From contig CM073331.1 of NCBI GenBank assembly GCA_037043015.1, positions 1,013,501-1,077,500 on the forward strand: 64,000 bases of DNA. Reading direction: 5' to 3'. The notes beneath the pieces were generated by a model, which did no database searches, was not told the DNA's origin, and was given only the letters and a program-made list of their open reading frames with translations. Shown piece after piece: positions 1-64,000 of the stretch (within the stretch, counting starts at the first letter, position 1; every line of letters starts with the position of its first letter). A program made the position numbers and the translations under genes. This DNA is from Bryum argenteum (lineage: Eukaryota > Streptophyta > Bryopsida > Bryales > Bryaceae).

Positions 1-398
1 TTTGTAAGGCTTGAGTTGCATAGAGAAGGTAGGTTCAATCTCTAATTGTGAGATCTCTTACCACTACAACAAGCAGTTGTAGAAGAATTCACTTCTACTC
101 TCACTAAAACTTCTTCTTCTTTGTCTTCTTCATTCTTCTCTCGATTCTTCTATGAGAGTCAAAAAATAAGTTCACAATTAATCAATACAACAAAAAAAAA
201 AAAAAAAAAATTGAAAACTACAAAGTAAGTCAAGGGTGACAAAACACAAAAAGTTAATGCAAGTGAATTTTCATCTATTATGTATATAAAAGACTGAAAT
301 AAACAACAAATTAACTTCTTAAATGTTTAAAAGAATAAAAAATAAATACTTATTTGATTCAAATACAAGAAAAATACCTGAGTAACTTCTGAACATAC

Positions 399-479
399 CC
401 TGGTATTCTGCTGAAGAATAAGAAAGTTAAACAAGGGTGACGGATTGACACACAAACTCATACATATGTCTCTTTATTC

Positions 480-565
<86 letters not shown>

Positions 566-1898
566 TAAAATGAAGAATGTTTTTGCTTCTAAACTTGTAA
601 ACATAGAAAGGAAAAATCTCAAATATTTCAAACATAAGTAACTTACCTGAAAAAGTTCTATTCTTGTGCTTAAAATCACATGTGGGCCACAACAAAAATT
701 TCATAGCATTCAAGTCTTGGACAACCTCCACAAATGAAGGTCTTTGTTGAGGATCTTGATGCCAACATTTCATCACCAGATTGTTGTACTTAGAATATTG
801 AGCACTAGGTAATGTTGGTCTTTCACCCCTCAAAATAACATCGTAATCGCACACATCATGGTCTTCAAAAGGCATACGACCTGTAATGACTTCATAACAT
901 GTCATTGCAAAGCTGTACACATCCATTTCTTGCGTCATTGTCTCCCCTTGATGCAACTGTCCATTCTTCAATGCGAGCAAAATCTCGGGAGCTCTCCAAT
1001 ATCCTGTACCTTTAACGCCTACAGAGGATTCAAAATCTGCTATTGACACTTGATGATAGCCACTTCTTAGTAGCACTAAGACATTTGATGCCTTTAAGTC
1101 CTTGTGAAGGATTTTCAACTCATGAAGAGAACACATGCCTTTTGCAATCCCTAAAATTGTCTCGTAGGTTGCCTGTTCATCGAATGGAGGGCACCCATTT
1201 CTTTTCAACATAAGCTCATCAATCATCTTGCGTAGATCACCCCAATGCCTATCAAATATGAATGCAAACTTCCCATTATCCAACAATTGGCCACCCAACG
1301 CCCAACACAAATCCTCTTCAAATTCACGACCACAAGAAGTCAGTCTTGGAAAGTATAGACGTCGCATTGCAATTTTTGCTACTTCCGTGGGCCACAACCT
1401 ATGCAACTCATCCAAAGGAAAACCCTCCTTGAAGACTTTCACCACAAGCTCAATCTTCTTATGCCCTAAAACCCTCATATCGTATTTATTTGTTCCAAGG
1501 GCTTCGAATATCTCAGCCTGTCCTCCCTCGGCAATCTTGTCGCCAATATCCAGCTCGTAAGGTTGTCTCCGGAAAAACTCACCCCACTCAGGATGCTCCT
1601 TCAGCTTCTCAAACGCCTGAACCTGCTCATCGGAGTTCGTCGCCACAGACACGGTCTCAGTCCAGCAGGATGTCGACGATTCAATATCAAACTGCAACTT
1701 GTTATCGACCTTGCTCTGCAGCTCACTCAATCCTGCCATGCGTGTCGAGTAGAAGAATGATGATGCAGCTTCAGCACCAGCAGGGAGAGAGCACAAGCAG
1801 TGGGTCACGGCGGGAGCCGCAGGGAGAGAGCTCAAGCAGTGGGTCACGGCTGGAGGATCTCGGCATATCAGCATTCTCGCAATCATTAGCCCCTGCAA
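399..1898 (-). CDS. Protein kinase, DFE-variant (module copy A)
   Basis: Predicted Ser/Thr or Tyr kinase of unknown substrate. The main exon (1898 down to 647) encodes a glycine loop (GGQAEIFEA, residues 125-133), the beta3 lysine (VVKVF, K154), the catalytic loop HKDLKASN (265-272, D267), DFE in place of DFG (288-290), APE (303-305), DVYSF and the late QRPSF arginine. The frame remains open beyond 647 only through an AT microsatellite; a good donor (TCAG|GTAAGT) at 647/646 shows that this stretch is intron. A short downstream exon starting near 407-410 (acceptor TTCAGCAG) keeps frame, and the C-terminus probably lies between 60 and 130. The start at 1898 is preferred over Met54 (1739) because the duplicate at 8585-10103 lacks Met54. 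The N-terminus repeats an AVTHCL-type motif twice. Active kinase is plausible, but the altered DFG glycine leaves this uncertain. Confidence 0.75.
483..559. repeat. (AT)n microsatellite, about 38 units
   Basis: An uninterrupted run of alternating A and T inside the last long intron of kinase copy A. It is absent from the corresponding intron of copy B near 8750, so it expanded after the duplication. Confidence 0.95.
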
Positions 1899-2046
1899 GC
1901 GCCAGAGAACGTTATCGATCGGCTCCGAAGAAGTCTACGAGGTATTGTAGCGACGTTACGATCGAAGTCAAAACCCTCGGTGCCATTTACCGACAGTGAA
2001 TTGAAACCCTACTTCTACCGACAAACTCCGATCCAGACAACCTGCC

Positions 2047-2160
2047 ATGGCTATCCACGAACAACCACCAGATTCAAACAGAAACGAGTCTTCTACGCAG
2101 TCCAAAGGGAAACGTGAAAGCGCTAACTCGAGACATCAGATTGCGAGAGTTCTAAGATGA
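2047..2160 (+). CDS. Short divergent ORF of the kinase module (truncated copy)
   Basis: A 37-codon ORF beginning MAIHEQPPDSNRNES, transcribed away from kinase copy A with about 150 bp between the two starts. The equivalent ORF at 10251-10469 is longer because copy A lacks about 16 bp just after RVLR, which brings in a stop. The intergenic segment is conserved between modules and could be a shared bidirectional promoter, though no promoter element is identified. It may be a gene fragment rather than a functional peptide. Confidence 0.3.
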   Translation: MAIHEQPPDSNRNESSTQSKGKRESANSRHQIARVLR

Positions 2161-3149
2161 TGCACCAACTCACCATGGAAGATGCTGTTGCGGAGCTCTT
2201 AGGTGCTTGAATCCGATGCGGAATGCAAAAGGCAGCCGCTGCGGTTAGTCCCTCCAAGAATGGATCAGCTTGCGACCGCCTTAAGTTTTCACTTTCTCAA
2301 GTAAATTGTGCAAGAGCTAGACCCGGTCTCGGGATGAGCAGACCTCGACCAGCGCTTCGTACCCGACAATGAGTTCGTTCCTACGAGCGCGAAATCCAAG
2401 AACTCTAAAACCCGAGGTCGGCCAGCGTAAATGGAATTCGATCGACAACGAATGGCTTTGTGATCAGAACACATTGCCCGACTTGGAAGTGCAAGTAGTT
2501 TTTGACTTTGTGTACAGTACTTCACTACACAGAAGATGGTACCAGGGCCGCTTCACATGGAGAGTCTAGGCCAACAAACCAGTTCTGCTCAAATGCAGAA
2601 TACATTACAATGTAACAATATTGCAGTGTCGGCTAATTCTCTTGTATGCCCATTTTTGGATTTCATATGTTCATGCTTTTTGACTCACTTGAAAGCACCA
2701 TCACAACCTAATTGTATAGTGGGGTACAGAAATGATTGAAATTTGAGGGCAATTTTTGAAAAAGTTTGAAATGTGCGTGTGTCCTCAATAATAAATGGAA
2801 CTGCAATTTGTAAAAGGCGTTGGAACCACATCGGAGTGTTTGATAGTATAAGTGCAAAAAATTGTTTCTTTTTTGGTAAAATTGTTCAAAGAACTAAAAA
2901 TCTACATGCTCCATCCACGATTTACCTTTCTCACTTTGTGTTTGAACTGCTATGTTCACTTTCACTTGCAAAATTAATATGAGTGCCCAAACTTATTCTT
3001 TAGAAAGAAGTATGTGGAGCAATCCATGTAATCTTTTATTAGTTATTTCACATGGACAAGTAGATAACAAAGATGTGATTGCTAAGAACATTGCTGAACA
3101 TATTGAAGTTGTTTTATTCACAACGAGTGATAATTTTAGGATATCCTTC
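2161..3149. repeat. Non-coding flank of kinase module A
   Basis: No convincing gene. About 2161-2530 matches 10360-10725 (the other divergent flank). About 2500-2750 matches 16705-16950, including the motif GGGCCGCTTCACATGGAGAG near 2543. The remainder to 3149 is AT-rich with nothing recognised. Confidence 0.6.
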
Positions 3150-3835
3150 TAAAATCACATAAGGGCCGACTTAAATAGTTCATAGCCTTTAAGCTCTAAA
3201 CAATCCACCCAAACCTAGGTTGTCTATTGGAATCTTGATGCCACCATATTCAAATTGAATCCTTCTACATAGAATTATGGCCACTAGGTAATGTTGGTCT
3301 TTCACCCCTCAAAGATTTGTCTTCAAAAGGCATACATATTTTATAACATGTCATTGCAAAAGTCTACACATCCGTATATTCTATCGTCAATTGCGTAAAT
3401 GTCTCCTGTTGCAAGTTGCAGCAATGCAAGCAAAATCTCACGAGCTCTCCAAAACAATATGGTCTTAATACTGATTATGGATTCAAAATTTCCTACTCCC
3501 ATTCCATGATGGTTTTTTTCGATGCAGTAAGAACTTTGTTACTTTTAAGTCATTGTGGAGGATTCCCAACTCGTGAACACTTTAGAAGCCTCTTGAGTTC
3601 CAAATTATTGAAATAAACTTGTATGTTGTTTTACCATCAAATGGAGGGCATCCATTCCCTTTTCAACATATTCTCATCTATGAGCTTGCGTAGATCACCC
3701 CAATACAAAAGGAATGCGGAACATCCCATCGTCCAAGAACTCGACACCAAACGCGCAACAAAAAGTGTTTTGTGTCTAACCATTACCAGCAACAATATCA
3801 TTTGCCTTCACAAGCACCCCTGAAAACGTTGTCGA
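3150..3835 (-). pseudogene. Kinase pseudogene (module copy C, N-lobe deleted)
   Basis: Reverse-strand sequence aligns by eye with copy A from the C-terminal exon back to the start of the kinase C-lobe. Shared blocks include 'taatgttggtctttcacccc', 'tcttcaaaaggcata' and 'gcttgcgtagatcacccc'. Many small indels and stops destroy the frame. Just beyond 3790 the alignment jumps to sequence that in copy A lies near the start codon, so roughly 570 bp encoding the glycine loop and beta3 lysine are deleted. It cannot encode an active kinase. Confidence 0.8.
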
Positions 3836-4005
3836 TTGTCTTCAAAGAATACTAGAGGTATGATGGCAGCATCGATACAAAGTGAGAACCCTCCGTGCCA
3901 TTTACCGACAGTGCCTCCTCCACCGACAAACTTTGATCTACACAACCTCCCATGGCTACCCACAATTGATTGAAGAGAAAGAGTCTCCCCCAATTGAATT
4001 ATGTA

Positions 4006-4136
4006 CTAGGTAACGCAAAAGGAGCCACTGGTTATGGAAAATAACCAGTGGGGCATCCTTCCGAGCCGCGGGAGCGGCGAGGGAGGTGCCCCACTGGATA
4101 TTTTCCATAACCAGGGGCTCCTTTTGAGTTACCTAG
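4006..4136. mobile_element. Foldback/hairpin element, about 50-bp arms
   Basis: The left arm starts CTAGGTAACGCAAAAGGAGC and runs to about 4055. The right arm is its near-perfect reverse complement, ending GAGTTACCTAG at 4136, with a GC-rich loop of about 30 bases. There is no coding capacity. It lies immediately beside a second inverted-repeat element, and both sit within a segment that is continuous in the paralogous modules. Confidence 0.75.
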
Positions 4137-4540
4137 CATAACCGCAGTTCAAACTTTTAAAAAAAACTAATTTGTCCCTTCCCGCAATCTAAAAAAAATT
4201 ATTCAAAAATCCAACAAAAATTCATTTATTCTCCAAAAAAAATTTAAAAAAGTTTCATGAAGTTGGGAATAACTCAATGGTCATCCTAAAAAAAAAAAAA
4301 AACTGAAAAAAAGTGATTTATCCCATAGTAATTGCAGGTGGAAAAAGACAAGGTATAAAAACCCCCTGCTCCACACTAATTTACAGGTCGGCACATGGAG
4401 ACCATTGATCTTGGGGATCAATGGTGGTTGTTCGGTCAGGCCATAACGCCAGTGAAGCTAGCGTTATGGGAAATAACCACACTTCCCTCCTCCAATGGGG
4501 AGGTGCCACCTCTACAGCTTTTTCCTGAACTGCGGTTATG
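4137..4540. mobile_element. 404-bp non-autonomous element with 15-bp perfect TIRs
   Basis: The ends are exact inverted repeats: CATAACCGCAGTTCA at 4137-4151 and its complement at 4526-4540. The interior has smaller palindromes (ACCATTGATC...GATCAATGGT; CCATAACGC...GCGTTATGG). It has no ORF. TTATG occurs at 3999-4003 and again at 4536-4540, but because it overlaps the TIR a target duplication is not proven. The superfamily is not assigned. Confidence 0.65.
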
Positions 4541-5130
4541 AAGTCTTATTTACAATTTAAAGGCGAACGTGATAGCGGTTTGAGAATTCAACTGGCAATA
4601 AAGATGCACCAACTTGCCATGGAAGTTTGATGCTGTTGATTTGCTCGAAACTTTTGTGGAAGCGAAAGGCAGCCGCTGCGGTTAGTCCCCCAAGAGTGGA
4701 TCAGCTTACGACCGTCTTCTCCCTTTTTAAATCAATTGGCATGAGCTAATCTTGGTCTGCTAATCCAAGACGAAGACAAAGAACTGTGAAAACACGTATT
4801 TTGTTCTCTTCTAAATTTAATCAAATACGTGATTGAATGTATTCCGAGGCCGGGGGCCTCACTAGAGTTTTGTTCGACAACGAATGAGTTTGTGATTCAA
4901 TGGGACAACTGTCTTGGTGTCGTTGATAGAGTTCCTGGTGGTTCATTTTCTCACGCGAAAACAAAAATCTCAACTCGCCATGCTGAGAAATCAGCTTTGG
5001 TACAAAATTGCTTATTTTCTCACACTGGATTAATACACTGCTTGTTTCAGAGAAAATAAAATAAAACAAGTAATAATGACTTTGTAATCTGAATACCACA
5101 TTTTGCCCTACTTGGAAGTGCACTTTAATC

Positions 5131-6310
5131 CTTAAAGTCGACTTGGCCTCAAACCTGTCAGAAAGTCTCAAATCAGGCAGAACCTACCCACTTTTGATGC
5201 GAGGTGAATTTTTTCCAATCCTGAGTTCTTGATGTAATTTTAGGTATGTAACCGTGGAATCTAGTACTTGACTCATATGTATATATGTATATCAAATCTC
5301 ATATTCAACTTCCTTACGGATTGTGAGATCATCATGTACAAAGTTGGACAAAAATATTTTTTCCCTTGTTGTCCAAAGGATAACTAGTTTTTTGAGGGCC
5401 CAAAAATCTGTTTGGTAGAGATTTTGATATGAGACTCTTCACATCCTTCTTCCTAGGTAAATTAGGAACATGTCCATGCAATTTTACTCTCATGCAACCT
5501 ATCAAAACCCAAAAAAATGCTTGATTATTCACATGAAGGTATGCTAGAATTCAACTACAAAGGCTGGTCTTTGACAATAAAATTGGAATGTGAAAAACAA
5601 TTTGAATTGGAAATTTGAACGGTGAGATCATACCTTAAAATCGTATATACATGAACAAAATAACAAAACTTGAAGAAAAGTAAAATCTCATTTTTTGTTG
5701 AATTTTTGAAGTCTGTGCAATTTTATCAATTTCACGCAAAGATCGAGAATAAGTTGGCATATACTGCAGGTTGGGCAAGTTTCAAATAGTGTTTTCAAAC
5801 TTTGACGGTGAATATCTTCTAGGATATAAGGAGTTTTGGAGCATGAGATGACTATTCTGAAATGTACAAAAGAAACTCTACAACCTGCAAAAGCATTCAA
5901 CTCCATACGAGCTAAAAATAGTAAGCGAGCTGACAGAATCCCATACGACCACAATATGGCCACAGTCGACTTTAGGGGTAAAGCTTATTTTGACTTACAG
6001 TCACCCTGCCTATTCCCGTCCGCCTACCTAAAAGCATGCACCCAAGATTCTTTCTTTCATAAAGATCTAACCTCCCTTGCATGTACCTCATGCAAACATA
6101 ATTAGGGTGCCCGCTTTTAGGCTAACGCTTCTAAAAATTGTATTTAATTATGTATGTTTTTTTAGAGACCACAAAAATAGGGAAAGTGAGTCTTTTCCTA
6201 TTCCTCATCCCTGAAAAATAGTAACCCACTCATTTCTCTTTCCAAGTATATAGATTCCCTCAATTTCCCTTAAACGCACAAGAATAGGCATGCTGACCTT
6301 AGCTATATTG
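5131..6310. other. Intergenic, nothing recognised
   Basis: AT-rich sequence with only short frames, none of which resembles a domain or continues by plausible splicing. Confidence 0.5.
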
Positions 6311-6390
6311 TTAACCCTTAAACGTCAGAGCATGCCCCTCGGGCTTGCTTTCCCTTGTATTTTCAGAGGGGCTTGACGTTTAAGGGTTAA
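6311..6390. mobile_element. 80-bp TTAA-bounded miniature element
   Basis: TTAA at 6311-6314 and 6387-6390 brackets a 72-bp core whose ends are inverted repeats (CCCTTAAACGTCA / TGACGTTTAAGGG). The interior contains CCCCTCGGG and 'tattttcagagggg'. Reverse-complemented, it aligns along its full length with the element at 6808-6887. Confidence 0.8.
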
Positions 6391-6600
6391 AGTGAAGATG
6401 GTATCTAGGACCGCTTTACATGGGGAGTGCATGCCACCAGATCTCTCCCAGCAGGTCTTCATTTGGAGCCCAAATGACTTAATGGGTAGCTTTAAGAACA
6501 CATTTTGAAGAATTATCACAGTGAATGTCAATTTCAGAACCTAGAATATGAAGGGCTAAATCATATTCATTGTATGAAATATATTCATATTGACCACCAG
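6391..6600. repeat. Copy of a flanking repeat with the CCGCTTTACATGGGGAG motif
   Basis: 'gaagatggtat' followed by 'ccgctttacatggggag' resembles 2530-2570 and 16735-16775, so this may be the displaced distal flank of kinase module C. The TTAA element at 6311-6390 sits exactly beside it. Confidence 0.4.
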
Positions 6601-6807
6601 ATTGACACAATTATTAACACATCTCAAGAGAGTACTTCAGCAGTATGAGCTAAAAAACAAACATTTTAATTCGATAGTAGCTTGGTAGGACTCAATCAAT
6701 TCACATGATAAAAACTAACTAGTGTACATGAAGAAGAATATAAACCCCCACAACCTTAACACAAAACCTGCATTGAAGACTAGATACCACTCATTAGACA
6801 ATTGTCA

Positions 6808-6887
6808 TTAACTCTTAAACGCCCACCCCCTCTGAAAATACACTAAAAAGCATGCTCGAGGGGCATGCTTGGGCGTTTAAGGGTTAA
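6808..6887. mobile_element. 80-bp TTAA-bounded miniature element, second copy
   Basis: TTAA at both ends (6808-6811, 6884-6887) with inverted ends CTCTTAAACGCCCA / TGGGCGTTTAAGGG. Same family, length and internal 'cccctctgaaaatac' block as 6311-6390, in the opposite orientation. Confidence 0.8.
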
Positions 6888-8469
6888 ACAAAAGTTGATA
6901 TGGATGAGTGGGTAGATGCTCCTGAAGTTCAGGCTCAGGAAGATCAATCATCATATTTTTATAACTTTAGCTTCTGAAGTTACTCTAAAATTGATTCATT
7001 GTCAACTTGAAGCCAATCTAAAACTTAAACTAGAGTTAATTCCAAACTAATAAAACCAAAATCAACCAAAAAGAAGAAATATTACATATAGAACTCAAAA
7101 ATAAATAATGTGACAGATGAGCTTACAAGAGTGTTACACAAGCCGCTCATTTTCATTAGGTATCTATATTACAATACAGGAGGCTTTGTCTCACACGACG
7201 GTTCCGCGCTGGAATCCGTTGTTGTGGATTCCAACGGTCAATACCCATTTTGAAGTTTATCAACTTATTTGAAGTTTATGAACGTTTTATAGCTTTAGGC
7301 AATCCAAGTTGAACGTGCTCAACGGCACGGGTCCCACAAAATAAAAATAAAAACTGAAATGACACAATTACACAAATACCAAATAGTGACAATGATTGTG
7401 AAGTAAGCAGCATACCCGACATTATCTTGTTTGATGCTCTGAAGCTCGAACTTTGACCTGCAGAACTGACATTGTGACTTCCGTTTCCAAATTCAAACTC
7501 AAAAATTCATGGAATTTGTTGAAAGTGCAGATTTCTCAAAATTAAGGTTGAAGAGGTGCTTTTCGGACTTTGAGAGAAAAAGCATAAATTGTCTTATGTG
7601 CAACACTATCGAATGTCACACAAACACAACGGTGAGACAAACATTCACCCTCAGAAGGTAGACGAAATCCGAGAGGGGAGATGCTCCTCTCGTTACTATG
7701 CATTTTCTAGTGTAGTCGACATTCCACTCCGAAAGTTTGGCATCCGAAAGTCATGTGGAACGCGACAATCTAGACGGACATTACGAAAAGTGTGTCATCT
7801 AAGACAGCCTTGGCTAGGAAGACATGCTAATCATGGTTTTTCAAAAGAAAATATCTGAAACTGAAAATTTGAAAACATCCAACTCTTTCTTTTCTTGGAA
7901 ACCACGTCTATGCTTTTTCTTACTGATTTCACAGAATCAATCTATCAAACCTGAATCAACTATTACGAATCGACTTCAGATTTTCAGTGTTTAGACTAAG
8001 TATCTCCAACGTGTTTCTTTTAGATGATTTCTGGTCATCATGATCTAGCACCTTGATATTTGGAATTTTCAATGAAATTAACAAAATGAATGCATGGAAC
8101 TCAAGATCAGTTGGATGCACATTGTGAGATAAATCTTATAAAGAGTAAATCAATGAGACTTATTAAAAAACAAATTGTAGAATCATTTATGCGAGAGAGT
8201 GAAAAAGAGTCGTAGGTAATGAGCGACTACAGCTCGTACACTTCATAAGTGATGTCAAATATTGTGTTTACTGTATGATAGGTTCAGAAAAACTTTGAAA
8301 GTTAGGAAGAAGTTGCATTGAAGCTGATGTAAAAGCTATAAAATAGAGTTACATGAAAGCTGATTTGAAATCAAAACTAAAGTCCTAAAATCAAGATTAA
8401 GTAGAGTACTAGACAAGTGAAGCCATCATCCAATATAACCTAAACTAGCACATGAGTCGTAAGGTATTC
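6888..8469. repeat. Intergenic with a repeat shared with 33530-33740
   Basis: About 7570-7805 contains blocks ('acactatcgaatgt', 'cagacaaacattc'-like, 'actatgcattttct', 'gtgtgtcat') that recur in the same order at about 33530-33740. The 89-codon frame here is not preserved in the other copy, so this looks like a dispersed non-coding repeat. The rest of the interval shows no gene. Confidence 0.4.
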
Positions 8470-8584
8470 GTAAGAATTCTGTTGCATAGAGAATGTAGGT
8501 TCAATCTCTTACTATCAGATCTCTTACTATCAGATCTCTTACGACTACAACAAGCAGTTGTAGAAGATTTCACTTCTACTCTCA

Positions 8585-10103
8585 CTACAAAATTCTTCCA
8601 TTTTGTCTTCTTCGTTCTTCTCTTGATTTAACTGAAAAATATGTGAGTAACTTGCCGTACATACCCTGGAATTCTGCACAAGAATAAGAAAGTTAAAAAA
8701 AGGGTGAAGGATTGCCACACAAAACTCATACATTTGTCTCTATATTCTTCATATGTATAAAACACTAAAAGGAAGAAAGAATTCGCTTCTAAAACTTGAA
8801 AATCATAGAAAGAAAAAACTTTATGTGTTTCAAACATAAGTAACTTACCTAAATTAGTTGCATGCTTGTCCTTAAAATCACATGTGGGCCACCACCTATA
8901 GTTCATAGCCTCCAAGTCCTCCACAACTTTAGAAAATGAAGGTCTTTGTTCAGGATCTTGATGCCAATATTTCATCACTAGATTGTTGTACATAGAATAA
9001 GGATCACTCGGTAATGTTGGTCTTTCACCCCTCAAAATAGTATCATAATCGCACACATCATGGTGTTCAAAAGGCATATGACCTGTAATGACTTCATAAC
9101 ATGTCATTGCAAAGCTGTACAAATCTGTCGCTTCTGTCGTTTGTTGCATAAATGTCTCCCCAGGATGCAACTTCCCATTCTTCAAAGCAAGCAAAATCTC
9201 AGGAGCTCTCCAATATCCTGTACCTTTAACACCGACAGAAGATTCAAAATCTCCTATTGCTATTGTATGATTGCCAGAACTCTACATTGATACTAAGACA
9301 TTTGATGCCTTTAAATCATTGTGAAGGATTCTAAACTGATGAAGAGACCACATGCCTCTCGCAATCCCTAAAATTGTCTTGTAGGTTGCGTAGTCATCGA
9401 ATGGAGGGCACCCATTTCTTTTCAATGTGAGCTCATCTATCACCTTGCGTAGATCACCCCAATGCCTATCAAATAAGAATGCAAATCTCCCATCTTCCAA
9501 CAATTGGCCACCCAACGCCCAACACAAATCGTCTTTATTAGCGGAACTCATTCTTGGAAAATATCGACGTTGCATTGCAATTTTTGCTACTCCGGGAGGC
9601 AACAACCTTTGCAATTGATCCAAAGGAAAATCCTTCTTGAAGACTTTCACCACAAGCCTAATCTTCCTATTCCCTGAACACCCGATATCGTCTTTATTCG
9701 TTCCAAGGGCTTCGAATATCTCAGCCTGTCCTCCCTCCGCAATCTTGTCGCCAACCTCCAACTCGTAAGGGTGACTCTCGAAAAACTCACCCCACTCAGG
9801 ATGCTCCTTCAGCTTCTCAAACGCCTGCACCTGCTCATCAGAGCTCGCAGCAGACACGGTCTCAGTCCAGCAGGATGTCGACGATTGAATATCAAACTGC
9901 AACTTGTTATCGAGCTTGCTCTGCACCTCACTCAATCCTGCGATGCGTGTCGAGTAGAAGAATGATGATGCCGCATCAGCACCCGCAGGAAGAGTGCACA
10001 AGCAGTGGGTCACGGGGGGAGCCGCAGGGAGAGAGCTCAAGCAGTGGGTCACGGCGGGAGGATCTCGGCATGTCAGCATTCTCGACATCTTTTGCCCCTG
10101 CAA
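8585..10103 (-). pseudogene. Kinase pseudogene (module copy B, single in-frame stop)
   Basis: Close paralogue of the kinase at 399-1898, with the same N-terminal AVTHCL motifs, glycine loop, beta3 lysine, catalytic loop (H-N-DLKASN), DFE, APE and DVYSF. The reverse-strand frame is open from 10103 to 9285, meets TAG at 9282-9284 (five codons after the catalytic-loop Asn), then resumes in the same frame to the donor at 8849/8848 (TTTAG|GTAAGT). A following exon can be read EFQGMYGK... to a stop at 8585-8587. Decay is recent: one nonsense codon and otherwise normal structure. Read-through or a base error in the sequence are alternatives. Confidence 0.75.
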
Positions 10104-10250
10104 ACGCCCAGAGGATAATCATCGATCGTCACCGAATAAATCTTCGAGGTATTGCAGCAACATTACGAATGTCAAAACCCTCGGTGCCATTCACCGACAG
10201 TGTCTTGAAACCCTACCACTACCGACAAACTCCGATCTAGACAACCTGCC

Positions 10251-10469
10251 ATGGCTATCCACGAACAACCTCCAGATTCAAACAGAAACGAGTCTCCTAT
10301 GCAGTCCAAAGGGAAACGTGAAAGCGCTAACTCGATACAGCAGATTGCAAGAGTTCTAAGATGGACTCAGGAACAAGATGATGCACTTAACTCACCATGG
10401 AAGATGCTGTTGCCGAGCTCTTGGGTGCTTGAATCCGCTGCGGAATGCAAAGGCAGCCGCTGGGGTTAG
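10251..10469 (+). CDS. Divergent small ORF of the kinase module (72 aa)
   Basis: Starts ATG GCT ATC CAC, divergent from copy B with about 147 bp between the starts. The product contains RWTQEQDDAL followed by AECKGSRWG, faintly like the beginning and end of a Myb/SANT repeat with the middle missing. The homologous frame in copy A stops after 37 codons and in copy C is broken, so this is probably a gene fragment carried along with the module. Its expression is unknown. Confidence 0.3.
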   Translation: MAIHEQPPDSNRNESPMQSKGKRESANSIQQIARVLRWTQEQDDALNSPWKMLLPSSWVLESAAECKGSRWG

Positions 10470-11515
10470 TCCCTTCAAGAATGGATTAGCTTGCGACCGC
10501 CTTTTCACCTCCTTAAGTAAATTGTGCAAGAGCTAGACCCGGTCTCGGGATGAGCAGACCTCGACCACCGCTTCGTACCCGACAATGAATTCGCTCCTAC
10601 GAGCGCGAAACCGAAGAACTCTAAAACCTAGTCCGAGGCCGGCGAGCGTAAAATGGAGTTTGATCGACAACGAATGGCTTTGTGATCTGAACAACTTGCC
10701 CGACTTGGAAGTGCAAGTGGTTTGAGAACAGAGGAGCTTCTTCCTCCTGGCAATAAGTAAAACTATTAAGGGACGTTCAGGCCTGGCACTTGGGCCGAGG
10801 TCTTTGGGATAAGAACCCAGAAAGTGGCAGGGGTCGTTCACACCCAAGGCTAATATTAATCCCGAACCTACGTGGGAGCCGAGGTGGCACCGCGGTAGGA
10901 GCGTTCTTTGGCGTCAACAGGGCCGCTACTTTCTCTGAACTGCGAAAAAGGTGGCAGGTTATAAGAAGTTAAATTTCTTCAAAAAATGAACATTTCCGAT
11001 TAAGGGGTGGGGTATTATCTAGTTGAGCTCAAGGTGGCCCATTAGAAAAGAGCGGTGTCTGGAAGTATGGCAAGTGTAACGGAGTGAACAGCTGCATGCA
11101 CATGAGAGGCAACTACAACGTCAAAACAGAGAGCTGAATGGAAGAGTCTCACTGTTTCCTTCGGCGACGTCAAGGCTTCCAAGTACGTCCCTCGCTCTCG
11201 TTACACTTCCGTAGACAGACTTCCGCCACCGTTGTTCAGAATTCTGATAGTATTCATGAGTTGTAGGAGAATGGTTCCTTTCTGTTTACTGTACGCAGGC
11301 CGACAGACAATGAGCGATCAAATAAGGCCACCATCGCATATCAGAACAAAATGTGCAACAGACAGTCTAATGCTGTAGCACAACGAATGCAATCAAGTAA
11401 AGTTAGTCTAGTGTAAGATAGATTGGCATGCACAATTCCATGTAACTGACCCGGTGTCTTTGAAGATCATTAACTCTTGCTCTTTTTCTTGTACAGTTGC
11501 ACCGTAACCCCTACA

Positions 11516-11608
11516 ATGGATTCCCGCCCGGAGACGCAGCAATTCACATCTCCCGTCCGTCCTACTCCGATGGCAGTTGAAGGTATGTACCGTGTCCACC
11601 CCTCTGCA

Positions 11609-11662
<54 letters not shown>

Positions 11663-13668
11663 CCCACAAAAATCTGGAGGTGTTAGAACAGTGTCAGAGA
11701 AGCGAAAGGCAAAAGATAGGCCCTCCTCAGATTCTCCATTGCTGTGTGCACCATTGAAACAACGTAAGCTTATATAGAGCCGGTTGAACCGTCTTGGATT
11801 TTCTTTACCGAAAAAAATAACTTAGTAAACGCATGAACCGCATGAACACTGACGACTAGAGATTTTGGCATACCTTTCCTCTTTATTTTTGACCCCAAAC
11901 CGATCCCTACAGACAGAAAGAATTAAGAACAAAATGAGATTAAGAATTGACTTTCAAAGACAAAATGTACTATGGAAATCAAAACGCACGTAATTAAGGA
12001 TGTAATTTTTGTAGAGATTTCTTCATGGACTCACTTGAAACTGAAAGTAGCTGGCTTGCTAGCAAGCTGGGACCTGCAAAACAAACAAACACACTCCGAC
12101 GGTCTAGTAAGTACCTTCAATAGAATTCACATTCGCATGGAAGAAGTTCATACTGCAAGAAGCTCATACTGTCATGTCTATCTGCAGGGTCAGCCTTCGT
12201 AGCTGGTTACAGTAACATCAGACCCATCGGCCGCGTGGGTGTGAGTATCGTGTCTGGGGTTTCGCGGCCTGCGCAAGCTCCACCTGCGAGTGCAGGACCC
12301 AGCCAGAAGCGGGCCAGGAAGGACCGGGGTCCTAACTGGCTTCTACAGGAGGTGTTTGCATTGATTGCTGCAAAGCGTGAAATGCACCTAGAGGAGCTTG
12401 ATACCATTGACGGGCGGGATCTCATGACGCCAGATACGAGCAAGTGGGCTCGGGTTTCGCAGCAAATTATGTGTCTGGGAATTTCACCTTGTCCAAGAGA
12501 TGGAGCGGCTTGCAAGACGAAATGGAACCAACTCATACCTGACTACAAGAAAATTGCAGATTACTTGGGACGTACAGGGCGGAACTCACCTGATTACTGG
12601 GAGTTGAGTTCGAATGAGCGCAAATCCGACAGCCTACCTAGACTATTCGCCCAAGATGTCTTCGACTCCATTCACGAATCGTTCGGTAGCCGGCCCCAGA
12701 TCCAGCCTCCTCACGTTCGTGACCTGCTAGCAAACAGAGACAGTAACTTTAGACAAACATATCAGGAGAATCAGCATGAAGGAGATGAGGTTCAAAGTGA
12801 GCAAGAGACAGAAGACCCGGTTGACATGGCACCTCCAGATCTTTGTCAAACCATCGAGGAGTCTTCCCCCAAGTGCGTGTAGCACTCGAGTTCTAAAAAC
12901 AATCGACTGCGGCCCTGCCGAGCAGACACACAATGGATCGGCTGCACCCAAGGTGGACAAAGAAACAATCGATCCGCCAGAGCCCACGGTGAGCACAAGA
13001 TCGATCCCGTACCACGGCCATTCACCGGCGTCCCAGCAGGCATATCACCCCAGGTTATAAGTTCCTATGATACTTCGCAGTACCAAGTGTGGGCGTCCTG
13101 TAATCACATCAGAGTGCGTAGGAAGAATCTGTCGGGACATTCTGTCATTGCAGAGGCCACGAAAGCAATAGGGGCCGTAATGGCTGCTCAAATGCAGGAG
13201 ATAGCCGGAGCCAATCGGGATATTGAAAGGTCCAAGATGGAGGTGTAACTTCGGCTATTTTCCGAGCAGATGGAATACCAGAGAGAAAAGGACAGGCGTA
13301 TGTATGAGAATGCATCGGCTGCAAATGAGAACGCGAGATTGGCAATACTCAAGCAAGGGGAGATGGTGAATTGCTTATCACAATTGTCTACTGTTTTAAA
13401 CAAAGGCTTGCTTATGTCAAGCGGTACAGGACACGCAGGAGGAAGTGCTAGTGGGCAGCAGAGCTTTCGGGAACCAGCTCCCCGCATGCCCCCAAGTCAC
13501 CCCAACCCTGGTGTATATGGCGGCTTCAGTTTCCCAACACAAGGGAATGCATCATATGAGACAGATGCGAGCCCTCCATGTAACAACTCCACTGCAGCTA
13601 TGACTACAGCCCCGACTTTGGAGACCGAGGCCACCAACTTGGAGCATCAATCAACTAACATGAACTGA
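11516..13668 (+). pseudogene. PIF/Harbinger Myb/SANT (trihelix-like) accessory gene, broken
   Basis: In PIF/Harbinger elements this partner binds DNA and helps bring the transposase to the nucleus. Exon 1 (11516-11582, MDSRPETQQF...) splices in phase (GAA G|CT) from donor 11583 to exon 2 at 12203. Exon 2 encodes a Myb/SANT-like domain, with NWLLQEVFALIAAKR, a mid-domain KWARVSQQI and KTKWNQLIPDYKKI. The exon 2 frame stops at 12880. A downstream segment, probably beginning after 'cattgcag' near 13150, encodes KAIGAVMAAQMQEIAG and a charged helix (QREKDRRMYENA). It contains an in-frame TAA at 13246-13248, where CAA would restore a Gln. The gene is therefore probably defective. Confidence 0.6.
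11611..11662. repeat. T52 homopolymer
   Basis: An uninterrupted run of 52 T residues in the first intron of the Myb/SANT gene. It could be the poly(A) scar of a reverse-strand retroposed sequence or simple expansion. Confidence 0.95.
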
Positions 13669-14049
13669 GCATTCATCACGAAGAGATAGCTACTGCTGTT
13701 GAGTGCACCGCCGGGTACTTCGCCTGCAGCGATTGCGGGACCGCCACAGCAGCAACTCTTTATGTTTTTAGTTCATGTTCCCCATTCGAACTTCCCATCG
13801 CTGCAACCCTCGACACTCCACCCAACCTTCCCCTTCTTATGTCTTCATTGTCGACTGTGAACCTGCACAGACAATGGCATCAGTTAGATTTCCTTATACT
13901 TTAGGATACTTGGCAATGAAGATGTCTATCTCTGCGTACACTGTATTGTGATAAAAGTATATAAAAAAAATTTAAAAATGCATATCAAATCATTCTCTAG
14001 CAGTTTTAATTGCAAGTACACATTTTGAGAAAGAATTTACCTGCATGGC

Positions 14050-15408
14050 TCACGGTCCACGTCGCTGCATTGCTAGGAAGAGCCCAAGCTGATTCCGCTT
14101 ATCGCTTGCAGCTGTAGTTGGGATGTGGTCATGGGCATCGTCCCGTCCCTCACCGGCAGCTTCATCGTCTACCACTTCTCCATTCAGTCCTTTGCGCCTT
14201 AGAACCTCCAGCAAGTCTTCCACCTCCTCATGCGATTGTCCCAGGAGTATGTTATGTAGAATGGAGCAGCATAAGATAACATCAGGCAAGAAAGTTACAT
14301 GCAGATCCGACTTAAACAGCAGCTCTCGGAAAGACTGTTTTAAGATCCCAAAAGCGTTTTCAACAACGCATCTGCCCCGTCTCAACCTTCTGTTGAAAAG
14401 TGACTCGGAAACTGAAATCTGAGGTGGGGTTTTGTGAGGGATCATTAGCCATGGCTGCAAAGGGTACCCCAAGTCCCCAATGAGATACGGGGAGAATCCG
14501 CGAACTGCTTCATTCGGCCCGAGAATCCTCTGCTGCATAGCGAGATTATACAAGGAAGAGCGCCTGAGCATCCTGGCGTCATTAGTGGACCCGGGCATGC
14601 CCAAATACAGATCAATGAACCTCTTCTCGCTGTCAACTACTGCCTGGCAATTGATAGTATACCCAGCGCTTTTAAAATAGTAATAATCCGCTGCTCCAAA
14701 GCTCGGTTTTGCAATTGAGACATGAGTACCGTCTATTGCTCCCACCACCCCTGGAAGTCCACAAAGATTGTAAAATTTCTCCTCGGTTTCAAGTAGGCGA
14801 TCACCAACTGGCCACATTATTTCAGCACGCAGGGAGTCATTGATAGCGTTAACATCTCTGAGCACCACCGAAACCGTGCTTTGTCCAATTGCGAACATCT
14901 CTGAACAGACCGTCAGATTAGCTCCGTGGGCAAGCTTGAACAAAGTGCGCGCCACTCTGATAAGGACAGGGATGGCCAATCTGTATTTGGTGTTCTCCCT
15001 TTGTACATGCGGCCTTAAAACCTCAGACAACGAAAGAACAGCAAGTTTCGTCATTCTGAACATCTCCACCCAACGTTGGTTATCATATTGTTCCAATAAG
15101 AAACGAGAAAACCAAGTAGTGCTACGGGGCTTCATCCAGAAACCTAAATCATCGTCTAAGAAATTACATGCCAAACATAATCTGAAATGGTGTAGTGTAG
15201 CCGTTATCTCAGTTTCAGCATCGAGAAAGCCGTCGTGAAGGTTGTCTGCCAGGGCAACGACGGTGTTGTCCTCATCTGCGTCAATTTCCACGAACTGTTG
15301 CATTACAGGTGCCTCTGTGTTGTTCAGGATTAGCAGCATCACCCAGAGGGTGAAGGCTACGGCGTTACCGGGCATCTCCAAAGCGTCCATGGCTCGAAGC
15401 CTAATCAA
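14050..15408 (-). CDS. PIF/Harbinger (DDE_4 / HARBI1-ALP1-like) transposase
   Basis: A 452-residue, single-exon, uninterrupted frame. It has an N-terminal helical region, a helix-turn-helix-like segment (EMFAIGQSTVSVVL, 170-183) and an RNase H-fold nuclease with the DDE triad: D226 in GAIDGTH, D312 in GDLGYP and E350 in VENAFG. NDARM (276-280) and LHNIL near the C-terminus are typical of the family. The initiator may be Met7 (15390, MDALEMPG). It would cut and paste DNA with TTA/TAA target duplications. A domesticated ALP1-like role is possible, but the adjacent Myb/SANT gene favours a transposon. The frame looks functional although its partner is broken. Confidence 0.88.
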   Translation of the reverse strand: MIRLRAMDALEMPGNAVAFTLWVMLLILNNTEAPVMQQFVEIDADEDNTVVALADNLHDGFLDAETEITATLHHFRLCLACNFLDDDLGFWMKPRSTTWFSRFLLEQYDNQRWVEMFRMTKLAVLSLSEVLRPHVQRENTKYRLAIPVLIRVARTLFKLAHGANLTVCSEMFAIGQSTVSVVLRDVNAINDSLRAEIMWPVGDRLLETEEKFYNLCGLPGVVGAIDGTHVSIAKPSFGAADYYYFKSAGYTINCQAVVDSEKRFIDLYLGMPGSTNDARMLRRSSLYNLAMQQRILGPNEAVRGFSPYLIGDLGYPLQPWLMIPHKTPPQISVSESLFNRRLRRGRCVVENAFGILKQSFRELLFKSDLHVTFLPDVILCCSILHNILLGQSHEEVEDLLEVLRRKGLNGEVVDDEAAGEGRDDAHDHIPTTAASDKRNQLGLFLAMQRRGP

Positions 15409-16705
15409 CCGGATGACACTCCCAATTCAAATGTGTACTGTCTCTTTCATAATGAAAAGAAGCAATGCGTTAGAACCATCGACACACATAATAAATGAAG
15501 CACCGAAACGAACTGAGCCCTAAACCCTAAACAAATCTTCGGAATTCACACCAGGAGGAGGGAGGGTGAGCAATTCAAATGTCTAATCTATAAAAGGCTG
15601 AAAGTACTGAAAGTGAAGCATAATCAATCATGTCGGGGGGTATTATTAACCCAACAAGCCAACGACTAGTGTACAAGGGGACTTCAATTCCAGAAGTCGC
15701 TCGCTTCTGCTTCACGTTTCAAGTATTTGGATGGTTGCCACTTGCCAGTGAGATGAGAAAATACTCATTCGGAGATTCTGTAACCAATTAGCTTCCACAC
15801 GAATATATTTTCAGTTCAAGCAGCCCAACAGCAGCGCCTCGGAAACTCAGTCCAGAAAATGAGATTAAATCCAAAAAAAAGAAGAGCTTCTAGCATTCGT
15901 GAGAACTCAACAAACACAACGAATTGAAAGCACAGGAAAACCTGTCGACGCCGAAGGGGAACGTTGAAGGTGAATGCGAACCTGGCTTGAACAATGTTGT
16001 CCGCCTTCACGGAGGAGGGTTATTTTAAACCAGCGCAACAGCTAATTCTCAACGCTGCAAGGAGTTGGTACAGAAATCCACCGCAGTGTTCCACGATCTT
16101 CGACGCCGTTCCACGAGGAAGCGCAAAGTCAAACAAAAAACACACCAGCAAAGCGAACCGAAAACACCAGTGCAACACAACAACGAGAATTGAGAACTTT
16201 GAGCGCCCCGAAAATGCTTTGCGAAGACGAGCGCAGACAGCGACTATAACTGAAGTGTTACGAGACAGAAAGACCCCACCATCATGAGTGCTTCAGGTGT
16301 GACGGGGGGTGTGGAGTCATGAGTGCTTACGCACCATGTTGGCAAAATCCTTGATAGGACCCCCCTGTGTGAGAACGGGTAAACTTTTGTAACCTCCGTA
16401 TCATACGGATATCGACTTCGCGATACCCGCCGGTGTGAAACCATACTCCTGTACAAGCGGGGGGTTCTTACGGGTTCTTAGGGGCAGTTACATACAGCCA
16501 AGTGTGGAGGGCCCTTTACCCCTCTTTTTCCCACTTCATCCAGTTGACAACGTGACTAAAAATGGACCATTCCCACTTTGGGAAACAGTTAAACGAATTA
16601 AGAAATTGCAATCTATCATGTGACGGAGTCATTTTTCCATGTGTAAGGAGAGAAGGTCTTTAAAGATTTCCACTTGCTGGAAGTGGGAAAGTCTCCTATC
16701 TCCTC

Positions 16706-17354
16706 TATCTTTGAGTACAGTACTTTACAATGGAGAAGATGGTATGAGGGCCGCTTTACATGGTGAGTCCAGGTCAACAAAACTGGAAGCGAGTATTCAC
16801 AAAAAGATTGAGCTCATTTGATGCAGAATACATTACAATATAACTATATTCATGTGTCGGCTGTGTGCAAAGCTTTTGATCTTCAAGTGTTCATGCTCTT
16901 TTGACTCACTTGAAAGCCCCATCACAACCTAATTGTACAAAATTGAATTTTTTGTAAGAGAATTGAAAAAGATGGAGCTCCCAAATGTGATATGTTGAAT
17001 CAACTCTCCTAATTATGTAAATAGTTTGTAATTGAGATCATTGATTCAAATTACATAGTTTGCAGAATGTAATTTGTAAAATCATATATTTTCACCGTTA
17101 CAAAGAAGCAGGTGTACAATAGAGCTTCTCGAGCGAGTAGACAATGGTTTCTAAGAGTAAAAAAAACTCATGGAAAATGATTCGGATCAAGGTCACATTT
17201 ATTTGGAACTAACGCTCACTAGTATTACAATGTAGGCTCCTACGACCTTGCAAAGATTGCAACTACCAACATCAATCGATGGAATACATCTTAGGCAAAT
17301 AATCATGAAATGGTGTTTGCAAAAAGCCTCACAAATTTTGTCACAGGGCTTATT
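16706..17354. repeat. Resumed flank of kinase module B, then intergenic
   Basis: 16706-16950 matches 2510-2730 ('gagtacagtactt', 'gaagatggta', 'gggccgctttacatgg', 'gcagaatacattacaat', 'gactcacttgaaagc'). From 16951 to 17354 nothing is recognised. Confidence 0.6.
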
Positions 17355-18278
17355 TTAACCCCTAAACTACCAAGGCCTCCGAATAGGAGATTTGCGATTT
17401 TGGGCAGGCTAAGTTAAGATGTTAAAAGTAATATTTTTGCCTAAAATTTCCCTATACTACAAGGTGTATGTGGGAAAATTTGCAAAGTCAAACTCCACCT
17501 ACGGAGTTCTCAAACGCAAATTTTAGTTTTCAGCCTTGGGGCGGGCAGAAAAAAACTTTTTATTTTTACCTTTTTTTTGAATTTTTTTAAAAAAAAATCT
17601 TTTCTTGATTGATTTTGTACTAAGGTTTCCAAGTGACCCAAGTTGAAACTTTTACCAATCCTACAAGGGCACCCTTCAAAAATTACAAGAGCTCGATTCA
17701 AAGTTTTCTTTGATATATCAATTTTTTCTTTCAAAATTTGCGAAAATTTGAGATTTTGGAATTTTTGGAATTTATTTTTTCTTGAAATTCACAATCTCAA
17801 GAAGGTATATACTCACCGTTCATTTCTCCCATAAACCATATACAATAAACGTGGTGCATGTTTTACCAAATCCTTGATTTCTACCTTCTTGTAGTAAATA
17901 AATTGCATGAAGGTTCAAAAAGCAAAATGAGTGTCTAAAACTTTTCATGGGCATGCCCAACTTAGTTATATGCAAGGAAAAAAATATGAGCTAGATGTTT
18001 AAGGTAATAAGCATCAAGTTTCCCTTTGCACAAAGTCGACTATGTTTGTTGGAAAAAAAACTGCATCAACTTTGAATGTTATGATCTTACAAATGGCTAC
18101 GATCCAACGGTTGAAATTTCAGCTAGTACCTCTAATAATAGTTTTCTTCAAGATCATACGGTTGAAAGTTTCAAAAAAGTGTAAAAAATATCCTCACACT
18201 TCAAAGTTTACAAGGTGGTATGGAATTGCAATTTTGGAGTTTGGAGCTCACAAAACACCATAGTAGTTTAGGGGTTAA
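17355..18278. mobile_element. 924-bp TTAA-bounded inverted-repeat element
   Basis: Begins TTAACCCCTAAACTACC and ends GTAGTTTAGGGGTTAA. There is no ORF of note. Internal blocks 'gatcttacaaatgg', 'ccaacggttgaaa' and 'agatcatacggttga' are shared with 18389-18974, 43039-43308 and 51640-51740, which makes it a long member of the family. Confidence 0.8.
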
Positions 18279-18388
18279 TGAAATTGGTGCATTATCCAAC
18301 CACTGTACATTGGTAACATGGAATACCGTTACACTTATGATGAAATGTTGGTAAGCGTCGAACCTTCGATGAGGAGCTTCTTACTGTT

Positions 18389-18974
18389 TTAACCCCTAAC
18401 TTTCCTTGAAGCTCGAAACGGGTTTTTGCACTTTCGGGCAGCCCAGATGAAGTAGTTAAGAGTAACATTTCTGCATAAGATTTTTACAGGGTGCTCCATA
18501 TACTCCAAAGTGTATGTGGTAAAATTTTCAAAATCAAATTCCAATTTTAAAACCTCCATGCAGGAAATTTTAGGTTTCAGGTCGAAAAAGGGCAACCTAA
18601 AAAAGTAATTTTTTTAGAATTTTCTTTTTGAAAGGATGTTTATTACTAAATCACTACTCAAATTTCAAAGTGATCAAAGTCAAAAAGCTTACCAATTTTA
18701 GAAGGGCAGCCTTCAAAATTTTTAAAACCAATCTTTGTACTACCCAAAAAAACTTGGGAGACAAACTTTTGATGTTACGATCTCTCAAACGGTGAACATC
18801 CAACGGTCAAATTTTGGAACAACAAGTGAAAATAGTCTTAGGTACAAGATCTTACGGTTGGAATTTTTGAAAAAGAAAACAAAATCTGTTCACATCCTAG
18901 GAGTGCATAGGAGTAAATAATTGCAGTTTTGAGGTTTCAAGCTCCCAAAAAACACCAAAAAAGTTAGGGGTTAA
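18389..18974. mobile_element. 586-bp TTAA-bounded inverted-repeat element
   Basis: Begins TTAACCCCTAACTTTCC and ends AAAAAGTTAGGGGTTAA. It is homologous to 17355-18278 over the 'gggcagcc' subterminal block and the internal 'ccaacggtcaaa' / 'agatcttacggtt' blocks, but shorter. It is non-coding and lies 110 bp from its relative. Confidence 0.8.
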
Positions 18975-19429
18975 TATTTGAAACAATTAATGAAATTTTT
19001 GTTGTTAAAATTATTGTGCACTTTCAATTATGTGTTATTTTGCTTCCTTGAAATTAACTCTGAACCTAATGGTAGATTTTGATCAATGGTTCAATTTTGA
19101 GATGATTAGAACTATTACATGAAGTGAGTGCGCGAGAAACCATAAAATTATGATAAATTAACAAAAAAAACAGATTGAGCAGCTTCTTGGAAGCAACATA
19201 CATTTCAAAGCCTGTAATTTGCATATGTATCTAATTTCTTGAAAAGAATACCAAAGTAAGCTTAAGACCTCTATGTACAACCTTGAGAACACTATATACT
19301 TTACAATCCTAGCAACAAGTCGACTATTTATTGTGATGATACACCTAAGAGCCCTAGTCTCCTAAAACCCCAAATTGATAGTTCCATCAAATTAATGTTA
19401 AATGCATGTAATTGTACCACCATTGATGA
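18975..19429. other. Intergenic, nothing recognised
   Basis: AT-rich with no supported feature. Confidence 0.5.
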
Positions 19430-21115
19430 CAACATGTCAATGCAAACTTCGTCTTCAGTCTTTGTCTTCATTTTCTTGTTCACCCTCTTAAATCTTTTGT
19501 TGTGTGTCCAAAATAAATTAGAAGTAGTAATCAGTTTAAAACTTTTAGATTTACCAATTTAGAAAAAGCTGACAAATCAACACACAAAATTGATAAATGT
19601 GACTTTTCATTTATCATGTATATGAAGACTAAAATAAACAATGTAATTACTTAAAAACCTGTTCATACAAGAAGCTCACCGAAGTAAGTGCATGACATAC
19701 ACTTGAATACTGCAAGACAAAATAAAAAATGTAAAAAAAATTATTACTCATCAAGTTACAAAAAAAGTGTGACAAATTGACATACGAAGTTGATATTTAC
19801 ATGTACCTCTACCAACAATGGCAAGTCGTATGCAAGTGTTGAGCTTCCTCCCTGTTTGAAGCACTTTCAACTACAAGATCCTCTTCTTCTTTACAAGTGT
19901 CTGTGTGAAAATCATGGTGATCAATGGACGTAAGTATAAATTATTATTATTTATTCACGTGAAGGCCATGAACTCCCAAACCATCGCATGCAGGCTCCTT
20001 GGACGCACGAAGAGAAACTTCTTGAAACCTTTTTCGAGGCCGCCATGAATAGAGTATTTGTTCGACCTCTCCTTAGATGTATGCTCACAGGTCATCACAC
20101 CAATGGTGTGACTACTAAATCCCTCTCATGGTGAAAGCTATGCTAATTCCTAGCTTGCCACTAGTACCATAGAGATACCCCACATGATATCTAGAGGATT
20201 ATGAGGTACCCACCATGGTTGGGTGGCCTATGGTGGTGAGTACTACGCCAACATGGGAAGTAAAACCTACGACCTACTCATCGGGAGCCATGAGCCCTAA
20301 CACTACCAAACCAAGGCCTATGGTGCCTTCCTTGGACGCAACATACCCTCCGAAATCAGTAATCTGCATTTACATTCTTCTCATTTTCATGTGATGAGGA
20401 TATCAAAGTAAGCTTGAAACCTTTAGAACATGAACAACATTGTACTCCACAACCTTGCTAACTAATTATGTGGATCATTGAACAATTCTAAGTCTTAAAC
20501 AACTTCAAGTGAAGGTCTATGTCTAGGATCTTAATGCCAACATTTTGTCATCAAGTTATTGTACATAGAGTAAGGATCACATGGCAATGTTGATCTTTTA
20601 CCCCTCAAAACAATATCATAGTCCTTGCACATCATGGCCTTCAAAGGGCACACTATGTGTATTGACTTCATAACATGTCATTGAAAAGGTGTACACATCC
20701 GTCTATTGCGTTGTTGTTGCATATCTTGTCTGTTGCGTTGTCTCTTGCATGAATGTCTCCTGTTACAAGTTACACTCCTTCAATGCATGCAATACCTCAG
20801 AAGCTCTGCTAATCTCTACGCTCTTAATTCCTACCAAGGATTCAAAATCTGCTATTGTTCTCAACCCATCCCTACACTCTACACTCAAGGTCATTCGCCG
20901 CTTTTAAGTGATGATATAAATGCAAATAAACACTCACATATAAATCCACACAGAGTGTGGATTGTGTGCCACCAGCAATTTGTTGAAACAAGTATCTTAA
21001 TATTGTCTGTCCAATCGATGTCGTACACTTGATTGATGGAACTCCTCCATTCGCTGCTAGTATGTCGCTAAAACAAGTTTTTCTCAGCATCAAGTCATAA
21101 GTTGTATTCCCCAAA
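19430..21115 (-). pseudogene. Kinase relic (module copy D), interrupted by a SINE
   Basis: 19480-19740 resembles the 3' intron and exon region of copy A (230-420). 20490-21110 resembles its C-lobe: 'aggatcttaatgccaacattt', 'tttacccctcaaaacaatatca', 'gacttcataacatgtcattg' and 'gattcaaaatctgctattg'. Reverse-strand traces of the catalytic loop remain as HHLKAAND near 20890. The frame is destroyed by many indels, and a SINE at 20008-20328 splits it. It is the oldest copy of the array, in the same orientation as the other three. Confidence 0.65.
20008..20328 (-). mobile_element. tRNA-derived SINE with 12-bp target duplication
   Basis: A diverged copy of the SINE family at 41221-41576. It is flanked by direct repeats TCCTTGGACGCA at 19996-20007 and 20329-20340. 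Read on the reverse strand, the 5' end corresponds to the tRNA-like head (ACCAAGGC...GGTTTGGTAG). It is inserted into kinase relic D. Confidence 0.75.
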
Positions 21116-22229
21116 TGTCTGCAACAAAGAAAAAGCAGAGTTTGAATCTCAATATTTCTGTAGCAACACAGTGGAAATTATAGTGATGAAGGAAGTGAAT
21201 AAATACCAGAATTAGCATCATGTGCACCAGAGCGTTCATGTATTTTTTTCATAATCAGCACATGAAGGCACGCCCCTAAGCACCTCAGAGCGTGCCCTTG
21301 AGGTCCACAACGGCTACAAATGACAGAATTGGAAGATGTTGCCGTGAAGGCTTCGCCGATCTATCCAAAACATTAACATCCCATAACATTCCATCCCATC
21401 GTTTATCCGCATTGTAAAAGGCTCTGCAAATATGAAGTCCTGAATTTCTGGTACTACAAACTCCCGTGAACCACCAAACTCAATAACCGTAAGAATGTGC
21501 ACTATCCAAGCCAATTAGGGTTACCACCGACAAAAATACGCTCTGAAACCGTAGGAAAATGGAAGTGGAGGGAGCCGATCACCTAGAATTGAGGGGAAGA
21601 ATACTACGAAGACACAACATGGTGCCATCGGAAGACACAGCATGTACCATTGCTAGAGAGACTTATCCTAGCTATTCTGGCTCTTAAGACCTCTGTCAGA
21701 GCTCGCGCTCTGCTGGAAGTTGTAATCGGAAGCACAGACGTAAAGACGGTACCTGCTCGTAGTGTTGTTAGCATTGACCATGGCCGTGGTTACAACGAAA
21801 TTGAATTCTCTTCCTGTGCGCAGAACTCTAGACAGTTTCCTCTAGATTTCGACAAAACATATCTCACCACTGTTTCTACTCTGTACATATCCGCAATTCA
21901 CTAAATTCCGACCAAATCTACCAAAAGGAAATGTCAATTCTGCAATTACGAATGATCTGATTGCGTGTCAGTGGTGGTTCAAGCACTTTGGACCTTTTCA
22001 GCTCCTCTCACAAAAGTCAGTCATTTTAGACATCATTTAAGACACTTGTCATCTAAGTCACCTCTCACAATTTTCTTTTTGCTTCGTCGAGATATTTGTC
22101 AGCCTCCACATTACACGAGATTGTGACCAACGTTTAATCTACTTGGATCAGCGGCCATAGTTGGAGCGAGTGCTGAAACGTTTTAGTCATGAGAATTGCA
22201 ATCCTGTAGTGATACCTTCGGATCCCAAC
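21116..22229. other. Intergenic, nothing firmly recognised
   Basis: An 84-codon forward frame at 21650-21904 has no recognisable motif. The interval probably includes the eroded upstream flank of kinase module D. Confidence 0.4.
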
Positions 22230-22710
22230 AGTGCAACGGAACTAGTTCTATACTGCAACTACTAATGTTGTCACTTGGCCGTTCCGATCGAGAGTGCATT
22301 GCTTGTCTGCAGTTCGCCTCGGTTGGAACACGAATTGATATCAGCTACGCAGTAAGTAACGCTGCACAAAGTTCAGCAGTCGACCCAGTGCAACCCATGT
22401 TTCGGTACTCAAGTCAGAATCAGAATATTTCTTTGCTTCTTTAGCTTCTAGGTAGTTATTCGGATGAGTCGCTAGCTAGTATTCGCTTTCCCAGACTGGA
22501 CCGAACAAGTTATCAGTAATAATCAGGCCGCCATACCATACGCTTATTTTAGAATCCGATCTTTCATCAGCAAACGAAACACATTGCAACAAAATTCGGG
22601 AGGCGCAACACAATGGAGACATTGAACTCCTCTACATTGCTATTGCAGACCAGCTTGCCGATATTCTTACGAAACAGTTGCCTCTAGATAAGTTTCAACG
22701 CATATGTTTC
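22230..22710 (+). pseudogene. Ty1/copia retrotransposon fragment (RT end and RNase H)
   Basis: Forward translations carry the signature of the copia reverse-transcriptase/RNase H junction: ACLQFASVGTRIDISYAVSNAA and a FRY...ISLLL strand, then GYSDES (RNase H start). Near 22600-22690 comes IREAQHNGDIELLYI followed by ADQLADILTKQLP. These are separated by stops and frameshifts, and no LTRs or upstream gag/integrase were found. It is an old internal fragment without coding capacity. Confidence 0.8.
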
Positions 22711-23285
22711 ATAACATGTGTGAGCGTATTCCTGATGATTCAAACAGTCAATCATAATCGGTTTATGCATGATTGAGTGTCTAGTAACAGCATATTCCGA
22801 TGACTTGAACAGTCATGTGATTGTAACTTCACAGGTAGACTACAATATCAGTATTGTTCAATTAGAGGTCAAGGAAAAATCATGGTGAGTTTCAGAGAAT
22901 GATTCAGTGGAGAAAGAGAAACTACTCTAGTATTGACATGGCAAGAGTTGGCACCTCAATGAGTGAGATTCGGCACAAAAAGGCCTTCGAAGTCCATCTC
23001 TTTGAACACACTCAGGAGTGAAGGATTTTTATTACAGCATTTGGATATGTCCTGATACATGCATATGCAGCGTTCTCACCGTACGTACCTCAAGCTTATG
23101 AAATTTAGAATGACGCTACATATGCAAGTATCCGGCCGGATGTTGCTCAGAAACACATATTGAAATGTTCCAAAGCCCTCTGATTAGAAACATGACTCCG
23201 TCGCACATGTAAGGTCACCTGTTAGCTGTGGTCGATGCTCTACAGTCGAAAAATGTCCTGAGATGCTCGGTGCGCAACATTGCAG
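22711..23285. other. Intergenic between copia relic and kinase gene
   Basis: No supported feature. Part may be an eroded copia 3' end. Confidence 0.4.
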
Positions 23286-23428
23286 GCTGATAACTGGGGC
23301 TTAATTAGAGCCAGGATAGCGCTCGTGATTCCCGACGACTTCCAAAGACCTGGGAAGATTCGGAACGTTGCCCAGGCTTCCGGCATGATTAAATGTGCTT
23401 CATCTAACAATGGCAACAAGTCATGCTG
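23286..23428 (+). other. Possible upstream exon of the dual-kinase gene
   Basis: An open segment between an acceptor (CATTGCAG) and a donor (ATGCTG|GTAACT) reading ADNWGLIRARIALVIPDDFQ and beyond. It lies on the same strand upstream of the dual kinase and looks coding, but its splice phase could not be joined to the later exons by eye. A second candidate segment lies near 23651-23694. Confidence 0.3.
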
Positions 23429-23909
23429 GTAACTCCCTTTCCGAGGCAATTAAAAAAAAAATGGCAAGAATACAAACACCAGGAATCACTTGTGGCAACA
23501 AGTCTTGCTAGCTAGCATTGTTACAGTCGATGAAGTTTCCATTTTTATGAAGAAAAAAATGCGCACCTTCAATTGTAAGTCCAGTCTTTCTTGAACAGTT
23601 CGAACGTGTCGGGAGTTTTTCGAGATGCTTGTATCTATATATGTTACTTACAGATGTCAAGTATCCTTGCGAGCAACTTTCATTTCCGAACTCGGTGAGC
23701 TGAAACTGCTGAAGAGGCTTCACTTGAATGTTCGATGCTGGACGCATAGCTTGTTTCCATCCGGCCGTCTCTCGATGAAACTAACCAGACCGAGTCTCAT
23801 GAATGTTTTTTTTCTAAACACTTACTGACAGAAGGTCAGTTCATTAGATTCGTTGACCAGCTCATGATCTTTCTAGATGAATGCTGGCACACTTAAGTAG
23901 GAATTGTAG

Positions 23910-26707
23910 AGTGGAGTGATGACATTGTAGAGTCCGACGTGTCCGAGATACAGGTACATTCTAGTATGTCAGAAATCTGCGATTGTTTGTGCCAGGGACC
24001 CATCATGAATACAATGCAAGAACCTTCTGATTCTAGGACGCAACAAGCTCCCTCTCCACCCTTACCAGAAGGTAGCATGCTCATTTACTCTACTGAATTT
24101 CTGCTTTAGCTAGGATCCGCGATTTATCTTCAAGTTCTGGGCCATTTGCAACATAAACAGTAAATATCGGATGGAATTGAGGTTTGTTGTGTTATGTTTC
24201 CCACGACTTTTCAGAGGCATTTGAACACGAATGTGAAGAAGAAGCTTTGTATTGTAGATCATTATGCTGACTGTTTCTGGTGAACAGAGGAAAAAGTGGT
24301 GTTTATAGACAACGGTGATACGTTGCTGCCTTGTGTATTCAACGTCGATCACAACGACATAAAGGAGGTCAAAATGCTTTCTTCCCCATATGCACCAGTG
24401 AAAGTATTCAAAGCAACGTGGTTAGGTCGGGACGTTGCGGTCAAGACGTTCTGTAACTCAAAAACTTCACTGAATCAGATCCTGATGAGTCGAGAAGCGA
24501 ATTACATGAGGCGAGTGCGCCACCCGAACGTGCTCAACTTCCTGGGGTGCTACTATCGAGCGCAGGGCGAGACTGTGAAGAGTGCCTCACTCATCACGGA
24601 ACTTCTGGACTGTAATCTCAAACAATACGTACCATCGAACTGTGGTTTACCGTTTGCAACCGAGGGGCTTCACATTGCAGCGCAACTGGCTCGCGGGTTG
24701 AACCACATCCACAGGATGGGCCTCTGTCATCACGACCTCAAGCCTGAGAACATTTTGGTGAAGAAGACTAGTCTTTATGCGCATGTGAAGATTGGTGACT
24801 TTGGTTGCTCGCATCTCATGTCATCCCCAAGCAACCCAAAGTCCGGCACGCGATGGTACAGAGCGCCTGAGCAGTTCACAGCCAAACCTGAAGAAATCAA
24901 ACCTGCGAAGCTGGATGTCTACAGCTTCGCCGTTGTGTTCTCGTGGATTCTGACCGGAGTGGAACCCAGCGGTGGCGAGCTCAACATTCCCTGGAGACAA
25001 TTGCCACCCGACGTTCGGCGTCTCATTCGGAGATGTTTGTCCCACAACCCCACAAAAAGGCCAGATTTCGCCGAGATATGCAGCGTGTTGAACCCGCTGC
25101 TCGGAGAAGAGGAGATTGATTGGTCCCGGAAAACCAACTTGATGGAAGTACCGATCAGAAGCAGCTGTGATGCTGCTGTGGAGCGAGAGCTCGAAGCCCG
25201 CGGTTTCAAGCGCTCTCACGGTATGTCTGCTGACTACTGCATAGAGAGCGATAGCATTCAGCAGTTCCCCATGATAGGACAGGGTACGGACGCCATAGTC
25301 TACAAGGTGAAATATTTGTCCGAGTGGTACGCCGGCCGCGCCTTACCGAACAAGGAGACGATGCCGGCCGATAAGTCGAGGGCCACTCTGACTCCGCAAG
25401 AGGAGACGATGCCGGTCGAGAAGTCGAGGGCCACTCTGACTCCGCAAGAGGAGACGATGCCGGTCGAGAAGTCGAGGGCCACTCTGACTCCGCAAGAGGA
25501 GACGATGCCGGCCGATAAGTCGAGGGCCACTCTGACTCCGCAAGAGGAGACGATGCCGGTCGAGAAGTCGAGGGCCACTCTGACTCCGCAAGAGGAGACG
25601 ATGCCGGCCGATAAGTCGAGGGCCACTCTGACTCCGCAAGAGGAGACGATGCCGGCCGATAAGTCGAGGGCCACTCTAACTCCCCAAGAGGAGAGAGCTG
25701 CGTTTTTTCGGAGCAGTCAAGCCGGACGGCTGCAATTCGTGAAGCACGACAACATCGTACAGTACATTGGATTCTCCTTGCGGGAGAACGACACCCTGTT
25801 CATCTCGGAGCTCATGCAGGAAGATCTTGGCCAGATTTTGTTAATGAGGTCGGAAAAGGAAAGGGAAGGAAGCCTGGCATGGAAGAGACCTTTCGATGCG
25901 GACAGAAGCTTGAGCATCATCAAGAAGGTGGCTCGCGGCATGAAGTACCTGCATGTAAACATGGACTGCTGGCATGGCGACTTGCACTGCTCCAACATCA
26001 TGGTCACCGCGCCATCGAGGTGCCGGAAAACGATACGGAACGGTTGTTCGGAAGGAAGCTTTAGCATCATCAAGAAGGTGGCTCGTGGCATGAAGCACCT
26101 GCTTGTGAACAAGGACTGTTGGCATGGCAACTTGCACTGCTCCAACACCATGGTCACCGCGCCATCGAGGTGCCTGGAAATTATACGGAACGGTTGTTCG
26201 AAAATAAAATGTGATCCTCCATTCAAAGGTCATTCCAAGTGTTTGAAGGGGATGATAATTAAGATCACAGACTCAGGAGGGGATCCGTTTCGATGCGCTT
26301 ATGATTATGGGGCTCCCGAAATGCAGAGGTTGCTGATAAAAGAAGCCCAGTTTTCGGACGAGTGGAGGATCAAAAAAGACGAAGAGAAGCGCAGGCTCTA
26401 CAAACAGTGGGATGTTTATTCCTTTGGTGTTCTTTGCTACCAAATTCTCACCGGTTTCTTTCCACTGGACCAAATTGTGCGGCAAACTTGTCGAGAAAGA
26501 ATGGAGACCCTTGGTGCGGGAGTCCGGCCGCCGTTGCCGCTAGACACAGATGCCAACCTGAAGAAACTCATCGAAGATTGCTGGCATTCGGACCCTGATA
26601 AACGACCCGACTTCACAGAAGTTCTTCATCGCTTGTACAATGGTAGCCCTCCAGAGGACTACCAGGATCAACAACAAGTTTTGACAGGGAGATTTCCCGT
26701 CATGTGA
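23910..26707 (+). CDS. Tandem two-domain protein kinase / pseudokinase
   Basis: Exon 23910-24071 (WSDDIVESDVSEIQV...) joins in phase to exon 24288-26707 (G|AG, giving E-EKVVF). Domain 1 (24340-25100) has all the active-kinase motifs: VAVK, HHDLKPEN (Asp codon 24734-24736), DFG (24797-24805), APE and KRPDF. Domain 2 (25260-26640) has a glycine loop (GQGTDAIVYKV), then seven 16-residue repeats where the beta3 lysine strand should be. It then has two 50-residue copies of the catalytic-loop segment, HGDLHCSN followed by HGNLHCSN, a degenerate DFG (TDSGG), APE, DVYSFGVL and KRPDF. Domain 2 is therefore probably a pseudokinase that regulates domain 1, an inference by analogy with other dual-kinase proteins. 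The true N-terminus lies further upstream. Third-position GC is higher than in the flanks. Confidence 0.82.
25355..25690 (+). repeat. 7 x 48-bp in-frame minisatellite
   Basis: Seven perfectly in-phase units encode ETMPADKSRATLTPQE or the variant ETMPVEKSRATLTPQE, in the order ADK, VEK, VEK, ADK, VEK, ADK, ADK. The near identity of the units shows recent expansion inside the second kinase domain. Confidence 0.97.
25907..26206 (+). repeat. 150-bp exact-period tandem duplication of the catalytic-loop segment
   Basis: 25907-26056 and 26057-26206 are about 90 percent alike. Each encodes SIIKKVARGMK...WHG(D/N)LHCSN...APSRC. The Asp codon at 25979-25981 is Asn at 26129-26131. Confidence 0.95.
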
Positions 26708-28161
26708 AGATATCATCAATCGTGTGCCCATGATTCTCGAGACTGAGTAATATCAGTTATTTAGAGATTCTTTTGCAGACTTACTTAATTGCAACAAAGT
26801 CATTGCGTGATAGAATCTGTTTGTACATGTTTGGCATTTCATTGGATGATCATGATAGGCATGTGCGTAACTGGCTCGTGAATGTCTTTAAGAGTGCACC
26901 TGTTTAGCAATATGCCCTTTGTTGCAGTTTAATTCGCTCCACTCTGGGCGACGAAGCTTAACTTGATTGTCAAACGTGGTTTGACTGATTACCTCTAGCT
27001 GTTGTTCATTGTGTCTTCAAATCTGAGAGTCCTTCGAGGCAATGGTATTTGAAGAGCAAGCTAGTGAGAGAGGCCTTCTTAGATGATTGATGGCGACGGC
27101 TTGTTTGTGGCGAAAGACACAGTTGAGGAAAAAGGGAAGGAACGATGGTGGATTCTGGAGTAGAAAGTGAGGAGAAACGGTTTAGTGGTAGAAGTCCACG
27201 AGAAATTTGAAGAATTTACTGTAAGATTTGCCTTGTTCAAAAAGCGCAACCTATTTCATGTCACACCATCAACTCGGTTACAAACGTTAAGGTAAGAGTG
27301 GATAGCTGAAAAGTTTGGCATATAGAAATGAAACCGATCTCATTCCACACCAAAATGCCAACATGGCAGATGTAATATGTGCCAATGAGGTTAATTGATT
27401 TGACTATGGACAGGTGACAAATTTGAGGGAGAAATGATGGTCAGAATCAGAGCAAAGTACCTCAAACGGGACACGATCGACCTCGCTCAACGATGAGTCG
27501 AGAAGCCAAGACTGAAGCAGGTGATGTTTGTCATCTCTCTCCTCGGAGATGAACATGAACGATGATCAATCTGTCTATAATCGAACTCTAACACTCAGAC
27601 GTCATTCAAGCTAGTATCACCTTGCGATTTGATCAGCACTGAGTATATCAATCTTGAATAATGATCGATCTGTACAATAAACAAAAGCATTTGAGCTTCA
27701 CAAGGCTACTCTGCTTTACGTCTGTGCTTGTTTGCACGTTTTTATTCTGTTACGATCCCATCATGCAAGAAGGAAGGATCTCATGCAGTAATTCTCCGAA
27801 GGTGACGGCCAGGGTCTACTTAAAAGATTAGCGTATTCAGCATCGACCAACTCCTAACTCAAATCTACTCAGCGAACTTCGATATTCACTCCTCGACATT
27901 CTGCAATTGAAAGCCGCTGTTCTAATGATCCTTCAATGAAGAAGTCGTTCGTCTTAAATAGCGAAACAGTTTGAGAATTTCTGCATCAGTAATGAGGTAG
28001 ACATAGACCGTCATAAAATGGACCCCATTCCTGAAATGGCATCATGTTGTCAATCTGTGCATGTTAGTGAGAATGTGCATTTTTAAAGACATTATCACCA
28101 CAATCAATGTCGGTATATCTCGTGCATGTGCTGCTACAATTTTCAAGAGTGTCTATTTACA
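26708..28161. other. Intergenic downstream of the dual kinase
   Basis: The 3' UTR presumably lies in the first few hundred bases. No further gene, structured RNA or element was recognised. Confidence 0.5.
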
Positions 28162-28365
28162 CACTGCTAGAAATTGACCCCATTTGCTTCGTTTGTGTCT
28201 CCATGAAAGCCATGTTTGGGGAGTAGCTTGAACACATTTCTCTTACAACGTAGTTTCAGAAGCTACATTTCAACAAAAATATGTCAAAACGTAGTTTGAG
28301 CTACTCCCCAAATGTGACTTTTATGAAAATACAAACGTAGCCAATGGGGTCAAATTATAGTAGTG
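28162..28365. mobile_element. 204-bp CACTA-type miniature element
   Basis: The ends are CACTGCTAGAAATTGACCCC and the reverse complement of CACTACTATAATTTGACCCC. The 3-bp direct repeat ACA lies at 28159-28161 and 28366-28368. The two arms (about 80 bp each, sharing 'tttggggagtagct') are inverted copies, so the whole folds into a hairpin. CACTA ends with a 3-bp duplication are diagnostic of the EnSpm/CACTA superfamily. Confidence 0.82.
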
Positions 28366-28971
28366 ACATTTTCAGCTACTAGCATCATTTTGCAGCATAA
28401 ACTGCCAATATATCAGAATTGCGAATTATTATCTCAGCTCGGAGATAGTGAGCTTGCCATGATGGAACGTGGTTTGTGAGAGCAGCAAATGTGGTGCTTC
28501 CATGTTGTATTCTTGAAGCTTTCTTCGGGTGGGGGGGGGTGTACTTCAGAGAACAGCAATCATCACTTTGAAAGTGCTGGCAGCAAAATTTGCTCTGTCA
28601 CCTTTTTGTCCTGTGCTTCCTCAAATTAATACTCTGATTGTTAATGATAATTTTGTGTAAAAATGCAGTTCGAGTGGTAGATCTTTGCACTCGCATTGTA
28701 AGCACTAAGAATTTTAGGAAGTGAATGGATTTACTTCTAGGTCACGGATGAATTATGTGTACTGGTAGATAGTTCTTTGTACTTTCAAATTTTGAATACA
28801 TACTAGAAAATATATGTATATTATAATTATTTTTTTGTACCTACGAATACTTACAAATATTTCTAATATACATATATCAGAGACGTTTGAAATATTCTTG
28901 ACATGAATCCGGAATATTCCTTGTGGTCTAATAACCATGGAATATACCAATAATGGATGAGGGATCCAGAC
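28366..28971. other. Intergenic, AT-rich
   Basis: No gene seen. A C-poor G9 run lies near 28530. The interval ends with the ATCCAGAC target copy of the hAT element. Confidence 0.5.
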
Positions 28972-30270
28972 CAATGGCCGGGGAAAACGGACGGCTAGTT
29001 CATTATCAGCCGATGGATTTCCCCTCATAGCCGGTCCAAATTTTAAACCATCGGATGGCAATCCGGTTGTAATTTCAATCCGTCGGCAATTAGCCGATTG
29101 ACAAAAGAATGTGCCGGAAATGTGGCCGATTCCACTTGCAAGTTATCGGAATTCAGCCGGACGAAGTTATCAAGTACTCGCCGATATGAATAGTATGAGG
29201 GATGCAGGTCTTCGAAGATGAACAGTCAACAGCGGCGCCATCAGTCCATCCTCCGCACATCGCAGTTCCGCTCATCCGCTGCAGAACCGCCGCCTCTAGC
29301 TTTTCTCCGCCGGAAACCTGAAAGTGCATCTTCTTTCCGACCTAATGCGCTTCGCGAGAACAATCTCTCTTCTCTTCACTCATCGCCATCTCGATCCTTT
29401 GTGTTCAACTCTTGCGGCAACTATTGCACTAGTGAACAAGCTGCATGCGCAAGCTCTTGCAGAATGGTAACAGGACTAACAACAGGACCACCCTTCAATC
29501 AATCAAGATAGATCTTGACCTTTGGAGCTTCGAAGCGCCTCCCAGCCAGGTAATCTCTTGATCCCAAACTTCCTGTGAATCCTGTGATATGTTCAAGTCA
29601 GTTTTGCAGCGGATCTCTTTGCCATTGTGTCCCTGCTTCCGGAGGTTGGTAGCGGATTATATCTTGTGGAGCATTTTTCCCATTACCATAGAATTCAGAA
29701 GCAGGTTAGGTAGATGGAAGTATGGAACACTTTCAATGAGTATTTCGGATATAAAATATTCAATCTGCTGAATCTGTATCTGCACTACTGAATCTCCACG
29801 TATGACATTCAAGTCACTTTCTATGTGGATGTTCCTTCCTTTTACTGTTTTCTTTCTGTGTTTGACTTCATGAGTTTTTCGTGGAAATGTGGATAGCAGT
29901 GGTGCTGGGGCTCATTTCTTGTCTTTATTTTGCTTGGATTTTTGTTTAAGAAGTGCGAATCAAGCTCTCTTTGCTTGTTTTTCATAAATTGCAGGTTGCG
30001 GTCCTTTCCTCTTCTTTTCATTCAATTTGCATCTCTATTGCCATTTGATCGTGGCATTCCCAATCTTAGAGGTACTGGCATTCTTTCTTGAGCATTTTGT
30101 GACCTTACTTACCTGTAGTCGATTTCTGAAAGCTCTTTAGTTATTCAGGAATTTGTCATACTTGTACCAACACCGTCCTCGTTGACACACCGTTTTTTTT
30201 CTTTTTCTGGTGCCTAGCGGTTGAGTTTCATGGTTTACATACTTTTCAAGCAATCCAATTTCTATATTAA

Positions 30271-30512
30271 TTAACCCTTAAACGTCAGACCCAGCCCGAG
30301 GGGTTGGGTTTTTTTTTTAGAGAATCTTGCTCATAACTTACACTCCATTATACCAAATGGAATTTTTAGAATTCCAAACTGAGCACCTTAAAGAGATCTA
30401 TACTTTCTTAGAATAGAGCTTAAGCAAATTAAAAATAGAATAATGCTAAAAATGGATTTTAAGAGAGATTTTGGGTGTGGTATCAGGAAAGCATATGACG
30501 TTTAAGGGTTAA
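30271..30512. mobile_element. 242-bp TTAA-bounded element nested in the hAT transposon
   Basis: TTAACCCTTAAACGTCAGA at the left and TGACGTTTAAGGGTTAA at the right, with the subterminal CCCGAGGGG seen in the 80-bp members. It lies just upstream of the hAT reading frame, so it inserted after the hAT element did. Confidence 0.8.
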
Positions 30513-30525
30513 GTGTGGTTATTGT

Positions 30526-32834
30526 GTGCAGAGAAGAAGTGTGTGCTCAACTTCGCTTATTTCCAAAGTTTCCAGGTTTGACGGATATTGGAGTATTTCA
30601 ATTTTGTTGCAATTTTTTGAAAAAACATCTATAATGGCTAAGAGACAAAGAAACTTGTTAGACATGTACACAAAAATCAACACTAACTCATCTATTGTGG
30701 AAGTCTCTAATTCACCGGTTTCTCAAGATAATCATGCTTCCAACAATGAATTAAATGACATCCAAAAAGTAAACTTGGAGTGGAAAGATGCTTGGTTTGA
30801 CTTGTATGATTGGGTTCACTTTGATAGGGAATTGGGAAGAGTGTTTTGTAAAACTTGTAAAGAAGGGGGAGGGAAATATGTTTATGCCACGGATGGATCT
30901 TCAAACATTAAAATTTCTGGATTACAAGATCATGCAAAATCAATAGAGCATAAAAAATTAACTTGGGCAAAGTTTGGAGGAAAACAAACCTTAAAAAAAC
31001 AAGTGACCTCGGTTAATCGGCTTTGTGATGAAGCCATGCTATGTTTATTTAGGGCGGCCTACTTCATAGGTAAGGAAGGTTTGTCCTTTCACAAATTTCC
31101 AACTTTATGTGCTTTATTATTATCTTGCAAAACGCTTCTACCTGAGAAGCTTTATCATGATGAGAAAGCATGTTCTGAGATGATTTTGCTATCTCTTGTG
31201 TTATCACAATAAATATTTTAGATAGGGTGAGAGATTCTCCTTTCTTTGGCTTAATGATTGATGAATCAACCGACATTTTGGTTACAGGGCATGTTGTTGT
31301 ATTTGCTACTTTTTTAGAGGGTTCTTTGCCTATTACTTGTTTCCTTGGTTTATTGTGTATTGAAGGAGGTCAAAAGGATTCCATGAAGATTTTTGAGACC
31401 CTCATGAGTGCCCTCATGACATGGGGATTAGATATAAGAAGGTGTATTGGTTTCGGTTCGATGGAGCATCTATCATGGTTGGGAAGAATAATGGTGTTGC
31501 AACCTTGTTGAAAAAGTAAGTCCCTTCATGACCTCAACCCATTGTATAGCTCATAGGACCAATTTAGCCGCTTTGGAAGCTTCAAAAAATCCATCATGTA
31601 AAGAATTGTCTGCTGAAATTGACAGTTTAATCAATGATTTGGCTTCTCACTTCAAAAAATCATGTAAAAGGAAATGTGCTTTGCAATCATTACAAAAGAA
31701 CTTAATGATGCTCAAAAAACTCTTAAAAGATACCATAAAATTAGATGGTTGTCTCGTTGGGAATCTATCACTACTCTTTGTGATTCTTTAGAATCGGTTT
31801 GTGTGTTTTTTCGTGATGGGAAAGGTGATGCCTCTAATGCCTCTATGTTTGAAAAATTAAGGGATTTTAAGTATATTTATGTTTTGTATTTTTTGGCAGA
31901 TATCCTATCTATGTTAGCAAAATTGTCTAAAATATTCCAACAAAAACTAGTTGATATTTCTACTGTAGGATCTATTGTCAAATCGGAAATTGCAACCATT
32001 AGAATGTGTTTTGTCATGGATACATGTGATTTAAATCAAGAGACCTTTAATTCTTCTAGTGGATTCCCTACTCTACCACAATTTGGGCCTCCATCTGGAT
32101 ATCTACAACGCTTATCAAGTGAAATTAGAGGTTCTAAGTTTCATTCTATAGACTTGATTCGAGATCCTTTGGGTTGTGACTTAGAAAGTGCTTTGGAATT
32201 TCAAAAAACTTATTCTGAAGCGGTTTGTGGTGCTTTAGAAGCAAGATTTGTTGATAATGATATTATAGATTGCTTTAAAATCCTTAATCCTTTACACATG
32301 CCTCGTAGACAAGTAGGTTTGGCTTCTTGGGGTGTTGTGGAGTTGGATAAATTGTTGCAGCAATACGGTGTTCAAAGAATGCAAGGAGTTGAAGTCCTTC
32401 CACCGTTGGTGAATGCAACACTCTGCAAGCAAGAATTTTTTGCTTTCAAGATACAAGGAAGCACAAAGTGGATGGATCTTACTTTTGCAGATGTATGGAC
32501 ATCAATTTCATGGTCTCCATCTTTGAAAGTGAAGTATTCCAACCTTCTAGTTCTTGCTGAGATTGCGAAGTGTCAATGTGTAAGTACTGCAACATGTGAA
32601 AGGGCGTTTTCTGTTCAAAATACTATTAAACAAAAACTTCGTAATCGAATGTCTACATCTAACTTAGAGAGTATGATGCATGTTGCTATAGAAGGCCCAG
32701 AGAATGATTTTGATGACATTCTAACAAGTGCTCTAGATCTTTGGAAGGATGCTGCTAAGTTTTGCTATTTGTATAGCAATCCAGAGCGCTATTTGTCAGG
32801 GGCATCTCATGATGCACTTGAGGAAGTACCCTAA
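30526..32834 (+). pseudogene. hAT transposase, ZNF862/BED type, frameshifted
   Basis: The N-terminal segment carries a C-C...H-H zinc finger (FCKTCKEGGGKY ... HAKSIEHKKLTW). The middle resumes as RDSPFFGLMIDESTD, with the first catalytic-region Asp, then THCIAHRTNL and RWLSRWESI. The C-terminus is the hAT dimerisation domain (CQCVSTATCERAFSVQNTIK). These fall in several frames: a stop after 31212, a frameshift near 31450 within the GFGSDGAS-like motif, and another near 31690. The 386-codon C-terminal part (31674-32834) is intact. Introns could explain one of the breaks but not all. It probably no longer encodes a working enzyme. Confidence 0.82.
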
Positions 32835-33247
32835 ACCTTAAACTTTTTTATTTATGCAACCTTTTCATGACCGAATCCAATTGCTTCCTCGGAAGAATTT
32901 GGGGAATCCTTGGCCTTCAAGTGGTAAAGGCTTTGTTAGGTTCAATTCCTACCAAGGATATGAACTTTTCAAATTTATAGTTTTGAGCATGCCTATCTTT
33001 TCACTTATTTAAGATTTTGTATTAAGGAATGAATTTTGATAATTCTTCACATATTTTTTAAACAATTAGTGCCGATACGAATTTCATTTAATCGGATATT
33101 GGCCACTGAAAATATGAAAATATAGGCAATTGGCCGATTGATTTTACAAAAAACCGGCTCTTGCCGATGTAAATTGGAAAAAATCCGACCTTTCCTATCA
33201 ACTACCGGCAATTAGCCACTAAGGCTTCAAAAACTTCCCGAACTCTG

Positions 33248-34365
33248 ATCCAGACAGGTTTACACTTCGAGAGTCATGATAGTTCTTCCTCAATAAATGT
33301 TTCGTGTTTGTGAAGGACTGTCTCATGAGTAGTTTTTTTCTTTCCTAACACAAGAATCTAAATGTGACATGAACGTATCATTATTCTGGTTTGGGGAATG
33401 ATTTACTCTGAACAGTTTACAATTTTTTCTCGTTCTTGCCGGTTCAATGCCAAGTAAGTGAATGATGCCAAACACTCACCATATGATGAGGGTACTAAAA
33501 GCGGCCAAATTCTCAAAACCATACAATAATCAAGGTGGTCTTATGCGACACTATCGAACGTATAGACACAGACAGACATTTGCCATGGGAGGAGGTAGAC
33601 GACATCGAAGAGGCATATGTTCATGTTTTTACTATGCATTCTCTCGTATGGTCGGACATTCCTGTCGAACTCGACGGCAATCGAACACGTTGAGCATGAC
33701 AATTTAGAGTGACATTACCGAATGTGTGTCATGTAAGTCAATATAATAATGTGTATAATATAGGGTTGACAACAAGCTAAGGTTTTAAAATTTGCAGAGT
33801 ACTCTCTTTGGAGCATCATAGCAGCTGACGTGAAATCAATTGTAGCATGGACAAGTATCGGAAGCACGAAAGAGTGCCACCCCTTGCGCACTTTATACAA
33901 GACATGTTTTGTGCCTATTCAAATCTCACTGTCAACCCCAATCCTTCCAAGCACTTCATTTCTACTCTTCTTCATCATTCTACCATTTCTAGATTACTTG
34001 CATCATTTAATACATTACCAGATACAGCTGCGACGACTACTAAACGGCACTGGTCGAGATTCTCACATATCAAGCAACTAGGTAACCATAAATAATCAAT
34101 CATAAAATCCAGAAAAGCACTCACAATTTCGTGTGAGACTATGATAGTTGAGCACAAGGGTAACGATGCTCTTAGACTTGGATGAACTTTTAAGCCCCAC
34201 AAACATCTCCAACTTCAAAAACCCATATTCAATAATTCATCAACAACCTCTCAAGTTTTAAGCCAATCCAACCTTCCACAACTCTTGCACATCTCAATGA
34301 AATATTCACTACCATAACTTGCTAAACCCAGAAATTGGTTTCCTCACCAATGTCTTACCAAAATC
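33248..34365. repeat. Intergenic with a dispersed repeat (33530-33740)
   Basis: 33530-33740 shares ordered blocks with 7570-7805 ('cactatcgaa', 'acagacatttgcc', 'actatgcattctct', 'gtgtgtcat'). No gene was recognised elsewhere in the interval. Confidence 0.4.
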
Positions 34366-34504
34366 CATGGTTGTCATATTGAACAAATCACTATCCATTT
34401 CATGTCCTATAAGACGAGTTACTCCTTGCAAGTACATGTAATAAATAATAACTTGCCGTATAGAACATGAAATGAATATTGATTTGTTCAATATGACAAC
34501 CATG
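34366..34504. repeat. Near-perfect hairpin, 40-bp arms
   Basis: 34366-34405 and 34465-34504 are reverse complements with only about two mismatches ('catggttgtcatattgaaca' at the outer end), separated by about 60 bases. It could be a miniature element or an expressed small-RNA precursor. There is no coding signal. Confidence 0.75.
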
Positions 34505-35048
34505 CAAGCATTTCTTGTGCAAAGCCATTTTCATTTTATTTATTTATTTTGTTTATTATTTTATTTTTTGGAATTTGGAAGTCTAGGGGGAGGTGAAGCT
34601 TGGCATGAAGCAAAAAAGGGGGAATGAAGGAAGAGCGAGGGGGTGGATGGGATCACAAAATGGGAGGTGAAGGAGATGGTGCCTCATAATTCACCGACTT
34701 GATTGGCATGCAGTGGGTGAGTAGCTGTCAATGAATCCGCTGAATCATGTACTCCACCCTCTCTGATAAGCCACTTCGCCTTCTGCCTCTTTTTAACTTA
34801 TACTTGCTCTCTCACTTCTTGCATTGCCATTTCTATTGCAAAGTCCTCAGAGAGAATGGAGCATCCAGTTGAGTGTTAGACAAGCTGTTTCTTCCCTTTT
34901 TGTGTTGTAAGTTCGATTATATAGGCGAGGAGTAGAGTGACGATGAAGTCACTACATAGTCGTGAGTTGTTGAATAGTGTTACAAACGTTGATCGCGAGC
35001 TGAAATAGTGTCAATTGTTACATGTCACTTTCAGTGGAACAGTACTTA
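34505..35048. other. Intergenic, nothing recognised
   Basis: Simple AT tract near 34535-34570; otherwise featureless. Confidence 0.45.
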
Positions 35049-35457
35049 GGGACGTTTTACATGGGGAGTTAAGGCGAACAGATCTTCAATCTGGTTGACT
35101 CATATTTGAGCCCAATTGGCTTCGTGAGTCACTTGGAGTACACATTAAACAATTAAGAAAGTGGGGGCTGATTCTCCCAATGTGTAAAGCCCTCGAGCCT
35201 GATTTGTAAAAAGAAAAACAAGGCCATGGGGTCAATTCGTATTACTAGCTACATTCCATGCTTTTGATTTGTTCACATTAGAATATTTTAGTGAAATGAT
35301 GATTTTGTATTGAAATCAAGCAACGGCCTCTAGGCCATGAATTGGCCTTCCATTCTTGTATCTCCCAGCTTTTGGAGTGTGGGTTGTGTCATAACTTGTC
35401 TTTCACCTATTATAATATAATTTTAGAATATTGGCCTTGGCTCCCCATGTAAAGCCC
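35049..35457. mobile_element. Element with TTTACATGGGGAG inverted ends
   Basis: GGGACGTTTTACATGGGGAG at 35049 faces GGCTCCCCATGTAAAGCCC ending near 35457. Additional degenerate copies of the motif occur at about 35175-35200 and 35531-35555, so the unit may be nested or longer. Related single motifs occur at 2543, 6407 and 16748. No transposase is present. Confidence 0.5.
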
Positions 35458-36251
35458 TTCGGGCCAATTTCAAGAATTGGACCGATCACAAAAGAGGATT
35501 TGCTTATGAATTGGCCCTATCAATGGCTTGGCCCCTCGTGTAAAGCGGCCTTTAATTTCAAAACATAACATTATTTGTGAGAGCATGGAATTTTCCTTGG
35601 AAGGAAAAGAATTTATTGGAATTGGTGCAATTGGTGGCTTCAAGAAAAAACTAAGAACATTGATTAAAGTGACACTCAAAATTGAAGAGGTGATAAATAG
35701 TGTAACGGGTAACTTTTGGTAAATAACACTAATCTTCATGTAACACCAAGCAACAACTCTTGTGTAGTGAGAAATCATGACATAATGAAGAAAACAAGGA
35801 ACAATTGGCTTGTAATAATAAAAAATCTCTCGTGTTTTAAAATTCAAAATATTTAAATAAAAAAGTTTAAATTTAAAAATAAAAAAAATAAAAAAATAAA
35901 AAATTGGTTTTACAAAAATGCATATCATAAAATCATACCACGGTAGACAAATCTGCAATTTTTACCCCCAAAAGCCGACTCAATGCGGGATCCAACTACA
36001 AGACAATTGTCAAAATTTGAAGTTAGATGAAGAAATATGGCAATTCAAAGCTTCAAGCCTTAATCTAAAACGTAGGTTTCCAACACAAAATGAACTCAGA
36101 TTTGATTCCAAATGCCACTAGAATATATAACTAGCTTTCTATAATGATATATTGACCAAATTACCAATTTCACAAGTTTATGTGCTCAATTATTGTACTA
36201 TATGGATAGATGTGCAAAAAAAGTATTAGAATTTATCTAACTAGCTTATTT
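35458..36251. other. Intergenic, AT-rich
   Basis: Includes an A/T simple tract at about 35875-35910. No gene seen. Confidence 0.5.
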
Positions 36252-37957
36252 CACTACTAGAAATCGATGTTTTTGTGACTCGCAAAAGAATGACTACTTT
36301 GGTACCTATGACTACGGAATGAAACAGACATGTCTAACCGTCACTGAAATTACGTGCATGTCATTCTTCTGTCATTGAATTCTGGTTGCGTTGGACACAG
36401 GATGATAGGAGGTGTAAAAGCGCAATGTCATCCACCTCTTCTCATCCCTCTTCGCTACGTGGCTCATTACAAGTCATTTGGCTGTCATTTGTTTTAGCCA
36501 TTACTAGTTAATTTTTTGTCAGTCCTACGTGGCTTTTATCTACGTGGAAAATAAAAGACATTTTTGCAATCATGTGCTGTAAAGAAGTCCACTTAGTATT
36601 TTTCAAGAAGCCCATGTGGCGCTTTCTATTTTTATTAGTTTATATATTTCGTATATTCGTGTTGAGATGGATTTTGTGAAGTCATTTGGAAGTCATTTAC
36701 TCTATAGTATTTCTGGTTTCTTTTTTGAAGGATCCGACGTGGCGTTTATATTTCCACGTAGTTTTCAGATTTAAAATTATTTAGTTGACGTTGAATATTT
36801 AGAGTGATTTTGTAGTCATATGTCCATGATGACTACAGTTTTATGATTTTAAGAATCTGAAGTGGCTGCTCGATTAATTTTCTAATTTATTAGTTTCCGT
36901 ATATATTTTCAAACGTGGATAAGACATAGTCATGATGTAGTCATTTGATGCCTGCAACTGCCGCTGGTGGTTTATTGAGTCAGATGTGTCTTTTTGTTTC
37001 ATTTCTCATTTATTCTCCCCGATATATATTATGGGACGTATATAATTTGGAGTCATACAATTCTTGAAAATATCATTATTCTTATCCAATAGGACTAACA
37101 GATGACAAATTTAGGCCTTGTGACAAATTTCATTAGTCTTTCAACATGACCGTAAGGTTGAGATAAGACTCATTAAATAATGTGAAGTTGAAATTACAAC
37201 AATTAGTGTAGGCAGAATGGTCATAAATTAGTGTGGTCAAACTTATCAAACCCTAACCCTAATTGCACCACATATCATGGATTTCATGGTCTGCACCATA
37301 TCTCGGACTCTCTTTTTCATATACCATTTTCTGAAGTTTAGATTACTCTCTTTCTTCTTAATCTGAAGCTCTCTTTTTCTTGCGTTTTTTTATTAAAATT
37401 CCTCTCTTCTCTTGATTACCTTGCACTTATTGCCTTTGGTTTAGAGTAGTTGATTCATAGTAGTTAGAGAAAAGCACAAACATTGCTAATTAAACATGCA
37501 ATTTTTTTATTTGTTCTTTTGTGAGTTTAGGTGTTATCAACTTATGATGCCATATTTGAGTAAGGAGTGTGGAGAAGAATGGTTGTGAAGGTATGTCTAT
37601 CTCCTTCCTTTCCTTTTCTCTGTTTTTTGCTTGTAAGCGCGGTAGGAAGTTCAAGCAAATGGTGATTACAAACCCTGAAGTAATGTTTTTAGCAACCTAA
37701 CACATAAACAAAGATGAGAGAATACACACATGCCAATAATGAAGCTTACCAAAAAAATTCAGCACTCAATCATCAAGAATAGTACCTTGGCAGTCTTGAA
37801 AACCCTAATGTTGTCGACGCCGCCATACTAGGGCTGAGATTTTAGGGTTTTGATCTTAATACTATAGTACAACTTCAAAATGACATAGAAATGACTTAGA
37901 AATGACGTGCAAGAACCAAAACATGACTAAAGAATGACTCGTAGGGAACCAAAGTAG
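36252..37957. mobile_element. CACTA-type element, right terminus truncated
   Basis: Starts CACTACTAGAAATCG, a canonical EnSpm/CACTA end, followed by subterminal repeats of ATGACT / GTCATT on both strands. At the right, 37875-37957 carries the inverted subterminal repeats ('aatgacttagaaatgac', 'gaatgactcgtagggaacc') but lacks the outermost 42 bp. No transposase frame remains, so it is a non-autonomous and immobilised element of about 1.7 kb. Confidence 0.65.
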
Positions 37958-38656
37958 AATTTTAAAGCAATCACAATCGGCTCAATTTTGTACAAATACT
38001 TGAGTGTATTGTATAATAGAACAACGTGTATGTTGTCAAAAAGACATCTATAACTCGATGTGCGCACATGCCATAGTACAAGAGACCATGGTCCGCTTTG
38101 TACAGGAACACCAAATCTCAACTCCACACAATCCAAAAAATAAAAATAAAAATATAACCAAATTCTCCGTAAATAAAAAAAAGCTGCAAGTGCAATTAAA
38201 CGAGCTCTGGTAACTGAAGGGTGAAGTCAGGTGAAGGCTTGACAGACAACAATCTGAGCTGTGAGGGGCCAAAGAGCTTGAATGATACAAATAATACACG
38301 AGCACAAATCATTGCGAGACCGTCCTCTTTTGCCATTTTGTCGTGACCCCGCGCGGTCACCGCTCAACATGGATTTTCACTCGCTCCAAAAGTGTTGAAC
38401 ACAGCGGTTGCATGACATGAACTTACATAATAGATCGTAGTAGGGTGGACCTAAACGTCCCATGGGGATAGTAGATACAATGCCGTATAAGTGGGCATTT
38501 GCTCCGAACAAGAAGCAATTTCAATAGCTCACTAGAATTGCGTAACTTTATATTTCTACTTCAATCTGTGTTGAGATCAAACCCATTAAAGGTGTGGATC
38601 CATTTCAAGTACATTATATTCTATTGGTTGCACAGGCACTTTGAGACATTTAGGGG
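37958..38656. other. Intergenic, nothing recognised
   Basis: Short frames only. Confidence 0.45.
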
Positions 38657-39638
38657 TTAACCCCTCAACGTCCTTGGGGTATTTTTAGCCAAAAACTCAT
38701 TTTCAAAAAAAGTGATATAGATGAAAATAAGGATAAGCTATTCAGATCTCAACCGTACAAAGTTGTAATAGACTTGTAGTAGATCATGTGGACCAAAACT
38801 TGACTCATGGGACCTCATAGATTGCAAGATCATAACATATTAGTGCGCAAAATAGGCTACAAAATACCATCATTTTCACTTTGAAGTGAAAATACTACCA
38901 ACATGAAATTTGCAATTAAAAAATCAGCAACTAGAAGGTTGTTCATCTTCATCTCAAAGACACACTTGTACCAAAAAAATTCATCAAAAAAAAATCTTGG
39001 CTCAAATAGTAGCCTTGTAGTCGTGAAAACTGCCAAAAATTTTACAAAGGAAAAATAGTCCAAAACTAGACCCCTCGCACTCAAATCCATGCCTTTTCTT
39101 CAATACATCCTCAATTGGGTCAATGTTTCTACCACTAAAAATAGATTATAATTGAAATCCATCCCAAAAAATAAAGTCAAAATCTAACGGTGGATGAAGG
39201 AGATCTAGCTCTTCGGATTTCATCCATTTTTTCACTGTTTTCATCGTAGAAACATCATTGCAAAGCCAATGTACCAAAGTTATCTAGATCAAAAAACTCT
39301 CAACCACAAAGTTGTTGGGATGCATCTAAATATCAAACCTGTGAAAAAAAATTCATGAAAAACTATTTTAGATTTCACATAATTGGCTTGCAATGGTAAA
39401 ACATGCCAAATGTTTGAAAACCCAAAAACAAAAGCTGCCTTCACTAAAATCCATGCCATTTATTCATACTTTATTTCATGAGTCTGAAATTTTTACCACA
39501 TAAACTAGACTTGATTTGTGACCTAACCCAAGTGATTTCGTCAAAAACAGAGTTTTGGATGAAGAAGTTATGGCTCTTCAAAGTTTCTGCCCTTCATCCA
39601 AAATGTCGTTTTTCGACACTAGGGACGTTTAGGGGTTA
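38657..39638. mobile_element. 982-bp TTAA-bounded inverted-repeat element
   Basis: TTAACCCCTCAACGTCC at the left and GGGACGTTTAGGGGTTAA at the right. The interior repeats 'ggatgaaggagat' and 'cactttgaagtgaaaat' blocks and is homologous to about 51830-52860. It is non-coding. Confidence 0.8.
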
Positions 39639-39689
39639 AAAGATAAAAACTAAGAGTAGAAGAAGAAGTTAGAGAAACTCTAACCTATT

Positions 39690-39917
39690 TAAAGGTCGGC
39701 GTTAATAGAGTGTTCGTTCGACCTATCCTTGGATGCATGCCTCGAGGTCATCACACCAATGGCGGGATGACTAACCCCTCTCATGGTGAACACTACGCTA
39801 GTTCCTACTTAGCGACTAGTGCCTTGGAGATACCTCACATGGTATCCCCTCAAAGGGCTTTGAGGTACCCATACAACGAGGTCCAAGAACCCTCCTCCCA
39901 TAGTTGGAGGCTGCCCT
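39690..39917 (-). mobile_element. 5'-truncated SINE fragment
   Basis: Reverse-strand match to the SINE family ('ctagtgccttggagatacc', 'gggctttgaggtacccatac'), closest to the copy at 20008-20328. The tRNA-like head is missing and no target duplication was seen. Confidence 0.65.
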
Positions 39918-40229
39918 TCTGAAATTGACAAACTTTTTCACTTATGTCACATTTGAACTTCAAATTGTTTCTGGAAAAAAATGTTTTTAAGAAAAAAACT
40001 CAAAAAATGTCTAAAGTTAAACTACCCTATTTGGACTTGAAACCTCAAATTTCTAGATGAAGGTTATAAAATTGGAATTTGACTTTTGCAAATTCTACCA
40101 CATACATTGTGCAGTAGAGATTGTACCTACTATAAATCTTAGGCAAAATTATTACTTTTAACCCCTTCATCTATGCTGCCCAAAATCGCAAAAATTCATT
40201 TTAGCTTTCTTAGGCCCTTAGGGGTTATA
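39918..40229. mobile_element. Truncated TTAA-family element
   Basis: The reverse complement, beginning ATAACCCCTAAGGGCC, follows the order of 17355-18278 ('gcgattttgggcag', 'ttaaaagtaataattttgcc', 'atgtatgtgg', 'agaagggcagcct') and then stops at the SINE boundary. The terminal TTAA has mutated to ATAA. Confidence 0.65.
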
Positions 40230-40529
40230 ATAACAAACTCCAATAAAGGATGATCGAATGTTGTTCCTCTTCGACATGCCCGCACATTATCTTGGTTCAA
40301 AAAAATGCTTACTTTACGAGCAATAATGGATGTTAGAGTAGAGAGGGGGGGTTGGCCCCAGACAGCCTAACTAAAGGGGAACCCTCAGGATCCATTCCCA
40401 ATGCAATTTTTCCAAGAGTGTACTTGGGGGGGTCTTCCAGCTCAATAATTTCATGTGAAAGAAGCCCGTACTTGCCTTGCCCAATGCTCCTGACACCATC
40501 AAGTGGATCAAGTGCCATATACACAAAAT

Positions 40530-40870
40530 TAAACCTCGTAATTCATCCGCAAAAAACATTGCGATGTTGATAACAACATCACATATACGAGTGCAACTTT
40601 ATGTTTTGTGTATAATTGTCATGTATCATGAGGAAATTATCGATGGCATAAAGCTTCGAATGTTATGGCATTCTCAAGTGCGATGGAACTCACATGACTA
40701 AACCTCATAATTCATCCGCAAAAACATTGCCATGTTGATAACAACATCACATTTATGAGTGCGACTTTATGTTTTTGTGTGTACAATTGTCATGTATCAT
40801 GAGGAAATTATCGATGGCATAAAACTTCGAATGTTATGTCGTTTTCAAGTGAGATGAAACTCACATGTAT
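40530..40870. repeat. 169-bp tandem duplication
   Basis: 40530-40698 and 40699-40870 are near-identical ('taaacctcgtaattcatccg', 'aaattatcgatggcataaa', 'cacatga'). No coding consequence. Confidence 0.9.
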
Positions 40871-41220
40871 GTCTACTTTGATTTATACTTTAATGAATGG
40901 AACAAAGTATTAGCATTGAAAGGGAACTACAATGATTGAACATTGACCCCCTAAAGTTGAAATAGACCATGTTGTGAGCGATTTGCTCAAAAATTATTTG
41001 TTGTTTTTGCAAAAACTGAAACTTTGACTCAAGATCTTTGAGGCAAAGTTTGATGAGAATTGGTGAATAGACTAAGTAGATGATTGTAGACAAGGTTCTC
41101 CGGTTGGATTTCTCATAATCAAATTTAGAAAAATAAAAAAATAATAAAAAAATAAAAAAATAAAAAAATCACGGCTTTTAGATATGTTTGTCTCTAGGTG
41201 CATTGTTTGTAGAGCTTCTC
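40871..41220. other. Intergenic with A-rich simple repeat
   Basis: (TAAAAAAA)n-like tract at 41130-41168. Ends with the left copy of the SINE target duplication. Confidence 0.5.
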
Positions 41221-41576
41221 ACGCACCACAAGCCTTGGCTTGGTGGTTAGGGCTCAGGCCCCCAATGAGGAGGTCGTGGGTTCTATTCCCCATGCCGGCG
41301 TGGTGCTCACCACTATAGTCCACCCAACTATTGTGGGAGGTCCTTGGACCTTGTTGTATGGGTACCTCAAAGCCCTTTGGGGGGATACTATGTCAAGTAT
41401 CTCCAAGGCACTAGTAACTAGGCTAGAAACTAGCGTAGTTATAGTGTCCACCCTCGAGAGGGGGAAGTAGTATTGTTCTAATTTCCCCTTGTCCGGTGAC
41501 CATCGGGATATTACCATTACGAAAGGACACTTCATTCACGCCGGCCCTTTAGAAAGGACCGGAGTTTCTATCTATC
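41221..41576 (+). mobile_element. Full-length tRNA-derived SINE with 11-bp target duplication
   Basis: Direct repeats TAGAGCTTCTC lie at 41210-41220 and 41577-41587. The head has Pol III promoter boxes: box A-like TGGCTTGGTGG (41236-41246) and box B GGTTCTATTCC (41279-41289), 33 nt apart. The 356-bp body ends in a CTATCTATC tail rather than poly(A). It has no ORF and relies on a partner LINE for movement, a known property of SINEs. Confidence 0.88.
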
Positions 41577-43038
41577 TAGAGCTTCTCCTCTAGGGATTAA
41601 GGTTGGGAATTGGGAGACTGTTACCAACAAACTCCTATTTAGAATTGACAATTGCTTGATAAACGTGATGGCTTTGATTTATTACATGCTTAGGTATAAA
41701 AAATTAAAATGTCTTTTCAAAGCCCAACTTATACTTACGAATGTATAGTGTAGCCAAATCTTGGTACCCACATCAATTCTTCATCTACTTTGAGTTTTTT
41801 TTAATTTTAATTCTGCAAAATTATATCTTTAACAACTTCTACTAGGTTCTATTTTTCTAATGATTTTCCAATAAAATAATTCTAGAAATATTCAAAACCT
41901 TCACTCACTAGAGAAGAGAGAATCTCCTCTTAGCCATGGACTTAGATACTATTGTGAATGAGAAAGTAAAAGAAGGTTCTTCAACATCAAAATTGATTTT
42001 AACTATGCATATAATGAATTATATTTAATAGAAGAAAGACTCGTAGATAACCCCTATTGCACAAAAGTGCATGCATAAATCCTAAATGTGCCTAATGTCA
42101 AAAGTATCTCAACATTTGGATGACAAGTTGAGAAGATTTAAAGCCCCATATCTTCCTTGTGAACAAAATAAAATTCCATGACTCTCATTTCGATAACTTC
42201 CATATGAAACTATTTTTCAAAAATAGAATTTATAGACCCATCCAAGATGGTAATTATTTATTATGTGAATTTTTGTAAAAGCAACTTTTGTTTAAGGATT
42301 ATGGATCATGAGGATAGAGAGCTACAAAGAATATTGACCCGTTCTACATGATCATGAACACATAATTCTGTACAAATTTTGGACACCATTTTCTACTTGT
42401 GACAGTGACAATAATAAAATTTTGTAAATTTTATTGAGTATGAATATATTAAATATATTCATACCTAAAATCGATTCTATATGTCCACACAAAGTTGGAG
42501 CAAATGATGCAATGGTTGTGGGCCCCTGACAACAAGGAAAACGGATGATGGGCCTAGACTCTCCTCCAACTCCAAAAAGAATGGCATAAGGGACTCAATA
42601 ATAAGGAAAAAACATGTCCTTCCAACATGATGCTTGCATTTAAAAAAGCATCTGAAGCTCTGAGCTCATAATTTAATATTTGTGCTTCCCATTGAGTGGA
42701 TGAAAGCCTAGTCGGTGAAGAACTACTCATTTGATTCCATATGAATAAACAATAACATGAAATTATGAGCATCTAGACTTTTATTTATACAAAGTACAAA
42801 CATACCGAAAAGATAAAAGAAAATCCGATTCGAGCAAAAGATGAGCATTGCCACCCATTCGAAGAAACGATGCCTCTAGAACGAGCTCTCTTGTGTATGC
42901 TTTTTCGTAAGTACGTTGTTGGGTTCATTACCAAATGAGGATTTATTGATTGGTTTGTCTAATTGTATTTGTGTGGTGAAGAAAGGGTGAGTGCCATCTT
43001 TATTTGTCATTAGCGGAGCGGAGTCCGGTAAATGGTGA
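41577..43038. other. Intergenic, nothing recognised
   Basis: AT-rich sequence with no supported gene. Confidence 0.5.
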
Positions 43039-43308
43039 TTAACCCCTAACTTTTCTTAAAACCCAAAACGGGTTTTGGAGGTTCCCGCAGGAGAAAAAAC
43101 TCAACCAACTTTGACCATTATAATCTCACAAATGAGGAAGAATGAACGGTTCAAATTTGGTATGTGAGAAGAAGGTCACGTGAACTTTGAGATCTTACGG
43201 TTGAATCTCTAAAATTAATGCTTAGATTGAGATGTTTTGAGCTTGATCTGAAGGAAGGTCAAATTTTGTGACTTAGACCGTTTTGCAACAAGGAAATTTA
43301 GGGGTTAA
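43039..43308. mobile_element. 270-bp TTAA-bounded inverted-repeat element
   Basis: Starts TTAACCCCTAACTTTTC and ends GAAATTTAGGGGTTAA. The internal 'ttataatctcacaaatg' and 'agatcttacggttga' blocks match 17355-18278, 18389-18974 and 51640-51740. Confidence 0.78.
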
Positions 43309-44525
43309 GGGGCTTTTCCCCAGCGGAACTAAGAGCAAGTGCATGCCGGGGGTCTCCACCTTTGTATAGGTGAATCAATCCGCATTCCTTGAAGATTTTT
43401 GAGGGTCACCCATGTCGGTTCAACAAGTTTTTGCCATAAGAAGCATAAAGACAACTAGCAAAAAAGTGAGAAGTTGATATTAAAAATAAAAATAATTAAA
43501 AAATGATTTTTTTGCGCTCGGTAGAATAGTGGCAAAGAGCAAGGTTTGAGCAAGCTCGGAAGTAAAATTTTGAATATTGCGGACAGTGGCTTCGAGTGCT
43601 AGGAACAAAATTGTTGTATTAGGTTGTGTGGTGGTTATGCTCTTAGATCTTATCCTAATATGAGTGCATTAGCACAGAGTCTTTTTTTCATACAAGACCC
43701 ACCTGAAAGTATTGTGCACCTAGGGGGACATTATTGACCCTTTGCTAAAAAGAGAACATCTTTTGCATTTATACCAACTAAATCAAGTCTAAAACAATAG
43801 TTTGGAAGGAGAACCTCTATAAGCTTCTGATTTTTCATCAATCATGTAAATTGTTCACTAAATTATCCATATCAATATTACAACTTTACCAATTTATTGT
43901 TTCGATCTTATAGTAGTAATTAGTATATTATATCTCATATTTTCCTTTAAAACAATGTTTTCATTTTCCCACCTAAAGAGATTTGTTTTTTTATTTCTTA
44001 AGGAAATTCTAAGTACTTTAACATGATTTTAGTAATGGTTTTTTCATAATTTATTGTAGGCATCAGTGTCTTTACCTTACACAAAAATAAGGTCTAAATG
44101 ATTAAATTCATGGTGCTGTCTCTTCAGGAATTAAGAATTGCACAGATAAACTGCCAACTGGACTGAGGCTCAACTACTATATGTCTTTCTCATTCATGCC
44201 TTTTACATTAAGTGTAAGCAATCTAAACATTAATACACATAGAAGTAATTAAGCCAGTCGAGAGTACTGTATGTAAAGGGGCAGGTTTATACATCTTTTA
44301 ATAAGTGTATTTATTTCTTGAAACAAATACAACTTTTCTTTTCACCTAGACTATTTAAAGTACGCACTAAATTTCAAATATTGACAAAGTCTGAGAAGAC
44401 TTATCTTCTTCTGTTTTTCTTAAATGTACAATAAATTGATCCCAAGTAAAGCTTGGGTTTTGATGTAGAAACTACACACTTGTCTAGAATAGTATCCAAC
44501 CCAAAAAAATTTGGTCAAAATCGGA
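43309..44525. other. Intergenic, nothing recognised
   Basis: No supported gene. Ends with the left copy (GTCAAAATCGGA, 44514-44525) of a SINE target duplication. Confidence 0.5.
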
Positions 44526-44816
44526 TAGATAGAAAGATAGATAGAAATGAAGTGTCCGTTCGTAATGCTAATATCCCGATGGCCACTGGACAAGGGGAAA
44601 TTGGAACAATACTACTTCCCCCTCTCGAGGGTGGACACTATAACTACGCTAGTTTCTAGCCTAGTTACAATTGCCTTGAAGATACTTGACATAGTATCCC
44701 CCCAAAGGGCTTTGAGGTACCCATACAACAAGGTCCAAAGACCCCCCACAATAGTTGGGTGGACTATAGTGGTGAGCACCACGCCGGCATGGGGAATAGA
44801 ACCCACGACCTCCTCA
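44526..44816 (-). mobile_element. 5'-truncated SINE with 12-bp target duplication
   Basis: Direct repeats GTCAAAATCGGA lie at 44514-44525 and 44817-44828. The reverse-strand body matches the SINE at 41221-41576 from just before box B to the tetranucleotide tail (TAGATAGA...). Box A and the 5' end are missing although the duplication is intact, as expected for 5' truncation during target-primed reverse transcription. Confidence 0.85.
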
Positions 44817-44828
44817 GTCAAAATCGGA

Positions 44829-46217
44829 CTTCAAATAAGGAAGTTATCACTCTTCAAAGTTTCAACTTGAATGACATTCAAAATTTTAACACTACTTATT
44901 TGGGGGTAAGGAAATTGAAACTCTAACGAGGCAAAACCATCTGTATTTATATACATTACTTTTGTACATAGATCCAATCAAACATTAAGGTATGCATGAT
45001 AATCAATTTATTGTACATTTAAGAAAAACACTGTACATGGAATGGTGGAATGACTGCCTTACTATTTTTTAGTGGTAAGGCCGTATCTGTTATTTTGAGA
45101 CAAAATGATAATTTTGAGATTTTTGCCCTAAAATTATTTTGAGACAATCTCGTCATTCTTTAGATTTTAAATCATTGACATGTCGACGACAACCTTCCTA
45201 TTTATAATAAAAGAGGCAATTACACATATAGGATCAGTGAAGTAATAAATGAGAAACATATGATTGAGGTAGTGACAAATCTCAATATACGAATATGGCC
45301 ATTGATTAGCAAGAAGAATGGACAAAGTTTCCCTTAGTGGCTACTTGTTCTATATTTTTAAGCACTTAAAATAATAAGAACAAAATTAAGAAGTGACCAA
45401 CCTATAATTGGACACCCTATTGCATGTATGTATGGGGTATAATGAGGATAATTATAGGAGCAAGAATCTAGCAAGCATGTACGCATGGGGTACATTCTAG
45501 TCACTTATAGGATTCTCAAATCTTCATAGGAGCAAGAATCTAGCATGCACGCACACTTATGTGGAGTCGACCGCCTTTAGATTCTCCTACTAGTACCATA
45601 CATGCATGGAACTTACGATATGTGATAGCACTTATTTGTACAGATATTGGGAAATCTGATTTGGTCGATTAAGAGACGAATATTCGAGGAAAAGATGGGT
45701 GATCAAAACGAGAGTCAAGGAGACAGTCAGGAGATTGAAGCTTGAATGTCAGTCTGAGGGTGACTGACAACCAGAAAAAAAACACTTAATTAACTCACTG
45801 ACTCAAGAGGGGCTAAACTGCAGCAAAAGCAACAATATCATACCATAGGTAAGCACTCCTCTGTATCTCTCCCAGCTGGGTCCTGCCTGCCCACCCCACC
45901 CCACCCCACCCCAGCCTGTTGTTAGTAGTGGCACCACCCAGCTGCCTCATTGCCGCGCGCTGCCTGCCTGCCTGCAGCTAGCTCACTCACTCCTGCTGCA
46001 CTGATTGATTGAAGGCAGCCAGCCATGGCCACCATGGCCCCGCACCAGCAGCAGCTCCTCCCTTATTACCCCCGCTAGCTCTGTCACCCCCTGCCCCCCC
46101 AGCTAGCTCACTCCCTCTCTCCGTTTCTGAGGGCGCCACACCCGCTGCAGCTACTCATCCGGAGATGCGGCGCTAGCTCGGAGCAGCATTGCTTGCATCC
46201 TCGATCTTACTCTCGAG
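44829..46217. other. Intergenic and promoter/5' leader of the LRR gene
   Basis: No gene up to about 45880. From there the sequence becomes C/T-rich, including a (CCCCA)n tract near 45890-45913 and short CTCACTCCCT-type pyrimidine runs. The first non-coding exon of the LRR gene probably lies near 46100-46217, ending CTCGAG|GTAAGC. Confidence 0.4.
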
Positions 46218-46529
46218 GTAAGCTCCGGGATCACTACTGTATGTTGTCGAAACTGTGGTCCTTCAGGAACTTGGGGTAAACAAGCAGGCATTGTAGGATA
46301 TGTGGGGATCGGGCGGCGACTGCTGTAGTTAGTGTCGTGGTAAATGGTGTATGGGTGCAATGTAGCAATGTGGTGTTTTGTCGAATTCGGAGTAGGGTGA
46401 TTCGTTTGCAACGGCGGGTTGATTCGCACGTGTGAGTGATTTGTGGTCTTAGGTTTGTTGGATTGGTATGGGTTTGACATTGTGTGATTGAGATCTGAGA
46501 GTGGTGAGTGTTTGCTGCGTTTTGATCAG
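46218..46529 (+). other. 5'-UTR intron of the LRR gene
   Basis: Donor GAG|GTAAGC at 46218 and acceptor TTGATCAG at 46528-46529, 14 bp before the start codon. The T/G-rich composition fits a leader intron. Confidence 0.6.
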
Positions 46530-46543
46530 GATTTGTGGTCGTC

Positions 46544-48554
46544 ATGGCGCGTTCGGAGTGCCGGCAATGGCGAATCAGCTTCTGTGTACTAGTAGTGATG
46601 GTGTTGGTGATCGGGTCATCTGTTGAAGTGGAAGGGTCATTCTTCTCGAGAGCGGTCGTGGCAGCTGGCCCTGTGGCGGCAGTGCCGCCCGTGGTGGCTG
46701 AACCTCCCGTAGCGGTGGTCGTGCCCCCGAAGGCAGCCCCAGCTCCAGTCGTAGCGAAGCCTCCAGCAGTGGTCGCTAAGCCACCCGCGGTAGCGCCCGT
46801 GGTCGCGACAAAGCCTCCAGCCGTGGCCCCCGTGGTCGCGACGAAGCCTCCAGCCGCGGCCCCCGTGGTCACCGCGAAGCCTCCAGCCGTGGTCCCTGTC
46901 GCGGCGCCCGTGGTCGCGAAGCCGCCTGCAGTGGCGCCAGTGGTCTCGAAGCCGCCTGCAGTGGCGCCAGTGGTCTCGAAGCCGCCTGCAGTGGCGCCAG
47001 TGGTCGCGAAGGCGCCAACGGTGGCCCCAGCGAAAGCGCCCCTAGCGAAAGCGCCCACAGCGAAAGCACCTACAGCGAAGGCACCCACGGCATTGGCGCC
47101 CGTGGTGGATGCTCCCACAGCATTGCCACCCGTGGTGGATGCTCCCACAGCATTGCCGCCCGCAGCAGCAGGGCCGGAGTTCGCGCCCGCGACCGGCGTT
47201 CCACTCGACGCCGCGCAGGTGAAAGCTCTGAACGCGCTCGGCATAGTAGCAGACGCGGACGCCTGCTCCACGATCCCCCAAGCCGTGCTAACGTGCGACC
47301 GAAACTCGACGACCCAGCACATCGTGACACTAAGCGCGCAGGACTGTTCCGCAAAGGCCGTGCTCTCCGAAGCGAACTTGGCCGCGCTCGCGCCGTACAT
47401 GACTGATCTCAGTTTCTTGAACTGCAATCTCAAGCTCGCTCTACCAGAACCCACAGCCCGCATGGTGAACACTCTTAAGTCGCTCACGATCTCCACCGCG
47501 CCCCAAGTCGCCGGCTGGTGGATCGGCCGGCTCACGAATCTAGAAACTCTGTCAGTCACTGACACGTATGTCAAGGTCTCCTCGGGGTTGGATGTCATCA
47601 CCAGCACGCTCACCAATCTTGTCGAACTCCGAATCGCCAACACTTCGATCAGCGGCGCCATTCCTACTGAATGGCCTTCCGCCGCCACGCTCACCACCCT
47701 TGACTTGTCTGGCAACGGCCTCAGCGGCTCCATCCCGGTCAGCCTCACCAAGTTGCCGCTCCTCACAACCCTCGATCTCAGCCGCAATCGCCTCAACGAC
47801 CACATCATCAGCGCCATCGGCGACATGAGCAGCCTCCAGGTGAGCACTTCTCTTGACCCATCACACTAATCCACCATTCCCTATCGGGGCATCTGCATTA
47901 CCGGTGACACTCGACCCTCATTCTCACCACTTCTCATCCACCGAAGACGCTCCACTCCTCTGCTCCATGGTCACCCAGTGATGTTTCAGACGATGCCTAG
48001 AGGTCGCTAGTACTACAGGATCTAACCACCATGAGTGCATGCTCCTGCAGACACTGGATCTGAGCCAGAACGATCTGAAAATGGGGATTCCGAGGACGCT
48101 AGGCCAGCTAGCCTTTCTGCAACATCTGGACCTGAGCAAGAACAAGCTGAACGGCACGGTACCACCGGAGCTGGGGAACTTGCCACTGACGTACTTGGAT
48201 CTGAGCAACAACTCACTGTCAGGGGAGCTTCCGTTCGACGAACTGTTCCTGTCGAAGCTGAAGACGTTCAAGATTAGTGGCAACCCGAACTTGTGCTACA
48301 ACAGTACCGTGACTCCGGCGAAGCTCTCAAGTGGGTTGCGGGTGTGCGGCGCTCTGGAGCCCGTGGCCGCGCCCGAGTACTACGGCCCTGTGGGTGCCCC
48401 GGAAGCGGCACTCGATGGCGGCGAGGCGCCCAGCTCAAAGAAAAAGCCGAATATTGTTGTAATTGTGTTCGCCACTCTGGGATCTCTAGTCGCCGTCGCT
48501 GCGATTGTGTACTGTTGCTGCCGCTATTGGGGCGCCAAAGCCGGTTACGAGTAA
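46544..48554 (+). CDS. LRR membrane protein with proline/alanine-rich stalk (receptor-like, no kinase)
   Basis: Coding exons 46544-47839 and 48051-48554 join in frame (SLQ|TLDLSQ) to give 599 aa. The order is a signal peptide (about 1-31, FCVLVVMVLVIG), a long KPPAVAPVV-type Pro/Ala/Val/Lys-rich region (about 45-205), a Cys-bearing cap, about eight LRRs of plant type (LTTLDLSGNGLSGSIP, LQHLDLSKNKLNGTVP), a Cys-containing C-cap, a transmembrane helix (IVVIVFATLGSLVAVAAIVY) and a 12-residue cytoplasmic tail. It lacks a kinase domain, so it resembles a receptor-like protein. It may span wall and membrane, the stalk resembling extensin/AGP-type wall sequence. LRX proteins have LRRs first and extensin after, so this order is reversed. 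The intron falls between LRR repeats, as is common. ATG 46544 is the first in frame after the leader intron. Confidence 0.88.
46675..47165 (+). repeat. Coding Pro/Ala-rich repeat array
   Basis: Imperfect KPPAV(A/V)PVV(A/S/T) units, including three exact-period 30-bp units at 46921-47010, then AKAPT and DAPTALPPV units. It is GC-rich against an AT-rich neighbourhood. Confidence 0.9.
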
Positions 48555-50849
48555 AACCAACCAGCTTGAATCCAAGGTACACATTCACATTCAAACCTCA
48601 ACCTCCTTGAATGCGTAATAGTTGGATCAGTAAGACTGGTCTATCTAAAAGTGTAGTATTCCTACTAGTATCGTCACCGACAATGTCTCATTCTGCCAAG
48701 CTTGGTGAAAATCCTATCAAGCTTGATGGAAATAATATAGTTCTCCTTCAGCGATACTCGCACCAAAGGATTGTTTGTACAGTCATTATTAGTATGTAAG
48801 AATCAATCGTAAGTTGGTTCCTTTATAGTTTGATTAAAAAAGAGTTCACAAGCATCAATATATACAAAGTTATGGTACTGGTCTAAATGGCTCAAACACT
48901 CACTGTTTTATTCAACATGGTCACATTAAGAAACGAATTTTCTCATCAGAAATCATTGTATTCCAAATGGCAAAATATTAAATACAAAAAACTGAGATTT
49001 ACATCAAGTATGTTACGATATCATGGATTGCGATTTGACATTATCATTAGAATATAAAACAGTACTCAATCATGCAGTGCAATCCGCAAACTTGATCATC
49101 AATCATTGCTAAAGAGGTGAAATGCGTCTTGCAGATGTTTGAATTACGAACAGTACTGTTGAGACCGAGCTTTTCCATGGCGATGGTTCATATGCAATCA
49201 ACGAGAGAGCTACGAGCAAGAGAAGAGCCAGCCATTTGAGTGTTTAATAGTTCATGATATTGATAGAGTAGTACTAGCTGATTGATTAGCTAGATGGTAG
49301 TTTGTTAGTACCATTTTTCATGACCTCGAGAGGCAATAAGACAGCTAGTGTCAGGGACTACTTCGATTGCCGAAGTTATGCATGCATGTAGTGTAAAATT
49401 TTTATTGTTCGAAGTGTGAGATTTTAGTAGTCATGACAGTTTTGGTGAAAAGAGAAACTCACGGGTTGATCATAAGAGGTCTGCATTGATGTTTGTTCTG
49501 TTTTGTAGATAGCCTTACGTCACTTCTTTTGAATGAATCCATTAACTTACCGAGTGAGCGCAAGAGCTTTGTGTGCATGGCAGTCCCTTCTCGAGGTAAA
49601 GGACCTGAAAACTCGAGGTATCAGTTTGCTCACACTCAAGGAATCCCAAGCAGGGTTGTCACATTGGACAAGTTACTATTCAGCACGTTGGGATGTTTTG
49701 TGATTCTTCCAGAAGAAAATTATCATTGAGGGTAGAGTTGAGAATCATTCACAAAACTTAAAACTCTCACATTATCTTGTTGCAAAAATGATGTACCTTG
49801 TAACAAAACTACAAAAGTGGCTAAAATGATGCCATTTTGGATGAAGATATTTAAGCCTTGCCCCTCTAATCTAGTCATGTCCTAATAAAAAAATCAAGAA
49901 GGATACGCAAGCCTTGCTTGGAAAGGTACGTGCTAGAAAGATAACACAATATGTTTTCTAGGAACCATGATTTTCTTGATAATGATGGGAAAAAGTTTCA
50001 TTTTGCGTATGGCCATTATGATTTATAAGGCTACCAAGATATGGGTATCAACTGATAAATATAAGTCAAGTACGTTAATTTTCATAGAGGTCAAAGCACA
50101 CTAGGGTGAATCAAAAAGTATGTCACAATTCTTTTTGTGATGAGTAATCTTTTTCAATAGTTGGTTTAGGAGGGCTCTGTACAGTAAAGTATTTATTTCA
50201 TTAAAGTTTATGGACAGGTGAGAGACGCAATAAACTTTCATAATCAATTGTCCTTTTCCAAAAATATAAGGAACCATGTGTAAAAAGTACTTTTTGACAT
50301 TTTTGAAGTACTTTCAGAAATGCCAAAATCCACATAAGTACAAAAATCATGTCAAATAATGAAAAATAGTACAAACCAAAGGTAGTAAGTGTTCAAGAGC
50401 ATCTTAAATTCCTATAGAATTCACATTGTTACATATAAATACTGACAATGTTTCATATATGAACTTCCTTGTCAAAGTGCTAAACCTCTGACATACCATA
50501 AGTTGGTTCAATTGATGTTCTTTTTCAACTTCATTGACTGATTCTAGTACATTAAAGACCAAATCATAAGGGCCAGATGGTCAAATTGCATAAAAAGTTC
50601 ATATGGGTTAATTTTTTGTTAATTAATGGTCTAAAACCTTGGTGTTAGGTACTTTTCTAGTACTTTTTTTTGGCCACCCACCGAATTGTGCTTTCACCCA
50701 TAGAAAAGAATTTTTGGAAACAATATAGGGTGCTTATGTTTTCAAAATCACTTCGTGCAAATAAGATAAAATTATATGTTATTCGCATCACTTGGTGCAA
50801 CCAATTTAGAAATCTTTAGGACACTTGACATGGGAAGTTAGTCCTTCAG
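48555..50849. other. Intergenic 3' of the LRR gene
   Basis: Includes the presumed 3' UTR. A forward 78-codon frame at 49493-49729 has no recognisable motif. No gene is supported. Confidence 0.5.
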
Positions 50850-51300
50850 AGGCCAAATGAGGGCAAAAATCCCTTATATATAATTAACTGATATTTAACT
50901 AATTATGGACTTATCTTGAACTTATGGACTTTTTGCAACTAATGAAGAACCTTAGTTTTATCGGCGGCCAGCCGACACATCCCCACATCTGTGACTTTCA
51001 AAAGGTCACAACTCACTCAAATTTTGTCCAAATCAAACATATGAGGTGTTTTTTGACATCTACATTTTCTGTAGATATCAAAAAACACCTCACATGTTTA
51101 ATTTGGACAAAAATTGACTGAGTTATGACCTTTCAAAGATTACGGATGGAGTCTCAAGGTTATATCGGCGGACAGCCGACATTATTTCTGGACTATGAAT
51201 TTGTCCGTAATTAGTTAAATATCAGATAATTGATTCATCTCCTTGAAGTTAAAAAACTAAACGAATCACATGAGAGGGGTTTTTGCCCTCCTTTGATAAC
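50850..51300. mobile_element. Large foldback element, about 220-bp arms
   Basis: Centred near 51070. The inner 65-bp arms are almost perfect ('aaacacctcacatg' facing 'catatgaggtgttt'). The outer arms match with indels: 'gagggcaaaaatcc' at 50858 against 'ttttgccctcc' at 51281, 'gatatttaactaatta' at 50891 against its complement near 51215, and 'atcggcggccagccgaca' against 'atcggcggacagccgaca'. Non-coding. Confidence 0.8.
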
Positions 51301-51565
51301 ATGTATGGCTTGACTTCTCATATAAGGCATCCTCTATGTTGCTTGCACCTCTATGTCAATTACATCCAAGTGATGCAAACATCAAATCCGTGTGTGTTGT
51401 TTACCATTGAAGTTGTTTGCATGAGGGATAACAAAAAAATAAGAACATATTTAACAACATTAACATGTTTGCCCCGCCCGTTAACATGAGTGCAAACAAC
51501 TTTTACATGTTTGCCATGTCATTTACACCACCCTTTTCTTGTTAATGTTATTGATAATCATAACA

Positions 51566-52868
51566 TTAACCCTCAAAGATCCAAGAAATTTGAAATAGCC
51601 CTTGAGGTTTCTTGCAAGAAAATTACTCAGTCAACTTCAACCATTATAATCTCACAAATGGAGAAGAATTAAGGGTTCAAAATAACAATGTGACTAAAAG
51701 GCAAGTTAAATTTAAGATCATATGGTTAGATCTTCTAGATAATGCTCTAATTTATGCTTGGATTGAGCTCTTAATCCCTAAATTGTTCAACTCATTTGTC
51801 GAGAAAACAACACATTCTCAAAAAAGTGTCATAAATGGAAGTGAAGATAAGTTATCCAGATCTCAACCCCACAATCTCCTAGTAGATATATTGTACATCA
51901 TGTGGCTAAAATTTTGAGTCATGAGGCATCATAGATTGCAAGATCGTAACGTATTAATACTTAAAGACATCACAAGATCTCAATATTTTCACTTTGAAGT
52001 GAAAATGCTACCAATGAACCAAATGCCATCGGAATATCCTCAATTACACAGATGTTCACTCTCATCTCAATAGCACTCCTAAAAAAAAAAAAGCCATGAC
52101 CTTGCAATAATGAAGACCGCATTTTATTATAAAGTAATAAAGTAAAAGAGTCCAAAACTACACCTCTTGCACTCAAACCTATGCCTTATCTTCAATATAT
52201 CTTTGATTTTTTCTAGGTTTCTACCATAATTGGAAACCATCTCAAAACTAGACCCTAATTAGAATCCATCTCAAAATATAAAGTCAAAATTTAAAGATGG
52301 ATGAAGCAGATATAGCATCTCAAAAATAATCCATTTATTCTTTTTTTTCAAGATAGAAAAGTCTGAAAACATCCTGGTAAATCCAATACCAAGTTTGAAA
52401 AGATCCTCTTAAAAAATAAACTTGAAATTTGATGGTGGATGAAGGAGATATAGCTCTCCAAAAATCATCCATATTTTCACTCTTTTCATTGTGGGAACAT
52501 ATTTGCAAATCTAATGCTGAAAGCCTTAAAGTAGTTGGATTAAAAGAATTCTAACTAAGAGGTTGTAAGATTTCATGTTAAGATTATTATCACAGAGAAA
52601 TTATCCATTCCAAAACTACTTTTGGTTTCACATAATTGACTTGCAATGGTTAAAACATGCATAACTCAAGACTGGAAGTTGACTTCACCAAAATGCATGC
52701 CATTAATCCACAATTCATTGTGTAGGTCTGCAATTTTACCACACAAACTAGACATGATTTGGAATCCAACCCAAGTAATTACATCCAAAACAAAGTTCAG
52801 ATGAAGGAGTTATGAGTCTTCAAAGTTTCGGCCCTTCATCCACAATGTAGAAAAACGACACTTTACGG
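51566..52868. mobile_element. Long TTAA-family element, right end lost
   Basis: Begins TTAACCCTCAAAGATCC. The first 250 bp follow 43039-43308 and the remainder follows 38657-39638 ('cactttgaagtgaaaat', 'ggatgaaggagatatagctc'). It fades out where the right TIR should be, near 52868. 34- to 101-codon frames inside it are incidental. Confidence 0.65.
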
Positions 52869-53002
52869 TTTTGAAATCGGATCATTTTTTAGTGCATGAG
52901 CAATGTTCAAAGTTGATGAGAAGACTCTTGCTCAGTGAAAAATTCGTGAATCATTTGGAGGGTACTCTACAGTAGTCTCTTGTGAAGGGATATCCAAAAT
53001 AG

Positions 53003-53271
53003 TGGATCATTGGAAATTAGTGCTACGGGCTTTTCTCGGGGGCAACAGAGGGAGAGGGGTAAAGAGCCCCTAAATTTTTGATGTATAGGCTTAGAATGCC
53101 GAAACGCAAGCGCCGAGAAAAATTTGGGGTTGCAGGCTCCATTTTTGAATTCAAAATTATCAACAATGGTCATCGGGTGGTCCCAATAGAAAATTCCAGG
53201 AATTCTGAAGAAAAAATCCCACTGGCTGATGGGGCTCCGAGAAACGCTGGTAGCACTAGTTTACAGGCGCC
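53003..53271. mobile_element. 269-bp Mutator-like miniature element
   Basis: Flanked by 9-bp near-identical direct repeats CCAAAATAG (52994-53002) and CCAAAATGG (53272-53280). Inverted subterminal AGTGCTAC(G/C) blocks lie near both ends. It aligns in reverse complement with 58641-58937. A 9-bp duplication favours the Mutator superfamily. Confidence 0.7.
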
Positions 53272-53484
53272 CCAAAATGGTTTGTTCATTACCTACAAAC
53301 TTTACAAACTCTACATCCTGCAGCAACTTCTACGAAATTTCGGCATCATAACGGTGAAAGACCATCATCAACACCAAAGAGTGTTGGCATCGATTCCCGG
53401 ACGATTCCATCATCCTAGCAGAAATGTAAAAACGTCGGCATCCTGGCATCGGAAAGAATCGAGTGCGACCATGTCCAGGAGGAG

Positions 53485-53705
53485 CAATGATCGGGAAGAA
53501 CCGACGGCTACAATAGTTTATTATGAACCGATTTATTATGAACCCATGAAAATTACAAATAAAATTCTATTATCAGTATGAAATGAGGTACAGTACAGTA
53601 ATCTACCTATTCAGTGTAGTTGCCGGAAGAGATTTGTGAAAACCGATTGGGTGCGGGAAATGCCAGTTATTAGCCACTAAAAGTCAAAAAAACTTCCGAA
53701 GCCTG
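53485..53705. mobile_element. 221-bp hAT miniature element with 8-bp duplication
   Basis: AGGAGGAG at 53477-53484 and 53706-53713. Ends CAATGATCGGGAAGAACC and (other strand) CAGGCTTCGGAAGTTTTT match the ends of the 4.3-kb hAT element at 28972-33247, so that family is the likely source of its transposase. Confidence 0.85.
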
Positions 53706-53713
53706 AGGAGGAG

Positions 53714-54405
53714 GCAGCGGCGCACCACCGGGAAACTCGTGATATCAGTCAACATACAGTACAGTAACCAGAACTCCAGTCAATACAGTATTTCAACAAG
53801 AAGAGCACAACTAGATGGGTGCAATTGCTCACCTGGTATCTTTTTCGGCTCGTTATCTAGTCTGTGATGGTTATCAGGTGATTCAGCGCTTCTTCAACAT
53901 TTCGAAAGAATGGATGATCTTGAGGGTTCGCCATGACGGCTAAAACTCCTGTTCAACAAGAACAATTCAGTAAATCATTGTGCGCATCATCTTGAACAAG
54001 AACAATTTGTAGGTTCTGCACTCTGATAGGGTGTCAGGGGTCCGATATGGTGTTGGGGATCTGATAGAGTCCCTGGGCTCCGATAGGTTTGGATATTGGT
54101 GCGGCTTTCGCTAGGGGATATCGGACAACAGGGTGGGGAATCAGGCACAGCTGCCGATGTGTGCCTGCTTCCGATAGCTACTTACAATGGCTGCCTGTTG
54201 GAGGAACAGTGGGCAAGGGGCGGGCCGGCCGGGGGCTGCGGGCAGCGCACGTCGACAAAGTTTCACAAGAGAATTGATCTGTTGTGTGTAGCTTTTGAAA
54301 TTACGTGAAGGTAGTATAAAGTTGATTTTAAGGTTATAAAGCAAAGTTGGGGTGAAGTTGAATCAAACTCATACAAAAATGCTAGCTACTTGGGCAGTAA
54401 GCCTC
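53714..54405. other. Intergenic, nothing recognised
   Basis: Short frames only (about 54090-54300), in different frames and without motifs. Confidence 0.45.
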
Positions 54406-54775
54406 TTAACCCTTAAAAGGTCCTTCCACTCCTCAATGGGCAGCCCGAAATTGGATCTCGGCATCTTTTGGACTTGGGCAACATGAATAGTGCACTTTTT
54501 GAACTTGGGCATCATGAATGAACCAATCAATGATGAGTTTGCAACCTCCTACAAGGTTTTGTGCAATCCCAACCTACATACCACAATCCTTTCAAAGCAC
54601 AAATCACTCATACAAATTGCTATTTGAATTGTAGGATATCACTTTGTAGATGCATCACAAAAAGGTGACCAGAATGATATAAAAAAATAAGTGAAAAATT
54701 GAGAATCAAAAGAGCTACAGACAAGATTTTGTTGGAAAACAGCCCGAGGGGCTGAGAGGCGCCTTTAAGGGTTAA
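54406..54775. mobile_element. 370-bp TTAA-bounded inverted-repeat element
   Basis: TTAACCCTTAAAAGGTCC at the left and GCCTTTAAGGGTTAA at the right, with CCCGAGGGG near the right end as in the 80-bp and 242-bp members. Confidence 0.78.
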
Positions 54776-54981
54776 GTTGGTGGGAGGAATGGTAGTGTAA
54801 GTTGGATGCATATAGACCCTCAAATCCCCAAAAGTCAAAATCCAATATTGGATGAAGGGTAGACCCTTTGAAGAGCCATTAATTCTTCATTAGGACTCGG
54901 TTTTGGATAAATCACTTGCGTTGGGTACCAAATCAAGTCTAGTTGGTATGGCTAAAACTTCATACTCATCCAATAAAAGTA

Positions 54982-55344
54982 GATAGATAGATAGGTAGAA
55001 ACTCCGGACTCTTTCTAGAGGGCCAGCGTGAATGAAGTGTCCGTTCGTAATGCTAATATCCCGATGGCCACCGGACAAGGGAAATTAGAACAATACTACT
55101 TCCCCCTCTCGAGAGTGGACACTATAACTACGCTAGTTTCTAGCTAGATACAAGTGCCTTGAAGATACTTGACATAGTATCCCCCCAAAGGACTTTGAGG
55201 TACCCATACAACAAGGTCTAAAGACCCCCCACAATAATTGGGTGGACTATAGTGGTGAGCACCATGCCGGCATGGAGATTAGAACCCACGACCTCCTCAT
55301 TGGGGGCCTAAGCCCTAACCACCAAGCCAAGGCTTGTAGTGCCT
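54982..55344 (-). mobile_element. Full-length tRNA-derived SINE with 13-bp target duplication
   Basis: Direct repeats TCCAATAAAAGTA lie at 54969-54981 and 55345-55357. The reverse strand starts AGGCACTACAAGCCTTGGC, with the same box A as 41221-41576 and a slightly diverged box B (GGTTCTAATCT), and ends in a CTATCTATC tail. It is 363 bp long. Confidence 0.88.
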
Positions 55345-55357
55345 TCCAATAAAAGTA

Positions 55358-56753
55358 TGAATAAATGGCATGCATTGTAGTGAAGGCAACTCTTGTTTTC
55401 AATTTTCAGACGCCACGCATGTTACAACATTGATCCTTGACAAATTTGAAAATGTATTAAAGGTAAAGCATAGATTTGAATGCAAAGGGTTGAGTTTTGG
55501 ACTAATTTTCATTTTAAATTTTTTTTGGAATTTTTAGTATTGTAAGGCCATCATTTCTGCAAAGAATCTTTTTTTATGAATATCTTTTGTTGAATGGTGT
55601 TATGGAGATTAAGGTAATTTATTTTGTAGTTGGTGGCTTCTCATTCCAAGAAGTCTATTGGTAGTTGTTTTATTTCAAAGTGAAAATGGAGAGGCTATGT
55701 TTGGCAACTCAATATGAAAATATCAAGATAACTCCATAAAGTGAAGTTAGCCATGCCATTATTAACAGTGTGTCAAATGTTACATTGTATGAACCTCCTT
55801 ATTCACACATTATTACCATGTCGTGTTTTTTGTTTTGTAATTTGTTAGGTGTATCTCAAAAAACTTGGACTCAATTGAAGATTTGTAAACGACTACCATC
55901 TATCTAAATACCTTATTTGGTTTTTCTAAAATCTTATTCTCATAAGTGAAATACCAGATTTGTTTGATTTAGATTTGTTCGTCATACTTTAACTATTTCA
56001 CTGGAATATTGGTTGTTAATTAGAATATGAAGAGTCATTTGTTAACAAGAAAAATATAAAGGGTCATTTGGCGAAAGGTGAAGAAGGATGTACAATGAGA
56101 GGAAGGAGTTTGGCAAAAGGTGGAGAAGGGTGTACAATGAAAGGAAGGGGTCAGATATTGAGGTAGAGACCTATATTTCCAATTCCTATGTAATTTCATG
56201 CTTTTAGCAATATCATAATCTTTATCATGATGATAATGATAAGGTGCTGTATAGATGGTTTCCCGAATGTCTTCATTGAGATGAAATATCATGATATTCA
56301 AGTGGTAACGAAATGCACCCTCAATTTTTTTGATGTTTTTTGTGTACTAAGAGCATTCTCAACCGACTCGCTAAAGAAACAAAACTGGCTACATTGAGCT
56401 AGAAAAACATTCATGTTTAATGGGATTTTGAAATAAGACAATGACTAGGAAGTATGGTGTAATTGTTCCATGAATGACACATAATTGAAATCAAAGCAAA
56501 ATGAATATCTAAAAATTGGTTTGTTCTTGTAGTGAAAAGTGGATAATGGGCTATGGTGGATGAGGAAGAAAGGAGAGAATGTAAAGGAATGAAGTTGAAT
56601 AAATAGAAGAAAAAAAGTAAAAGGGGGTGAAGTCGTGGGGTGGAGTCATGGGGTGGGGTAAGTCGTAGTGACAACAAATGATGAGTCACTTTTCATTTTT
56701 TTTGGTGTTTGGGCAGGTTAGAGCAACCTGCCACTCCGATAAACCCTGCCGAA
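55358..56753. other. Intergenic with a 42-bp duplication
   Basis: 56068-56109 is repeated at 56110-56151 ('ggtgaagaaggatgtacaat' type). Otherwise no gene is seen. Confidence 0.5.
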
Positions 56754-57755
56754 CGTATGGGAGAGGGCACCAGATTGCAACACACGTCATGTAGACAAAC
56801 CCAGTAGTGCACTAACAGCGGTCAGTTACTCCGTCAAAGGAGACAAGCTCCAAGTCACGGCACGCAATTTAGTTTCAGGACAGTGGGAAAGCTTCACCAT
56901 TCCATGCCTTCAGGACCCAGATACAAATTTGTTCAAAGAGTATTCTATATCCGGAGACAAAGGTTTAATGGTGGCGAACGACTCGAAGACACCAGACAAC
57001 GCACACCTCGTGGTCTTCAACCCCGAGACGGGCGAACGAAGGGAGCTTCCTCCGCTTCAGTACGCAAGGAACCAGGTGGTTCCTTCGCATCAAGGTGGAC
57101 GCTTCAACGGGCGATTACAAAGTGATAGCAGCTGGAAGTTCATCAATGGCATCGCCATTCTCACGGGAGGTGGAAGTCTACGACAGTCAAACTTCGACAG
57201 CGGCCGACATCCCAGGACCAGAGTTCGGGCTGAACGAGCATCAAGCAAGAGTGTGCTTGGGGAATACTTTACTTCATCGCCTTTTTGGCCAACGATGGCG
57301 GCAAGGGGATTGTAGCATTCGACATCGAGAAATGCGAGTGGGTGGACGAGAAGAGCTTCGCACTGCCGTTCGCAGCGGAGTCCAACATTCTTCAGCTGGT
57401 GGAGTGCGACGAGAAGCTTTTCCTATTCTCGGAGCAAGAGCGTGACAATACGGTGACGCATTGCATTGATGAGATCGGATTTCCTTCGTGGCTTACGAGC
57501 GTAGTGAAAGTGAAGAAAACAGGGGGTCGTGGACTTCTCGTGTACCCTGAGTTCACTTGTGTCCCATTTGGAGCACGGAAGCTCTGCATCTTCAATGCTC
57601 TCAAACGGAGTGGTGAAGTGTACGATGTTGGAACGGGTCAGAAGTGTGACGACGATTTGGAGGCTCCGGAACATGAGATTGCTAAGGGTGAAAATTTCTT
57701 CACCTTGAACCCGGCGTCGTTCGCTCTCCATCCCAACCTCGCCATCAAACCCTGA
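56754..57755 (+). pseudogene. Kelch-type gene duplicate, frameshifted
   Basis: Near-identical to 61485-62478, beginning at 'gggagagggcaccagattgc' and lacking the N-terminal region of that gene. Three lesions break the frame: an extra C near 57080 ('gtggttccttcgc'), a deletion near 57197 that removes part of RTSKWSS, and a small deletion near 57260 ('gtgcttggggaatac'). The last 156 codons (57285-57755) remain open and identical in ending (HPNLAIKP). Homology continues into the 3' UTR, so this is a genomic duplication rather than a retrocopy. Confidence 0.85.
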
Positions 57756-57789
57756 ATTGAATGATGCATTCATTCAGCTCACCTGGAGG

Positions 57790-58099
57790 TTTTATATTAG
57801 AAGCAAGACAACGCACATCTCGTGCTCTCAAACGGAGTGGTGAAGTGTACTATGTTGGAACGGATTACCAAGCAGGAGTGTGTTTGGGTGGAATAATTTA
57901 CTTTAGTTTCATCGCCTTTCTGGCCAACGATGGCGGCAAGGGAATTGTAGCGTTTGACATCGAGAAACGCGAGTGGGTGGACGAGAAGAGCTTCGCAGTG
58001 CCGTTCGCAGCGGTGTCCAACGTTCTTCAGCTGGTGGAGTGCGACGGGAGCCTACTTTTTTCCTACTCTCGGAGCAAGAGCGTGACAATACGGTGAGCA
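57790..58099 (+). pseudogene. Third rearranged kelch-type fragment
   Basis: Joins three non-adjacent pieces of the kelch gene: 'gacaacgcacatctcgtg', 'ctcaaacggagtggtgaagtgta' and then the GVCLGGI...NDGGKGIVAFDIEK...FAAVSNVLQLVEC region. A frame of 111 codons survives by chance. It is a scrambled remnant next to the duplicate. Confidence 0.75.
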
Positions 58100-58432
58100 C
58101 TGATGAGATCGGATCAAGTTCGGGTGGTCGAGCTGCAGGCAAGCAGGCGGGAGATGCGGGAGCCGGACCAGTGAGGAGAAGGCTGGAGCGTGCGAGCGGA
58201 GACGGCACAGCGGTAGGGTGGCTTGAGGTGCGAGCCGAAACCCTAGGCAGCAGTGGGTGGCCTGCCGAGCAAGGCAGCCGGCGGGGCAGAACCGCGGAAG
58301 CATCGCACACCGTTCGTAGCCCGTTCAATGATCGGGAAGAACCGACGGTTAGTTCATTATCAGCCGATGTATTCAGCACACTGGCCAAACTGATGGAAGT
58401 CACAAATAAATTTATTTTCTCAGTATAAAATA

Positions 58433-58546
58433 AGCGATTGCCATAAGAGATATGGGAAATCTGTGAGATCAGCGATTGCCGTAAGAGATATGTGAAATCT
58501 GTGAGATCAGCGTTTGCCGTAAGAGATATGTGAATTCTGTGAGGTA
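58433..58546. repeat. 3 x 38-bp tandem repeat
   Basis: Units start at 58433, 58471 and 58509 ('agcgattgccgtaagagat' type) within the hAT-related element. Related shorter units follow to 58625. Confidence 0.85.
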
Positions 58547-58640
58547 GCGATTGGGTGAGGGAAATGCCGATTGGGTGAGGTAAATGCCAGTTAAATCTGT
58601 GGGATCTGCGATTGGGTGTGGAAAATGCCGGTTATTAGCT

Positions 58641-58937
58641 GGCGCCCTTATTTCAGTGCTAAGAGCGTATCTCCGAGCCCCCATCAGGCAATGGGATTAT
58701 TTCTTCAAAATCACTATAATTTTTCATTTGGATCCCCCGAAGGCTGTTTTCGATATCTTTGAATTCAAATTTGAGGCCTGCTACCCCAAATTACTCTTGG
58801 AAGCATACTCCTTGGCATTTCAAGCCTACACATCAAAAAATTAGTGGGCTCATTACCCATCCCCTTCCTGGTCACCCTCCCTGGTCTTCCTCCCTGGTCT
58901 CTGAAAAATGCTCGTAGCACTGAAATGCGGTGATCCG
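58641..58937. mobile_element. 297-bp Mutator-like miniature element, second copy
   Basis: Reverse-complement relative of 53003-53271. Inverted ends share ATTTCAGTGCTA(A/C)GAGC. Flanks TTATTAGCT and TTTTTAGCA agree at 7 of 9 positions, as an aged 9-bp duplication would. Confidence 0.65.
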
Positions 58938-59130
58938 TTTTTAGCAAGTAGAAGTCAACAAACTTCCCCAAACGCTGTAACTTCCCCAAGCGCTGTCAGA
59001 TATCTCCTTGCCCGCACGTTCGCTATGACGACAGAACGGCGATCTCAGCCGTTAAAGATGTCCGATCTGCGGCTGAGATTGGTTCTTTGAACAGTACTTG
59101 TCTGTCCGGGAATCCCAGTAGAATCTTTAC

Positions 59131-59165
59131 AGACAATTGTCTGTACAACTATGTTGTATATAAAC
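59131..59165 (+). promoter_or_regulatory. Possible promoter or LTR-like core
   Basis: A perfect 16-bp palindrome, ACAGACAATTGTCTGT (59131-59146), is followed by TATATAAAC at 59157. No downstream gene is identified, so it may be a solo LTR piece or a chance match. Confidence 0.25.
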
Positions 59166-59454
59166 AGGCTCGACGTGAAAGTATTACTCAGTCGCGCGAT
59201 CCTCAGTACTCCCGTAGCATCAATTGGTAGCATCAACTTTCAATCTTCGACCCCACTAGTCGTTCATCAGTGCGATTGGTTTTGCTGGAGCTGGGAGGCA
59301 CCTCTCGATTGCGATTGTAGCACAACCTTGACTTGCTCAGCAATCACTTTGCAGTAACCATGGCATGCCAGTTCTCAATTTCCGACACAAGACATGACGA
59401 GGACCTTCATGCGAGTGCAGAGTTTCCCTTCGAGAGGTACGCACAGATTTCTTC

Positions 59455-59534
59455 GTCGTTTTGAGTGCAAGTCGTTTTGATGGCAAGTCGTTTTGAGTGC
59501 AAGTCGTTTTGAGTGCAAGTCGTTTTGATTGCAA
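59455..59534. repeat. 5 x 16-bp minisatellite
   Basis: Units TCGTTTTGAGTGCAAG with one- or two-base variants, in exact 16-bp phase. Confidence 0.92.
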
Positions 59535-59653
59535 GTCTCTGCTTCCAAACAATGCATGCGCTCTGGGATGCACGAGTAGGTAGCTGAGAGCGATGAACTT
59601 GACGATGTGCCTTTTTGACATTGTGTAAGAATCCTTCGTATAGACACTGGAAG

Positions 59654-59710
59654 GTTTTGACACTTTAGCCCCTGGGGCTGAAAGGCGGCCGGGGGCTAAA
59701 GTGCCCCATT
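59654..59710. repeat. GC-rich inverted repeat with ACTTTAGCCCC ends
   Basis: 'cactttagcccctgg' faces 'gggggctaaagtg'. It looks like a very short foldback element distinct from the TTAA family. A related 'gggggctaaactaggggct' follows at 59826. Confidence 0.5.
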
Positions 59711-59839
59711 TTAGACCCCCACAATATGAGATGAATGAATTTTAGCCCGGGCAAGGTGGGAAATTTTGGGGGCATTTTAGACAAGGTTTACAAAGAAATC
59801 TCCGATTTTTGAAACCTTTGTAAGGGGGGCTAAACTAGG

Positions 59840-59991
59840 GGCTAACCTCCCATTAAGTAGCCTCGGCTAATGCTACCATATCTTCTAATGAGAATAGATG
59901 GATCCATGTGCTAAATTTGCGGCTAACCTCCCATTAAGTAGCCCGGCTAATGCTACCAAATCTTCTAGTGAGAATAGATGGATCCATGTGC
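59840..59991. repeat. 81-bp tandem duplication
   Basis: 'ggctaacctcccattaagta' starts at 59840 and 59921, and both copies run to 'gatggatccatgtg'. Confidence 0.9.
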
Positions 59992-61104
59992 GCATTGACA
60001 CCAATGTGTACATCGACTCTTATGTTCACGAGTTTTATTAGTATTGCAATTGATGATGCTTGCTATTTCTTCTTATTTTCTTGATATAGATGGCTTCCAA
60101 ACTATTTGATTTTTATGCTCCGTGTAAATATTCTTATGCTTAGCAATGTGATATATACTCGAGAAGATTAACTTCTTTACAAAAATTACGCTGATTACTT
60201 TAATAATCATAGTAGCTTGTCCTCGTACTTAGATTTTCCTCGTATCTTGAAACTTTGATTATCAAAGTATGAGGAAAATCGTAATTTTCGCCGAGTCGAG
60301 AATTTTTCTTTTATTGTGGGTATTTGTTAATCTTGTACTTTGATTATCATAATAGATTATCGTTGAAAATTTCTCTTTTATTGTGGGTAATTGTTAGTAA
60401 AAAAGTTAATCTTCAAGTATGTATCATTTAGGTATAAGTACAAACTCAAAATCTGGATAGAAAAGAAAATTCTTGTGCTTGTGTAACCTTGCATAAAACC
60501 AATGGGAAGCGTTGGTGCAAATTTCAATTAGGGAATTTGGAATGAAGTTGATAATGTGAGCATTTTTGTATGCATTTGGAAAATGGAAGACTAGATTAAG
60601 TCAAATTACCAATTTTGGATTCTCCTATGGATCTATAGGTTCTTCTAAAATGGTGCTAAAAGTTATACTCCATGACAATTTCGAGCGGTCTTACACAATA
60701 ATGTTAGTAATGGGATCATTGAGACACCAATTGCTCGACTTCAATTGTTAAGTTTTAGAGAAGATAGAAATATTAAAAAATAAAAACTAAAATTTAAACA
60801 TTAAAATATCTATTTCTTTCCATTTTTTTCAGTAATGTTCTAAAAATAGAAATAAAATTCTTGCCACAATTTTAGAAATATTTTTCAAGGAGAGAAGTTT
60901 ATCATTCAAGAATTTTGAAATAATTATCCAGGATCCTGCCTTCTTACAATGATCTTGCACACTCCTGTTTGCGAGGGTTGTCGTATGTGACCATCCTGAT
61001 GAAATCATGAATACTACTGATGCATCTATGCAATATCGTGTTTGAGATGCACAAACAAACTCTAAATTGGTGGAATGCATGGAGTTTTCTCCGGCCATTG
61101 ACGA
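59992..61104. other. Intergenic upstream of the kelch-type gene
   Basis: No convincing exon. A few self-complementary blocks around 'gatgaggaaaatc' at 60225-60290. The promoter and any first exon of the kelch gene would lie here. Confidence 0.45.
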
Positions 61105-62478
61105 ATGATTGTATCTTGCAGAGAATTGCTTTCTTTCCTTGAATCGTGCCGGCGATGGGGAGACGCTTGTTACAAGAAGCTGGAACGCTTTATTATCTTG
61201 GCAGACCTTTCGAAGGCGGAATTGGCATGGAATGTATTTTCAAAGAATACCAATAAGGATATCGAATCGCTGCTGTCTGCACGGCGACCCAATCAAAGCA
61301 AGAGCGAGGACGCAAGTGTTGCGGATCATGGTGGCAGCAAGCGCGACTATGTAGGCTGCCTGGCGCTCCTGGAACAAACTTTGTACTACTGGCCATCCTT
61401 CATTTTTCCGATGTGGATCAAAAATCACATATCTTCATGGATGCGTCAACCGAAGTCAAAGTTAGAGGATAGGGAGAGGGCACCAGATTGCAACACACGT
61501 CATGTAGACAAACCCAGTAGTGCACTAACAGCGGTCAGTTACTCCGTCAAAGGAGACAAGCTCCAAGTCACGGCACGCAATTTAGTTTCAGGACAGTGGG
61601 AAAGCTTCACCATTCCATGCCTTCAGGACCCAGATACAAATTTGTTCAAAGAGTATTCTATATCCGGAGACAAAGGTTTAATGGTGGCGAACGACTCGAA
61701 GACACCAGACAATGCACACCTCGTGGTCTTCAATCCCCAGACGGGCGAACGAAGGGAGCTTCCTCCGCTTCAATACGCAAGGAATCCGGTGGTTCTTCGC
61801 ATCCAGGTGGACGCTTCAACGGGCGATTACAAAGTGATAGCAGCTGGAAGTTCATCGATGTCATCGCCATTCTCACGGAAGGTGGAAGTCTACGACTCTC
61901 GAACTTCGAAGTGGAGCTCAGCGGCAGACATCCCAGGACCGGAGTTCGGGCTGAACGAGCATCAAGCAGGAGTGTGTTTGGGTGGAATACTTTACTTCAT
62001 CGCCTTTTTGGCCAACGATGGCGGCAAGGGGATTGTAGCATTCGACATCGAGAAATGCGAGTGGGTGGACGAGAAGAGCTTCCCAGTGCCGTTCGCAGCG
62101 GAGTCCAACATTCTTCAGCTGGTGGAGTGCGACGAGAAGCTTTTCCTATTCTCGGAGCAAGAGCGTGACAATACGGTAACGCATTGTATTGATGAGATCG
62201 GATTTCCTTCGTGGCTTACGAGCGTAGTGAAAGTGAAGAAAACAGGGGGTCGTGGACTTCTCGTGTACCCTGAGTTCACTTGTGTCCCATTTGGAGCACG
62301 GAAGCTCTGCATCTTCAATGCCCTCAAACGGAGTGGTGAAGTGTACGATGTTGGAACGGGTCAGAAGTGTGACGACGATTTGGAGGCTCCGGAACATGAG
62401 ATTGCTAAGGGTGAAAATTTCTTCACCTTGAACCCGGCGTCGTTCGCTCTCCATCCCAATCTCGCCATCAAACCCTGA
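61105..62478 (+). CDS. Kelch-repeat protein, probably F-box/kelch type
   Basis: An uninterrupted 457-residue frame. Residues about 130-430 form a beta-propeller-like repeat region in the style of plant F-box/kelch proteins: VVFNPQTGERRELPPL, then DYKVIAAGSSS...KVEVYDSRTSKW, then GGILYFIAF...IVAFDIEKCEW, then LQLVECDEKLFLFSEQ. The N-terminus (ELLSFLESCRRWGDACYKKLERF) resembles only the second half of an F-box, and an acceptor-like TCTTGCAG at 61114-61121 suggests that an upstream exon may supply the rest. If the F-box is real the protein would present substrates to an SCF ubiquitin ligase. Whether ATG 61105 or a spliced start is used cannot be settled. It is near-identical to the pseudogene at 56754-57755. 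Confidence 0.75.
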   Translation: MIVSCRELLSFLESCRRWGDACYKKLERFIILADLSKAELAWNVFSKNTNKDIESLLSARRPNQSKSEDASVADHGGSKRDYVGCLALLEQTLYYWPSFIFPMWIKNHISSWMRQPKSKLEDRERAPDCNTRHVDKPSSALTAVSYSVKGDKLQVTARNLVSGQWESFTIPCLQDPDTNLFKEYSISGDKGLMVANDSKTPDNAHLVVFNPQTGERRELPPLQYARNPVVLRIQVDASTGDYKVIAAGSSSMSSPFSRKVEVYDSRTSKWSSAADIPGPEFGLNEHQAGVCLGGILYFIAFLANDGGKGIVAFDIEKCEWVDEKSFPVPFAAESNILQLVECDEKLFLFSEQERDNTVTHCIDEIGFPSWLTSVVKVKKTGGRGLLVYPEFTCVPFGARKLCIFNALKRSGEVYDVGTGQKCDDDLEAPEHEIAKGENFFTLNPASFALHPNLAIKP

Positions 62479-64000
62479 ATTGAATGATGCATTCATTCAG
62501 CTCACCTGAAGGTTTTATATTATAAGCAAGACTCGCATTTTTTACTTGCTAATAAAGTAAATGCATACCTGCATAGCTGGGTATGCCGTGAGAAGTAGCT
62601 GTTGTTTTCTGTCAGTGGAGTTGGAATTTTTGGTACTGTACAGTTGATAAATGTGGTCTCATTTGTGGATAATATAAAAAAACCGTTCAGGCAACTGGTG
62701 TTGTTCAAATCATCTATTCAAAGCCATTGTCGGTGAAAGTGTCGGCAGTGTTCAAAGCCATTGTCGGCGGAAGTGTCGGCAGAGTCTGCTTGGGGGATCA
62801 ATAGTTGCCCATGCTTGAAAATCAAGTTTCTTTCAGACTTTTCATGTTCAGACTTTCATGGTGGCGGCGCCTGATGGAATAAAGGTTAGTCGCCAGGACT
62901 TACGTATGGCGACACGGCAGTCGGAAGAGACTCGGTAGGCGCAATTACTTGCCGTGTCGGAGAGGACTCTCAGTATAATAACGTGTCGGTAATAAAGTTC
63001 ATCCAAATCTCTACACAAATTCTGGGAAGCAGCTCTACTGTGAAATTCCCTGCTTCGATGTCATTTTTGTCGTTAATCTCCACTTGCATCCGTCGTCCGC
63101 TACCGACAAGCCGGTTCTCCCACTGGGACAATCAGACTTAAAACGCAGGCAAGCTGCACCAACCGCGTGCTCTTGTAGTTTGTCTTATTATGATTGTTGC
63201 GTGTTCTTGACCATCAAAACAGGATTTCGGCCATGGATGCCACGGTACAGAGAAGGGTCTGTTCCCACCTGTTGTTCATGTAGTACCAGCGACCTTGATA
63301 CACCACTCCTCATCCATCATAGGTGCTCCTCATGTGCTCCATCCACCTTCTTTCATCCACTCCATCTATGGGTCACCCGGTGAAGTCACATATGATGACC
63401 GCCATGCTACATTCTATCCGACTTCGTTCTCGGGGAGCTTTCAAAGTCTGGATACCATTCAACAAGACTGATCGAAGAGAATTTCTTTGGACAGAATGAA
63501 TCATTGGAACTTGTTTGAAGGATAGAGAAATTCATAAGCAGGGGGCCTTAGTATACTTTTCACTTCAGTGATTGCTCAGATCAGTAATAGAAGAAGCTGG
63601 TGCTTTAGTAGCAGTTGCAGAGACGCAACGCATTTCAGTTGCAGAGCCGCAACACATTGATGGAGTTGATGAGAGTTGCATCTGAGGAAGAACTGATTAT
63701 AGCTGACTATCAATCGATCACCGGAGGCTTGTGGACAAGTTTATGTAAACGGTAAGACCCCCATCGGAGGGACTCCTGACCTGTGAGGGTCGCAACCCGA
63801 GGAGGGTGAGAGGCCGATGAGGAACAGAGGGAGGGCCATGAGCAAGCGGGAGCTGCTCCAACGGTAGGTGTCTCACCCGGCGTAACGCCCCCACGTTTCA
63901 ACATCTGGCTCAAATTCGAATAGCCTCGGAGAAAATTCCTGTGAAAATTTCTTACAGGAAATTTCTTGTAAGCTTTTCTCACATGAAATTTATACGAAGG
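62479..64000. other. 3' flank of the kelch gene and unassigned sequence
   Basis: The first part is 3' UTR shared with the duplicate at 57756. A direct repeat ('ttcaaagccattgtcgg') occurs at about 62718 and 62755. A 90-codon reverse frame at 63710-63982 has no recognisable domain and runs close to the window edge. No gene is supported. Confidence 0.4.

Follow-up and report, generated by a model that had tools for sequence, protein, structure and literature searches.

Two in-frame repeat expansions in the probable pseudokinase domain of a tandem kinase gene from the moss Bryum argenteum

The locus and its two kinase domains

The window is a 64,000-nucleotide stretch of the Bryum argenteum genome (CM073331.1, positions 1,013,501 to 1,077,500) and is part of contig C11 (7.0 Mb) of the 258.8-Mb, 25-contig genome that was searched. 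An LHCII-type protein from this genome has as its top PDB match chain 2 of 9vfj (620 residues, two matched stretches, 526 bits), followed by 8htu and 7xqp (471 and 469 bits, a single full-length stretch in each case), all other entries scoring 440 bits or less; 8htu and 7xqp are moss photosystem structures. On its forward strand, one open frame of 807 codons, counted stop to stop, runs from 24284 to 26704 and encodes two kinase domains; three Pfam kinase stretches are counted within it. The other five frames of the same stretch contain 11, 23, 24, 37 and 44 stops, which bears out the statement of a preliminary description that the frame is kept throughout. Third-position G+C lies between 0.50 and 0.77 and exceeds the second-position value in all six gene segments. 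A tentative 5' coding exon, placed by eye, would join the main frame into 828 stop-free codons (24005-24071 plus 24288-26704), with splice sites that are weak and fall below the thresholds of a crude matrix. The gene outline and the landmarks of both domains are as follows.

24005..24071 (+): tentative 5' coding exon (MNTMQEPSDSRTQQAPSPPLPE), GT at 24072 and AG ending at 24287, by eye
24284..26704 (+): main open frame, 807 codons stop to stop, two kinase domains
24374..25087 (+): kinase domain 1, from the best Pfam PF07714 stretch (aa 36-264) and the sibling alignment
24374..24409 (+): domain 1, degenerate Gly-loop, reads MLSSPYAPVKVF
24434..24451 (+): domain 1, VAVK
24485..24505 (+): domain 1, SRE of alphaC
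24725..24751 (+): domain 1, HHDLKPEN
24791..24805 (+): domain 1, DFG
24857..24871 (+): domain 1, RAPE
25052..25069 (+): domain 1, KRPDF
25274..26640 (+): kinase domain 2, probable pseudokinase, approximate limits from the sibling alignment and PDB sequence matches
25274..25306 (+): domain 2, good glycine-rich loop IGQGTDAIVYK
25328..25345 (+): domain 2, YAGRAL in place of VAVK
25691..25762 (+): domain 2, alphaC and alphaC-beta4 (ERAAFFRSSQAGRLQFVKHDNIVQ), Gln aligned at the salt-bridge Glu position
26261..26281 (+): domain 2, DSG in place of DFG
26306..26320 (+): domain 2, GAPE
26411..26431 (+): domain 2, DVYSFG
26597..26614 (+): domain 2, KRPDF

Domain 1 is the more canonical of the two. Scored by eye on the alignment under the scheme of PMC6170490, it keeps seven of eight key kinase residues, namely the Lys of VAVK, the alphaC Glu, the Asp of HHD, the Asn, the Asp of DFG, the Glu of APE and the Arg, with G52 missing. 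The absence of a glycine-rich loop leaves its predicted activity unsure. The earlier portrayal of domain 1 as intact therefore stands for seven of the eight residues and fails at the degenerate loop. Domain 2 carries Arg at the beta3 Lys, Gln at the alphaC Glu and DSG at DFG, and it retains APE and the Arg. By the same scheme and also by eye, it keeps six of the eight residues when copy 1 of its duplicated catalytic loop is counted and five when copy 2 is counted. Because both the beta3 Lys and the alphaC Glu are missing, domain 2 is probably a pseudokinase. These changes favour the first half of the earlier proposal of a pseudokinase or scaffold; as for the scaffold half, the duplicate copies give no sign of selection for a new one.

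Searches against the PDB place the domains near different relatives. The sequence of domain 1 returned two CTR1 chains first and 6lba in the third row; CTR1, its nearest PDB relative, is presumably Raf-like. The top matches of domain 2 were 6lba (E 1.1e-18) and 6ka4 (E 9.5e-16), which we take to be structures of Arabidopsis MLKL (AtMLKL). Among the protein matches listed, no close paralogue of the tandem kinase gene was found in its own genome, and the closest other matches reach 35% identity for domain 1 and 46% over 82 C-lobe residues for domain 2. A DNA search that skips very common words finds no other match in the genome for the array region or for the 3' part with the duplication. Apart from a kinase-related Kdo match, no other convincing Pfam domain was found in the frame or in seven scanned upstream pieces, the 5' exon being tentative. 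Fifteen NCBIfam models match, every one under its cut-off, and no Rfam family reaches its gathering threshold in the window. A search of the genome for the DUF1221 family (PF06760) gave no match, but its controls gave none either, so that it carries no information. AlphaFold2 run without relatives yielded unusable models, with a mean pLDDT of 36.3 for domain 2 and 35.3 for the whole frame.

The window holds further kinase sequences. On the minus strand, 474-1898 and 8628-10103 hold related TKL kinase genes or parts of such genes, each with a two-copy 39-bp repeat near its 5' end, and two kinase C-lobe fragments lie at approximately 3142-3411 and 20438-20855, also on the minus strand. These kinases and fragments form a small birth-and-death cluster. 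Upstream of the tandem kinase gene, 22193-22773 (+) contains pieces that by eye resemble copia reverse transcriptase and RNase H, with no Pfam match. Downstream, an ORF at 46535-47866 (+) has proline-rich repeats of 30-33 bp ahead of leucine-rich repeats, and a long open frame overlaps it on the opposite strand.

Two adjacent expansions within domain 2

Domain 2 is interrupted by two in-frame expansions.

25355..25690 (+): coding minisatellite, 7 x 48 bp = 7 x 16 residues, unit ETMP[AD/VE]KSRATLTPQE, in the beta3-alphaC loop
25907..26053 (+): duplication copy 1, with alphaE, catalytic loop HGDLHCSN (25973-25996), beta7 and part of the beta7-beta8 loop; family-like
26057..26203 (+): duplication copy 2, the alphaE-to-beta7-beta8 segment again, with HGNLHCSN (26123-26146); drifted

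The minisatellite consists of precisely 7.0 repeats of a 48-bp unit, in phase with the codons (TRF score 628, 96% matches), in agreement with the array of seven 16-residue units first described. Its units follow the order ADK, VEK, VEK, ADK, VEK, ADK, ADK. Two positions separate the unit types, and each of these differences alters the amino acid; beyond them, the units vary only by two silent changes in the last copy. The 30-base unit core, allowing three mismatches or fewer, occurs seven times in the 258.8-Mb genome, each time within the array, and its reversed control occurs nowhere. Each of the seven units contributes one Thr-Pro pair, and the 803-residue reading has no others.

The spacing of the flanking motifs defines where the array sits. 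Without any unit, 23 residues separate the beta3 Lys/Arg position of domain 2 from the His of HxN, and a single unit would raise this to 39; the corresponding spacing is 21-25 in five sibling domains and domain 1, by hand count on the alignment. As the zero-unit spacing is the sibling spacing, all 112 array residues are inserted. The array thus does not take the place of the beta3/alphaC region, as had been proposed, but is inserted in the loop between the two elements, both of which still align.

The second expansion repeats the catalytic loop with a period of 150 bp (TRF score 501, 91% matches), giving 49 in-frame codons per copy. The 150-bp phase of the duplication and the contrast of HGD (copy 1) with HGN (copy 2) are as originally reported. 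The two expansions are adjacent, about 215 bp apart, rather than nested as first described. With 48-bp units so nearly identical, the lack of stops across all of them says hardly more than its lack in one; more weight attaches to both periods being multiples of three.

Between the two copies of the loop segment there are 10.5 non-synonymous differences on 116.3 sites and 3.5 synonymous differences on 30.7 sites. The resulting dN/dS of 0.78 is not distinguishable from 1 (Fisher p 0.49), and the overall divergence of the copies fits neutrality. Six differing sites could be aligned with 19 other domains (17 siblings, domain 1 and one window kinase), the remaining ones falling in columns without siblings. 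At five of the six the copy-1 residue is the commoner, and at one the copy-2 residue is (2 vs 1). With the commoner residue mostly in copy 1, this copy looks kept and copy 2 looks free. The beta7-beta8 loop is also long in one sibling, L042.

Relatives in the genome and known tandem kinases

Repeats are present in other kinase genes of this moss. Among 54 loci, all 11 TRF arrays within the longest open frame across the kinase match have periods divisible by three, compared with 15 of 31 outside that frame. The in-frame arrays come from nine of the 54 loci, and the two highest scores among them (628 and 501) belong to the window gene, followed by 248. This count leaves out periods below 9 and four of 58 loci that were same-gene repeats (L029, L039, L040, L049); it retains overlaps among L034/L047/L050 and L035/L041, two overlapping arrays in L023, and the near-identical gene pair L015 and L024. 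The frame used here is wider than the kinase domain, and some arrays lie outside the domain. Smaller in-frame duplications occur inside sibling kinase domains: 21 bp in L011, 18 bp in L015/L024 and 63 bp (81% identity) in L064. That all in-frame arrays are divisible by three, together with these sibling duplications, suggests slippage or unequal exchange acting through a frame filter.

Relationships were assessed on an alignment that joined domains 1 and 2 with 17 domains from siblings and another kinase of the window; a protein alignment of both domains with window kinase A1 misaligned the N-lobes and was left out. In the resulting tree of 20 domains, both domains of the gene form long end branches (2.55 and 3.25) without a supported place. 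Six sibling ORFs carry two kinase domains in one frame. Three of the genome's tandem kinase ORFs, of 834-869 aa, lie on C10 (L037, L059 and L060, at about 2.4755-2.4781, 9.1958-9.1983 and 9.2025-9.2051 Mb) and share the order MLKL_N, a first kinase domain in which DLR replaces DFG and the glycine-rich loop is missing, and a second domain with DFG and HRD (HRN in L037). Their MLKL_N matches of 39.5, 32.8 and 29.3 bits exceed the Pfam cut-off of 27, and their sequences read as an MLKL-like pseudokinase fused to a kinase.

Other unusual arrangements were seen elsewhere. L042:16-2235 (C4, about 23.307 Mb) joins, in one open frame, a TKL-type kinase domain and a partial match to class I chitinase (GH19), with a Cys-rich stretch before the latter. 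L064 (C7:17597000-17605000) holds three adjoining single kinases in which the activation segment is followed by additional APE-like or PPE motifs, and in one of the three its 63-bp duplication lies directly behind these motifs. Contigs C2, C3 and C5 carry tandem clusters of weak, partial matches to chlorophyll-binding proteins, dozens in all, possibly from ELIP-type genes. ELIP expansions are reported in PMC13120521 for desiccation-tolerant Syntrichia mosses. The longest contig seen, C1 (44.1 Mb), shows no kinase or light-harvesting match among the matches listed, and the DNA search does read it; C1 is possibly gene-poor or a sex chromosome, or the pattern may arise because the best candidates alone are listed.

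A comparison with plant tandem kinase proteins (TKPs) reveals shared features. PMC6170490 and PMC8956640 name Yr15/WTK1, Pm24, Sr62 and Rpg1, state the kinase-pseudokinase order for Yr15, Pm24 and Sr62, and include Raf-like MAP3K domains among those of TKPs. They also propose a decoy or regulatory role for the pseudokinase. In Sr62, kinase 1 has eight of eight key residues and kinase 2 has five (PMC8956640), and one tandem kinase-pseudokinase protein is counted for Physcomitrella patens in PMC6170490. Like these proteins, the moss gene encodes two kinase domains in one predicted protein, as seen by Pfam and alignment, one of them near-canonical (7/8) and the other degraded (6/8 or 5/8). Unlike the wheat TKPs, with their WAK or DLSV kinases, its domain 1 is nearest CTR1 and its domain 2 nearest plant MLKL-type proteins in the PDB. 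The 112-residue array and the duplicated catalytic loop of its pseudokinase likewise set it apart from TKPs.

Two further families share parts of this architecture. Domain 2 resembles plant MLKL proteins, which include Pm13 (PMC10951266), in its best PDB matches, and its HGD-type catalytic loop is like that of 6lba. Unlike plant MLKL, the moss gene has two kinase domains, and no MLKL_N/HeLo domain was found in the frame or in the seven scanned upstream pieces. In a tblastn search with the ORFs of the three MLKL_N siblings, the N-terminal part had no match in the window at E 1e-3, a search by which a 5' exon could be missed. The Janus kinases also join a kinase and a pseudokinase in tandem. They are an animal family with the reverse, pseudokinase-kinase order (JH2-JH1), and their other domains are absent from the moss gene. 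Their kinase-pseudokinase structure is noted in PMC6170490. Among the matches listed from the open literature, none described a minisatellite in coding sequence within a plant pseudokinase. With its inserted repeats, the moss gene is a striking but probably isolated form of a type of plant protein already known.

Origin and meaning of the expansions

With moderate confidence, the gene can be read as a divergent plant tandem kinase-pseudokinase whose pseudokinase tolerated growth in its loops by slippage or unequal exchange. Replication slippage or unequal exchange would have made both expansions, and selection would have removed the repeat products that broke the frame. The expansions may have persisted because domain 2 was freed from catalysis and the affected sites could bulge as loops. 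Copy 1 would then build the C-lobe, while copy 2 would be extruded as an insert of about 50 residues in the beta7-beta8 loop and drift neutrally. Domain 1, a kinase of the non-RD type, would supply whatever catalytic output exists, and domain 2 would act alongside it without catalysis, in a regulatory or bait-like role of the kind proposed for plant tandem kinases. For the array as such, no specific function is likely.

The main rival is a young pseudogene or dying gene, in which the expansions and residue drift reflect lost constraint and stops have yet to appear. Several observations are consistent with such decay: the duplicate dN/dS near 1, the glycine-rich loop missing from domain 1, the long branches of both domains, the tentative 5' exon, and the minus-strand kinase fragments, which show that genes do die in this neighbourhood. 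Against it stand 807 stop-free codons where the other frames have 11 to 44 stops, two expansions that are both multiples of three, and the third-position G+C excess in every segment; the zero stops among the 14 differences between the duplicate copies weigh little, having a probability of 0.60 by chance. A decaying gene is fairly unlikely. The array lies between splice donor-like sites at 25221 and 25307 on one side and an acceptor-like site at 25716 on the other. At the sequence level, these best-scoring sites of a crude matrix would excise 496 or 410 bp, a frameshift in either case, and the array contains 12% T as against 35% in the putative upstream intron; splicing-out of the array is unlikely. 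An assembly error could still have altered the copy number of the array, although the mixed unit order and the roughly 9% divergence of the duplicate are unlike assembler stutter. An array or duplication that is spliced out or misassembled is, overall, quite improbable.

The array could instead be functional, its seven Thr-Pro motifs forming a phosphosite or docking element tunable by copy number, with the pseudokinase as carrier. The confinement of every Thr-Pro pair to the array, one per unit, fits this proposal, as does the fact that both differences between unit types change amino acids and the two others are silent. Yet any repeat multiplies the motifs of its unit, the array is unique in the genome, and recent spread suffices to explain its homogeneity. 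A functional array is improbable. A bolder version, in which the pseudokinase half tolerates modular growth so that domain 1 reads a tunable Thr-Pro phosphosite ladder while one loop copy drifts into a new surface and the other keeps the fold, is very improbable.

The reading as a divergent tandem kinase-pseudokinase with tolerated loop growth places these events in an architecture, kinase and pseudokinase in tandem, that plants use for immunity. If expressed, the gene would amount to a natural experiment in how much stretching a kinase fold can bear after catalysis is given up. The better-supported wider point is the frame filter, seen in the in-frame arrays of the genome's kinases, every one divisible by three, and in the in-frame duplications of the siblings.
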